Under the pieces are notes generated by a model. That model ran no database searches. It saw only the letters and a list, made by a program, of their open reading frames with translations, and was not told where the DNA came from. Below are positions 1-48,850 of a stretch of DNA of 48,850 nt, in pieces (position 1 is the first letter of the stretch; the number at the start of each line of letters is the position of its first letter). Position numbers and translations under genes: made by a program. The DNA lies in contig NZ_PVWJ01000022.1 of the NCBI RefSeq assembly GCF_003003775.1, positions 1 through 48,850 on the forward strand, read 5' to 3'. The stretch is from Merismopedia glauca CCAP 1448/3. Lineage in GTDB: Bacteria > Cyanobacteriota > Cyanobacteriia > Cyanobacteriales > CCAP-1448.

Positions 1-9
1 CCCCAATCC

Positions 10-1824
10 ATGACTGATGTTCCCGTCTCTCGAATTCGCAATTTTTCGATTATTGCCCATATCGATCATGGTAAATCGACTTTAGCAGACAGATTGCTTC
101 AGACTACAGGTACGGTCAGCGATCGCGATATGAAGCAGCAGTTCCTCGATAATATGGATTTGGAAAGGGAACGGGGCATCACCATTAAGCTGCAAGCTGC
201 CAGAATGAATTATACAGCTAGCGATGGGGAGAAATATGTCTTAAATTTAATTGATACTCCTGGTCATGTGGACTTTTCTTATGAAGTATCGCGAAGCCTA
301 GTAGCGTGTGAAGGTGCATTACTGGTAGTTGATGCCTCCCAAGGGGTAGAAGCGCAAACCTTGGCTAATGTCTACCTAGCTTTAGAACATAACCTGGAAA
401 TTATCCCCGTTCTTAACAAAATCGACTTACCAGGTGCTGAACCAGAAAGAGTTATTGCGGAAGTAGAAGAAATAATCGGTTTAGATTGCTCTCAAGCAGT
501 ACGAGCATCAGCTAAAGAAGGGATTGGAATCGATGAGATTTTAGAATCCATCGTTCACTTAGTCCCACCACCTCAAGATACAGTAAATGAACCGTTACGA
601 GCCTTAATTTTTGATAGCTATTACGACAGTTACCGAGGAGTAATTGTTTATTTTCGGGTAGTAGATGGGAAGGTTAAAAAAGGCGATCGCATCCGCCTTA
701 TGGTTACAGGAAAAGAATACGAAATCGACGAACTCGGTATCCTTTCCCCCACCCAAATTCAAGTCGATGAACTCCACGCAGGAGAAGTGGGTTATCTAGG
801 TGCAGCCATAAAAGCCGTAGAAGATGCCCGTGTCGGTGATACCATTACTTTAGCCTACAAACCTGCTGCTAGTGCCTTACCAGGCTACGCAGAAGCCAAG
901 CCGATGGTATTTTGCGGTCTATTCCCCACCGATGCGGCTCAATATCCAGACTTGCGGGAAGCGTTAGATAAACTCAAACTCAACGATGCAGCTTTAAACT
1001 ACGAACCAGAAAACTCTAGCGCGATGGGTTTTGGTTTCCGTTGTGGCTTTTTGGGTTTATTACACATGGAAATTGTTCAAGAACGGCTAGAAAGGGAATA
1101 TAACCTCGATTTAATCGTCACTGCTCCTTCTGTAGTTTATCAAATCACAACCCTCGACCAAGAAAAAATATTTATCGATAATCCCAGCAAGCTACCAGAA
1201 CCTCAATATCGGGAATCAATTGCTGAACCCTACGTCAAAGTCGAAATCATCACTCCAGAAAGCTTTGTCGGAACATTGATGGAACTTTGTCAAAATCGGC
1301 GCGGGATATTCAAAGACATGAAATATCTCACTCAAGGGCGTACTACCTTAACCTATGAGTTACCGTTAGCTGAAGTAGTCACCGACTTTTTCGATCAGAT
1401 GAAGTCGAGATCTCGCGGTTACGCCAGTATGGAATATCATCTGCTTGAGTATCGTGAAAATCCACTGGTGAAGTTGGATATCATGATTAATGGCGATCCG
1501 GTGGATGCTCTAGCTACGATTACTCACCGTGATAAAGCTTACAATGTCGGTCGAGTTTTGGTAGAAAAGCTCAAAGAATTGATTCCTAGACACCAATTCA
1601 AGATTCCGATTCAAGCCTCAATTGGGAGTCGAATTATTGCTAGCGAAAACATCCCCGCTTTGAGAAAAGATGTACTGGCTAAATGCTATGGTGGCGATAT
1701 TTCCCGTAAGAAAAAGCTGTTAAAAAAGCAAGCTAAAGGTAAAAAGCGGATGAAGTCTATTGGAACTGTAGATGTGCCTCAATCGGCTTTTATGGCAGTG
1801 TTGCGGTTAGATACAGAGAAGTAA
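10..1824 (+). CDS. lepA: Elongation factor 4 (LepA), back-translocating GTPase
   Basis: Ribosome-associated translational GTPase that acts on stalled or mistranslocated ribosomes at the cytoplasm/membrane interface. The 604-residue length is typical for EF4. The G domain shows the P-loop AHIDHGKST (residues 16-24), the switch region [16 protein letters not shown] (G3) and NKID (G4). The LepA-specific C-terminal domain follows, ending in a lysine-rich tail with [17 protein letters not shown]. The ATG lies 9 bases inside the window, so the coding sequence is complete but its promoter is outside. No strong terminator follows. The downstream spacer starts directly with a heptamer repeat array. 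Identification is secure. Confidence 0.98.
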
Positions 1825-1833
1825 TATAGCAAA

Positions 1834-1868
1834 AGGCAGAAGGCAGAGGGCAGAGGGCAGAGGGCAGA
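1834..1868. repeat. Heptanucleotide tandem repeat (RGGCAGA)5
   Basis: Five head-to-tail heptamers, two AGGCAGA followed by three GGGCAGA, start ten bases after the lepA stop. This is the short tandemly repeated repetitive sequence type common in cyanobacterial spacers. Confidence 0.85.
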
Positions 1869-1916
1869 AGGGAAAGACTTAATTAGTCAAGGTTGCAGCT
1901 TTAAATCATGTCCTAA

Positions 1917-2060
1917 TACCAATTCACTTTGAAAACGCTACAAATATTGGGTAGGGGACGGTCGCTGAAGTTTTGCCGTGCGACGACAAAACCGCGACCT
2001 CCGCAACGCTTTGCGCCCCTACAGAAGGTTAATATGTAGCAAATATTTAGTGATTTGGTA
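1917..2060. repeat. MITE-like element with TACCAAWTCACT ends
   Basis: The left end TACCAATTCACT and right end AGTGATTTGGTA are inverted copies (11 of 12 positions). Each end also carries a related CGCTACA/TGTAGC block slightly further in. The interior includes half of the CGCAACGCTTTGCGCCCC palindrome. The termini begin with TA, compatible with TA-targeting elements, but no longer target duplication is visible. No transposase is encoded. Confidence 0.6.
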
Positions 2061-2080
2061 TAACCTATACTTCGACTGCT

Positions 2081-2161
2081 ATACCAATTCTTGAAAGTCA
2101 CGCTACAGATCCAAAGGTAGAGAAGTTGCATCGTCACGTCTCTACACACCAATTATGTAGC
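2081..2161. repeat. Dispersed repeat, ATACCAATTCTTGAAA...ATTATGTAGC type, copy 1
   Basis: This begins ATACCAATTCTTGAAA and ends GTCTCTACACACCAATTATG. Both end blocks recur at 30490-30550. Its left end is also related to the element at 1917-2060, so these are probably deleted variants of one non-autonomous family. Confidence 0.65.
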
Positions 2162-2182
2162 CCAACGACAATTTTTTAGACT

Positions 2183-2212
2183 AGTAGGGGCGCAACGCTT
2201 TGCGCCCCTACT
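2183..2212. repeat. Perfect 13-bp-arm REP-like palindrome
   Basis: Arms AGTAGGGGCGCAA and TTGCGCCCCTACT are separated by CGCT. The same GCGCAAC(G)C core occurs in half form near 2012-2031 and in variant form at 21290-21317. No T-run follows, so this is a repeat rather than a simple terminator. Confidence 0.8.
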
Positions 2213-2641
2213 GAACAGGACGGAAATTATCCCCTCAAACATTCGGTTATCCCGATCGCGATACATATACTACATAACCTCTTGGTAGTAGATCATATAA
2301 ATATATTAAGAATTGCTACTACCCTAAAAATTCAGGTCAGCTAAAAATGAACCAATAGATCTTTACACCCGTCAAAATATATCGTAAGCTATAGTTAATA
2401 ACAAAGTCATAATGACTTCAAGTAGTTCAGAGGACGATGCCAAGTTAGCTTAAAGTTGCTCATCAAGCCATAAATCTATCTTAGGGTTATTAGCTTTCCA
2501 GGTTTTTCAGCAGTAGGAGAAGAGATCTCTATATCTATGGCAGGATGTCTTCCATCAGTGAGATCGCTATTCTTCTCTTTAAGAAAACCAGCAATCTCTT
2601 TAGCGGTCAAATCTTGCTCGTTTACGGAGTCACTAAATCTC

Positions 2642-3625
2642 ATGCCCAAACTCAAAGCCACCAAAACCGAAAATAAACCGATGTTCACAGTTGACATGGT
2701 TCGCACTTATCTGCATGAGATCGGTCGTGTACCATTGTTGACTCACGAACAAGAGATTGTCTACGGTAAACAAGTACAGCACATGATGTTGCTGCTAGAA
2801 GCCCAAGCTGAACTAGCTAAAGAATTGGAACGGGAACCGACAGAAGAAGAACTAGCCCAACATACCCATGTTTCGGTAGTAGAATTAGCTAAAGCGATAC
2901 GGTTAGGTCAGCGCGCTAAGCAAAAAATGATTGAGGCTAACTTGCGCCTAGTCGTAGCGATCGCCAAGAAGTACCAAAAGCGCAACATGGAGTTTTTGGA
3001 TTTAATCCAAGAAGGAACCTTGGGGTTAGAAAGAGGTGTCGAAAAATTTGACCCTACCAAAGGCTACAAGTTTTCTACTTATGCTTACTGGTGGATTCGT
3101 CAAGCGATTACTAGAGCGATCGCTCAACAAGCCAGGGCGATTCGCTTACCCATTCATATTACCGAAAAGCTCAACAAAATCAAGAAAACCCAACGGCAAC
3201 TATCTCAGCAATTGGGTCGTCACGCAACTCCCCTAGAGATTGCTCAAGCTTTAGACATTGAACCCGCCCAAATTCGCGAGTATTTAAATATTGCTCGGCA
3301 ACCGATTTCTTTAGATGTCAGAGTAGGCGACAATCAAGATACCGAGTTATCGGAACTTTTGGAAGATAGCACTGCATCCCCAGAGAATTACACCACCCAA
3401 GAGTCTTTACGCCAAGACTTAGAAAATCTACTCTCTGAGTTAACTTCTCAACAACGACAAGTTATTACTCTGCGGTTTGGTTTAGAAGATGGGAATGAGT
3501 TATCTTTAGCTAAAGTTGGTCAAAGACTTAATTTAAGTCGCGAACGAGTTAGACAGCTAGAACATCAAGCTTTGGCTCATTTGCGTCGCCGTCATGCCAC
3601 TGTTAAAGAGTACATAGCGAGTTAA
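2642..3625 (+). CDS. Group 2 sigma-70 RNA polymerase factor
   Basis: Primary-like sigma factor that directs RNA polymerase to alternative promoter sets. It has 327 residues from the ATG giving MPKLKATK. The frame opens earlier (2537), but the extra 35 residues do not look like sigma sequence, and cyanobacterial group 2 factors typically start a short distance before MFTVDMVRTYLHEIGR. Region 1.2 is followed by region 2 (LRLVVAIAKKYQKRNMEF, DLIQEGTLGLERGVEKFDP), region 2.4 (YAYWWIRQAITRAIAQQ), region 3 and region 4 (LSLAKVGQRLNLSRERVRQL). The long group 1 N-terminal extension is absent, which supports group 2 (SigB/C/D type). I cannot assign the letter. A strong terminator and a MITE fragment follow. 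Confidence 0.93.
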   Translation: MPKLKATKTENKPMFTVDMVRTYLHEIGRVPLLTHEQEIVYGKQVQHMMLLLEAQAELAKELEREPTEEELAQHTHVSVVELAKAIRLGQRAKQKMIEANLRLVVAIAKKYQKRNMEFLDLIQEGTLGLERGVEKFDPTKGYKFSTYAYWWIRQAITRAIAQQARAIRLPIHITEKLNKIKKTQRQLSQQLGRHATPLEIAQALDIEPAQIREYLNIARQPISLDVRVGDNQDTELSELLEDSTASPENYTTQESLRQDLENLLSELTSQQRQVITLRFGLEDGNELSLAKVGQRLNLSRERVRQLEHQALAHLRRRHATVKEYIAS

Positions 3626-3631
3626 AAGACT

Positions 3632-3725
3632 GGCATTGCTGATTTGAAGTATGAATTGTTGATTGTTGATTGGGTTTTCTTTCGCCCGGATCTCTTACTA
3701 TTGCGAATTGGGGTGTCAACCTAAG
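3632..3725 (+). repeat. MITE family 1, copy 1 (right end missing)
   Basis: This starts with the family left end GGCATTGCTGATTTGAAG and has two TTGTTGA units and the TTTCTTTCGCCC core, then stops resembling the family after GGGGTGTCAACCTA. The right terminal inverted repeat is absent and no flanking duplication is found, so it is a truncated or decayed copy. It lies seven bases after the sigma gene stop. Confidence 0.8.
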
Positions 3726-3777
3726 CCTTTGCTATTAGGGAACTAATCGGTCACTAAGCGATTTTTTAACATTTTTC

Positions 3778-3813
3778 AACAGGGGGAAAGCATTAATTTC
3801 CCCCTGTTTTTTT
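3778..3813 (+). terminator. Rho-independent terminator after the sigma factor gene
   Basis: A 12-bp perfect stem (AACAGGGGGAAA with TTTCCCCCTGTT) with a 7-base loop is followed by five further T. It lies 150 bases after the sigma stop, on the far side of the inserted MITE fragment. Confidence 0.9.
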
Positions 3814-3963
3814 AGTATATTTGCTCAATTACTGTTATTGCTTAACTAAATGTTAATTTACTTTTAATAATAAATTAATTACCAGCAATTTTTCTAAAAA
3901 CTCTTCTAATTGTTTTAAAATAGACAATCTAAAGCTCTTAGATTCGGTGGAAGCGTGGGATCA

Positions 3964-4950
3964 ATGGAACCAGAAATGTCAGAAGATCGAAGAATTATTG
4001 ATGTTACCGAATCGGCAGACAAATTAGAACTAAAAAAAGTGCAGGATTGGGGATATTTAGCGATTAAAAAACATTTCTCTAAAATTCTCAAAAATGAAGA
4101 TAATGTGATTAAAGATCGAGATCCAGAATCATTACATCAGATGCGAGTCGGAATGCGACGTTTGCGTTCTGCGGCTATCGGTTTTGCGGTAGGATTGAAA
4201 TTGCCTAGAGATGCTCAACCGCAAAAGGTAGGAAAAGTAGCCAGGATTTTAGGGAAACTACGGGATATTGATGTCCTTCAAGCTAGCTTAAATAGCAAAT
4301 ATAAAGACATTTTACCTGATGAAGAACAAAAACTATTTCAACAAGTATTAGATGAATTGCGATCGCAGCGTAAAGCAGCTTTAAAGGAAGTGCGATCGGC
4401 GCTGAAGGGAAAGGAATATAAAAAGATTAAGCAAGCTTATCAGCAGTGGTTAGAAGAACCAAAATATACTCAGTTAGGTAGTGTAAATATCTTAGAAATT
4501 CTGCCAGATTTACTATTACCAATTATCAGCGAGTTATTATTGCATCCTGCGTGGTGGATACAAGGAGAAAATATCAGTAATTCTCAAGATGTTGCTGATT
4601 TATTAGCACAAAAAGGGGAAACTATACACGACTTACGCAAGCAAATCAAGCGATCGCGTTATCAAATGGAATTATTCACTGATTTATATAGCGATAATTA
4701 TCAGAATTATGTGACCGATCTCAAAGAAATTCAAGATATTTTAGGTGAAATTCAAGACTGTTTTGTCTTAGATGAGTTTCTAGAAACAGTATTAGATATA
4801 GATAGTCACCAACAAATGCCAACACTATTGGCTCAATTACAAGAAAATCGCGGGCAACTGTGGCAAGATTGGGCACAATATCAACAAAAATACCTGAATC
4901 CAGAAACTCGTAAAGCTCTACATTTAGAGTTATTATCGCCTAAACTTTAA
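3964..4950 (+). CDS. CHAD domain protein
   Basis: CHAD (conserved histidine alpha-helical domain) proteins bind inorganic polyphosphate through conserved His and basic residues and are often found with polyphosphate enzymes. The 328 residues are almost entirely predicted helical. The first half carries LHQMRVGMRRLRSA (near residue 60) and the second half carries HDLRKQIKRSRYQMELF, the duplicated His/Arg motif of the family. I use the ATG at 3964. A GTG at 3955 in the same frame would add three residues. It stands alone between two MITE copies, with no polyphosphate kinase or triphosphatase domain beside or fused to it, so its partner is unknown. Confidence 0.88.
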   Translation: MEPEMSEDRRIIDVTESADKLELKKVQDWGYLAIKKHFSKILKNEDNVIKDRDPESLHQMRVGMRRLRSAAIGFAVGLKLPRDAQPQKVGKVARILGKLRDIDVLQASLNSKYKDILPDEEQKLFQQVLDELRSQRKAALKEVRSALKGKEYKKIKQAYQQWLEEPKYTQLGSVNILEILPDLLLPIISELLLHPAWWIQGENISNSQDVADLLAQKGETIHDLRKQIKRSRYQMELFTDLYSDNYQNYVTDLKEIQDILGEIQDCFVLDEFLETVLDIDSHQQMPTLLAQLQENRGQLWQDWAQYQQKYLNPETRKALHLELLSPKL

Positions 4951-4968
4951 ATTGCATATAGCAATTTT

Positions 4969-5124
4969 GGCATTGCTGATTTGAAGTATGAATTGTTGAT
5001 TGTTGATTGTTGATTGTTGATTGGGTTTTCTTTCGCCCCGATCTCTCACTATTCCTATCTTGGGGTGTGGTACGCTGAGATTGTCGAAGCGTCAACCTAT
5101 TTCATACCTTGATTCAGCAACGCC
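4969..5124 (+). repeat. MITE family 1, copy 2 (four TTGTTGA units)
   Basis: A full-length 156-bp element with left end GGCATTGCTGATTTGAAG and right end TTGATTCAGCAACGCC. It has four TTGTTGA units. It is flanked by GCAATTTT (4961-4968) and GCAATTTA (5125-5132), a 7/8-matching target duplication. It has the GGGGTG...GTCAACCTA interior shared with copy 1 rather than the ACTTCTG block of copies 3 and 4. It sits between the CHAD gene and the 3' end of the YihY gene. Confidence 0.9.
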
Positions 5125-5146
5125 GCAATTTAGGGCGATCGCACAA

Positions 5147-6040
5147 TTATTTTTTCTTCACACTTCTGCGGCTTGAATAATCACTGACACCCCGATGAGA
5201 ACCGTATGTACGGGCATAAACTTGGGTAAATTCTGCTCCGAACAACATAATTTGCACGGAATAGTAAATCCAAGCCAAAAAAGTCACTAAAGATCCCGCC
5301 GCACCATAAGTTGAACCAAAAGTAGCATTACCTAAATATAATCCGAGCAAATCCTTACCAATAGAAAAAAGCAAAGAAGTGAGACTTGCGCCTACTAAAA
5401 CATCGCGCCAAGCAATTGTAATATCAGGAAGGTACTTGTAAATTAGAGCAAACAGAAGAGCGATCGCCGCAAAGGAAATCCCAAAATTAACTAGTTTCCA
5501 AAAAATCTCAAAACCTGGGAGTAAGTGACTCGCAAAAGTGTTTAAAGCTGTTAAAGCGGCACTAACTACCAAAGATACCATCAAAATAAAGCCAATCGTC
5601 ACCACCATTGCAAAAGACAATACCCGCTTGCGAACAACAGCTTTGACTCCTTGTTTGGGATCTGGTTCCACATTCCAAACTGCATTGAGAGAGTCTTGGA
5701 GTTGGACAAAAACCCCAGAAGCTCCAAAAATCAGGGCTACAACACCAATTAATGATGCTACAATCCCAGAGCCAGCATTAGGATCTTGAGTATTAGCCAA
5801 AGTGGTTTGAATCACCTCTGCACCTGATTTACCTACCAACCCTTGGATTTGTCTGACAATTTCACCTCTAGCTGCTTCTTCACCAAATACAGCACCAGCA
5901 ACAGCCACCGCGATGACTAGCAAAGGAGCAATGGAAAATAGGGTGTAATATGCCAAAGCTGCCGCCATTTGCGACACATTATCTCTATTCCACTCATCTA
6001 CAGTTTCCTTGATTAGTTTCCAGATGCCTCTCGAACTCAT
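5147..6040 (-). CDS. YihY/BrkB family inner membrane protein
   Basis: A 297-residue polytopic membrane protein of the YihY/BrkB (once annotated RNase BN) family, whose function is not established. Family signatures are visible: DNVSQMAAALAYYTLFSIAP near the N-terminus, then IGVVALIFGASGVFVQLQ, a run of hydrophobic segments (about six), ALIYKYLPDITIAWRD and SLVTFLAWIYYSVQIMLFGA before a basic tail ending RRSVKKK. The ATG fits the family N-terminus with its short amphipathic helix. It is divergent from the channel gene at 6250, with a 209-base shared upstream region, and its 3' end abuts MITE copy 2. Confidence 0.92.
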   Translation of the reverse strand: MSSRGIWKLIKETVDEWNRDNVSQMAAALAYYTLFSIAPLLVIAVAVAGAVFGEEAARGEIVRQIQGLVGKSGAEVIQTTLANTQDPNAGSGIVASLIGVVALIFGASGVFVQLQDSLNAVWNVEPDPKQGVKAVVRKRVLSFAMVVTIGFILMVSLVVSAALTALNTFASHLLPGFEIFWKLVNFGISFAAIALLFALIYKYLPDITIAWRDVLVGASLTSLLFSIGKDLLGLYLGNATFGSTYGAAGSLVTFLAWIYYSVQIMLFGAEFTQVYARTYGSHRGVSDYSSRRSVKKK

Positions 6041-6249
6041 ATATACCTAATTCATAAAAAATAATTTCTCCCCTATTTTCAGCAGATTAGTCTAGATTTC
6101 CCATCCATCTAGAGAGTGGAATACTCAGGTGAAGTCTTCATTTCCTGGTTTTAAACCCCTTCTAGAGAGCAAACGGTGTTTTCAATTACATTTTATGGGG
6201 TAAGAGTAGTCAAAAATAAAAGTTAGAATCCAATCGAGATGACAGCAAC

Positions 6250-7989
6250 ATGACTGTAAGGTTGGCGATCGCAGCAATCAAACCAAAAATCATTGTTTGT
6301 GGTTTAGGTGATACTGGTTTAAAGATTTTCTCCCTTTTACAGCAACAGGGAGCTAATGTCGTCGGTATCCATCACCAAGTTTCGCCAGACAATCCACCCA
6401 AAGTAGTGATAGGAGATCTTAGAGATGCTGCGACTTTAGGTGCTGCGGGAATTTTAGAAGCAGATACTTTAGTTCTGACAGCTAATGATGATGCCTTAAA
6501 CTTGGCTATTGTGACTCAAGCTAGAGTCCTCAACCCGAAAATTCGGATCGTCAACCGTCTATTTAACCAAAGCTTAGGCGATCGCCTAGATTGCACTTTA
6601 CCCCATCATACAACTATGAGTGTAGCCGCCCTAGCTGCACCAGTCTTTGCCTTTGCGGCTCAAGGAAGTAGAGCAATCGGACAACTCCAGCTATTTAACC
6701 AAACTTGGCCCTTACAAGAAGAATACATCCACGAACAGCATCCTTGGCTCAATCGACTTGTGCGAGAACTGTGGGACGATCGCACGCGAATGTTGATCTA
6801 TTATCTGCCAGTAGACGAGCAGATGGATCTGATTTCTGCCATTGAAGCCGGAAAAGAATTACAAGTAGGCGATCGCTTAATTGTCGCAACTTTACCCAAT
6901 ATTCGCCATCATCGTCAATCTTGGGGGGAAAAATTCTGGAAAATTATCGCTAGTTGGCAGCATTTACAACGTCATGGTCAACCAGTTGCATTCATCACTG
7001 TAGCTTTAATTATCACTATCGTTACAGCTACTTTCATCTATGCTTGCTTCGATCTTAATACTTCCCCCATCGATGCTTTATATTTTGCGGTTGGTACGAT
7101 TACAGGTGCTGGTGGTGACGAACTAGTTTCTTCACAAACTCCCGATAGCATGAAAATCTTTACTGTAGTGCTGATGCTGGTCGGTGCTGGAGTAATCGGG
7201 ATTTTTTACGCCCTTTTGACTGATTTTGTCTTGGGAACTCGGTTTCGCCAATTTTGGGATTCAGCCAGGATTCCCCAGCGAGATCATTATATTATTTGCG
7301 GTTTAGGAGGATTGGGAGTCCAAATAGTCAGACAATTGCATCAACAAGGACTTGATGTCGTCGTCATCGAACGGGATTTGCACAATCGCTTTCTTCATGC
7401 CGTTAGAGCCGAGAATATTCCCGTAATTCTAGGCGATGCTAGCTTATCTACTACCCTAGAAGCGGCTGGCGCAGCAAATGCAGAAGCTTTAGTAGCAGTT
7501 ACTAGCGATGACATTTCTAATCTAGAGATTGCTTTAAGTACCAAAAGCTTAGCTCCCAAACTGGCGACTATAGTTAGGTTGCAGGAACCTTCATTTGCTC
7601 AAACAGTGCAACAAGTATTTGAATTTGAAGCTGTTTTGAGTCCGACAGAACTAGCTGCACCCTCTTTTGCAGCAGCAGCTTTAGGAGAAAAGATTTTGGG
7701 AAATGGCATGACTGGTAATACCCTCTGGGTGGCTCTAGCAACCTTAATTACCCCAGGACACCCCTTTTGTGGTCAAAGAGTAAAACAATCGGCAATGGCG
7801 GCTGATTTTGTGCCTTTATACATTGAAACTAACTGCCAAACCCTCCACGGTTGGGATATTTTAGAAACTTGTCTTAGTGCTGGGGATGTTTTATATCTGA
7901 CGATTCCGGCGCATAAATTAGATGCACTTTGGCGAGGAATTAGTTCTACAGCGTTAATAATCAAAGAAACTACCTCTCACTCGGTATAG
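6250..7989 (+). CDS. Two-RCK ion channel-like protein (TrkA-N / 2TM pore / TrkA-N)
   Basis: Probable ligand-gated ion channel subunit in the plasma membrane, with two cytoplasmic nucleotide-binding RCK units on either side of a two-helix pore. Residues 14-23 give the first Rossmann motif (GLGDTG at 18-23). Hydrophobic segments lie at about 246-266 and 304-325 with a re-entrant loop between them. A second Rossmann motif GLGGLG is at 351-356. The loop where a potassium filter TVGYGD is expected reads TITGAGGDE (283-291), so ion selectivity is uncertain. The C-terminal part resembles TrkA_C-type regions. It is 579 residues long, starts with ATG, and converges on the Uma2 gene only 45 bases away. 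Family placement is good and transported ion is not known. Confidence 0.82.
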   Translation: MTVRLAIAAIKPKIIVCGLGDTGLKIFSLLQQQGANVVGIHHQVSPDNPPKVVIGDLRDAATLGAAGILEADTLVLTANDDALNLAIVTQARVLNPKIRIVNRLFNQSLGDRLDCTLPHHTTMSVAALAAPVFAFAAQGSRAIGQLQLFNQTWPLQEEYIHEQHPWLNRLVRELWDDRTRMLIYYLPVDEQMDLISAIEAGKELQVGDRLIVATLPNIRHHRQSWGEKFWKIIASWQHLQRHGQPVAFITVALIITIVTATFIYACFDLNTSPIDALYFAVGTITGAGGDELVSSQTPDSMKIFTVVLMLVGAGVIGIFYALLTDFVLGTRFRQFWDSARIPQRDHYIICGLGGLGVQIVRQLHQQGLDVVVIERDLHNRFLHAVRAENIPVILGDASLSTTLEAAGAANAEALVAVTSDDISNLEIALSTKSLAPKLATIVRLQEPSFAQTVQQVFEFEAVLSPTELAAPSFAAAALGEKILGNGMTGNTLWVALATLITPGHPFCGQRVKQSAMAADFVPLYIETNCQTLHGWDILETCLSAGDVLYLTIPAHKLDALWRGISSTALIIKETTSHSV

Positions 7990-8034
7990 CGGCGATCGCT
8001 CTCCACCACTACGAATAGTTCTGAATGTACAATT

Positions 8035-8817
8035 TTAGGTGAGGCGATCGGGATCTATCCCCAATTCCCGTAACTTTTGAGCTAGTTTTTGCGCTCGTTG
8101 AGCTTCCTGTTCGGCTCGTTGAGCTTCCTGTTCGGCTCGTTGAGCTTCTCGTTCGGCTCGTTGAGTTTCTTGTTGTAATCGTTGTTGTTGCTGCTGTACC
8201 TGTTGCACTTGATACTGAATCTGCTCGTTGGGAGTAGGATAACGCCTACCTTGTTCATCGTACCAATAGAGCCATTCTCGCGTCACTCCAGAATAGTTAC
8301 CTCGTTCGCAACCAATTCCTAACCCAATTTCTGGCAACCAAACTGGATTTCCAGATTGCAATTCATATTTACCGTTGACTAATTTATGAATTTCTAAGCG
8401 GGGTTTCCGACGACGACGGGAAGAGTAAATGACGTAGTACAGTACAGCTAGAGCCGCGTAATTATCTAATTTGGTGGTGTATTCTTGGCGGTAGGTTGGC
8501 GATACTACTTCTATGACTAGCTGAGGAATTATTTTTTCGTCCCATAAAACGTAACTGGGACGCAGTTCTTCGTCGTAAAATCTCTCTACGCCTAAGCTTA
8601 AAAAAGCATCTGGAACGATCGCGGGTCGATCTGGATCGTAATAGATACCCATATCGATCCCAAACAACCAGTCCATCCGTTCTGACCACAAGATTAATAA
8701 TATCGCTTTGAGTAATCCTGGAATCAGTTCTTGCAGTTCATTATCCACTGGTGCATCGTCAGAATCTGGTAGTTCTTCGGCTGAGGGTAAGTACCTGTGT
8801 AGGTCGTAATTTAACAT
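8035..8817 (-). CDS. Uma2-family (DUF820) PD-(D/E)XK nuclease-like protein with coiled-coil tail
   Basis: A 260-residue protein of the Uma2/DUF820 family, greatly expanded in cyanobacteria, which has a restriction-endonuclease-like fold but no settled role. The core shows the expected aspartate-rich strand (LFGIDMGIYYDPDRPAIVPD) and PQLVIEVVSPTYRQEYTTK, which supplies the acidic residue and lysine. The C-terminus is a coiled coil made of repeated QRAEQEA heptamers, ending in LRELGIDPDRLT, a tail often seen in this family. The DNA of the tail is itself a tandem repeat (about 8098-8165), so its length is likely to vary between strains. It starts with ATG and lies downstream of the DUF3769 gene on the same strand. 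Confidence 0.88.
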   Translation of the reverse strand: MLNYDLHRYLPSAEELPDSDDAPVDNELQELIPGLLKAILLILWSERMDWLFGIDMGIYYDPDRPAIVPDAFLSLGVERFYDEELRPSYVLWDEKIIPQLVIEVVSPTYRQEYTTKLDNYAALAVLYYVIYSSRRRRKPRLEIHKLVNGKYELQSGNPVWLPEIGLGIGCERGNYSGVTREWLYWYDEQGRRYPTPNEQIQYQVQQVQQQQQRLQQETQRAEREAQRAEQEAQRAEQEAQRAQKLAQKLRELGIDPDRLT

Positions 8818-9028
8818 GATGGTATTTTTATAGACGCATCAGTTGGTAGTACTTCTTTACTATACCAGGAGGGAAAGCGATCGCTGTTTTCGATCGCATC
8901 TATGGAGAGATTGTGCGATAAAATTGCGCCGTTACAATTAATTGTATTATAATAAGCTAAAATAGTCTATTATCCCAAATATTCAACTTCGCCTAGATGA
9001 TATTTTGCCGAGCTAACTCTATCTAACT

Positions 9029-11335
9029 CTAGCGAGTTACACCTTGGACTACCGGACGAATTTCCCGATTAGCTAGAGGTTCTGGATTGCCTTCCCAGTT
9101 AAAATCGTTCAGTCTAAAGCTAATAGAACCGATATCTAAAACTGGGTTGTAGCGCAATCTAATATTGTAGGTGCGACGGCGATATTCTAGGAAATAGTCA
9201 GTGCTAATAGCATCACTATTGTTTAAATTAATTGATGTCTGAAACCCCGCCAAAAATGGCCCATAGATTTGCTGGGTAATCCCTGCTTCCAAAACTTTGG
9301 TATCTACCACGCGATCGAATAAGAAGGGAGACTCACCAGAAGGGAATAGCTGTGAGTAACTTATATTAAAACCTGTATAGTCTAAGTAGGGCTTAGAAAA
9401 ATGACCAAATTGCCCTTGTAAGCCAATACTACCGCTAAAAGAGTTTTGACTATCTCCATTGTTGTAACCAGTTAAAACCCCAGTAATGCTGGTATTGAGT
9501 CGCAAGTAGGGAACGACAGGGATAGGGGAATAGCGCAAACCAGCTTCGGGTGTAGCTGCTAAGCCTTCACCTTCCCATAAGAAAAAGCTACGACTGAGAC
9601 TAGCACTAGCTTGATAACGAGACAGATTGACTAAATCTTCGGTTTTTCCGCTTTTAATGAGTTCTGGACGATCGCTTGTCGCATTAATAAACTGTGCGCC
9701 AGCTTGGTAAGTTAAGTCAAAGCCAGAATTTCCCAAGCGGATGACGGGAGAAGTCAAAACCGCACCCAAGCTACTTTGAACGGTTTGATAACCCAACGAG
9801 CCATTGAAGAGGCGATCGCGGTAGCTATATTCTAAGTTCAGGTTATGGGGTAAACTCGTCCCAATAACTTGCTGTAACCGGAGACTGGCGCGCAACTCAT
9901 CATCCAAGTTACCTAAGTTTAAGCTAGTAAATACGGCTGAACTAGTTAAATAAGTTCTCGGACTAAGATTTCCGGTCAATTTAGCCTTTAGTCCCAAACT
10001 ATCTCCATCTAAATATTCACCCGTGCTGATGGCTCTTTGTAAAAAGTATTGTGGGGTTAAGCTGAAGCTAAAATTCTCGTTATTGTAGACTTCAAAAGTG
10101 CGTTCGATAAATACACCACCCCTGTCTTCTCCATCGTATCCAATATTGAAAGGGGCTGGTTCTCTTTTTCTAGAGTCGATGCTGATGCGATTGCGTAACA
10201 AAGGGAGAGAAAATCCGTCATCAAAAACTAAGCGGGGACGGCTAGCGGTAATCTCCGATTGCTGGGGACCTATTTGGGTAAATTCGGCTCTATCTGCTCT
10301 AACTTCTAACTCGGCTGGTGCGAAGGGATCGTTAGTAAATCTGACATTGCTAGCACGAACATTACTACCTTCAAAATCTACCTTTTCGGCTCGAAAACGG
10401 ATGCGATTGACAGTTCCGCCTTGCTCTAAGGGTGCTTGAAACGGGATTGAGCGCTCGGAACCCAGGACTAAGCCAGTACCACCAGAACTAGTTACTTGAG
10501 TGACAGGTTGATTATAAAGGAGGCGATCGCTCAACGTAAATTGCGGTACGGTGTTATTACCAGCGATATCGTTAGGTAAAGGTAAAGATAAATCCTGTAA
10601 GGCTGTAGTCCGGTTATATTCGCCGCTAGCATTGGTAATTACGCCGCTATCTTGCACGAAATAGTACTCAAAGCGATCGCCCCTTAAAACCTGTTGTCCC
10701 CTTCTTAAACCCACATTTCCAGTCGCTACCGCCAACCGAGTAGTTAAGTTAATTTCCACCTCATCAGCGCTTAATACAGCTTGCTGAAAGCGCATCACGA
10801 CGTTTCCTTTGGCTGTAATCACCTGACGCTGAGCATCGTATTCTTGCTTGTCAGCAGTTAGTTCTACTCCCCGAATCGTCCCCAAGGGAACTGTAGTTGG
10901 TTTTTCTGTGGATGGAGCAGAAGTCGGAGGAGGAGTCAGGGGAATCTGGAATTCTTGGGGTGCTTCACCTCGCTGTTGAGTCAACAAACGAGTTACTGGA
11001 GTTGCTGTCTTTGTCGGTTCCTGTGTTCCTTTATTAGCGATCTTATAGCCATATCTCTGCAAATCGACTGTTTTGGGCGACTTAGATGCAGACTTATTGG
11101 GATTACTGAGGATGCCTTTAATTGGAGTTGCGGCAGCGAGATAATTCCAAGGAGAAGAAGTATTAAATAGAGATGAAGCCTTTTGCACCAAAGAATGACC
11201 TATCGTTACTGGAGGTCCCAGTAAATCTGCTGTAGTGGCAGCACTGTAGGGAGCAGAATCCGATTCAACTGAGCGCAGGAATGGGACTGGTGAAGGTGGG
11301 GGTATAGAAGACAACATTAATACAACCATTTCCAC
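9029..11335 (-). CDS. DUF3769 protein, LptD/OstA-like outer membrane protein
   Basis: A large (768-residue) cyanobacterial protein with an organic-solvent-tolerance (OstA/LptA-like) beta-jellyroll segment followed by a probable outer-membrane beta barrel. It is the likely cyanobacterial counterpart of the LPS-assembly protein LptD. After a proline-rich N-terminus, residues about 155-250 contain GVELTADKQEYDAQRQVITAKGN-type OstA sequence (ADEVEINLTTRLAVATGNV). The C-terminal 400 residues are alternating polar/hydrophobic strands with many aromatic ends. No classical signal peptide is obvious. The start is uncertain: GTG at 11335, ATG at 11329 or ATG at 11317 (MLSSIPPP), the last being plausible. 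LptA, LptB and LptF/G are encoded near 44-46 kb. Confidence 0.85.
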   Translation of the reverse strand: MEMVVLMLSSIPPPSPVPFLRSVESDSAPYSAATTADLLGPPVTIGHSLVQKASSLFNTSSPWNYLAAATPIKGILSNPNKSASKSPKTVDLQRYGYKIANKGTQEPTKTATPVTRLLTQQRGEAPQEFQIPLTPPPTSAPSTEKPTTVPLGTIRGVELTADKQEYDAQRQVITAKGNVVMRFQQAVLSADEVEINLTTRLAVATGNVGLRRGQQVLRGDRFEYYFVQDSGVITNASGEYNRTTALQDLSLPLPNDIAGNNTVPQFTLSDRLLYNQPVTQVTSSGGTGLVLGSERSIPFQAPLEQGGTVNRIRFRAEKVDFEGSNVRASNVRFTNDPFAPAELEVRADRAEFTQIGPQQSEITASRPRLVFDDGFSLPLLRNRISIDSRKREPAPFNIGYDGEDRGGVFIERTFEVYNNENFSFSLTPQYFLQRAISTGEYLDGDSLGLKAKLTGNLSPRTYLTSSAVFTSLNLGNLDDELRASLRLQQVIGTSLPHNLNLEYSYRDRLFNGSLGYQTVQSSLGAVLTSPVIRLGNSGFDLTYQAGAQFINATSDRPELIKSGKTEDLVNLSRYQASASLSRSFFLWEGEGLAATPEAGLRYSPIPVVPYLRLNTSITGVLTGYNNGDSQNSFSGSIGLQGQFGHFSKPYLDYTGFNISYSQLFPSGESPFLFDRVVDTKVLEAGITQQIYGPFLAGFQTSINLNNSDAISTDYFLEYRRRTYNIRLRYNPVLDIGSISFRLNDFNWEGNPEPLANREIRPVVQGVTR

Positions 11336-11472
11336 GTTTATACATCTAAGGGCGAGACATGACTCGCCCCCAGATGGTTCCTCAGATTAACAGCTTCAGG
11401 ACACGCTAGCAGAAACAAATAGTCAGTTGCTCAGCAGACAAAACCCTTATGGTATCGGAACTTCTGACTTCT

Positions 11473-11501
11473 GTACAGACGTAGCAGTGCTACGTCTGTA
11501 C
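11473..11501. repeat. Perfect 14-bp-arm palindrome between ACTTCTG repeats
   Basis: GTACAGACGTAGCA and TGCTACGTCTGTAC are separated by a single G. The palindrome is flanked on both sides by CTTCTGA heptamers (about 11460-11473 and 11506-11526). It lies between psbI and the DUF3769 gene and has no T-run on either strand. Confidence 0.8.
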
Positions 11502-11534
11502 CAATGACTTCTGACTTCTGACTTCTATTGCTGT

Positions 11535-11651
11535 TTATTCAAAATCTTGACGACCAGGGTTGCGTGCAGTATCGCTAGACAAAAACCCAAAGATGAACAA
11601 GAGTACAAAGAAGGAAACTACAACGAAAACAACAGCTTTGAGAGTAAACAT
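11535..11651 (-). CDS. psbI: Photosystem II reaction centre protein PsbI
   Basis: A 38-residue single-span thylakoid membrane subunit of photosystem II, located beside D1 and CP43 and important for assembly and stability of the reaction centre. The protein begins [19 protein letters not shown] and ends [14 protein letters not shown]. The hydrophobic span followed by GFLSSDxxRNPGRxD is diagnostic of PsbI, and the length is the family standard. It is too short for ordinary ORF lists. It is probably monocistronic: the nearest same-strand genes are the WD40 gene ending 84 bases upstream and the DUF3769 gene about 200 bases downstream beyond a palindrome. Confidence 0.96.
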
Positions 11652-11735
11652 CGGGCTATATCCTCAGCAGGGATCTCTATCAAGATTTCCCAATCTTACC
11701 ATGTTTCGTTTTTCTACTGGCTCCTGGGCTGGCTG

Positions 11736-14153
11736 TTAGTCCTCTTCAAGATGCAGAATATGTAGTTGTCCTGATGCCTCACCGACCACAATGGTCTTAC
11801 CATCATGTGTCACACCATAGTTACTAATAGCACTATCTGTATTGAAACTGGCAATGCAAATTCGGCGATCAAGATCCCATACATTCAAAGTATGGGAGGA
11901 ATGGGAAATAACTTGCTTACCATCTGATGATATTGCCATCTTCAAGATCGCTTTTCTGGAGATGAGAGAGTCTAACGCCAGATCTACCTCACTTTTTTGA
12001 CCTTTTTTCAGGATGTCTATTAAATCTGGGTACTCATTGAGTTCATATAACTGTAATCCACTATTTAAATCCCAAACTTTGATGATGGCTTCAGAACAGG
12101 CAGAAATGACTTGCTGTCCATCTGGAGAAATGCATAAGGCTGTTATTGGGGTTTTATGACCTTCTAAGGTCAATAAATCGACTTTATTGTTTAAATCCCA
12201 GACTCTAACATTTTGACCAGATCCAAAAATCAGTTTCTGACTATCTGGTGTTAATAGTAAAGCAGTTATTGGGGCTGTACCACCTTTTAAGGTCATAAGT
12301 AGATTACCGCTTTCGATCTCCCAAACCTTAATGGTGCGATCGCCTTCCTTGGCAGAAATCTTGGCTGAAATCAAGCGAGTTCCATCTGGGGTGACTATTA
12401 AGGTATTTATGGGTTGACTATCGCTGTAAAGATTGTGTATCTGTACCCCATTGTCTAGATTCCACATCCTAATTATGTTGTCATTTGCCACCGAGATGAC
12501 GTATTTACCATCCGGTGTAATTGTAACTGCGGTAATGAAATCGGGATGATGAAAACTGTGTAGAACCTCTTTAGTTTCAATCTTCCAGACACTTAACAGA
12601 GTGTATGCAGCCGCGATCGCTGTTTGACTATCTGGGGTGACTGCCAATATCTTCACAAATGAGCCTTGAGTGCCAAAAGTATCTAATAAAGCGCCATTTT
12701 TAAGGTTCCATATCTTAATTGTATTGTCTGTAGCTGCGGAAATCGTTTTTTTACCATCAGGTGTCATGGCGATCGCCGTCAGTCGATTCTGATGGGATGC
12801 AATCTGAGGTGACTTACCCATTCTCTCTAAATTCCAGACTTTGAAGATGCCATCGAGAGATGAGGAGACTAATCGTTTTCCATCTGGTGTGATCGCAAAT
12901 CGATCGATAGGCAAGACATGAGGGTGTAAGGTTGTGCTTAATTCCGTAAAAGTTTGAAAATCCCAGATTTTCAGATTACCTGAATCAGTAGCAGCTATTA
13001 GTAGTTTTTCATCTGGTGATATGGCAAAAGTAAAGATCGCTATATCACTGACATTAAATCGATCTCGTGCTTTACCTGTGGCTAAATCCCAAGTCTCAAT
13101 TGCGATCTCATCGGTGGGATTCCAGGATGCAGAAACAGCGAATTTTCCACTTGATGTTACAGCCAAGCTAGCCAGCAATGTTCCTAGTTCTGTTTTGAGA
13201 ACGTGCAGGAGTTCTCCAGTTTGGAAATTTCGGATCGTGAGAATTTTGGCTGCGTCGAGATCTGGGTTAGACTCTACACAAATGACTTGCTTACCATCGG
13301 GTGCGATTGCTGCTATCTCAATTGCTGGAGAAACATTTTCAATAGTCAAAAGATTGGTTTGGGATTGTAGATCCCAGAGTGCAAAAGTCCCGTTGCGAGA
13401 AATGGCGATCGCTTGGGTTTCATCATTTGTCGCGGCGATCGCCACTAGTTGTTGGTGGGGAGTGTGCCAAGTACCGATCGTGACTCCATCTTCTAAATTC
13501 CAGAGATTTAATGTGCCGTTCTCTGAAGCCGATAGAACCCGATTTGTCTGGGGTAGTAGCGTTAAAAACTCTATTGGTGCGGAATCATCGAAGGAACGGA
13601 TAACTGCGCCAGTGTTAAGATTCCATAGTTTCAGACCGTTGAAGGATTGAGAAACCACATTTTGTCCATCATGCATCATGACAAATGGACTGCTATAGCC
13701 CTCGAAGGTGTTTTCCAGAAAGCCCGAAGGTGGCGTTAGGCTGGGGGTTAAAGGACGTAACCAAGAAGTGTAGCGCCATTTTTGAGCTTGCTGGAGCAGT
13801 TTCTGAATGACGATACTGCTGTGACTCATGAGTCGACCTAGCAATTGTCCTGGTAATTGAGTCCGATCTTCAGCTAGGACATGGGCTGATAATCGAAGTG
13901 CATCTCGGAGCGAATGGAGATCGGTTTGATCTGGATCGGCAATGGGCAGAGCGAAGTGATCGCCAAGTTCATAGTCTGCAATCAATAGCTTTGGTTCCGA
14001 AAGAAAAATCTTAGCCTCTATGAAATTGAAACTGGTCAATATTTGGCGGAATTTCTCTGATTGTCCTGCCTGTACCAAGTAGCTAGGTAGATTAAGAGTC
14101 TCTCGCCGTTGGTCAAGTGGCATTGTGGTTAAGCGATCGCGTAAATTATTCAT
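11736..14153 (-). CDS. WD40-repeat protein, sensor half of a split STAND pair
   Basis: An 805-residue protein whose first 150 residues resemble the helical linker of single-chain bacterial NACHT/NB-ARC-WD40 proteins (LPSYLVQAGQSEKF, LIADYELGD, LRDALRLSAHVLAEDRTQLP, WLRPLTPSLTPPSGF). The rest consists of about 13-14 WD40 blades with repeated ITPDGKxxxS and (I/V)KVWDLxxG motifs, enough for two seven-bladed propellers. There is no nucleotide-binding domain. Its ATG overlaps the stop of the upstream NACHT gene by 8 bases (ATGAATAA), so translation is probably coupled and the two proteins likely work as one receptor. The ligand is unknown. A recent frameshift of a formerly fused gene is possible. 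Confidence 0.9.
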   Translation of the reverse strand: MNNLRDRLTTMPLDQRRETLNLPSYLVQAGQSEKFRQILTSFNFIEAKIFLSEPKLLIADYELGDHFALPIADPDQTDLHSLRDALRLSAHVLAEDRTQLPGQLLGRLMSHSSIVIQKLLQQAQKWRYTSWLRPLTPSLTPPSGFLENTFEGYSSPFVMMHDGQNVVSQSFNGLKLWNLNTGAVIRSFDDSAPIEFLTLLPQTNRVLSASENGTLNLWNLEDGVTIGTWHTPHQQLVAIAATNDETQAIAISRNGTFALWDLQSQTNLLTIENVSPAIEIAAIAPDGKQVICVESNPDLDAAKILTIRNFQTGELLHVLKTELGTLLASLAVTSSGKFAVSASWNPTDEIAIETWDLATGKARDRFNVSDIAIFTFAISPDEKLLIAATDSGNLKIWDFQTFTELSTTLHPHVLPIDRFAITPDGKRLVSSSLDGIFKVWNLERMGKSPQIASHQNRLTAIAMTPDGKKTISAATDNTIKIWNLKNGALLDTFGTQGSFVKILAVTPDSQTAIAAAYTLLSVWKIETKEVLHSFHHPDFITAVTITPDGKYVISVANDNIIRMWNLDNGVQIHNLYSDSQPINTLIVTPDGTRLISAKISAKEGDRTIKVWEIESGNLLMTLKGGTAPITALLLTPDSQKLIFGSGQNVRVWDLNNKVDLLTLEGHKTPITALCISPDGQQVISACSEAIIKVWDLNSGLQLYELNEYPDLIDILKKGQKSEVDLALDSLISRKAILKMAISSDGKQVISHSSHTLNVWDLDRRICIASFNTDSAISNYGVTHDGKTIVVGEASGQLHILHLEED

Positions 14154-15702
14154 TTTCTAGAACATCTTCAATTCCTTTGAGCAAGTGCTGGGCTATAGCG
14201 CCGTAAATCTCTGGAAAGGTCACGCCAGCCGCCTGAACGATATCATTACGGTGCAGAAAATCGCGAAAGCTACTGTGATAGATGCTGTAGCAGATTTGGC
14301 GATCGATATCTTGCTCGCTCAAAAACTGTTCCCACCGATCTAGTACTTCTTGTACTGCAAGTTCTGATTCGGTTGCATATTCTGAGATCAGCTTGCGAGA
14401 CACAGGTTGACTGATTTCCGCCAGAATATAGACAATCTTGATTTTGGCTTGCGGTAGAGGTTTATCTCTCATCCCCATGCGATACCAATGGTCTTCGTAA
14501 TAGTTTTCTAAACCTTTAGGCAACTGTTCGATCTTCAAATCCTGATAGAACCCATTCTCAATTTGAGGAAGAACGTAGCGCAAATACATGAAATTATTGG
14601 CACTTTTCTGAGCCAACTGTTCGATAAAGGCTTCCAGGGTGAGGTTTCTCTGAGCAATCCACGTTTCTAGACGAGAACGCCGTGCCGCTTGTCCGATATA
14701 CTCTTTGATATCTAACCGACTTGCTGCTGAGTAACGCATCAAGTCAAAAAGCTGCTGAGGGACGTGTACGACAAAAGGAAGAGTGACTTTACGCCGAGTC
14801 AGGATCAAATAAACGTTTTGCGGGAGGTAAGCCGGTAAATAGAGGATATTTGCGCCAGGATCTTGACTCTTTAAATCCACTTCATCTAGAGCATCGATCG
14901 CAATTACTAACTTCTCCTCTCCCCTCAATTTAGCGCTAGCTTCTTCTAGTAACTTGGCGAGAAAATTACCGTCTCGATGGGTATCAGGAGAAAATGGTTG
15001 ATAGGGAAGATGGTAGCGATCGCACAACTGGCTACACACACTAGTCAAAAATTGGTCGGCGCGATTTCTTCCTTGAGAACGAATATTGAAATAGGCAATA
15101 CATCCTTTATCTTGAGCAAATTTGGCTAAAATAGCACTTTTGCCGATACCTGGGTCTGCTTCAATCGTAAAATAGCCGTTGGGTTGATGGCTCAAGAAAT
15201 CTTCAATTTCGTCAAATACATACTTTCGTCCGACAAATTCTTGGGTTTTCTCATTGATTAAGGCTTGAAACTCTTTAAAAATAGAATAATTGGCAGATTG
15301 CGTATCAGTTGCAGAGCCTTTGCGACGTTTCCACTCCACATCAAATTTCGCTAAGTTTTCATGAATATTTTTTGACTTAAGTTCTAAAGTAAATCGCCAC
15401 TTTTTGCGTCCCTGTTTGCTGATGCGATCTACCAAAATACCTAAATCTTCCAAGCGGTTGAGAGATTCATTTACTTCAGATGTAGTAAGTCCATTACCTG
15501 GACAGTTTTTATCTGTTAAACGAGAGAGTACCTCTAAAGTTGTCTCTATCCATAGCTTAGGAGAAAGATCGCGATCGCAAAGCCAGGTATATTCCCAGTC
15601 AGTGTCAGGATCTTCCCAGTTATGGTCTACGCGAGTTAATAATGCTGCTAGTAAGTTCCGCGTGCGATTTTGAACCGCAGGTCCAAAGTTATCTCTCGGC
15701 AT
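14146..15702 (-). CDS. NACHT-type STAND NTPase with N-terminal winged-helix-like module
   Basis: A 518-residue P-loop ATPase of the STAND class, which acts as a nucleotide-dependent switch in signalling and anti-phage or conflict systems. The N-terminal 130 residues look like a winged-helix adaptor (LEDLGILVDR, KKWRFTLELKSK). The Walker A DPGIGKS is at about residue 185 and the Walker B VIAIDALDEVD near 270, which is typical of NACHT. A helical region follows. The protein ends just where single-chain homologues continue into a WD40 array, which here is encoded by the overlapping downstream gene. The promoter must lie in the 210-base region shared with the divergent GRDP-like gene. No enzymatic effector domain is recognised. 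Confidence 0.85.
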   Translation of the reverse strand: MPRDNFGPAVQNRTRNLLAALLTRVDHNWEDPDTDWEYTWLCDRDLSPKLWIETTLEVLSRLTDKNCPGNGLTTSEVNESLNRLEDLGILVDRISKQGRKKWRFTLELKSKNIHENLAKFDVEWKRRKGSATDTQSANYSIFKEFQALINEKTQEFVGRKYVFDEIEDFLSHQPNGYFTIEADPGIGKSAILAKFAQDKGCIAYFNIRSQGRNRADQFLTSVCSQLCDRYHLPYQPFSPDTHRDGNFLAKLLEEASAKLRGEEKLVIAIDALDEVDLKSQDPGANILYLPAYLPQNVYLILTRRKVTLPFVVHVPQQLFDLMRYSAASRLDIKEYIGQAARRSRLETWIAQRNLTLEAFIEQLAQKSANNFMYLRYVLPQIENGFYQDLKIEQLPKGLENYYEDHWYRMGMRDKPLPQAKIKIVYILAEISQPVSRKLISEYATESELAVQEVLDRWEQFLSEQDIDRQICYSIYHSSFRDFLHRNDIVQAAGVTFPEIYGAIAQHLLKGIEDVLENE

Positions 15703-15912
15703 TTATCTAGTCCAGTCAATCTGGTTTTCAGGGTAAAAAGTTCAGGGAGTCAAGATCTTCCCAGAGTTATTCCCCAATGTTGGGTTAATTCCCTTAATCT
15801 TATATTCCAGATTATAAGCAGATTTTGGCTAATATCGGTGCAAATTGCTTTCGATAATGTTCCCCCATTTAACCTTGTCAAACACCCCACCAAGGTTTTT
15901 GGAGGACATCTC

Positions 15913-16347
15913 GTGATACAAACAAATTTTCCTGAGTTAGATCGAGCTTTTTTAGAACGATTAGCAGCAATTGATTTCGGCGCGATCGCTTTCAAACTCA
16001 TGAATGCTGAAGATGGCGATAGTTGGACGCTGGAAATGGCAACTTGGGCGATCGCTCAATACCGCAGGTTCTTGGTCTTAACTTATTTATACCCCGATGA
16101 ACAGATTGTGCCCAGTCGAGAAGTCGATCTAGTTTGGCATACTCATATTTTAGATACAGCCAAATATCGCGCAGACTGCAATGTTCTCTTTGGTAGGTTT
16201 ATCGACCATTGGCCCTATTTTGGCATGACTGATGAAGCAGATAGACAAGCCTTAGAAGATGCTTTTACCACTACTCAAGCCTTACTAGCAAAACACTTTG
16301 GAGATGAGTTGGTGGCAAAGACGGAGAAAAATCTGAGCTTAAGTTAA
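15913..16347 (+). CDS. GRDP-like (PF07173-type) protein
   Basis: A 144-residue protein resembling the N-terminal domain of plant glycine-rich domain proteins (DUF1399/GRDP-like), whose bacterial role is unknown. The diagnostic block is EVDLVWHTHILDTAKYRADC followed by FGRFIDHWPYFGM. The conserved His, Asp and Cys residues suggest a metal site, but this is inference. The frame is open back to 15670, but I choose the GTG at 15913 because a TTTGGAGG ribosome-binding sequence lies eight bases upstream, and upstream residues would overlap the divergent ATPase gene. It is divergent from the split STAND pair and is followed by a terminator-like hairpin. Confidence 0.8.
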   Translation: MIQTNFPELDRAFLERLAAIDFGAIAFKLMNAEDGDSWTLEMATWAIAQYRRFLVLTYLYPDEQIVPSREVDLVWHTHILDTAKYRADCNVLFGRFIDHWPYFGMTDEADRQALEDAFTTTQALLAKHFGDELVAKTEKNLSLS

Positions 16348-16438
16348 AGTATCCCCTAGGTTTTTTCGTTTCCCCTAATTGCTTAAAAGCTTAACCCGAT
16401 TAAGTTTCGTCTGTTTAATTTCATAGCTTGCTTCTGAA

Positions 16439-16495
16439 AAAAGCCCCCATTTAGATTAATTCATGTCAACTTAATCAACCCCAAAGGGGGCTTTT
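16439..16495 (+). terminator. Hairpin AAAAGCCCCC...GGGGGCTTTT
   Basis: A 10-bp outer stem with a second inner stem GATTAA/TTAATC ends in CTTTT. It lies 91 bases after the GRDP-like stop and could terminate that transcript. It also ends five bases before the ATG of the small FCFPR ORF, and the GGGGG of its right arm is that ORF's only Shine-Dalgarno-like sequence, so it could alternatively control that ORF. Confidence 0.65.
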
Positions 16496-16499
16496 AAAT

Positions 16500-16637
16500 A
16501 TGTCTGATATGTCTAACCAAAAATCTGCTTTTTGCTTCCCTCGCGCTAGCTTTTGCTTTCCCAGAACCGAATCTCAAGCAGAACGTCCCAGCGTTCAACT
16601 TCAACTTGAAGATCTCTCCAAAAGCTTTAAGCGCTAA
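16500..16637 (+). CDS. Small ORF with duplicated FCFPR motif
   Basis: An unrecognised 45-residue ORF. After a short polar start it reads SAFCFPRASFCFPRTESQ, a direct duplication of a seven-residue unit centred on FCFPR, then a polar helical tail ending LEDLSKSFKR. The two FCFPR copies use different codons (TTC CCT CGC versus TTT CCC AGA), so the repeat is maintained at protein level rather than being a recent DNA duplication, which argues for coding. It lies just after a hairpin and 219 bases before a SAM methyltransferase gene. A modified-peptide precursor or a small regulatory protein are both conceivable, with no proof of either. Confidence 0.5.
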   Translation: MSDMSNQKSAFCFPRASFCFPRTESQAERPSVQLQLEDLSKSFKR

Positions 16638-16658
16638 AACTCTGTAGATCTACTCTTG

Positions 16659-16683
16659 TGGGGTAGGCATCCTGCCTGCCCCA
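16659..16683. repeat. Near-perfect 11-bp-arm hairpin repeat
   Basis: TGGGGTAGGCA and TGCCTGCCCCA (10 of 11 paired) surround TCC. No T-run follows on the plus strand. It lies just after the small ORF and looks like a dispersed palindromic repeat. Confidence 0.6.
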
Positions 16684-16740
16684 GTTATCAAATTTAGATG
16701 CGGAACAACTTATCAATCTGTGAAATTGAAATCTATCCCA

Positions 16741-16805
16741 AGAGGGCGGGTTTGATTTGATATCGATAGCTTCGGCTGAATTGGCTGGCAAAACCCGCCC
16801 CTACA
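16741..16805. repeat. Hairpin repeat AGAGGGCGGG...AAACCCGCCCCTACA, copy 1
   Basis: A 65-bp stem-loop with GGGCGGGTTT and AAACCCGCCC ends and an AT-rich interior. A diverged full-length copy lies at 45118-45182 between lptB and the LptF/G gene. The ends and length are conserved while the interior differs. Confidence 0.75.
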
Positions 16806-16856
16806 AACTTTAATTAGCAATCAACAATCAACAATTAACTAGCAACTTACGTTAAT

Positions 16857-17681
16857 ATGCAAACATCTGTGAGTTCATATAAATTTGAAATTTTTGATAG
16901 TGCAGTCAAAGAACAAGAAATCGATCGGCTAAAACGTCAAATTCAACTGGTAGTACCACCAGATCCCAATTTTCTACAGCGTGTGGGCTTAAAGCCAGGA
17001 ATGAAGGGACTCGATCTCGGTTGTGGAACGGGGATGACTAGCGGTGAAATTGCTAGATTTGTCGACCCTGGTGAGGTGGTTGGCGTAGATCTCAGTGAGG
17101 CAATGGTAGAAAAAGCCAGGTGGTTGCAGGAGAGGGAAAAGATTAGTAATTTATCGTTTCAACCAGGTAGTGCTGAAGATTTACCTTTTGCTGAAGGATC
17201 GTTTGATTTTGTTTATGCCCGCCTTCTATTTCAACATTTGCCACAGCCGGAACGAGCTTTAGCTAATATCTATCGAATCCTCAAGCCTGGGGGCATTTTC
17301 TGCGGGATTGATGTCGATCATAGTTGGTTTGCGCTGCACCCAGAACCAGAATCTTTCACTCAGTTATGCAAACAACTAGTAATTGCTCAACAAAACCAGG
17401 GAGGCGATCCGTTTGTGGGGCGCAAATTGGGAAGTTACTGTTGTCAAGCAAGGCTGGTTAACGTACAAACCCAGGTGAAAATAATTGATAGCGATCGCAT
17501 TGGATTACCCGCCTTTTTCAGCTTACTATCCTTTGGGACACCTTACCGATCGCACCTCCCAGGTGCTGACGAGATTACCCTTCAAGCTAGAGAAAAGGTC
17601 TATGCCTTGCTCCAACAGCCGTATACTTGGGCAGGCTTTGGGATGTTTATAGTTACCGCTCGTAAGCCTCAGTCAGCTTAG
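16857..17681 (+). CDS. Class I SAM-dependent methyltransferase (Methyltransf_11 type)
   Basis: A 274-residue cytoplasmic methyltransferase. Motif I is MKGLDLGCGTGMTSGEIA near residue 50, with the acidic end of strand 2 in VVGVDLSEAMVEKA. Motif II region LPFAEGSFDFVYARLLFQHL and motif III LKPGGIFCGIDVDHSW follow. The fold is that of UbiE/ubiquinone-type enzymes, but the C-terminal substrate region (RIGLPAFFSLLSFG) does not indicate a substrate, so no symbol is given. It is a single gene following a repeat-rich spacer that also carries a short TCAACAA array. The nearest plus-strand neighbour upstream is the FCFPR small ORF. Confidence 0.88.
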   Translation: MQTSVSSYKFEIFDSAVKEQEIDRLKRQIQLVVPPDPNFLQRVGLKPGMKGLDLGCGTGMTSGEIARFVDPGEVVGVDLSEAMVEKARWLQEREKISNLSFQPGSAEDLPFAEGSFDFVYARLLFQHLPQPERALANIYRILKPGGIFCGIDVDHSWFALHPEPESFTQLCKQLVIAQQNQGGDPFVGRKLGSYCCQARLVNVQTQVKIIDSDRIGLPAFFSLLSFGTPYRSHLPGADEITLQAREKVYALLQQPYTWAGFGMFIVTARKPQSA

Positions 17682-17757
17682 GCACGTCTAAATTTCCTAT
17701 CATGCTGTTAAATACTTAAACAAAATTATTTGTATATTTTGTCTTCCCTCTTTGCGA

Positions 17758-17802
17758 TTCCCAATCCCCAATCCCCAATCCCCGATTCCCGATTCCCGAT
17801 CT
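17758..17802. repeat. Heptamer-type tandem repeats CCCCAAT / CCCGATT
   Basis: Three CCAATCC-type units followed by three CCGATTC-type units lie in the convergent spacer between the methyltransferase and NB-ARC genes. A CCCGATT array of the same kind is at about 40269-40296. Confidence 0.8.
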
Positions 17803-17831
17803 CAACTATCTAATTAATTTTGACCAGGTAC

Positions 17832-20297
17832 TTAATTTCTATTTTCCCACAAAGTTCGCATCTCGGCAGCTTCTTGGGTCATTCGCAGGCGTTCAAAGCT
17901 AATTTGGGCAGATTCAGCCCAATTGCAAGCTAGAGAGGCTCTCTGGCGCTGCTTTTCTAAGAGGGCAAAATATCGCTGACAATAAGCTAAGGAACGGTAG
18001 TCGTGGTGGCGTTCGGCTGCTTCTAGCACCAGTTTCAGCAATCGTTCTGCTTGTTGCCAATCTCGATCTGCTAGGGCTAAAGTTGCCATCCAGCCTTGAA
18101 TATAGGAAATCATCAACTGCCAATTAATCTCTTTTGCCTTAGCTAGAGCTTCTAGATACAAATCCTTGGCTGGGGCGTGGTTTTGGGTTCTCCAGTGGAT
18201 TTCTGCCTTGCAGTAGCGGGTTTGAATCCATCGGCGGATATAGGCTTCTTCTTCCACGGGAGGCTGAAGTAGGGTTTGCGATCGCTCTAGCCAATCTTGC
18301 GCTAGTCCAAATTCCTGCTTTCTACTGTGCAAAGTGGCGAGGTAAATGGCGATATCAAATTGAAATTGCCAATTTTGCGAGTCAGAGAGTTGCCATGCTT
18401 GTTTTCCCAGGGCGATCGCCTCTCCATTGGGATCGGTTTCGTTAAGATGAGCTAGGGTGCGGCTTTTGTGATACATTCCTTCTGCTACTGTGGCTGGCTC
18501 TTGGCGTTGTTGAGCGGTGGCAATTAACCAATCTAGCCAATCCAACCTTTCCAGCCAATGTCCGCCAAATAGAGTATAACCTTTCAATCTTTGCCAAAAA
18601 TCCCGGAAATCTGCAAATCTTCCTTGTTCGCGACACCATTCCACCACGGTGCGGAGATTCATCCAGTCTGCATCTATGAAACTATAATCTTGCCACTCTT
18701 GCCAATCTAGAGCTAAACAGGGTTGAGTCAGCTTCAGATACCACCCTACCCAGCGATTTTGGATGTCTGAGATGTTGCTAGAGGAATCTTGATAATCGGC
18801 GCGGATGTATTGGCGAGTTAAAGAGTGAATCGTGTACCGTTCCTGTTGAATTTCTAGTAATGAGCGTCTAAATAGCTGATTCAGTCCTAGTTTGGTTGTG
18901 GTGACTTCAGTTGTATTCAAGGCAACATAAGCCAAAGACTCTAGCGACGCAGGTTGTGGAAACAGGGCTATAGCCGTTAGCAATTGTGCTGCTGGTTGTC
19001 CTCGAAATTGACGAAAGGAGTCCTCAAAACAATAGTAAGCTAAGTCTTGGTTGGAGCGATCGAAGCCAGTGGGAATGGTGTCTGGAACCATTCCACCAAC
19101 GGCAATTTGCCCGATGGTGTAAACAATGGATAATGGCAATCCGGCGGTTTTGGGGTAAATGCTTTGGATATCTGAATGGCTCAGTTGGATACCCTTTTGT
19201 TGAGCTTGATGCTCGATTAGCTCTAAACTCTCTTCAGCATTGAGGCAATCTAGCCCAATTATAGTCCCCAAACCTGTTTTGACCCGGCTGGTTAAAACTA
19301 CTTTGACGTTAGGAGGAATTTCTTGGAGGAATCCCAATACAAAATCTTGCTGTTCTAAAGTTTCCAAGTTATCAATCGTCAGCAAACACGATTGACGGGA
19401 AAGACTGTCTATGATGGCATCAAGTTGAGCTTCTAAAGTTGGGGGAAGGCGATCGAAGTGGTTTAAAGTCTGATTGATGACACGAAAGATATCTCCCAAA
19501 TTCCGTTCGGAACGCAACCGCCTAGGGAAGCTAGAACCCATGAAACATTGAGATTGGGCGGAAATAAAAATTATTGCTTCAAAGCTAGGTATTTCAGGAA
19601 ACAGCTCGGGATTTTGGCTGGCTTGCAAGCAGCGATGAGCCACTTCTAAAGCTAAGGCGCTTTTCCCTACTCCACCTAATCCTTCAATAGTAATTAGATT
19701 GGTGTTGTTGTGATGATGAGAGAGGAGTTCGAGTAATTTAGTTATTTCTTGTTTGCGTCCAATTAAAGTGCCGTGCTGGCGAGTAGGTAAGTTGTGCTGA
19801 GCAGAAATAAGGCGCTGAGGCACGATTTTAGTTATATCACTCGTCAAAGTTGTGGGTAAGACAGGTCGATCGACCAGTTTTTTCGGATCTATACCTTTAC
19901 TTTCGTCCCACTTCTGCTCAAACTTTTCTAAATTGACTTCTGTACTCTTATGCCAAAGCTTGATGGTAAAGTGCCAATAAGATGAACCCTGACGCTTATC
20001 GCGGTTATCTTCCAAAATACCCAAAGATTTGAGGACGCGCAAATCGTGTCGGAAGGTTTCTTTCAACTGTGGGAGATCCTTTTTGGGATCTTGAGGGAAT
20101 AATAATTTGACGAGAGGTTCTAATTCACTGCGAACAATCAGCGTCCGAAAGTTATCGTAGTTAACAGATACCTTGTCTTGAAAGTATTTATCTTCAGCGT
20201 CTGTTAGTCCTAGATCGTCATTGACGTAAGCTAATAATCGTTTGAGCCACTCTTTGATTCTTTCTTTAACGCGATCGCTTGTACTTATACGTCCCAT
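17832..20297 (-). CDS. NB-ARC STAND ATPase with winged-helix-like N-terminus and TPR-like C-terminus
   Basis: An 821-residue multidomain switch protein. The N-terminal 160 residues form an adaptor containing LKSLGILEDNRDKRQG and WHFTIKLWHKS, alignable with the NACHT protein at 14146-15702. The NB-ARC core has a GRKQEITKLLELL box, Walker A GLGGVGKS near residue 210, Walker B SCLLTIDNLETL, the sensor VKVVLTSR and the GLPL motif, then a winged-helix region (YTIHSLTRQYIRAD). The last 250 residues are TPR-like helical repeats ending MRTLWENRN. No enzymatic effector is recognised, so it could be a transcriptional or conflict-system switch. A GTG three bases upstream is an alternative start. A perfect 18-bp palindrome lies seven bases before the ATG. 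Confidence 0.88.
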   Translation of the reverse strand: MGRISTSDRVKERIKEWLKRLLAYVNDDLGLTDAEDKYFQDKVSVNYDNFRTLIVRSELEPLVKLLFPQDPKKDLPQLKETFRHDLRVLKSLGILEDNRDKRQGSSYWHFTIKLWHKSTEVNLEKFEQKWDESKGIDPKKLVDRPVLPTTLTSDITKIVPQRLISAQHNLPTRQHGTLIGRKQEITKLLELLSHHHNNTNLITIEGLGGVGKSALALEVAHRCLQASQNPELFPEIPSFEAIIFISAQSQCFMGSSFPRRLRSERNLGDIFRVINQTLNHFDRLPPTLEAQLDAIIDSLSRQSCLLTIDNLETLEQQDFVLGFLQEIPPNVKVVLTSRVKTGLGTIIGLDCLNAEESLELIEHQAQQKGIQLSHSDIQSIYPKTAGLPLSIVYTIGQIAVGGMVPDTIPTGFDRSNQDLAYYCFEDSFRQFRGQPAAQLLTAIALFPQPASLESLAYVALNTTEVTTTKLGLNQLFRRSLLEIQQERYTIHSLTRQYIRADYQDSSSNISDIQNRWVGWYLKLTQPCLALDWQEWQDYSFIDADWMNLRTVVEWCREQGRFADFRDFWQRLKGYTLFGGHWLERLDWLDWLIATAQQRQEPATVAEGMYHKSRTLAHLNETDPNGEAIALGKQAWQLSDSQNWQFQFDIAIYLATLHSRKQEFGLAQDWLERSQTLLQPPVEEEAYIRRWIQTRYCKAEIHWRTQNHAPAKDLYLEALAKAKEINWQLMISYIQGWMATLALADRDWQQAERLLKLVLEAAERHHDYRSLAYCQRYFALLEKQRQRASLACNWAESAQISFERLRMTQEAAEMRTLWENRN

Positions 20298-20303
20298 CAC
20301 TAG

Positions 20304-20321
20304 TTAGTTATTAATAACTAA
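20304..20321. promoter_or_regulatory. Perfect 18-bp palindrome upstream of the NB-ARC gene
   Basis: TTAGTTATTAATAACTAA is fully self-complementary and lies seven bases before the ATG of the minus-strand NB-ARC gene. A position overlapping the leader suits an operator or an mRNA hairpin. It is AT-rich, so chance is possible. Confidence 0.4.
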
Positions 20322-20449
20322 GTAATTAATTAGGGCAGATCCCGAAGTTCAAGATTTGTCCCGAAGTCTGTATCCTTTATACCACAATAAGTTCAGCCGC
20401 AGTAAGTATTAGTTTGATTCAGGAAAATTTTTCATGGATTATAGAAATA

Positions 20450-20664
20450 TGACTCAAGAAAAGGGCAATGTGAAGAAGACTAGTCATAAGTGACTATTTC
20501 TACTCAGGACTATTTCATGCTTGAAGGGTCATGGACGAACCTAAAAACCCACAGTTTTAGGTGGTAAAATTCCTGTTCGCATTTCTGTACCACATTCTTA
20601 CGTTCCCGCCAAAAGTTGAATATCCATTAGTGGGGTAGTCCTGTGGGCTATCTCACTGTTTTTT
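20450..20664 (+). ncRNA. Possible small RNA ending in an intrinsic terminator
   Basis: No protein gene is seen here, yet 20629-20664 forms a terminator-like hairpin (AGTGGGGTAG with CTATCTCACT) followed by T6. Upstream, an 8-bp perfect hairpin (ACCTAAAA/TTTTAGGT, about 20540-20563) and long-range pairings CAGGACTA/TAGTCCTG and AGTGA/TCACT suggest a rod-like RNA. The 5' end is a guess based on a TATAGA box near 20440. A folK leader is the alternative. Confidence 0.35.
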
Positions 20665-20748
20665 GGCAAAAAATGACTTTATTGCCTCAATATGTTACCT
20701 GCTGTGAATGCGATCGCTTACCATAAAAGTAATCTCATCTAGTTAACC

Positions 20749-21252
20749 ATGAATTATTCCCCAGTTGCGATCGCTTTGGGTAGCAATCTCGGTAACTCAT
20801 TTCAAATTTTGGCAGGTGCATTGGAGATGTTAGATACTACCCTAGGAGTACGTTTAGAAAAGCGTTCTAGTTGGTATCTCAGTGCGCCTATTGGCCCTCC
20901 CCAACCAGATTATATCAACGGTTGTGCGATCGCTTCTACGGAACTAACTCCGCCACAGTTTTTGGCTACTTTACAACATATTGAACATCAATTTGGGCGC
21001 ATTCGCACGGAACATTGGGGACCAAGAACTCTGGATTTAGATTTACTATTGTATGGAGATTTAATATTAGATACTCCAGATCTCCAAATTCCTCATCCTC
21101 GAATGGGAGAAAGGGCTTTTGTGTTGGTTCCTTTAGCTGAAATTGCACCTGATTGGGTAGATCCTGTTTCTCAACTTCAGATTCAAGAACTTTTGAAAAA
21201 AGTAGATTCTTCGGGGATTGTTTTAAGTAACGATAATAGTAGGTTGGGTTGA
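20749..21252 (+). CDS. folK: 2-amino-4-hydroxy-6-hydroxymethyldihydropteridine pyrophosphokinase
   Basis: Transfers pyrophosphate from ATP to 6-hydroxymethyl-7,8-dihydropterin in cytoplasmic folate synthesis. The 167 residues match the family length. They show the N-terminal ALGSNLGN, FGRIRTEHWGPRTLDLDLLL with the catalytic Asp pair and Arg, and IPHPRMGERAFVLVPL. Starts with ATG. It stands alone here: folP and folB are not adjacent. A short stem at 21243-21268 follows the stop directly, and the gene converges on the diiron protein gene. Confidence 0.96.
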   Translation: MNYSPVAIALGSNLGNSFQILAGALEMLDTTLGVRLEKRSSWYLSAPIGPPQPDYINGCAIASTELTPPQFLATLQHIEHQFGRIRTEHWGPRTLDLDLLLYGDLILDTPDLQIPHPRMGERAFVLVPLAEIAPDWVDPVSQLQIQELLKKVDSSGIVLSNDNSRLG

Positions 21253-21268
21253 CGATAGGAAACCCAAC
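21243..21268. terminator. Stem-loop GTTGGGTT/AACCCAAC after folK
   Basis: Eight-base arms with a ten-base loop overlap the folK stop codon region. No T-run follows, so intrinsic termination is uncertain, but it sits at a convergent gene junction. Confidence 0.45.
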
Positions 21269-21289
21269 AAATGAAGTCAGAAGTCAGAA

Positions 21290-21317
21290 GTACGGGCGCA
21301 ACGCGTTGCGCCCGTAC
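21290..21317. repeat. Perfect 28-bp palindrome GTACGGGCGCAACG/CGTTGCGCCCGTAC
   Basis: It has no spacer at the centre and lies in the convergent gap between folK and the diiron gene, five bases upstream of the latter's stop codon. Preceded by AGTCAGA heptamers. It shares the GCGCAACG core with the palindrome at 2183-2212. Confidence 0.85.
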
Positions 21318-21322
21318 AGAAG

Positions 21323-22528
21323 TTAGTAATTATCAAAATCATTTATTCTCATAAACTGAGATAAAGCTTTTTTTTGACGCTTTAAATACTTTTCAATTGA
21401 GTTACTAGACATGGTTGACATTTCTCGATTGCTCTTCCAGATATAAGTTAAAGGTTCTAGATAAGCTTTATAAGATTCCACTGCTTCAAAGTGAGTTTGA
21501 AAGCTGCGATGTAACCCTTCTGATTCTTCAGTAAAACAACGATTCATCATCTGTTTAGCATCAGAATTGGAGCAAGAAAATATAGGCGATCGCAGTATTT
21601 CATATACACATCGATACAGCGCTGGATCGTACCAGAAAATTCCATTAATGGCGGCTGAAAAATGATAATGATCTTGCTGACAACCTTTGATTCCTAAGTT
21701 TGCTACCCAAGTTTCAAACTTGGTGGGTGGCTTGAGACAATTAATGACATCATGAGAAATGATTGTCGAACTATTAAAGTGAAAACTTTCATCTAGAAAG
21801 TGGTAATAAGAGATTTGAGAGGGAATTGGGATTGTTTTTTTCTCGTCACTACTATGATAAAAATTACTGAGTTTGTGCTGAACTAACTTGCCATTTAATG
21901 TTCTGATTCCTCTGACTGTAAAATACTGACAAGCTAGAAAACTATTTCCTGCTGATAACATCCCAAAGGATTGTAATTGAAGCTGTTTCCAGCGACTTTT
22001 AAAAGGATTAGTATCAGCAAAAACCATTGTTTCTGCAAAAGGCGATCGCATTGGATAAGTAAATATTCGCTTCCCAAATAAAGCCTTTTCTACCTGTTCG
22101 GCAATAGTTTTAAAAGCATGAATATGAGCGCGTTCTTGAGAAGATTCTAAGTCTAGCATATCGCAAACTAGTCGAAAATCTTCTTCAGCATAAAGTCCAG
22201 CCGCACTAGTTTGATTAAAATAGATCGTAGCAATTTCAGCCGAAATAATTTGACAATAGTAAGCCACCCAATATAAATGATTTAAAATCAATTTCTGACT
22301 GGTAGTGGCTGATTCCCATAAAGCAGTTCCATATAATAAAGAAAACTCTTCTGATTGCCAATATTTGTCTTGACAATCTTGGTAACAAAAAGCCCTTGCA
22401 GCCGCATCTATTAGTTCAGTACAATCTTGCTTTCGATTCCTTTGATAATTAATCTGTAACCGACGGTATACAGATGAATTTTCTGAAATATTTCGATCTA
22501 TATCTTTAGCAAAAGTCGAGGTTTTCAT
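21323..22528 (-). CDS. AurF-like diiron protein, probable oxygenase (cluster gene 4)
   Basis: A 401-residue helical protein with the metal-binding pattern of AurF-type diiron N-oxygenases: a glutamate in QIISAEIATIYF, an ExxH in SSQERAHIHAF (near residue 135), and a DExxH in HFLDESFHFNSS (near 245), with further histidines downstream. AurF-type enzymes oxidise amines to hydroxylamine or nitro groups using O2. That chemistry here is inference. No signal peptide. It is the last gene of a minus-strand run with 29 bases between it and the preceding diiron gene, and it converges on folK. The substrate is unknown. A generic ferritin-like protein is the fallback description. Confidence 0.72.
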   Translation of the reverse strand: MKTSTFAKDIDRNISENSSVYRRLQINYQRNRKQDCTELIDAAARAFCYQDCQDKYWQSEEFSLLYGTALWESATTSQKLILNHLYWVAYYCQIISAEIATIYFNQTSAAGLYAEEDFRLVCDMLDLESSQERAHIHAFKTIAEQVEKALFGKRIFTYPMRSPFAETMVFADTNPFKSRWKQLQLQSFGMLSAGNSFLACQYFTVRGIRTLNGKLVQHKLSNFYHSSDEKKTIPIPSQISYYHFLDESFHFNSSTIISHDVINCLKPPTKFETWVANLGIKGCQQDHYHFSAAINGIFWYDPALYRCVYEILRSPIFSCSNSDAKQMMNRCFTEESEGLHRSFQTHFEAVESYKAYLEPLTYIWKSNREMSTMSSNSIEKYLKRQKKALSQFMRINDFDNY

Positions 22529-22557
22529 ATTACTTATATTTAATCATACCCATCTAC

Positions 22558-23481
22558 TTAGTTACAGATTAACTGAGCACATTGACTAGGAGAAAGAGGG
22601 CGAAAGTATTGATTATTTTCCAGTTCATCTACAATTTTGACTGCACCAGCTTGACACATCAAATTGCGTAATAAATTTAAACGCTGACGACTATGATTTT
22701 CTGTGTCTAACGACTCAAAAACCTTCCCTAATTCCAGAGTAGATAAATTCCCTTTAACTTGTTGGATCGCATTAACAATACTGACTGGTCCCGATTGTAC
22801 CAAACGTAAGAAAATAGAGACAGATTCTGCGATAAATGGTTGGCATTCTCCCACTGAATTAGAATGAAAGTAAGTCAATCCCATTCCATGATGGCGCGCC
22901 TCAGCTTGGAGAAATCCAGTATAGATTTGAGTCAAGTTTGTATCCAAACAATTTTTTGCCAAACTTCGATAATGAGTCAATCCCCATCCCTCCAGAATTA
23001 CCTGAATTACAAATAGCAACGCCACCTTATCTTTAGTTTCTAAAAAGTTAGCTAAAAACTGAGAAAAAGGATTACTAGGTGACTCCATTTGGGGGGCAAA
23101 TTGAGATATTTGAGCCAAATGAGTAGCTTCATCGGCACTAAATAACGCATAGATCATTCGTTCTTCAGTACTTTCTGCAAGTAGCGTCATCTTCGCCATA
23201 TAACCTACTCCAGCTTTCTCCACCAAATAGGTTTCTGCTAATAACCCCTGACTACATAACCTTAAAATTTCCCTTTTTTCTTCTTGAGTTGCATTTTGGA
23301 AAACCTCCACTCGATCCAAATTAAAATATTTAGCATCCCAAAAGAATTCTCCTCTCTCTTCTGTGCGTTTTTGGGTGATATCAAATTCACTTCCCAATGC
23401 AGAAGAAAGTAACCGTGAAATTTTCTCTTCTCTTCCTATATTCGGTAAATCCAAACCAGCTACTTTATCTAGTGCATTCAT
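22558..23481 (-). CDS. Ferritin-like diiron protein (cluster gene 3)
   Basis: A 307-residue helical protein with paired carboxylate/His motifs of the ferritin-like diiron fold: an early Glu in LLAETYLVEKAG, SADEATHLAQI (ExxH near residue 125), LEGWGLTHYRSL and LQAEARHHGMG (ExxH near 200). I chose the ATG giving MNALDKVAGL. A TTG at 23514 would overlap the Rieske stop and add 11 residues, giving tighter coupling, so the start is not settled. It is not a bacterioferritin by length or sequence. It sits in the middle of the oxygenase cluster, where it could be a second oxygenase or a partner of the AurF-like protein. Confidence 0.75.
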   Translation of the reverse strand: MNALDKVAGLDLPNIGREEKISRLLSSALGSEFDITQKRTEERGEFFWDAKYFNLDRVEVFQNATQEEKREILRLCSQGLLAETYLVEKAGVGYMAKMTLLAESTEERMIYALFSADEATHLAQISQFAPQMESPSNPFSQFLANFLETKDKVALLFVIQVILEGWGLTHYRSLAKNCLDTNLTQIYTGFLQAEARHHGMGLTYFHSNSVGECQPFIAESVSIFLRLVQSGPVSIVNAIQQVKGNLSTLELGKVFESLDTENHSRQRLNLLRNLMCQAGAVKIVDELENNQYFRPLSPSQCAQLICN

Positions 23482-23510
23482 ATGATATATCTTTTGTATT
23501 TTCGTGAAAA

Positions 23511-24575
23511 TCAAACAGCCAAATTAGATTTAACTTTTTTGCTAGTACCTTCTTCCCTACTCCCTATTTCCTCTTCCTTTCTTAACCAACTCCCCCAACT
23601 TAGCGCCTGCTGTTTTTCAACGTGCTGAATAAATTGCAAAATTGATTTATCTTCTTGAGTTGGAGTTTGTAAATTGAATTTGATAGTTTGAAAAACTTGA
23701 GTATCTCCTTTGGCAAAGTAATTTCCCACTATCTGAGTTAGTAAAAGTATAATTCGATTAAATAGCCAACCAATAATACCCCTACGCTTTTTAGTAATTA
23801 ATAGAGTTCTTCCTTCGGTTTTTCCACCTTCAATTAAGCGCAGAGCAAACATAATATGAAAATGTAAAAAATCTGGTCCCAAGGTTACAGTTCCGGTGCT
23901 TCCATACCAGTAACACATAGTATAAGTAACTTGTTTTTGATACAAGTGACGAATAATTTTAATCAACCAGGAATCTTCACCACCGCGAGTAGTATTACTA
24001 AAAGTAATAGCATTTTGATTAAGTTCTTGCTTAGCAAAAACTATTTTCAAAGGAAGGTTGTGAACGGTATTAAAATGCTGGGCATCTATAGCATTAATCA
24101 TAACTACATTAGGATGGCAGTTTTTAGTAAAATAAGCGCTAATAATCGCCTCACATTCATCATTTTCTAATTCTGGAACAAAAGGTAAAAGTTGATGCGA
24201 TTTTTCACCCGTCCATAGCCAGATTATGCCATATTTTTCGGCAACTAACCAAGTTTTATTTTTAACAGGTAAAGCTTTATCTAAACCTGGAATATCTACA
24301 CAATTTCCGCAACTATCAAACTTCCAATTATGAAAGAAACAGCGAATTCCATCCCCTTCTACTTTTCCCTCAGCTAAATGCGCTCCCATGTGGGGACAAT
24401 AAGCATCAATTGCTCTCGCAATTCCATCTTTTCCCCGATAAATTGCTAAATCTCTCCCCATTAATTTGACAGGTTTAACTTGATTTATGGGTAACTCTTT
24501 GCTAGTAATTGCCCAATACCAGCCTTCAATAAATAGATGGGGATTGTTAAATGTTCGATCGAGGGAAGCAGTCAT
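23511..24575 (-). CDS. Rieske [2Fe-2S] non-haem oxygenase (cluster gene 2)
   Basis: A 354-residue oxygenase of the Rieske family, resembling pheophorbide a oxygenase/VanA-type single-component terminal oxygenases. The Rieske ligands are clear: CPHMGAH near residue 60 and CFFHNWKFD about 18 residues later. The catalytic-domain 2-His-1-carboxylate candidates are in INAIDAQHFNTVHNLP (near 165). The C-terminus is basic with a hydrophobic stretch (GIIGWLFNRIILLLTQIVG), suggesting membrane association. It starts with ATG three bases after the upstream gene ends. No ferredoxin reductase is adjacent, so electrons must come from elsewhere, for example photosynthetic ferredoxin (inference). Confidence 0.88.
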   Translation of the reverse strand: MTASLDRTFNNPHLFIEGWYWAITSKELPINQVKPVKLMGRDLAIYRGKDGIARAIDAYCPHMGAHLAEGKVEGDGIRCFFHNWKFDSCGNCVDIPGLDKALPVKNKTWLVAEKYGIIWLWTGEKSHQLLPFVPELENDECEAIISAYFTKNCHPNVVMINAIDAQHFNTVHNLPLKIVFAKQELNQNAITFSNTTRGGEDSWLIKIIRHLYQKQVTYTMCYWYGSTGTVTLGPDFLHFHIMFALRLIEGGKTEGRTLLITKKRRGIIGWLFNRIILLLTQIVGNYFAKGDTQVFQTIKFNLQTPTQEDKSILQFIQHVEKQQALSWGSWLRKEEEIGSREEGTSKKVKSNLAV

Positions 24576-24578
24576 TAT

Positions 24579-25307
24579 CTAAAAACTCGCTGCTAGTGTA
24601 TTATTTTTCGCAAACCACATTCTTCTTCCGGCTGAAGTTAAGTTATCTTCGCCAATTTCTGTCAAACAAACTAACTCATCTCCTTGAGCATGATCGGGAT
24701 TGCGATCGCCAAAAAAGTTAATATGAGGATCTGCTAATCTTGCTAGAGGAATACCTTGCAATTTACCCGCCAACAATTGTGGATGTATTAAGCGAACAAT
24801 ACCAGTTTCTCTCTGATAGCGATCGCCAAATAAATCCTGCGCTAGAAATTGCATTAATTCAGTTACTTTCGGCGGAGTCGATACATCATAACGAGGATAA
24901 AACTCTTGCCAAAAAGTCGGAAGAAATCTATAAGTTCGATATCCCGAACAAATCAGTAACCAATAAAACTTTCCTTGGGGATATTGAAGACGCAAAGTTT
25001 TTATGGCTCCAATCCAAGCTCTAGATAAAATTGAACTAGACCAGCTACTTGGGTCCATGATAGTATCACCAGAGTAAACTACAGTCATAAGTTCCCCAGC
25101 CAATTGAGTAGTATAAATTAAAATAGTAGAAAACCCTTTGAGTGTGTTAGTTAACTCTTGTTCTATTAAAATAACCCAATTTTTTTCAGCTAAATCGGCA
25201 TTAAAAATGTCTCTTTTGACACCCATAAAATGCTGGTTGAGTAATCCATACATCGCTTCTCTTTCTGGAAGAGTTAAATCTGTAGATGCAACTATTCTAG
25301 CTTTCAT
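24579..25307 (-). CDS. Conserved protein, possibly acyltransferase-like (cluster gene 1)
   Basis: A 242-residue cytoplasmic protein without a secure family assignment. It has mixed alpha/beta composition with VILIEQ, GFSTILIYTT, VYSGDTIMD and WLLICSGYRTYRFLPTFW blocks, a layout reminiscent of GNAT-like N-acyltransferases, but the acetyl-CoA loop (QxxGxG/A) is not visible. ATG at 25307 is chosen. A TTG at 25331 would add eight residues. As first gene of the four-gene run it probably carries the promoter, facing the divergent nagB-like gene. Its location suggests it acts with the Rieske and diiron proteins. Confidence 0.6.
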   Translation of the reverse strand: MKARIVASTDLTLPEREAMYGLLNQHFMGVKRDIFNADLAEKNWVILIEQELTNTLKGFSTILIYTTQLAGELMTVVYSGDTIMDPSSWSSSILSRAWIGAIKTLRLQYPQGKFYWLLICSGYRTYRFLPTFWQEFYPRYDVSTPPKVTELMQFLAQDLFGDRYQRETGIVRLIHPQLLAGKLQGIPLARLADPHINFFGDRNPDHAQGDELVCLTEIGEDNLTSAGRRMWFAKNNTLAASF

Positions 25308-25421
25308 TTCTACTAACCTATATGGGAGCAAAACGTACCTGAATTTAGAATAATTTAACTTTTCAGGAATTTACATACTGGCAAAGATAATGTAGTTAGT
25401 TTTTCAAGAGATTAATAATTG

Positions 25422-25441
25422 TGACAGAAAAATAACTGTCA
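25422..25441. promoter_or_regulatory. Inverted repeat TGACAG-N8-CTGTCA in the divergent promoter region
   Basis: Two perfect 6-base half-sites spaced like a dimeric regulator site lie between the oxygenase cluster and the nagB-like gene, 65 bases before the latter. No regulator gene is nearby. Confidence 0.35.
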
Positions 25442-25505
25442 TATGCACTACTGGCATTTTTTTCAGGTAAGATTTAGCTTCTGGAGTTTTCACTAAAACG
25501 TAATT

Positions 25506-26318
25506 ATGCTAGATTTAGGTAATTTAACTGCGTCAGACGATCCAGTCAAAAAATGGAAAGTGGATGAATTATCTGTATTAGTTTATGAATCGCCAGAATT
25601 AATGGTGAAAAATGTCGCTTTATCAGTCCAAAAATATTTACAGCAATGTCTAATCAAACAAGATACTGCTACTGTTATTCTAGCTACAGGAAACTCACAA
25701 ATTAAGTTTTTAGAAAACTTAATTAAACTGGGTGGATTAGACTGGTCAAAGATTGTGTGTTTTCATCTAGACGAATTTCTGGGTATTTCCGCACAACATC
25801 CTGGCAGCTTTCGCAAATACTTACAAGAAAGAGTTGAAAAAAAAGTCAATCTCAAAGCATTTCACTATCTTCAAGGAGATACTTGGGAACCTATCAGTGA
25901 ATGCGATCGCTACACGCAACTTTTGCAAGCACAACCCATCGATCTTTGTTGTTTGGGAATCGGAGAAAATGGTCACATTGCCTTCAATGAACCGGAAGTT
26001 GCTCAGGTTAACGATCCACGTTGGGTAAAAATAGTCAAGTTAGCCGAAACTACTGTAAAACAACAGGTCAATGGCATATATTTTAGTTCTATAGAAACAG
26101 TGCCTAATTATGCTTTTACCCTCACTCTCCCAGCTATTTGTCAATCGAGAAAAATTGTTTGTTTAGCCGCAGGAAAGTCAAAATCTTCTCTAATTAAATC
26201 TGTACTCCAAAATCCGAGAGATCTGAAATTTCCTGCCAGTATTCTCCGCACCCAACCCCAAGCTACTTTGTTTATCGATCAAGAAGCCGCCAATTATTTA
26301 TACCAGCCAATTCTCTAG
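25506..26318 (+). CDS. nagB: Glucosamine-6-phosphate deaminase-like protein
   Basis: Family enzymes interconvert glucosamine 6-phosphate and fructose 6-phosphate plus ammonia in the cytoplasm. It has 270 residues. Visible signatures are VILATGNSQIKFLENL (sugar-phosphate loop), VCFHLDEFLGISAQHPGSF with the catalytic Asp region, and CCLGIGENGHIAFNEP carrying Asp/His/Glu active-site candidates. The overall order matches NagB rather than 6-phosphogluconolactonase, but a related sugar isomerase cannot be excluded. Starts with ATG, divergent from the oxygenase cluster. No nagA or amino-sugar transport gene is adjacent. Confidence 0.88.
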   Translation: MLDLGNLTASDDPVKKWKVDELSVLVYESPELMVKNVALSVQKYLQQCLIKQDTATVILATGNSQIKFLENLIKLGGLDWSKIVCFHLDEFLGISAQHPGSFRKYLQERVEKKVNLKAFHYLQGDTWEPISECDRYTQLLQAQPIDLCCLGIGENGHIAFNEPEVAQVNDPRWVKIVKLAETTVKQQVNGIYFSSIETVPNYAFTLTLPAICQSRKIVCLAAGKSKSSLIKSVLQNPRDLKFPASILRTQPQATLFIDQEAANYLYQPIL

Positions 26319-26417
26319 GAAATTATAAATTTGATTAACTAGTCAATTGAGGGGGTTTAGTTATTAGTTTAAATAATACCTTATGTCAGGAATTGTAACT
26401 TAATTTACCTAATCTGG

Positions 26418-26431
26418 TGTGGTAGACCACA
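26418..26431. promoter_or_regulatory. Short dyad TGTGGT-AG-ACCACA
   Basis: Six-base half-sites with a two-base centre lie 136 bases before the small lipoprotein gene. It could be an operator and no regulator is evident. Confidence 0.3.
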
Positions 26432-26566
26432 ATAATCACCAAGTTACCATGCTAAAATTGTGATGACTGCTAGAAAGGCTGAACCAAAATCTTGTGGTTA
26501 ACATTCTGGTAGTTCTAGTAAAATAGTCTAAACCACCAATAAACTTTAATTTGTTCTGAGGAGTGT

Positions 26567-26707
26567 ATGAAAAACTTAATTAATTCGACTCTATTGGTTG
26601 CCGTTGCCGTAAGTTTAGCCGCTACAATGAGCGCTTGCAACAATCAACCAGCTACAAGTCCTAGCCCCGCTACCAGCCCAGCTACTCCAGCCGCTAGCCC
26701 TAAATAA
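26567..26707 (+). CDS. Small lipoprotein with Pro/Ala/Ser-rich tail
   Basis: A 46-residue peptide: basic start MKNLINS, hydrophobic stretch LLVAVAVSLAATM and lipobox MSAC at residues 21-24, then NNQPATSPSPATSPATPAAS. The mature part would be only about 23 residues tethered by a lipidated cysteine. A clear ribosome-binding sequence GAGGAG lies a few bases before the ATG, which supports expression. Similar tiny SPA-rich lipoproteins are common in cyanobacteria without assigned function. It is an isolated gene between nagB and a decayed ORF. Confidence 0.75.
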   Translation: MKNLINSTLLVAVAVSLAATMSACNNQPATSPSPATSPATPAASPK

Positions 26708-27162
26708 GCTCTCGTCTTGACTAGTCTAAACTGAGTTAAAGACAAAACCTCCTCGCTCCTCACCACCCAAACCACCATTTTCCGGCATCTGGTTTAACCC
26801 CAAGCTAGTAATGCTATTACAGCAACTTGCTCATACTTCTTAGGGTTGTAAAGTTATGCTAGGACTGGTTTACAAGCAAATAACTTACAAAAAAGTATAA
26901 AATCTCAGCCCTAGATGGCACCTGCTAGAAGTGCAGCTATTGGCAGGTTTAACTACCTTATAAGTTTTATATCCCGAAATAACTCGACAACCGAAAGCAG
27001 TAGGGGAATCTAGCCTAATATTTCGAGATATAGAAGTGAATTGCCTACAATCAAGATTGTATTTGAGTAAGCCAGTAGCCCAACTACAATCCTGGCAGCA
27101 TGAAGATTGGCTAGATGAGACTTTTGTCAAAAACTACCCCCAGCACGATTAACCAAGTCAGA
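26708..27162. other. Spacer with a decayed ORF only
   Basis: Apart from the putative gene remnant at 26901-27152 I see no gene, clear terminator or structured element between the lipoprotein and the secreted protein. Confidence 0.6.
26901..27152 (+). pseudogene. Decayed protein-coding remnant with in-frame stop
   Basis: One frame reads WHLLEVQLLAGLTTL, a TAA at 26961, then VLYPEITRQPKAVGES and on through LYLSKPVAQLQSWQHED to FVKNYPQHD before its stop at 27150. Both sides of the TAA look like normal amphipathic protein sequence and no good start codon follows the TAA. I read it as the 3' part of a broken gene. The family is not recognised. Its end overlaps the longest possible start of the next gene, favouring that gene's later ATG. 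Confidence 0.35.
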
Positions 27163-27456
27163 ATGCAATTGACTTGTGTAAGCATCAGCTTGAGTACTTT
27201 AACCATAATCGCCTCACCAGCTTGGGGATTACCCCCACCGGAAGATACACCTGAAGAAATATTACGCACAGAGATTATTACGGAAGCGCGATCGCCATTT
27301 GATGGTAAACCCCTAACTGCGGCTGAATATGCTCTCTTAGAAGCCAGATTGCGAAGTAATCCTCCCAATACCCAGCTAAATCCCAAGGTAGAAGATTTAA
27401 TTTACCTGATTCGCCTCCGCAAATTATTCCGATCCATTGGCATCCCTATCAAATAG
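27163..27456 (+). CDS. Conserved cyanobacterial secreted protein
   Basis: A 97-residue protein with a signal peptide (MQLTCVSISLSTLTIIASPA, cleavage near AWG) followed by LPPPEDTPEEILRTEIITEA, RSPFDGKPLTAAEYALLEA and a C-terminal helix ending LFRSIGIPIK. The block LPPPEDxPEExLRTEIITEARSPxDG is familiar from uncharacterised cyanobacterial proteins. The function is unknown, probably periplasmic or luminal. I choose the ATG at 27163 because it puts the hydrophobic segment at the N-terminus. A longer frame from 27115 adds 16 residues that overlap the remnant upstream. Confidence 0.78.
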   Translation: MQLTCVSISLSTLTIIASPAWGLPPPEDTPEEILRTEIITEARSPFDGKPLTAAEYALLEARLRSNPPNTQLNPKVEDLIYLIRLRKLFRSIGIPIK

Positions 27457-27484
27457 AAATCATATAGGGGATTGGGCATGGGGC

Positions 27485-27577
27485 ATGGGGATGAGTTTGC
27501 TTGTTATCTTCTCGTAAAGCGATATTCCCCATCAAGCAACTAAACTTAGTTTACTTCTGACTTCTGACTTCTGACTT
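27485..27577. repeat. Short tandem repeats (GGGCATG-type and CTTCTGA)
   Basis: GGGCATGGGGCATGGGG at about 27475-27491 and three CTTCTGA-type heptamers at about 27555-27577 lie in the spacer before the cation ATPase. Both repeat types recur elsewhere in the window. Confidence 0.65.
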
Positions 27578-27639
27578 CCTTGTAGTGTTTCTTTTTGTCT
27601 TAAAGTCCTATGATCGAAACTTGTAGGTATTAGAGCAAA

Positions 27640-30474
27640 TTGACCGTGACTTCAGCCATCAATTCCACTCCTCTACCAGCTTCAGCGACAGACTGGCATA
27701 CTCTGGAAGTTGAGAATAGCTTAGAGCTACTGAACAGCCATGCAGAAACTGGTTTATCGACTTCAGATGCCGACCAGCGCCTGCAAGTTTATGGGACTAA
27801 CGAACTTCAAGAAACCGCAGGTCGCAGCCCTTGGCAAATCCTCTTAGATCAGTTTACCAACATCATGTTAGTGATGTTGATTGCTGTCGCCATCATCTCA
27901 GGAATTTTAGATGTGGTGAAATTACAGCAAGCAGGTGGTGTCACCGAAGGAGAAATTCCCTTTAAAGATACGATCGCGATTTTGGCGATTGTGGTTCTCA
28001 ATGGTGTTTTGGGCTATCTACAAGAAAGTAGAGCCGAAAAAGCCCTAGCCGCCCTCAAACGTATGGCTTCCCCTAAAGTCAGGGTACTTAGGGATAGCAA
28101 ACAGATGGACATCGCGGCGAAAGATGTGGTTCCTGGAGACATCATCCTTTTGGAAGCAGGGGTTCAAGTTGCCGCCGACGGTAGACTTTTAGAAGAATCC
28201 AGTTTACAAATTCGGGAATCAGCCTTAACTGGAGAAGCCCACGCTGTTAACAAACAAGCCAAGATCGCCCTACCAGAAGATACCCCCTTGGGCGATCGCC
28301 TTAACATGGTGTTTCAGGGGACAGAAGTAGTCTTGGGGAGAGGGAAGGTTCTAGTTACCGGAACTGGAATGCAGACGGAACTGGGGCGCATCGCCGCCAT
28401 GCTGCAAGCCGTAGAGAGCGAACCCACCCCCTTGCAACAAAGGATGACTCAACTAGGTAACATTTTAGTTAGTGGTTCCTTGGTGCTAGTTGCTATAGTG
28501 ATTCTGGTTGGATTAATCCAAAGTGGGTGGAATTGGGCAAATTTTGTTCAATTAGTTGAAGTATCGCTGAGTATGGCGGTAGCGGTAGTTCCTGAAGGCT
28601 TACCAGCCGTAATTACAGTTACCCTAGCCTTGGGAACCCAAAGGATGGTGAGGCGTAATGCCCTCATTCGGAGACTTCCTGCGGTAGAAACTTTGGGTAG
28701 CGTGACCAATATTTGTTCTGACAAAACCGGAACTCTGACCCAAAATAAGATGGTAGTGCAATGGGTAGATACCCTAGAACACAAATACAGTATTACTGGG
28801 GAAGGATACGAACCCACAGGCGAGTTTATGAATGCAGGTCAAAAAATAGACCCTCAATCTAACTCCCAAGTCAAAACCTTGATGTTTGGTTCCGTTCTCT
28901 GTAACGATGCCATCTTGCAATATGAAGATGGACAATGGCAAGTTTTAGGAGATCCGACAGAAGGAGCTTTATTAGCTTTAGCAGGAAAAGCTGGTTTAGA
29001 GCAATCGTCTCTAACCAAGCAAATCCCCAGAGTCGCAGAATTTCCCTTTTCTTCGGAACGCAAGCGGATGAGCGTTATCTGTCAGCAGTCAGACCCTAAT
29101 AATGACGGAAAACTAGAAAATTACGTCATGTTTACCAAAGGATCTCCGGAAATCATCTTGGAGCGCTGTCAGGAGATTCATTTGGGAGAAGGGCTAGAAC
29201 CATTAACTCCACAGTTGCGCGCTCAAATTTTAGAGCGAAACAACGAAATGGCAGGACGGGGGTTGCGAGTTTTGGGCTTTGCTTGCAATTATTTGGCAGA
29301 AATACCCAATGAAGGGACAGAAGAAACTACAGAGCAAGATCTAATTTGGCTAGGACTAGTAGGAATGCTAGATGCGCCCCGCCCAGAAGTTAGAGATGCT
29401 GTGGCTAAATGCCGTAAAGCGGGGATTCGTCCGATGATGATTACAGGAGATCACCAGCTTACAGCCCAAGCGATCGCTCAAGATTTAGGGATTGCAAGTG
29501 CAGGCGATCGCGTTTTGACTGGGCGAGAAATTTCTAAACTGAGCCAAACAGAATTGGAAGTTCTAGTCAATGAAGTTAATATTTATGCCCGTGTGGCTCC
29601 AGAACACAAATTAAGAATTGTCCAAGCCCTGCAAAAGCAAGGTAAATTTGTGGCGATGACAGGAGATGGGGTAAATGACGCTCCGGCTCTGAAACAAGCT
29701 GATATTGGGATTGCGATGGGGATTACTGGTACAGATGTCAGTAAAGAAGCTAGTGACATGGTGCTACTAGATGATAACTTCGCCACCATCGTCGCGGCGA
29801 CGGAAGAAGGGCGGGTAGTGTATACCAACATCCGTCGCTTCATCAAATACATTTTGGGTAGCAACATTGGGGAAGTTCTCACCATTGCGGCGGCTCCAAT
29901 TATGAATTTGGGAGGCATACCGCTTTCGCCATTACAAATTCTCTGGATGAATCTCGTTACCGATGGTTTACCAGCCCTAGCTCTGGCGATGGAACCACCT
30001 GAGCCAGACGTGATGGAACGCCCGCCGTTTAACCCTAAAGAAAGCATTTTTGCTAGGGGTTTGGGCGCTTATATGGTGCGAATTGGGATTGTGTTTGCAA
30101 TTATTTCGATTGCGTTGATGTGGTGGGCTTACAATTGGACTCAGGCTCCTGGTTACACTGGCGATCGCGATGCTTGGAAAACAATGGTATTTACTACCCT
30201 TTGTATCGCTCAGATGGGTCATGCTTTGGCAATTCGTTCTAACTCTCGGTTATTTATTGAGTTAAATCCTTTTACTAATCCTTTCTTATTAGGTGCAGTG
30301 ATTGTGACTACAGCTTTACAGCTTTTATTAATCTATGTTGCTCCCTTACGACATTTCTTTGATACCCACTGGCTCAGTTTGGAAGAACTGGGTATTTGTA
30401 TAGGATTTAGCGCTTTAATGTTCGTCTGGGTGGAATTGGAAAAACTGTTTTTCCGCTTTTATCGTCGTTCTTAA
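27640..30474 (+). CDS. P2-type cation-transporting ATPase (PacL/PMA1 type, probably Ca2+)
   Basis: A 944-residue P-type ATPase of the plasma membrane. It begins with a cation-ATPase N domain ([19 protein letters not shown]). The actuator-domain loop reads LTGEA where TGES is usual. The phosphorylation motif [10 protein letters not shown] has Asp at residue 361. The hinge TGDGVNDAP is near 675, and about ten membrane segments are present. M4 contains PEGLPA and M6 contains [12 protein letters not shown], ion-site residues typical of SERCA/PMR1-like Ca2+ pumps, so calcium is the likely substrate. Related Na+ or Mn2+ pumps share these motifs. The start is uncertain: TTG at 27640 or GTG at 27646. 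It converges on the giant kinase gene. Confidence 0.93.
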
Positions 30475-30489
30475 CGGTTCTAGAATCTA

Positions 30490-30550
30490 ATACCAATTCT
30501 TGAAATTAGAGACGTTGCAATGCAACGTCTCTACACACCAATTATGTAGC
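30490..30550. repeat. Dispersed repeat, copy 2, with 12-bp palindrome
   Basis: It shares both ends with 2081-2161 (ATACCAATTCTTGAAA and GTCTCTACACACCAATTATG). Its core is a perfect inverted repeat AGAGACGTTGCA/TGCAACGTCTCT (30508-30532). It fills the 56-base gap between two convergent genes and runs into the 3' end of the minus-strand gene. Confidence 0.75.
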
Positions 30551-33500
30551 GATCGCGTCCTTGTTTTTTGGCTTCATAGAGTGCTGCATCAGCGATTCCA
30601 ATTAAGTCTGGTGGTGATGAATCTAGAGAGGGAATCATGCTAGATACTCCCAAACTCAAAGTCACATAATCGCTGACTTGAGATTTAGCGTGAAGTATTT
30701 TCAGGTTTTGAACTTCTTTTTGCAAGGCTTGAGCTACAATTATCGCGCCTTGAGCTTCAGTATTGGGGAGAATTACGACAAATTCTTCTCCTCCATAACG
30801 AGCAACTAAATCTGCTGGGCGTTTGACAGCACGTTTCATGGCTTGAGCTACCTGCTGCAAGCAATTATCTCCGTTTTGATGTCCATAGTAATCGTTGTAG
30901 AGTTTAAAAAAGTCTACATCGCCTAAAATTAACGATAAGGTTTGTTGCTCTCTTTGCGATCGCTTCCATTCTTGGGCTAAAAATTCATCGAAGCGGCGGC
31001 GATTAGCTACTTGGGTCAGACCATCTAAGCTAGCTATACGAGATAGTTCTTGATTAGCTTTTTCGAGTTCTGAGGTGCGTTCTGCCACTTTTTCGGCTAA
31101 GGTATGGGCATATTCTGCTTGTTCGGCATATAGACGGGCATTTTCTAAAGAAATAGCAGCTTGAGAACACAAAAGATTCACCATCGCTAATCTTTCGGCA
31201 GTAAAAGTGCCTGTAGTCAGATTATTTTCTAGATAGACGATACTAGTGAGTTTCCCTTGATGAATTAAGGGCGTACATAGAATTGACTTAGGTTTATATT
31301 TGAGAATGTACTCATCGCGAGTGAATTTACCTTCATCACTAGCATTGTTTAAAACTACGCTCTCGTGAGTCCGATTGACGTAATTTAATATTGTCAGGGG
31401 TAAAGATGAGGAGGAAACGGGCGATCGCACTTCGACAGATGTTTGATTCCAAAGTTGACTTTGCCGATCGCTCACTGCATCTACAGCTTCTATGAATAAG
31501 CGATCGCCATCTCTACTAATTAAACAGCCTACTCGCGCTCCTGCATTTTCGATGATAATTTTCATCAGTTTTTTTAACAGGCTATCCAACACAATTTCAC
31601 TAGAAATTGCTTGAGAAGCTTTAAGCACTGTGTCTAAATCTAAAGCTGCACTAGAGTGACTATCTGTAATCTTGATTAGAGGTTTTCTAGTAGTTTGAGA
31701 GTCAGTGGCTACAGAAGTCGCAATTAGTTGAGCATATTTCTGCTTCAAATCGGCAACTTTGGCTGTGGCTCCCCATTTTAAATAGCCATAATAAGACTCT
31801 TGGAAATAAGCTTGAGCAATTAAATCTTTACCTTGAGCCAGATAGAACTTAGTAGCCAGTTCGTAAGCTAAAGCTTCATCATTTAGATATTCGTTTTCTT
31901 TCGCTAAAGTAATAGCGCGATCGTAGTAATTCATCGCCTTTAGTTCTTGTTTTAAAACTCGACATCGTTCTGCTTCTACTAAATAAAACTTATGCAGATG
32001 ATTAGCTGGGGCATAATCCGCCCAAAGTTTAATTTTTTGCTGATTCTCATCGACTTGAGCTAATAATAAATCTTGTTCTCGCTGTTCAGTTTCGGAATAA
32101 ACAGCTAACTTAATTAAAGAATTATAAAAATAGAACTGAACCGAAAGTAGAGAACCTATCCCTCCACTGACATAATCTGCTGCTGTAGTTATCTGCTCAA
32201 ATGCCAATTTGAATTCACCAAATAAATAACTAAGAATACTTTTTTGTAAATTGATAATATAAATAGAACTTCTATTATTTACCTCGTGATGGATCGGTAG
32301 CATTTTTTCTTCATCATAAGCTGTACCAACTAAACAACAGGGATTTTCTGTTTGACCAATCAAGTTTAAAATTGCTTGATGATAAATTTCAATGAAGTCT
32401 CGATCTGCCTCTTGTTTTAATTGACACATCATCTGACTGTAAACCGTAAACTCTATATCTAATGTTTTTAGTTCGCGACCAATAAAATATGCGTGTAAAG
32501 CGTACATACTAGCACCATGAGCCGCATATTCTATATCTCCTGTTTCTAGACCAATTTGATAAGCCTCTACTGAAAGATTTATGGTTTTCTTAATAGGTTC
32601 TTTAAAATGTTTGACAAAACCATTAACTACGTGAAAAGTTTTGGCTTTAACTTCCGTACTTTCTATTTGAGCTAACAAATTTAATGCCAACTCCCCAAAC
32701 TTATAACCGTAATCTATCTCATCAAAAATTCCACACAAAATTAATCCATAATGAGCATAAGCAGGAGCAGAAAGTGGAGTATTACCATATTTTAAAGATA
32801 GATTAACTTGGGCAAATATAAATAGCGGCATCATTTCAGGACAAGCAAAATAAGTAGCACTAATTGTACTAGAAATGATTTGCATGGCGGCTAGTTTTTC
32901 AGGAGCGGTCATAATTGGCAAATCAATTAATTCTGCAACTGTCCTTGCTCCTAATTTCTGTTTAGTACGATGCAGTTCTAATCCGATTTCTTCTAAAGAA
33001 GGCTGCTCTGGGAAATAAACATCTAGAGATTTTAAAACCAATATCGCTGTTTTTACTGCTTCTAAGGGTTGATTTTGACCTATGTGAACCTTAATAATAA
33101 CTTGATAAACTCGAATTTTATCTAATACAGTTTTAGCTTGTTGTAACACTACTTTGGCTAGTAGTTGCATTTGGTCTATATCGCTATTGATATACGCTGA
33201 TTCTACTGCTTCTATATGGAGTTTTAAAGTGAGATTATATTGACTTTTCCAGCAATCTGGAGCTAAAAGTTCAATCCCTGTATTTAAGTAAACTAAAGCA
33301 GATTCATGAGCCACAGATATTTTCGCTTTTTGACCAGCAAGGAGATTCAATTGAGCAAATTTTTCTCGTTCTGAGGGATTAGTAACTAATTCTATGCCCA
33401 CATTTATTTGATTGATAATATCAAAAATTTTTTCGTCTAGCTCTTCAGATTGAATATGTTGTAGTAAAAGTTTTCCTATTTGGAGATGTAGGGCTTTTTT

Positions 33501-35666
33501 TTGAGTTTCTGGAATTAGAGAATATGCGGCTTGCTGAATGCGATCGTGAATAAATTTACCGGAAAGTTGACTAGGATTTAACGATTTCAAGTTTTGTTTT
33601 TCATAAGCTTCTTTGGTAGAGGATTTATGAGTTCTAACTTCCATCAAAGCAGCCTTACCGCTTAAACAAAAAATTAGCTCTTCATTAATTGCTGGACGCA
33701 GATGTTCGGCAATATCCTGATGATGATTGTAATTGATAATAGCTAAAGTTTTGAAATCAAATTTATTGCCAATACAAGCCGCTAAATGTAAGAGCTTTTG
33801 TGTCTCTTTTGGCAAATTTTTGATTTTCTGAGCCATAAATTCAACGACATTATCAGTAATATCTTGACGATGAATTTTCTCCAGGCTCCAGCGCCAGTTG
33901 AGTTCAATAATTCGGTTGGTAAAAGGAGATTTAAGCGCATGAAAACTGACTAGTTTCTCTCTATACAGAGATTTAAGAAACTCATTTATGAAAAAAGGAT
34001 TGCCCTGAGTTTTGGTGTATACTAACTCTGCTAGGGGTTTGGTTTTATAAGTTTTACACTTAAGAGTATCAGCAATTAATTGATTGACATGAGTCAAATT
34101 TAAAGGATGAATAGGGATATAATTAACTGGTTTGCCCATTTCTTGAATAGCTGATAGTGAAACCATTAAAGGATGTACTGGAGTCACTTCATTTTCTCTA
34201 TATGCGCCCATCAAAAACAAGAATTTAGCCTCTGGATCTTGCATAATGGATTGCATCAACTTCAAGGTAGCAGAGTCTGTCCAATGTAGGTCGTCGAGGA
34301 AAATAACTAAAGGCTGATTTGGTTGACAAAAGACTTTAATAAACTTTTGGAATAATATTTTAAATCGATTTTGTGACTCATTAGGCGCTAAATCTAAAAC
34401 AGGTGGTTGTTTACCGATGATTAGTTCAACTTCGGGAATCACATTAATAATAACTTGTCCGCTTGTCCCCAGTGCATCTAGCAGTTGTTTCCGCCATTTT
34501 TGGAGTTTATCTTCGGTTTCTGTAAGTAGTTGTTGTACTAGTTCTTTAAAAGCAGCTACTACAGCACCGTAGGGAATACCGCGTTGTAATTGATCGAATT
34601 TTCCAGAAATGAAATAACTGTTTTTTTGAGTTATAGCTTCATAAATTTCTGCCACCAAAGCTGATTTACCAACACCAGAATAACCATAAATTAGCATTAA
34701 TTCGATATTTCCTTGGCTGACTCGTTCAAATGCAGCCAGCATTTTTTTTAGTTCTGTATCCCTACCATAAAGTTTTTTAGTAATCTGAAATTTATCAGAA
34801 ACATCATTTTCCCCTAGAAAAAATAATTCTACTTTTCCATTATTTTTGAGTTGAGTCAAACACTTTTGTAAATCGGCTTTAATTCCATACGCATTTTGGT
34901 ATCTAGATTCGGGATTTTTGGCTAACAATTTCATGGCGATCGCTGATATCGTTCTAGGTATACCAGGATTGATTTGAGATAGCAGTACTGGTTGTCTAGC
35001 TACATGGCTATGCAGCATTTCTATCGGTTCATCAGTTTGAAAAGGTAGTTGTTTGGTGAGCAATTCATAAAATGTAATTCCCAGAGAATAAAAATCTGTG
35101 CGATGATCGATCGCGCGATTCATTCTGCCAGTTTGTTCGGGAGAAATATAAGCTAATGTTCCTTCAACAATATCGGGATTGGTTAACAAAGGAGAATCCG
35201 CCGATAAGATTGTAGAAATACCAAAGTCAATGATTTTTAATTGTCCGGTTTGCTCGTTAAAAACAATGTTAGAAGGATTAATATCTTTATGGATTATGTT
35301 ATGTTGATGAATTTCTCCTAAAATATCAGTAATTTGAATTGCTATTTTTAAGAACTCGGCGACAGACAACTGGCGTTTTTTCAGTAAAATATCTAAAGAC
35401 TCACCACCAAAATCCTCAAAAACGATCGCCATACTATTGCGATATTTCTGCAATTCATAAGCTTTGATAACCCCTTCTATATTTAAGCCGCAGAGGATTT
35501 GGTATTCTTGCTGATAGCGGTTAATTTCAGCAGGAGTCGGGTAGTCTTCTTTGAGCAATTTCAAGATAACTAATTGACCATTTTCCTGCCTAATACCTCG
35601 ATAGACTAGAGAATTATGACTTTCATAAATTTTGTCTAAAGTAGTAATATCAGATAGTTGAATCAT
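30531..35666 (-). CDS. Ser/Thr kinase - AAA ATPase - GAF - diguanylate cyclase fusion
   Basis: A 1711-residue cytoplasmic signalling protein. An N-terminal Hanks-type kinase has NIIHKDINPSNIVF (catalytic loop, near residue 125) and LKIIDFGIS. An AAA/STAND-like ATPase has Walker A YGYSGVGKS near 330 and LVIFLDDLHWTD. A long helical middle part follows, as in cyanobacterial multidomain kinases. A GAF domain lies at about 1360-1540, a coiled coil links onward, and a GGDEF domain has the active-site variant RYGGEEF near 1620, predicting c-di-GMP synthesis. Homologues usually end in a histidine kinase, so the cyclase output is notable. ATG at 35666 is preferred over TTG at 35678. The last codons lie inside a dispersed repeat. 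Confidence 0.93.
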   Translation of the reverse strand: MIQLSDITTLDKIYESHNSLVYRGIRQENGQLVILKLLKEDYPTPAEINRYQQEYQILCGLNIEGVIKAYELQKYRNSMAIVFEDFGGESLDILLKKRQLSVAEFLKIAIQITDILGEIHQHNIIHKDINPSNIVFNEQTGQLKIIDFGISTILSADSPLLTNPDIVEGTLAYISPEQTGRMNRAIDHRTDFYSLGITFYELLTKQLPFQTDEPIEMLHSHVARQPVLLSQINPGIPRTISAIAMKLLAKNPESRYQNAYGIKADLQKCLTQLKNNGKVELFFLGENDVSDKFQITKKLYGRDTELKKMLAAFERVSQGNIELMLIYGYSGVGKSALVAEIYEAITQKNSYFISGKFDQLQRGIPYGAVVAAFKELVQQLLTETEDKLQKWRKQLLDALGTSGQVIINVIPEVELIIGKQPPVLDLAPNESQNRFKILFQKFIKVFCQPNQPLVIFLDDLHWTDSATLKLMQSIMQDPEAKFLFLMGAYRENEVTPVHPLMVSLSAIQEMGKPVNYIPIHPLNLTHVNQLIADTLKCKTYKTKPLAELVYTKTQGNPFFINEFLKSLYREKLVSFHALKSPFTNRIIELNWRWSLEKIHRQDITDNVVEFMAQKIKNLPKETQKLLHLAACIGNKFDFKTLAIINYNHHQDIAEHLRPAINEELIFCLSGKAALMEVRTHKSSTKEAYEKQNLKSLNPSQLSGKFIHDRIQQAAYSLIPETQKKALHLQIGKLLLQHIQSEELDEKIFDIINQINVGIELVTNPSEREKFAQLNLLAGQKAKISVAHESALVYLNTGIELLAPDCWKSQYNLTLKLHIEAVESAYINSDIDQMQLLAKVVLQQAKTVLDKIRVYQVIIKVHIGQNQPLEAVKTAILVLKSLDVYFPEQPSLEEIGLELHRTKQKLGARTVAELIDLPIMTAPEKLAAMQIISSTISATYFACPEMMPLFIFAQVNLSLKYGNTPLSAPAYAHYGLILCGIFDEIDYGYKFGELALNLLAQIESTEVKAKTFHVVNGFVKHFKEPIKKTINLSVEAYQIGLETGDIEYAAHGASMYALHAYFIGRELKTLDIEFTVYSQMMCQLKQEADRDFIEIYHQAILNLIGQTENPCCLVGTAYDEEKMLPIHHEVNNRSSIYIINLQKSILSYLFGEFKLAFEQITTAADYVSGGIGSLLSVQFYFYNSLIKLAVYSETEQREQDLLLAQVDENQQKIKLWADYAPANHLHKFYLVEAERCRVLKQELKAMNYYDRAITLAKENEYLNDEALAYELATKFYLAQGKDLIAQAYFQESYYGYLKWGATAKVADLKQKYAQLIATSVATDSQTTRKPLIKITDSHSSAALDLDTVLKASQAISSEIVLDSLLKKLMKIIIENAGARVGCLISRDGDRLFIEAVDAVSDRQSQLWNQTSVEVRSPVSSSSLPLTILNYVNRTHESVVLNNASDEGKFTRDEYILKYKPKSILCTPLIHQGKLTSIVYLENNLTTGTFTAERLAMVNLLCSQAAISLENARLYAEQAEYAHTLAEKVAERTSELEKANQELSRIASLDGLTQVANRRRFDEFLAQEWKRSQREQQTLSLILGDVDFFKLYNDYYGHQNGDNCLQQVAQAMKRAVKRPADLVARYGGEEFVVILPNTEAQGAIIVAQALQKEVQNLKILHAKSQVSDYVTLSLGVSSMIPSLDSSPPDLIGIADAALYEAKKQGRDRYIIGV

Positions 35667-36234
35667 GAATTTAATCAATAAATATAGTATTTAATACTGA
35701 AGTTAGTTTACATCTTGCCGTTAAAAAAATGTGGTGAAGAGTTAATGAAATTAGATGAGACATATATAGCGCTACGCGCAAGTCAAAAGTCAAAAGTTTA
35801 CGGTTCATAGTTTTCAGCGCAAAACACAATGTCCTAACCTAAATGCGTAGTGCTATATACAGGAAACAACTCTGCCTTACTATGCATTTTTGGGGTTTTT
35901 CAGCGAAAATTTCCCTGCAATCCTAGCGATTCTGGTAATGTATATTCCCAGTGTCAAAGTAATTAACCAAGGCTTTTTGCTAAATAGTGTCAAAATTTAG
36001 CAAAGTGCTTGGTCAGGAATTTTGCCAAGCGATCGCATATTCTAAGTGTAAATACATATTTCCAGCTTTGGGAAAAAATGATACATTCCCCTACCTGATT
36101 GAGATTCCGCTTCTTTCTACCAGGTTTCCCAAAATTGATTGAACCTTTAAGTACGGCTCTAGGTCTAAACACTATGTAACAGCCAAGTAGCTGGTTGGGC
36201 ACATTGGCTAAATCAGAATTTGAGGTAATTAACC
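35667..36234. other. Divergent spacer with one MITE-like element
   Basis: The 568 bases between the kinase and the Spy-like gene hold a 97-bp inverted-repeat element at 35763-35859. The remainder probably contains promoters of both genes. No protein or RNA gene is recognised. Confidence 0.6.
35763..35859. repeat. 97-bp MITE-like element with TATATAGC ends
   Basis: The left end TATATAGCGCTACGC and right end GCGTAGTGCTATATA are inverted with one mismatch in 15. The interior has two AAAAGTC repeats and no ORF. The outermost TA could be the target duplication. Confidence 0.65.
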
Positions 36235-36924
36235 ATGAAACTCGGATACTTACTATCTGGGGCGATCGCTTTGGGCATTTCTCTTAGTCCAAATTTGTCT
36301 GTAGTAGCTCAAACGCCTGCGCCCAATAACTCTCCGAGAATGGAATACAAATGGGGGGCTGAACTCAATCTAACTGAGGCTCAAAAAGCCCAAATGGAGC
36401 AAATTAAGCAATCTACCCAGTCTCAAATTGAAGCGGTACTCACACCCGAACAAAAAGCGCAATGGCAGGCGGCTCAACAAAATGGTCAGAAAATGCGTAG
36501 AGGGTTTGCCTCTTTAAATCTAACAGATGCTCAAAAAACCCGCATCAGTGAGATTAAGAAACAAAGTAAAGAGCAAATGAAAGCGCTATTAACTCCCGAA
36601 CAGGTTCAAAAATGGGAACAAGCACGGGCTGGTAAGAAAGGAGGTTGGGGCAAAAATTTGAACCTAACCGAAGCTCAAAAAGCCCAGATGAAACAGATTA
36701 AGGATGCCACTAAAGCTCAAATTGAGGCGGTACTGACACCAGAACAAAGAACTCAACTACAAGCAGCTAAACAAAGTGGTCAGAAGATGAGGCAGGCTTT
36801 TGCTTCTCTTAACCTCACCGATGCCCAAAAAACTCGCATTGAAGAGATTAAGAACCAAAGTAAAGAGCAGATGAAGGCGCTATTAACCCCCGAACAGCGT
36901 CAGCAACTAGAACAAGGTCGTTAA
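36235..36924 (+). CDS. Secreted Spy/CpxP-like LTxxQ repeat protein with internal duplication
   Basis: A 229-residue exported helical protein. A signal peptide (MKLGYLLSGAIALGISLSP, cleavage near VVAQ) is followed by four LTxxQ-type units: LNLTEAQKAQMEQIK, LNLTDAQKTRISEIK, LNLTEAQKAQMKQIK and LNLTDAQKTRIEEIK. Each is followed by an (I/M)(E/K)A(V/L)LTPEQ segment. Units 1-2 and 3-4 form a tandem duplication of about 92 residues with near-identical sequence. Spy and CpxP are periplasmic chaperone or stress-adaptor proteins that bind unfolded proteins. A similar role is inferred. Starts with ATG. A strong terminator follows 35 bases after the stop, so it is probably monocistronic. Confidence 0.82.
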   Translation: MKLGYLLSGAIALGISLSPNLSVVAQTPAPNNSPRMEYKWGAELNLTEAQKAQMEQIKQSTQSQIEAVLTPEQKAQWQAAQQNGQKMRRGFASLNLTDAQKTRISEIKKQSKEQMKALLTPEQVQKWEQARAGKKGGWGKNLNLTEAQKAQMKQIKDATKAQIEAVLTPEQRTQLQAAKQSGQKMRQAFASLNLTDAQKTRIEEIKNQSKEQMKALLTPEQRQQLEQGR

Positions 36925-36958
36925 CTGCTTGATGGTTAAAAACCAGAGCTATACAGAT

Positions 36959-36984
36959 GAAACCCACCTAGGTGGGTTTCTTTT
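36959..36984 (+). terminator. Rho-independent terminator of the Spy-like gene
   Basis: A self-complementary 22-mer with arms GAAACCCACCT and AGGTGGGTTTC is followed by TTTT. It lies just after the Spy-like stop codon and just before the omega-RNA-like element. Confidence 0.88.
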
Positions 36985-37030
36985 ATGCTGTCTGCCTTGG
37001 CTAATTTCTCACAGATTTGCTTTGAAGTCA

Positions 37031-37182
37031 TCAGACCAGGCGGGGAAAGCGATTCCCTGTCCTGAGTTCATCAAGCTGGGGAGATTTGCCCTCTTGGGCG
37101 ATTGGAGCAACCCTGTTGTCTAATGGCAAGTTGGTGAACCAAGAATCCCTAAAGTAGCGATAGCCACTGGTGGGAGTGTCAA
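37031..37182 (+). ncRNA. HEARO / omega-RNA-like structured element without a nuclease gene
   Basis: The sequence resembles the 3' portion of IscB-associated omega RNA (HEARO). It contains a GGGAA/TTCCC hairpin (37043-37057), a GCCC-TCTT-GGGC hairpin (37088-37099), the block ATTGGAGCAACCCTGTTGTC followed by TAATGGCAAG, a TTGGT/ACCAA hairpin (37131-37142), AGAATCCCT, then GGGAGTGTCAA, which matches what I recall of IS200/IS605-type right ends in cyanobacteria. The TCCC/GGGA closing pairs fit a terminal hairpin. No IscB- or TnpB-like ORF is on either side. The 5' limit is uncertain and may start nearer 36985. Recognition is from memory. Confidence 0.5.
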
Positions 37183-37519
37183 AATTTATGAATAGACTCT
37201 AATCTCAAAGCGTGGATCGTTGTTTTTAAGTTGATATTATCAGTGAAAAGCTTTGCTAAACATAGAGAGATATGTCGTTCTATTTAATTAAATGAAAGGA
37301 TGAAAAACCTGACTTAATACAGAATAGATAAAATAATCCTAAAACTTAGTCCCCTCCTTAGTATCAGACCCGTTCAGTCACTTAAAGACCGATGCAAATA
37401 TGCTAAGATAGAAAGATATTTTCGATTTAACTAAGTATTGACAGTTTCTCATGAAAACTAAGCCACTATTTAGCAGTTTGGCGCGTCAATAAATTAAAAG
37501 TTTTGGAGTTTTTCAAGAT

Positions 37520-40066
37520 ATGACAAGTTCCCCAGAGCGGATTATCCCTACAGATTTGCGTCAAGAAATTTCCCGCTCTTACTTGGAATATGCAATGAGC
37601 GTCATTGTGGGAAGAGCCTTACCAGACGCTAGAGATGGGTTAAAACCAGTGCATCGGCGGATTTTGTATGCGATGCATGAGTTGGGATTAACCCCAGAAC
37701 GTCCTTTTAGAAAGTGCGCCAGGGTAGTCGGGGAAGTATTGGGTAAGTATCACCCCCACGGAGATACAGCCGTATACGACGCTTTAGTGCGGATGGCGCA
37801 AGATTTCTCCATGCGATCGCCTCTCATTAACGGACATGGTAATTTCGGCTCTGTGGATAACGATCCCCCAGCCGCGATGCGTTACACTGAGTGTCGCCTC
37901 CAAACCCTGACTAGTAACGCTATGTTGCGTGATATTGAGTCAGAAACGGTTGATTTTATTGATAATTTCGATGGTTCTCAGCAAGAACCCGTAGTTTTAC
38001 CAGCCAGGATTCCCCAGCTACTAGTTAATGGCTCATCTGGGATCGCTGTGGGGATGGCGACGAATATTCCTCCCCACAACTTAGGGGAAATAGTCGATGG
38101 TTTGATTGCTCTAATTGAAAATCCCGAAATCACCGATATTCAATTAATGCAGTATATACCTGGACCAGATTTTCCCACAGGGGCGCTCATTATTGGCGGT
38201 AGCGGCATTAAAGAAGCATACACCACTGGCAGAGGTTCGATTACCATGCGGGGTGTGGCTCAAATCGAAACTGTAGAAAGTCGGGGTAGACCAGATCGAG
38301 AAGCTATCATCATTACTGAGTTACCCTATCAAACCAACAAAGCTGCCCTAATTGAAAGAATTGCCGATCTAGTTAACGATAAGAAATTAGAAGGGATCGC
38401 AGATATCAGGGATGAAAGCGATCGCGATGGCATGAGAATCGTCATCGAACTCAAGCGCGATGCTTACCCCAAAGTAGTTCTCAATAACCTGTACAAGCAA
38501 ACCCCAATTCAAGCTAATTTTGGGGCAAATATGTTGGCATTAGTCAACGGTGAGCCGCAAGTTATTACTCTCAGACAGTTCCTGCAAGTATTTTTAGATT
38601 TCCGCATTGAATGCATCACTCGTCGCACCCAATACGAACTCAAAAAAGCCGAAGATAGAGATATAATTTTGCAGGGTTTGCTGATTGCGTTAGCGAATTT
38701 AGACAGAATTATTGAACTAATCCGTCGTGCGGCTGATACCCCCACCGCACGTCAAGAAATGATGGATAGCTACGGTTTATTGGAAGTCCAAGCCGATGCT
38801 ATTCTCCAAATGCAACTCCGGCGATTAACCGCTTTAGAAGCCGAAAAAATCCGCCTGGAACACGAAGAATTACAAGCTCAAATTAATGACCTGAAAGACA
38901 TCTTAGCCAAGAGAAGTCGGATTCTGGAAATTATTCAAGCTGAAGCTAAAGAAATCAGAGCCAGTCACGCTACCCCACGCCAAACCATTATTGAACCAGG
39001 GGAAGACGATTTATTAGATATAGATTTAATTGCTAACGAAAAATCGGCGATTTTGCTGACCGAACAAGGCTATATCAAAAGAATGCCCGTCGATACCTTT
39101 GAAGCTCAAAACCGAGCCACGCGGGGTAAAGCGGGGACGAAGATGAAAGAAGATGATGTAGTTCAGCACTTCTTTACCTGTTGCGACCATGATAGCGTCT
39201 TATTCTTCAGCGATCGCGGTGTCGTCTACTGTCTCAAAGCCTATCAAATCCCCGTCAGTTCCCGCACTGCTAGAGGGACACCCATCGTCCAATTGCTACC
39301 CATTCCTCCAGCCGAAAAGATTACCTCTATCGTCTCAGTTAGCGAGTTTACCGACGAAGAATATCTAGTTATGCTCACTGGTAAAGGATATGTGAAAAAG
39401 ACTGCCCTATCAGCTTTTAGCAGCATCCGCGCCAATGGATTAATCGCCATTTCCCTAGAAGAAGGAGATCGACTCCGGTGGGTGCGTAGAGCTAAACCAG
39501 AAGATAGTATCATCATCGGTACTCGTCAGGGCATGACAATTCATTTCCGCACCAGTCACGAACAACTTCGTCCTTTAGGAAGGGCTACCCGTGGGGTTAA
39601 ATCCATGAGTTTGAAGCCGAAAGACGAATTGATCAGTATGGATATTATCCCATCGCAAATCCTCAATACCATTAGCGACACCACCGAAGAAGAAACTAGC
39701 GAAGAAACTGTCGTACCAGCCGGAGAAGGACCTTGGGTATTAGTAATTACCACTGGTGGACTGGGTAAACGAGTCCCAGTTTCTCGGTTTAGACTGCAAA
39801 ATCGGGCAGGACTTGGGGTATTAGCGATAAAATTCCGTAAATCTGGCGATAAACTAGCAGCATTACGCATCGTGAATGCCGACGATGAGTTAATGATTGT
39901 CACGAGTCGGGGAATTATTATCCGTCAAGCCATCAATGCCATTTCACCCCAATCGCGGATGGCGACAGGGGTGAGGGTACAAAAACTAGATGATGATGAT
40001 GCGATCGCTGCTGTGGCTCTAGTTCCTCCCTCTAACGGCGAAGAAGATCTCGAAGAGACGGAGTAA
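37520..40066 (+). CDS. gyrA: DNA gyrase/topoisomerase IV subunit A
   Basis: The DNA-cleaving subunit of type IIA topoisomerase, which with GyrB introduces negative supercoils. The 848 residues are a usual length. The catalytic tyrosine is Tyr122 in [10 protein letters not shown]. The quinolone-resistance region [10 protein letters not shown] (residues 78-87) has Thr83 and Asp87. The coiled-coil gate and the six-bladed C-terminal pinwheel follow. The GyrA box QRRGGKG is replaced by [10 protein letters not shown], so a ParC-type paralogue is not strictly excluded. Starts with ATG after a GGAG ribosome-binding sequence. A MITE copy has inserted directly at its 3' end, with the target duplication overlapping the last two bases of the stop codon. 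Confidence 0.94.
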
Positions 40067-40072
40067 TTTTAT

Positions 40073-40219
40073 GGCATTGCTGATTTGAAGTATGAATTGT
40101 TGATTGTTGATTGTTGATTGTTGATTGTTGATTGGGTTTTCTTTCGCCTTGATCTCTCACTATTTTGACTTCTGACTTCTGACTTCATGCACTAGTTCAT
40201 ACCTTGATTCAGCAACGCC
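40073..40219 (+). repeat. MITE family 1, copy 3 (five TTGTTGA units), perfect 8-bp target duplication
   Basis: A 147-bp element with left end GGCATTGCTGATTTGAAG and right end TTGATTCAGCAACGCC. It has five TTGTTGA units, a TTTCTTTCGCC core and an ACTTCTG array. It is flanked by AATTTTAT on both sides (40065-40072 and 40220-40227), including the last two bases of the gyrA stop codon. It belongs to the same interior subtype as copy 4. Confidence 0.95.
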
Positions 40220-40265
40220 AATTTTATCTGGGGATGGTGGAGGGGGAATCGAACTGTCAAATGCT

Positions 40266-40297
40266 CGACTCCCGATTCCCGATTCCCGATTCCCGAA
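40266..40297. repeat. CCCGATT tandem repeat
   Basis: Four CCCGATT-type heptamers lie between the MITE and the 3' end of the GGDEF-EAL gene, the same unit as at 17758-17802. Confidence 0.75.
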
Positions 40298-40359
40298 ATA
40301 CTAGAAAGGTCGGACTTTTGCAAGAGGTCTATCCGATCTTGAGTCTTCGCCGGAAGCCC

Positions 40360-43056
40360 TTAAACTGCCATACCGTATTTACTGGCGATTAAAGCTGTCA
40401 TCGTCTCACTATCTACAGGTCGAGAGAACCAATATCCCTGTCCCCACTGACAGCCTAAATTTTTGAGAAATAACATTTGAGAGGTGGTTTCTATACCCTC
40501 TGCTACTACTCCTATCCCCAGTTCGTCAGCCATTGCCAAAATTGTCCTGACAATCGCCGCATTCGAGTCTTGGATCTCTAAGTTACTGACAAATGAGCGA
40601 TCGATTTTCAAGATACTGAGAGGGAAGCGGTGCAGATAACTTAAAGAGGAGTAGCCTGTGCCAAAGTCGTCAAGGCAGACCTCAATCTTTCTCTCCCTGA
40701 GCAGTTGGAAAATCTCGGCGACGGATTCAGGATTTTGGATCAGGACACTTTCAGTAATCTCCAGCTTCAAATATTCTCCCTTTAAAGAAGTTTGGTCAAG
40801 AATTAGGTCAATTTCTTCAGTTAAATCGGGTTTAGCAAAATGTTTGCCCGAAAAATTCACACTTAAAGTCAAGGGTGTAACACTGGGAAACTGTTCCTGC
40901 CAGAGGCTTAACTGTTGGCAGGCTTCTTGCAACACCCATCGATCTAGGGCAACAATCAGCCCTGTTTCTTCTGCGATGGGAATAAATTCGTCAGGGGGAA
41001 TTAAACCTTGTTCTGGGTGCTGCCAGCGCACTAGTGCTTCTACTCCCTTCAAGGAGTTATTAGTAAGAGAGATGATTGGTTGATAGTAAACCAGAAGCTC
41101 TTGCCGTTCAATCGATCGCCATAGGTCACTTTCTATATGCAACTGCTTCAGAGCTTGAGCGTGCATGGAGGGCGCAAATACCTCATGGCGTGCTTTGCCA
41201 TGAGCTTTGGCATAATACATAGCGGTGTCAGCATCCCGCAAAAGTTGTTCGGGTTGGCTGTAATTACTGGAACTGAGGGCAATGCCCATACTTACGGAGG
41301 TGAAGACTTCCCGTCCTTCTAGGATAAATGGTGGACTGAGACTCCGGTGAATCCGTTCGGCTACCTCGATCGCATCATTAACATCTTCAATCTCTTCTAA
41401 GAGAATGACAAACTCGTCTCCCCCAAGGCGAGCGACTGTATCGCTCTCCCGTCGATATGTCTGCAATCGGTGCGTCAGGGCAATTAACAGTTGATCTCCA
41501 ACTAAGTGACCCAGACTGTCATTGATGGTTTTAAAGCGATCTAGATCTAGAAACAGGACAGCAAATTTGCGGTCTTTCCGCCGTTGGCTGCGCTTGAGCG
41601 CCTGCTCTAAGCGATCCATTAACAAGGCTCGGTTCGGCAGACCTGTTAAGGCATCGTGGAGGGCATCATGGCGCAATTGCTCTTCCGCAGATTTACGCTC
41701 AGTGATCTCATGGCAGTTCATGACAATTCCTTGCACTGCTGGATCGTCCAACAGATTAGTCGCAAAAGCTTCCAAAATGTGCCAGTTACCTTGGTCAGAT
41801 CGAAAGCGATACTCAACTTTTGGCGGACTAACTCTGGGGTGATTTGTAGTCTGATGCAGGGTTTCAGCGAGTATGGCTCGATCGTCTGGGTGAATGAAGG
41901 TCAGAATCTGTTGACCAATTAGCTCTTGTGGCATAAATCCTAAGATACGCTGGGCAGAAGGACTGACGTAACGGAAAATTTGCTCTTGGTCTAGAATGGT
42001 GACTATATCTGTCGCGTTTTCAATCAAGGCTCGAAATCTCTGCTCGCTTTGGCGCAGGGCTGCTTCGGCTCTCTGACGCTCGGTGAGTTCGGTTTGAGCT
42101 TGTTGGTAAAGTTGGGCTTGGTTGATAGCGATCGCACACTGAGCCGCTACCGCTTTGACTAGGGCTAATTCATTATCCGTCCATTGCCGTTGGCGATCGC
42201 GTTGATACAAGTTAATTCCCCCTAGGTATGACTCTCGGTATAGTAGAGGAGTAATAATCAGCGATGAAATCCCATATCCCTGGACAGTTTCTTGAAGTTC
42301 TGGAGCCAAGTCGCAATTGAACTCACTAAAAACCACTTGTTCGCCTTTTGCCAAGTTTTCTTGATAGTATCGATAAAAATTGCAACTAATACCGACTAAA
42401 CTTTTTCCCTCAGTTGTGGTTTTGCTAACGTAGTTAACCCTCATTTGTTGGTGAGCATCGGGCTGAAAGATCAGACAGCTACTGGCTTGAAAAGCATCTT
42501 CCAATTGATCTGCGGTGGTTTGGAGGATCTCTTCTAGGATCAATGTCTCTCGCATAGTTTGAACAATACGATTAATAATTGTCTCTCGCCATGCTGAGGA
42601 TTGGATTTGGGTACGGGCGGCTTTTTGTTGGCGACGGAGTTCAAATTCTTGGAGCGATCGCCCTAAAACTGTTGGTAGGCGAAATAACCGATCTTTCAGC
42701 ACATAATCAGTCATACCCGCCTTAATACATTCAACCGCCGCCTCTTCTCCCAAACTTCCTGTGACTAGGATAAAGGGAATTTCTTGCTCTGACTGCTGCA
42801 ATAAATCAAAGGTTTGCAACCCATTACAGTGGGGCAGGCGATAATCTGAGAGAACAGCATCATAGATATTTTCCTTCAGTTTTTGCCGACATAGGGGTAA
42901 TGTTTCTACGCAGTCATAGGTCAAATTAGCCCCACTTGTTTCTAGCACCAGGACGATTAATTCTAAATCTTCCGGCACATCTTCCACTATCAACAAATGT
43001 AACTGTGATGGCCAATTCAGTAGCTGTGGTTCTTGTCTCTGAAAGCTATCTGACAT
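40360..43056 (-). CDS. REC-GAF-PAS-GGDEF-EAL signalling protein
   Basis: An 898-residue response regulator that may make and/or break c-di-GMP. The receiver domain (residues 17-135) has LLIVEDVPED, the phospho-acceptor Asp in DAVLSDYRLP (near 69) and the switch lysine in YVLKD. A GAF domain (about 160-310) and a PAS domain with PAC (about 330-455) follow. The GGDEF domain has an intact VARLGGDEF, and the EAL domain has GVEALVRWQHP, DDFGTGYSS and VVAEGIET, so both catalytic sets look intact. It lies downstream of the single-domain receiver gene on the same strand, 170 bases away, and the two may form one pathway. Starts with ATG. Confidence 0.95.
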   Translation of the reverse strand: MSDSFQRQEPQLLNWPSQLHLLIVEDVPEDLELIVLVLETSGANLTYDCVETLPLCRQKLKENIYDAVLSDYRLPHCNGLQTFDLLQQSEQEIPFILVTGSLGEEAAVECIKAGMTDYVLKDRLFRLPTVLGRSLQEFELRRQQKAARTQIQSSAWRETIINRIVQTMRETLILEEILQTTADQLEDAFQASSCLIFQPDAHQQMRVNYVSKTTTEGKSLVGISCNFYRYYQENLAKGEQVVFSEFNCDLAPELQETVQGYGISSLIITPLLYRESYLGGINLYQRDRQRQWTDNELALVKAVAAQCAIAINQAQLYQQAQTELTERQRAEAALRQSEQRFRALIENATDIVTILDQEQIFRYVSPSAQRILGFMPQELIGQQILTFIHPDDRAILAETLHQTTNHPRVSPPKVEYRFRSDQGNWHILEAFATNLLDDPAVQGIVMNCHEITERKSAEEQLRHDALHDALTGLPNRALLMDRLEQALKRSQRRKDRKFAVLFLDLDRFKTINDSLGHLVGDQLLIALTHRLQTYRRESDTVARLGGDEFVILLEEIEDVNDAIEVAERIHRSLSPPFILEGREVFTSVSMGIALSSSNYSQPEQLLRDADTAMYYAKAHGKARHEVFAPSMHAQALKQLHIESDLWRSIERQELLVYYQPIISLTNNSLKGVEALVRWQHPEQGLIPPDEFIPIAEETGLIVALDRWVLQEACQQLSLWQEQFPSVTPLTLSVNFSGKHFAKPDLTEEIDLILDQTSLKGEYLKLEITESVLIQNPESVAEIFQLLRERKIEVCLDDFGTGYSSLSYLHRFPLSILKIDRSFVSNLEIQDSNAAIVRTILAMADELGIGVVAEGIETTSQMLFLKNLGCQWGQGYWFSRPVDSETMTALIASKYGMAV

Positions 43057-43225
43057 AATTTATGATTTTGCCATTCTAGTCAGCTTGAGAAAAGAGGACT
43101 GACACAAACATATCTTAAGATAATTTGGTCAAACATTTATCTTAAAGCCTATCTATGTAACTGAAAGCTATTTTTTGCTTTAAAGAGGAAATACTTTTAT
43201 CAAGTCATCATGACATTAACCATGT

Positions 43226-43663
43226 TTAAAACTCTAAGTCAGGTGGTTGGTTTAACAGCATCCAATAAAATCCGACCTGCCTTGCGACTTCAACAAATTG
43301 CTGAAAGTCAAGAGGTTTGACAATGTAGCTGTTTACTCCTAAATTGTAACAAGCTTCTAAGTCACGCTCTTCTGCCGATGAAGTCATGACTACAACTACC
43401 AACTGCCGAGTCCGAGGATGGCGGCGAATTGCTTCTAAAACTTGAATCCCGTTGAGCTTAGGGAGTTTTAAATCTAGTAAGACTAAGCGAGGTAAAGGAT
43501 GAGGAGAAGGATTACCCTCTTTTCCTAGTAAGTAGTGCAGCGCCTCTTCTCCATCTTCGACGACATCCATCTGATTGATGAAGTTGTAAGTCTCGAAAGA
43601 CAATTGAATTAGTTCTGCATCATTAGGATCATCTTCTACGAGTAAAATTCTCGTCGGTTCCAC
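43226..43663 (-). CDS. Single-domain response regulator (Rcp1-like)
   Basis: A 145-residue CheY-like receiver without output domain, of the type that receives phosphate from cyanobacterial phytochrome or hybrid kinases. Acidic pair in ILLVEDDPNDAELI, phospho-Asp in LVLLDLKLPKLNG (near residue 67), Thr/Ser in VVVMTSSAEERDL and Lys in SYIVKPLDF are all present. The start codon is GTG (MEPTRIL). No histidine kinase is adjacent. It is encoded upstream of the REC-GGDEF-EAL gene on the same strand. MITE copy 4 sits 75 bases upstream and so may affect its promoter. Confidence 0.93.
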   Translation of the reverse strand: MEPTRILLVEDDPNDAELIQLSFETYNFINQMDVVEDGEEALHYLLGKEGNPSPHPLPRLVLLDLKLPKLNGIQVLEAIRRHPRTRQLVVVVMTSSAEERDLEACYNLGVNSYIVKPLDFQQFVEVARQVGFYWMLLNQPPDLEF

Positions 43664-43738
43664 AATGATAATTTCCTGATATTTTTAATATTAAACTGCC
43701 TTTGGATTTAAACGGCATATGACGTAACTTGCAAATTA

Positions 43739-43878
43739 GGCGTTGCTGAATCAAGGTATGAACTAGTGCATCAAGTCAGAAGTCAGAAGTCAGAAGTCAA
43801 AATAGTGAGAGATCAAGGCGAAAGAAAACCCAATCAACAATCAACAATCAACAATTCATACTTCAAATCTGCAATGCC
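43739..43878 (-). repeat. MITE family 1, copy 4 (three TTGTTGA units), perfect 8-bp target duplication
   Basis: A 140-bp inverted-orientation copy. It reads GGCGTTGCTGAATCAAGG at left and ends AAATCTGCAATGCC at right on the plus strand. It contains three TTGTTGA units (as TCAACAA) and an AGTCAGA array. GCAAATTA occurs on both sides (43731-43738 and 43879-43886). It lies between the receiver gene and the 3' end of the LptF/G gene. Confidence 0.95.
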
Positions 43879-43899
43879 GCAAATTAAATTATTAGCATC

Positions 43900-45066
43900 T
43901 TATTTAGCCGCCCGAAATAATAACCAGCCTCCAGCTACTAACCCAAACACATTGGGTAGCCAAGCGGCTAATAATGGGGGTACAATACCGACTTGACCAA
44001 TGACTCGACAAACTATGAATAAAGCATAATAGGTGACGACTACTAATAAACTGATCCCAAAACTAGTAGCTTTTCCAGTTCGTTGAGGGCGATTTCCTAA
44101 CGTAGAACCGATTAATCCAAAGACTACACAAATAAAAGGAAAAGCGATCTTTTCATGAATTCTAACCCTAATTTTCAGAATTTTCTTTTCGTCTCTACTG
44201 GATTCAATTACCTTGAGATAATCTATCGCTTGCAATAAATTCATCTCATCAGAATTGCGTTCCTTCTCCACTAAATCTAACGGCGCTCTCGATAGCTCTG
44301 CTTCCAAACGTTCAAATCTAGCAATCTTACTATAGGAAGAATCTGGGGCAATTGAGTAACTAGTTCCATTAAACAAATCCCAAATATTTTTCTTAATATT
44401 CCACTGACCAGATTCAGATGTCACAATTAGATTTAAACCTTCTTTTGACCAATCTAAAATAGTCAATTTATTCATTTGCCGACCATCAAATTCGGCAGCG
44501 TAAAATAATCTTTTTAAATATTTCTTCTTTGTCCCATTGAGCAGCTTTTTTTCGCCATATTCTGGATAAATAATATTTTCTCCTTTGAGAGCGACTTGTT
44601 CTTGAATCAAAGCGCGATCTAAAGTCGCTGTTGCTTCATAATTCGCTGCTGGAACTACGAATTCATTAAATAGAAAAGTGGTTCCCGTCACCAAAAAACT
44701 CAGTAATACAGCAGGAACGACAATCCGATAAATACTGACCCCAACACTACGCAAAGCAATCAGTTCGCTATCACCAGATAAGCGGCTGTAAGTCATTAAT
44801 GTACCCAAAAGGGTAGACATGGGCAAAGCATAAGCCACAAATTGGGGGATTCTGAGCAGCAGCACCTTAAATAAAATCCCCAACCCCAATCCTGACTCAG
44901 CGACTTGTCTAACTAAGTCAAATCCAGTCCCAATAGCTACTCCCAAGGAAGAAAAAGAACCGACACCAAAAATAAACGGCGGGATCAATTCCATCGCAAT
45001 ATAACGATCCATGACCGAAATGCGAGGTAACCAATAATTAAATGATTTGTAAGCTTTAAAAGTCAT
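43900..45066 (-). CDS. LptF/LptG family permease
   Basis: An inner-membrane component of the lipopolysaccharide transport ABC complex, which extracts LPS from the plasma membrane with LptB. The 388 residues have the YjgP/YjgQ layout: MDRYIAMELIPPFIFGVGSF near the start, three hydrophobic segments, a periplasmic beta-jellyroll region in the middle (ALKGENIIYPEYGEKK), then three C-terminal membrane segments (AFPFICVVFGLIGSTLG). Only one such gene is here, as in many cyanobacteria, where it may form a homodimer (inference). It follows lptB on the same strand, separated by 179 bases that include a hairpin repeat. Confidence 0.92.
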   Translation of the reverse strand: MTFKAYKSFNYWLPRISVMDRYIAMELIPPFIFGVGSFSSLGVAIGTGFDLVRQVAESGLGLGILFKVLLLRIPQFVAYALPMSTLLGTLMTYSRLSGDSELIALRSVGVSIYRIVVPAVLLSFLVTGTTFLFNEFVVPAANYEATATLDRALIQEQVALKGENIIYPEYGEKKLLNGTKKKYLKRLFYAAEFDGRQMNKLTILDWSKEGLNLIVTSESGQWNIKKNIWDLFNGTSYSIAPDSSYSKIARFERLEAELSRAPLDLVEKERNSDEMNLLQAIDYLKVIESSRDEKKILKIRVRIHEKIAFPFICVVFGLIGSTLGNRPQRTGKATSFGISLLVVVTYYALFIVCRVIGQVGIVPPLLAAWLPNVFGLVAGGWLLFRAAK

Positions 45067-45117
45067 AATAAGATCGTTTTTTTACGACTTAATCCCGATA
45101 TTTACCTACTTAAGTTA

Positions 45118-45182
45118 AGAGGGCGGGGTTTGCTTAACATCAATCGCTTTATCGGAATTTGCTTGCTAAACCCGCCCCTACA
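45118..45182. repeat. Hairpin repeat AGAGGGCGGG...AAACCCGCCCCTACA, copy 2
   Basis: A second copy of the 65-bp stem-loop at 16741-16805, with matching ends and a diverged interior. It lies between lptB and the LptF/G gene, where it may shape the transcript as an mRNA stem. Confidence 0.75.
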
Positions 45183-45245
45183 TTACCTATTACCTATTAA
45201 GCTGCTATAGGAATAAAAATTGCATATTTCCTTCTTCCTTCTTCC

Positions 45246-45974
45246 TTACTTTTGAAAATCCGTTCCCAAATAATATTTCCGAACCAAAGGGTTAGTATAA
45301 AGTTCTTCTGGACTACCCGCCGCTAAAATTTCACCATCTCGCATAATATAGGCTCTATCGGTGATTTCTAGGGTTTCGCGGACATTATGGTCAGTAATTA
45401 GGATACCCATCGAGCGATCGCGCAATTCGGCAATTACAGTTTGAATTTCACCAACAGCGATCGGATCGACTCCAGCAAAGGGTTCATCTAAAAACAGAAA
45501 CTTTGGTCCTTCCCTACCAGCCGCTAAAGCCCTAGCTAATTCCGTGCGACGACGTTCTCCCCCAGAAACTTGTTTTCCTAGGGTATTTACGACTTTATGG
45601 AGCCGAAATTCTTTAATTAAACCATCAATTCTGGCTTTCCACTCTTTTTTTGGGACTCCAGTCTGTTCTAAAACTAACAGGATATTTTCTAAAACAGTTA
45701 ATTGGCGAAAAATGCTAGCTTCTTGGGTGAGATAGCCGATTCCCAAATGCGATCGCTGATGCATCGCCAATGAGGTAATCTCAGTTTCATCTAGCCAAAC
45801 TTGACCGCGATCTGGCTTTTCTAACCCTGTGGCAATATAGAAAGTGGTAGTTTTACCAGCCCCGTTCGGACCTAATAATCCTACTACTTCTCCTTGAGAG
45901 ACTGAAAGATTGACGCGGTTAACTACAAGCCTCTGGCTATATGATTTATGGATATTTTCTAAAACTATCTTCAC
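45246..45974 (-). CDS. lptB: LPS export ABC transporter ATPase LptB
   Basis: The cytoplasmic ATPase that powers LPS extraction with LptF/G. The 242 residues match the family. Walker A is LLGPNGAGKTTTFYI (near residue 33), the signature is VSGGERRRTELARALA, Walker B is FLFLDEPFAGVDP and the switch His is in ILITDHNVRETLE. FAGVDPIAV and NVRET are typical of LptB. The start is GTG, nine bases after the lptA stop, so the two genes are almost certainly co-transcribed. Confidence 0.97.
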   Translation of the reverse strand: MKIVLENIHKSYSQRLVVNRVNLSVSQGEVVGLLGPNGAGKTTTFYIATGLEKPDRGQVWLDETEITSLAMHQRSHLGIGYLTQEASIFRQLTVLENILLVLEQTGVPKKEWKARIDGLIKEFRLHKVVNTLGKQVSGGERRRTELARALAAGREGPKFLFLDEPFAGVDPIAVGEIQTVIAELRDRSMGILITDHNVRETLEITDRAYIMRDGEILAAGSPEELYTNPLVRKYYLGTDFQK

Positions 45975-45983
45975 TCAACCATC

Positions 45984-46415
45984 TTATTGGGCGTTGGAGT
46001 TAGAATCCGTCACCAAGTAAACCGACTCTACTTGTTGATTTGATTTAGGTAAAACCACAAACCGACCTTCATCGATCAAATAAGTAATGTTTTCCCCTTT
46101 TAAGCTATTTCCTTGCTGAAGAACGTAAACATTACCAGTCAAAACAATCCGACGCTCGCGGCTGTAATATTGAGCTTGAGCAGAAGTAGCTTGAATTTGA
46201 CGAGCAGGATAGAAGATCTGAACGTTACCGCGAGCCGTAATTACCCCTGTTTTGGAATTGGCTTCTTGGATATCAGAACGTACCAGCAAAGCTCGATTAT
46301 CTTTCGCTGTCTGAGCGTTAGCATCTGTCACAATTGATGGTAAGGCGATCGCCCCAGCTAATGCAAGGGTTAATGATAAGCCCAGTTTACCTAAGTAATT
46401 AGGTCTAAGTTTCAT
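45984..46415 (-). CDS. lptA: LptA/OstA-like periplasmic LPS transport protein
   Basis: A small periplasmic beta-jellyroll protein bridging inner and outer membrane LPS transport components. The 143 residues begin with a signal peptide (LSLTLALAGAIALPSIV, cleavage near ANA). Then come VRSDIQEANSKTGVITARGN, ARQIQATSAQAQYYSRE and RIVLTGNVYVLQQGNSLKG, the repeating strand pattern of the OstA domain. ATG start. It is first in the lptA-lptB order and its promoter should lie in the 150-base region before the DUF309 gene. Confidence 0.92.
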   Translation of the reverse strand: MKLRPNYLGKLGLSLTLALAGAIALPSIVTDANAQTAKDNRALLVRSDIQEANSKTGVITARGNVQIFYPARQIQATSAQAQYYSRERRIVLTGNVYVLQQGNSLKGENITYLIDEGRFVVLPKSNQQVESVYLVTDSNSNAQ

Positions 46416-46568
46416 GGCTAGGATTCTCTGTGTAACTGAGTGCCAAAGTTTTCGTTCGCGAGTCTAGATCTTACTAGAGCAGAGATACTTACTGGCTAAG
46501 GCAGGATAAATCTGTTTGTAGTGTATCAATAATCTTTACTTACCGACGTGTGCCGATGGGGTAAAGTT

Positions 46569-46982
46569 TCAGTTTTGAGGAGAAACAAAAGTAATTTGAG
46601 GCAGAGGTAAATCTTCTTGAGCGCTCACCTTGACATTTTCTGGACAATCTTCTGGAAATGTCAAAGCTTGCAAACCGTTCAATAACTCGGCGCTTTCTCC
46701 AATTAACTGCTCTACATCTATTCCTAAATAATCTGGTTCGTACCGTTGGAGTTTATTAATGCCTTCTCCTAAGAGAATTAATGCCCCACGCCGATTTCCA
46801 TTTCCCAGGTGATAGCAGCCTACAGCGACTTGCAATATTCCTTGATAAAACTTTTTGTGCGGTTCTGTAGCTTCTATCCATAAAGCTTCAAGGGTGTCGT
46901 GACAGGCATAATATTCTTGTTCGTTAAACTGAGCGACACCTTGAAGTAATTGCGATAGATCGGAAGCAGGATCTAAACTCAT
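46569..46982 (-). CDS. DUF309 family protein
   Basis: A 137-residue helical protein of the DUF309 family, function unknown. Its hallmark is CHDTLEALWIEA followed by FYQGILQVAVGCYHLGNGN and RGALILLGEG, with conserved His residues that suggest a metal or nucleotide site. The ATG overlaps the ftrC stop by one base (TGATG), so translation is probably coupled. A GTG one codon upstream is possible. Cyanobacterial ftrC-DUF309 adjacency suggests a redox connection, which is inference. Confidence 0.9.
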   Translation of the reverse strand: MSLDPASDLSQLLQGVAQFNEQEYYACHDTLEALWIEATEPHKKFYQGILQVAVGCYHLGNGNRRGALILLGEGINKLQRYEPDYLGIDVEQLIGESAELLNGLQALTFPEDCPENVKVSAQEDLPLPQITFVSPQN

Positions 46983-47344
46983 CACATCCCATCGCGGACA
47001 TTTTTGATTTCTTCGAGGGAAATTTCTTGTAATTCGCCAGCAAAGTCATTATCTGTCGTTAAAAACAACATACAATGACATTCTTTGCGTTCTCGCATGG
47101 GGACGCAAGGACAATTCCAAAATGCCGCTTTAACTTCTGCTTCTTTATCTTCATAATGGCGACAAGGACATAATGGAGAACCAAGATCCTCTTTATGTTT
47201 AGCAAGTCCTTCAATCACTACAGCCGTCACTGAAGGATCGACGCAAAAGTAAGTACCAGTCCGTTTAGCGTAGGTTTCGGAAAAGTGCCGCATTGCCTCC
47301 AGCATTTGATCGCTGGCATTTGGATTATTTTCTGCTGGGTTCAT
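46982..47344 (-). CDS. ftrC: Ferredoxin-thioredoxin reductase, catalytic chain
   Basis: The [4Fe-4S]/disulfide subunit that passes electrons from photosynthetic ferredoxin to thioredoxin for light-dependent enzyme activation. The 120 residues fit. Cluster and active-site cysteines are in SPLCPCRHYEDK, WNCPCVPMRERKECHCMLF and the N-terminal FCVDPS, seven in all. Starts with ATG. It is followed directly by the DUF309 gene. The variable chain (ftrV) is not in the window. Confidence 0.97.
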   Translation of the reverse strand: MNPAENNPNASDQMLEAMRHFSETYAKRTGTYFCVDPSVTAVVIEGLAKHKEDLGSPLCPCRHYEDKEAEVKAAFWNCPCVPMRERKECHCMLFLTTDNDFAGELQEISLEEIKNVRDGM

Positions 47345-47435
47345 ACGAATTAGCTTTTATTGCTGTTGGCTCCTTACTGCATTCTACCGATAAATTGACC
47401 TGGGGTGAGATGTAATATGACTGTGGGTAGACAGG

Positions 47436-47702
47436 CTAATCTCCAGGTAAGCGATCGCTCTCTAACCATGTTACTAAATCCGTCGTTGAAGAGAAATCTA
47501 ATAACGCCTCAGCCAAATCTTCCAATTGTTTCAGGGATAAAGAACCAATATCTTCGCCTAATTCGGGCGTAACGACACCAAGACGGCGATCTAGTTGGCG
47601 CAGGATAATCGCTAACTCCCCTTCCTATCTTCCTTGTTCTATTCCTTCTCGCATTCAACTAGTCACGATGTTCATAACTACCTCCTGTTCCGTTGGTTCC
47701 AT
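47436..47702 (-). pseudogene. DUF4351/Rpn-type protein C-terminal fragment with two nonsense codons
   Basis: A single frame reads MEPTEQEVVMNIVTS, TGA (47655-47657), MREGIEQGR, TAG (47625-47627), then EGELAIILRQLDRRLGVVTP and on through GSLSLKQLEDLAEALLDF to SDRLPGD and its stop. The second half is the DUF4351 domain found at the end of Rpn/PD-(D/E)XK transposase-like proteins. The stops correspond to likely Trp (TGG to TGA) and Gln (CAG to TAG) codons. Only this tail remains, without the nuclease domain. Lies between ftrC and sqdX. Confidence 0.85.
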
Positions 47703-47711
47703 AATGCTGTT

Positions 47712-48845
47712 TTAAGCTGCTAATGAGATGGAACCAGAAGCGATCGCCTTTTGATAATATCCCATCAGTTGACGAGTAGCCGCCGCCCAACCCCAGCATT
47801 CGGCTTCCTGGCGCGCTGCTTGACGTAAGGTTTCTTTTCGATCTGGATCTTGTAAAAGTCTTTCAGTAGCCTTTAAAGCCCCATTTTGGTCGTCTGGATC
47901 GAACAAAAATCCGTTGACTCCATCGGTTACAATATCGGGGATGCCGCCAGAACGAGCCGCTATTACGGGACAACCAGCCGCCATTGCCTCTAACAAGACT
48001 AATCCCAGGGTTTCGGTGCGAGAAGGGAAAATAAAGGCATCAGCAGAAGCGTAAGCTGAGGCTAATTCTAACCCTTGCAGGTAACCCACGAAGTAGGTGG
48101 GGGTTCCAGCGAAGTATTCTTTCAAGGCTTCCCGATGGGGGCCATTTCCCACTAAGGCTAGCCTAGCATTGGGGATGGATTCGAGGACGGGCTTGATCTT
48201 TTCGATTTCTTTCTCTGCACCCAAACGCCCGACGTAGAGGAGTAAAGGACTATCGGGATGACCTTGGGTGAGGTGCGATCGCATTTTAGCCGAAGCTAGG
48301 TGCGGTTGAAACATTTCTGTATCGACACCCTTTTGCCACAAATCTACTCTTTCTATCCCATGACTGCTTAATTCCTCCATTATAGCGGTGGAGGTACACA
48401 GGTTTAATAAAGCCTGATTGTGTCCTACTTTCAATAATTCCCACAAAACCCCTTCTAGCATTCCCAAGCCGTAGTGGTGCAAATATTTGGGTAAATGGGT
48501 ATGGTAAGAAGCTAATAAGGGAATATCTAGAGTTTTGGCATAATAAATTCCTGCTACTCCCAAGCAAGCTGGATTAACTACGTGAATCAAGTCTGGGCGA
48601 AATTTTTCTAAAGCTTTACCAATTGATGGTCTGGGTACTGCTAATTTTAATTCAGGATATAAAGGAAATGGAAAAGCTGCAACTCCGTGAATTTTGGCCC
48701 CTTTATACTCTCTCAATCCACCATCTGGAGAGAAGACTAAAACTTGATTTCCTTGGCGTTGCAGATGTTCTACCGTATGTTTTAAACGGGTAACAATACC
48801 ATCAATTTTTGGTAGGAATGTTTCTGTAAATAGGGCAATACGCAT
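47712..48845 (-). CDS. sqdX: Sulfoquinovosyltransferase (sulfolipid synthase)
   Basis: Transfers sulfoquinovose from UDP-sulfoquinovose to diacylglycerol, the last step of sulfoquinovosyldiacylglycerol synthesis for thylakoid membranes. The 377 residues form a GT4-type GT-B fold: MRIALFTETFLPKIDGIVTR at the start, SYHTHLPKYLHHYG, YVGRLGAEKEIE and the nucleotide-binding FPSRTETLGLVLLEAMAAG with its ExxxxxxxE pattern. The N-terminal motif and length match cyanobacterial SqdX. ATG is five bases from the window edge, so the upstream region, where sqdB often lies, is not visible. Confidence 0.95.
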   Translation of the reverse strand: MRIALFTETFLPKIDGIVTRLKHTVEHLQRQGNQVLVFSPDGGLREYKGAKIHGVAAFPFPLYPELKLAVPRPSIGKALEKFRPDLIHVVNPACLGVAGIYYAKTLDIPLLASYHTHLPKYLHHYGLGMLEGVLWELLKVGHNQALLNLCTSTAIMEELSSHGIERVDLWQKGVDTEMFQPHLASAKMRSHLTQGHPDSPLLLYVGRLGAEKEIEKIKPVLESIPNARLALVGNGPHREALKEYFAGTPTYFVGYLQGLELASAYASADAFIFPSRTETLGLVLLEAMAAGCPVIAARSGGIPDIVTDGVNGFLFDPDDQNGALKATERLLQDPDRKETLRQAARQEAECWGWAAATRQLMGYYQKAIASGSISLAA

Positions 48846-48850
48846 ATGGG

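Follow-up and report, generated by a model that had tools for sequence, protein, structure and literature searches.

The spacer in front of gyrA in Merismopedia glauca CCAP 1448/3 raises the question of what a guide-RNA-like structure is doing there when no nuclease gene lies beside it. The window analysed here was a stretch of 48,850 nt (contig NZ_PVWJ01000022.1, positions 1 to 48,850, forward strand). Within it, an initial annotation had marked 36985-37182 as a solo omega-RNA resembling HEARO, the RNA partner of IscB nucleases, or the right end of an IS200/IS605 element, which could be a trans-acting guide RNA or a transposon scar. The LTXXQ-family gene (36235-36924, +), identified from the ORF list and PF07813, is followed by its intrinsic terminator (36959-36980, +) directly 5' of the element, and gyrA (37520-40066) lies downstream. 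The LTXXQ protein shows an internal duplication, with four stretches matched by PF07813. The sequence blocks quoted in the annotation were present at the positions given, and the ORFs of the region bore out that no nuclease gene stands in the spacer between the LTXXQ gene and gyrA. Neither tnpB nor tnpA was found in cis at the element by ORFs and the tnpB panel.

HEARO (RF02033), the omega-RNA of IscB and IsrB, is the guide RNA of a sister IS200/IS605 nuclease. It has the arrangement opposite to that of a TnpB reRNA, with the guide at the 5' end. No Rfam family reached its gathering score anywhere in the window, and RF02033 was absent from the seven cmscan matches up to E 10 in 36900-37540. 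A match to sroH (E 0.0004; 25.7 bits, where the gathering score is 80) corresponded to the upstream terminator hairpin and was rejected. The sole RF02033 match reported in the genome was at C58 (E 1.5e-4), and its 32 bits lay below the cut-off of 83. That HEARO-like match (L001, 1501-1698) adjoins a gene of 369 aa in which Pfam shows an RRXRR domain but no HNH domain, so that the pair resembles an IsrB locus. The general look of chained hairpins, the IS200/IS605 ancestry in common and the presence of this match in the same genome would suit an IscB-type omega-RNA, as first proposed. However, the element before gyrA gave no covariance match to RF02033, overlaps the 3' coding end of tnpB and terminates in a tnpB-element terminus, and an IscB type is extremely improbable.

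The right end of a tnpB element, equal to a complete TnpB-type omega-RNA (reRNA) scaffold of 106 nt, was identified at 37077..37182 (+) by a covariance model (R1) and by blastn to the right ends of tnpB elements. It begins with a tnpB 3' coding remnant (37077..37157, +), still in frame, which comprises 26 codons reading W and GDLPSWAIGATLLSNGKLVNQESLK and ends in the stop codon TAG (37155-37157). The tnpB panel detected this remnant by tblastn at E 1e-6 to 3e-5, and tnpB homology in the window copy extends no further than 9 nt upstream of the scaffold core. The first database matches were to the 3' ends of plasmid genes in Stanieria and Nostoc which are annotated as RNA-guided endonuclease TnpB family protein. 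The encoded proteins end in GEIPSWAVGATLLSNGNSMIEESHGFRR, GDLPSWAIGASLLSNGESMNVESPYL and GETPSWAFGEILMSNGDSLNQESPRL, the same kind of C-terminal tail as that read in the window. A subterminal right-end hairpin, TCCC ... GGGA, with an outer stem of 4 bp and an imperfect inner part (37146..37175, +), was obtained from the single-sequence fold and from the consensus pairs (columns 72-75/107-110). GAAT stands before it (37143-37146, +), and the element terminus TCAA (37179..37182, +), a right cleavage site of transposon type, reads GTGGGAGTGTCAA in its context. In IS608, a GAAT in front of the hairpin and a terminal TCAA are the recognition and cleavage sequences of the right end, and the two motifs may have these roles here as well.

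The boundaries could be set by relatives with several near-identical copies. In these the right end always read TCAA (in the form ...GTGTCAA) and then passed into unrelated flank, so 37182 is the last base of the element, as had been annotated, and a TnpB guide would start at 37183. The putative guide position, AATTTATGAATAGACTCTAA (37183..37202, +), is host flank outside the element directly after the terminus, in keeping with PMC8612924 and PMC10278001, which put the guide beyond the right end. It is thus 3' of the scaffold, whereas the guide had been assumed to lie 5' of it. On the left, TTAT preceded the element in five of the seven multi-copy groups inspected and a TTAC-like sequence in one, the seventh being without a resolved boundary. 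The extent proposed in the initial annotation held for the homologous part, 37077-37182, and failed for 36985-37076 (+), which showed no blastn alignment at E 1e-3 among 100 genomes and only a 20-nt match (E 0.19) in its own genome. A left end within 36985-37076 was ruled out by comparison with the left ends of 34 full copies, none of which was matched. As it has neither the remainder of tnpB nor a left end that can be recognised, the window copy is truly solo; its own TAM is not readable for lack of a left end.

Homologous copies, on which the annotation had made its proposal depend, were found in many genomes. With 36985-37200 as blastn query against 100 genomes including the own one, matches at E 1e-3 or better were revealed in 25, the best in relatives at E 4.3e-22, and nearly all of them begin no earlier than query position 87, which corresponds to 37071. 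Of the 29 foreign loci kept, most either show a long tnpB frame that leads into the match or are cut off by the end of the contig before such a frame could be seen; five (L028, L031, L034, L035 and L036) look TnpB-less, and L017 keeps a short tnpB stretch. The nearest right end inspected belongs to an element with near-full tnpB in a Kastovskya adunca MAG, and is identical to the window at 87 of 99 aligned bases. An exact 39-base core pattern was present at 23 loci in named cyanobacterial genomes, and at 19 of these it is directly preceded by 1032 nt or more of tnpB, in 18 of the 19 as an open frame of at least 344 codons. The remaining loci keep 525 nt (L206), 267 nt (L217), 53 nt (L213) and 21 nt (L207) of tnpB. 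These core-pattern loci with attached tnpB are independent support for the predicted TnpB identity. The proposal of an IS200/IS605 right end was confirmed by the in-frame tnpB tail, the R1 match, the terminus and the tnpB attached in relatives, and the term solo omega-RNA is appropriate for a TnpB-type scaffold with no tnpB in cis.

For R1, 19 training sequences were chosen from 30 candidate right ends: 18 of the 29 that a search with the window sequence had returned, and L009. Solo copies, duplicates, two very long ones and the window copy itself were left out. Its alignment gave a consensus of 27 pairs, 20 of them with compensatory changes. On the window, R1 scored 89.7 bits over model positions 1-99 of 99, at E 2.9e-20 over 88,103 bases, a value flattered and not fully independent because 18 of the 19 training rows had been found via similarity to the window; this bias touches neither the compensatory changes nor the attached tnpB genes. 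Searched over the own genome, the window copy was matched at E 1.7e-18, and it keeps 26 of the 27 pairs. The free fold of a 111-nt piece was unremarkable (z -1.40; terminal hairpin alone z -2.30). The evidence for the predicted structure is comparative, and the free-fold z-score is uninformative.

A search for a nuclease elsewhere in the genome, which had been advised, revealed an intact TnpB of the same family as the element. R1 matched the own genome at C22 (the window copy), C15, C190 and C70 at E 5.5e-6 or better, and at C16 (E 0.017) and C72 (E 0.24). Among the first five of these copies tnpB was present only at C15, leaving two or three TnpB-less ones besides the window copy. The C15 TnpB has 389 aa, shares about 60% identity with the proteins of Stanieria and Nostoc, and carries OrfB_IS605 and Cas12f1-like_TNB domains, its RuvC acidic residues looking intact by eye. 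The scaffolds of window and C15 agree at 72 of 90 aligned bases. The C190 scaffold (L074:1444-1543, -) is a second TnpB-less one of the window type, matched at E 9e-15 with 25 of 27 pairs, and no tnpB homology was found upstream of it. Matches to Y1 transposase (PF01797) occur at five places in the genome. Two very different TnpB-like proteins, with 413 and 447 codons open and Cas12f1-like_TNB matches, were also observed at C91 (L010) and C101 (L011).

At E 1e-4, R1 matched 77 of 100 genomes, the own one included. A sample of 87 copies, consisting of 82 of the 128 R1 matches in 15 genomes and 5 own copies (C16 being counted as solo although its match is weak, E 0.017), was sorted into 34 full copies, 5 full-length but disrupted, 6 members of a long-RNA family which were set aside, and 42 truncated. 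Among the truncated copies, 28 of 42 retain no more than 130 nt of tnpB, against about 4 expected from evenly spread breakpoints, and very diverged tnpB could escape the panel in this count. The null was a uniform breakpoint (130/1250), a simple model of our own, and its p of 3.6e-18 overstates the case, since the null is simple and copies within one genome are not independent. Seventeen of the 28 scaffold-only copies came from one genome, G087; without it the ratio was 11 of 16, and in G038 it was 0 of 4. G087 (L087-L132) carries 36 scaffold matches in total. The skew of truncation toward the scaffold is real in the copies examined, and it may have been caused by selection for the RNA, by a preferred breakpoint or by sampling. 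Of the TnpB-less copies, 30 of 34 have no left end, and left-end-like sequence was seen in the other 4. The mean share of pairs kept was 0.850 in solo copies (38 rows) against 0.898 in those with tnpB (21 rows; p 0.03); pair keeping is thus high but slightly lower in solo copies, and by itself is no proof of selection.

The long-RNA family ends in the same scaffold. It is a structured RNA of about 315 nt, in which a conserved 5' domain of about 220 nt is followed by the TnpB-type scaffold and right end. Copies were located at L075:1284-1598 (C70 of the own genome, about 14143-14457), L095:329-645, L148, L149, L138, L150 and L168-L183. The upstream domain is common to the C70 copy and to copies in G001, G094 (three) and G085, and is lacking in the window copy. 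Used alone as query, it gave alignments of at least 100 nt in 17 of the 100 genomes, M. glauca counted among them, with several copies in some. In the 20 loci examined, from which 10 with only a short palindromic match were left out, the R1 scaffold followed directly downstream in 18. No tnpB homology was found within about 3 kb in any of the 20, while three positive controls were found, nor in the two plasmid loci of about 8 kb. An alignment of 16 loci gave 56 pairs, 32 of them with compensatory changes, and a scan of six loci at E 0.1 gave no match to an Rfam family. Two plasmids, one from Gloeocapsopsis dulcis and one from Dolichospermum flos-aquae, have the long RNA in regions without annotation. 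It is possibly a new RNA family, and since it is multi-copy it is probably mobile. Near one copy, on the other strand, a group I intron match (93.8 bits) was observed at L138:1777-2031.

For a role at the present site, the gyrA leader and a guide target were considered. Position and strand of the element would allow it to form part of a conserved gyrA leader, as had been suggested. However, when the whole intergenic stretch was compared by blastn with the gyrA regions of 29 relatives, only weak short matches appeared, of which the best (E 0.004) immediately preceded the start codon, and no counterpart of the element was found upstream of gyrA in these 29, of which L062 tests little because it has only about 311 nt there. 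Moreover, the sole promoter-like site of the spacer (37309-37337) is downstream of the element and at chance level, with 1 found against 1.2 expected, and the probability of a leader function is close to nil. In 36985-37077 no promoter site was detected by a scan which knows only the sigma-70 consensus. For TTAT plus the first 13 guide bases there was no match in the genome at up to one mismatch, and at up to three mismatches there were 43 matches against 51 for a reversed control pattern. The putative guide has no target in its own genome beyond chance, and matches only the DNA adjoining the element itself.

The pre-gyrA element is probably a transposon scar which holds a complete TnpB guide scaffold and is most likely inert. 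Of the readings offered by the initial annotation, that of a scar is the best: the right end, its exact 3' boundary and the kept base pairs were directly observed, and neither tnpB nor a recognisable left end was present. A tnpB-carrying IS200/IS605-type element would once have stood in the spacer between the LTXXQ gene and gyrA, and would have lost the left end together with tnpB up to the last 26 codons, so that the right end stayed behind. Because the omega-RNA scaffold overlaps the 3' end of tnpB, what remains would be a complete guide scaffold with its original guide position, the host bases from 37183. Today it would lie there as an inert scar that has no promoter. An empty site in a close relative was not found, and the order of the losses is not readable. 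Against the scar reading, 26 of 27 pairs and a still open coding tail are equally expected of a retained or recent copy, and the scaffold-only skew of the truncations is not predicted by plain random decay.

The kept pairs and the scaffold-only skew lend something to a rival reading, in which the element still functions as an orphan omega-RNA: the C15 TnpB would take it up in trans and cut TAM-bearing copies of the bases from 37183, that is, chromosomes or incoming DNA without the insertion. If transcribed, the window scaffold could in principle be loaded by this intact nuclease of the same family, whose own scaffold is similar; other TnpB-less copies exist in the genome, and TnpB is also active when its guide RNA is provided on a second plasmid (PMC8612924). 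This reading is unlikely, as no promoter-like site stands in front of the scaffold and a terminator lies just upstream, the guide found no TAM-flanked match in the genome at up to one mismatch, solo copies keep somewhat fewer pairs than tnpB copies, and the element is absent from the same site in 29 relatives. A miniature non-autonomous element of PATE or MITE type, with both ends kept, the gene between them deleted, and movable by TnpA in trans, would agree with the left-end-like sequence in a few TnpB-less copies, with the Y1-transposase matches and with a TTAT at 36983-36986, in the terminator tail, TTAT being the insertion motif of most multi-copy groups. It is very improbable, given that the window copy matches no left end of a full copy and that no second copy of the whole 36985-37182 unit was found in the genome. 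PATEs, which are reportedly treated in a Haloquadratum paper, and other IS200/IS605 miniature elements are also TnpB-less and end in a right end; the window copy differs in that no left end was found.

Stand-alone omega-RNAs of IscB are known in Ktedonobacter. Guide-RNA loci without nuclease gene are found in both cases, the window copy being of TnpB type and known from sequence. In the published systems a TnpB reRNA combines the last part of tnpB with the right end, and its guide comes from beyond the element (PMC8612924); the scaffold of AmaTnpB measures 106 nt after processing, and those of orthologs 79-466 nt (PMC10278001). Compared on that basis with the reRNA of ISDra2 (PMC8612924) and AmaTnpB (PMC10278001), the window scaffold has the same make-up and the guide position directly outside, a subterminal hairpin no more than about 10 nt away from the 3' end, and a length equal to that of processed AmaTnpB, whereas it has no tnpB in cis. 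A paper on TnpB-less omega-RNAs of cyanobacteria was not found in the open-access library searched, and one may still be in print.

With these results the element before gyrA is assigned to TnpB and not to IscB, and its ends are fixed to the base. Among the copies examined, TnpB-less guide scaffolds outnumber intact tnpB genes in the genome of M. glauca. It is conceivable, with a low probability, that the genome keeps a set of TnpB-less guide RNAs (the window copy, C190 and the long form at C70) served in trans by the single intact TnpB of C15. If so, the tendency of truncations to fall at the scaffold's 5' edge would mean selection keeping the guide RNA after loss of the nuclease gene, and one TnpB would guard many insertion sites as a shared nuclease for orphan guides.
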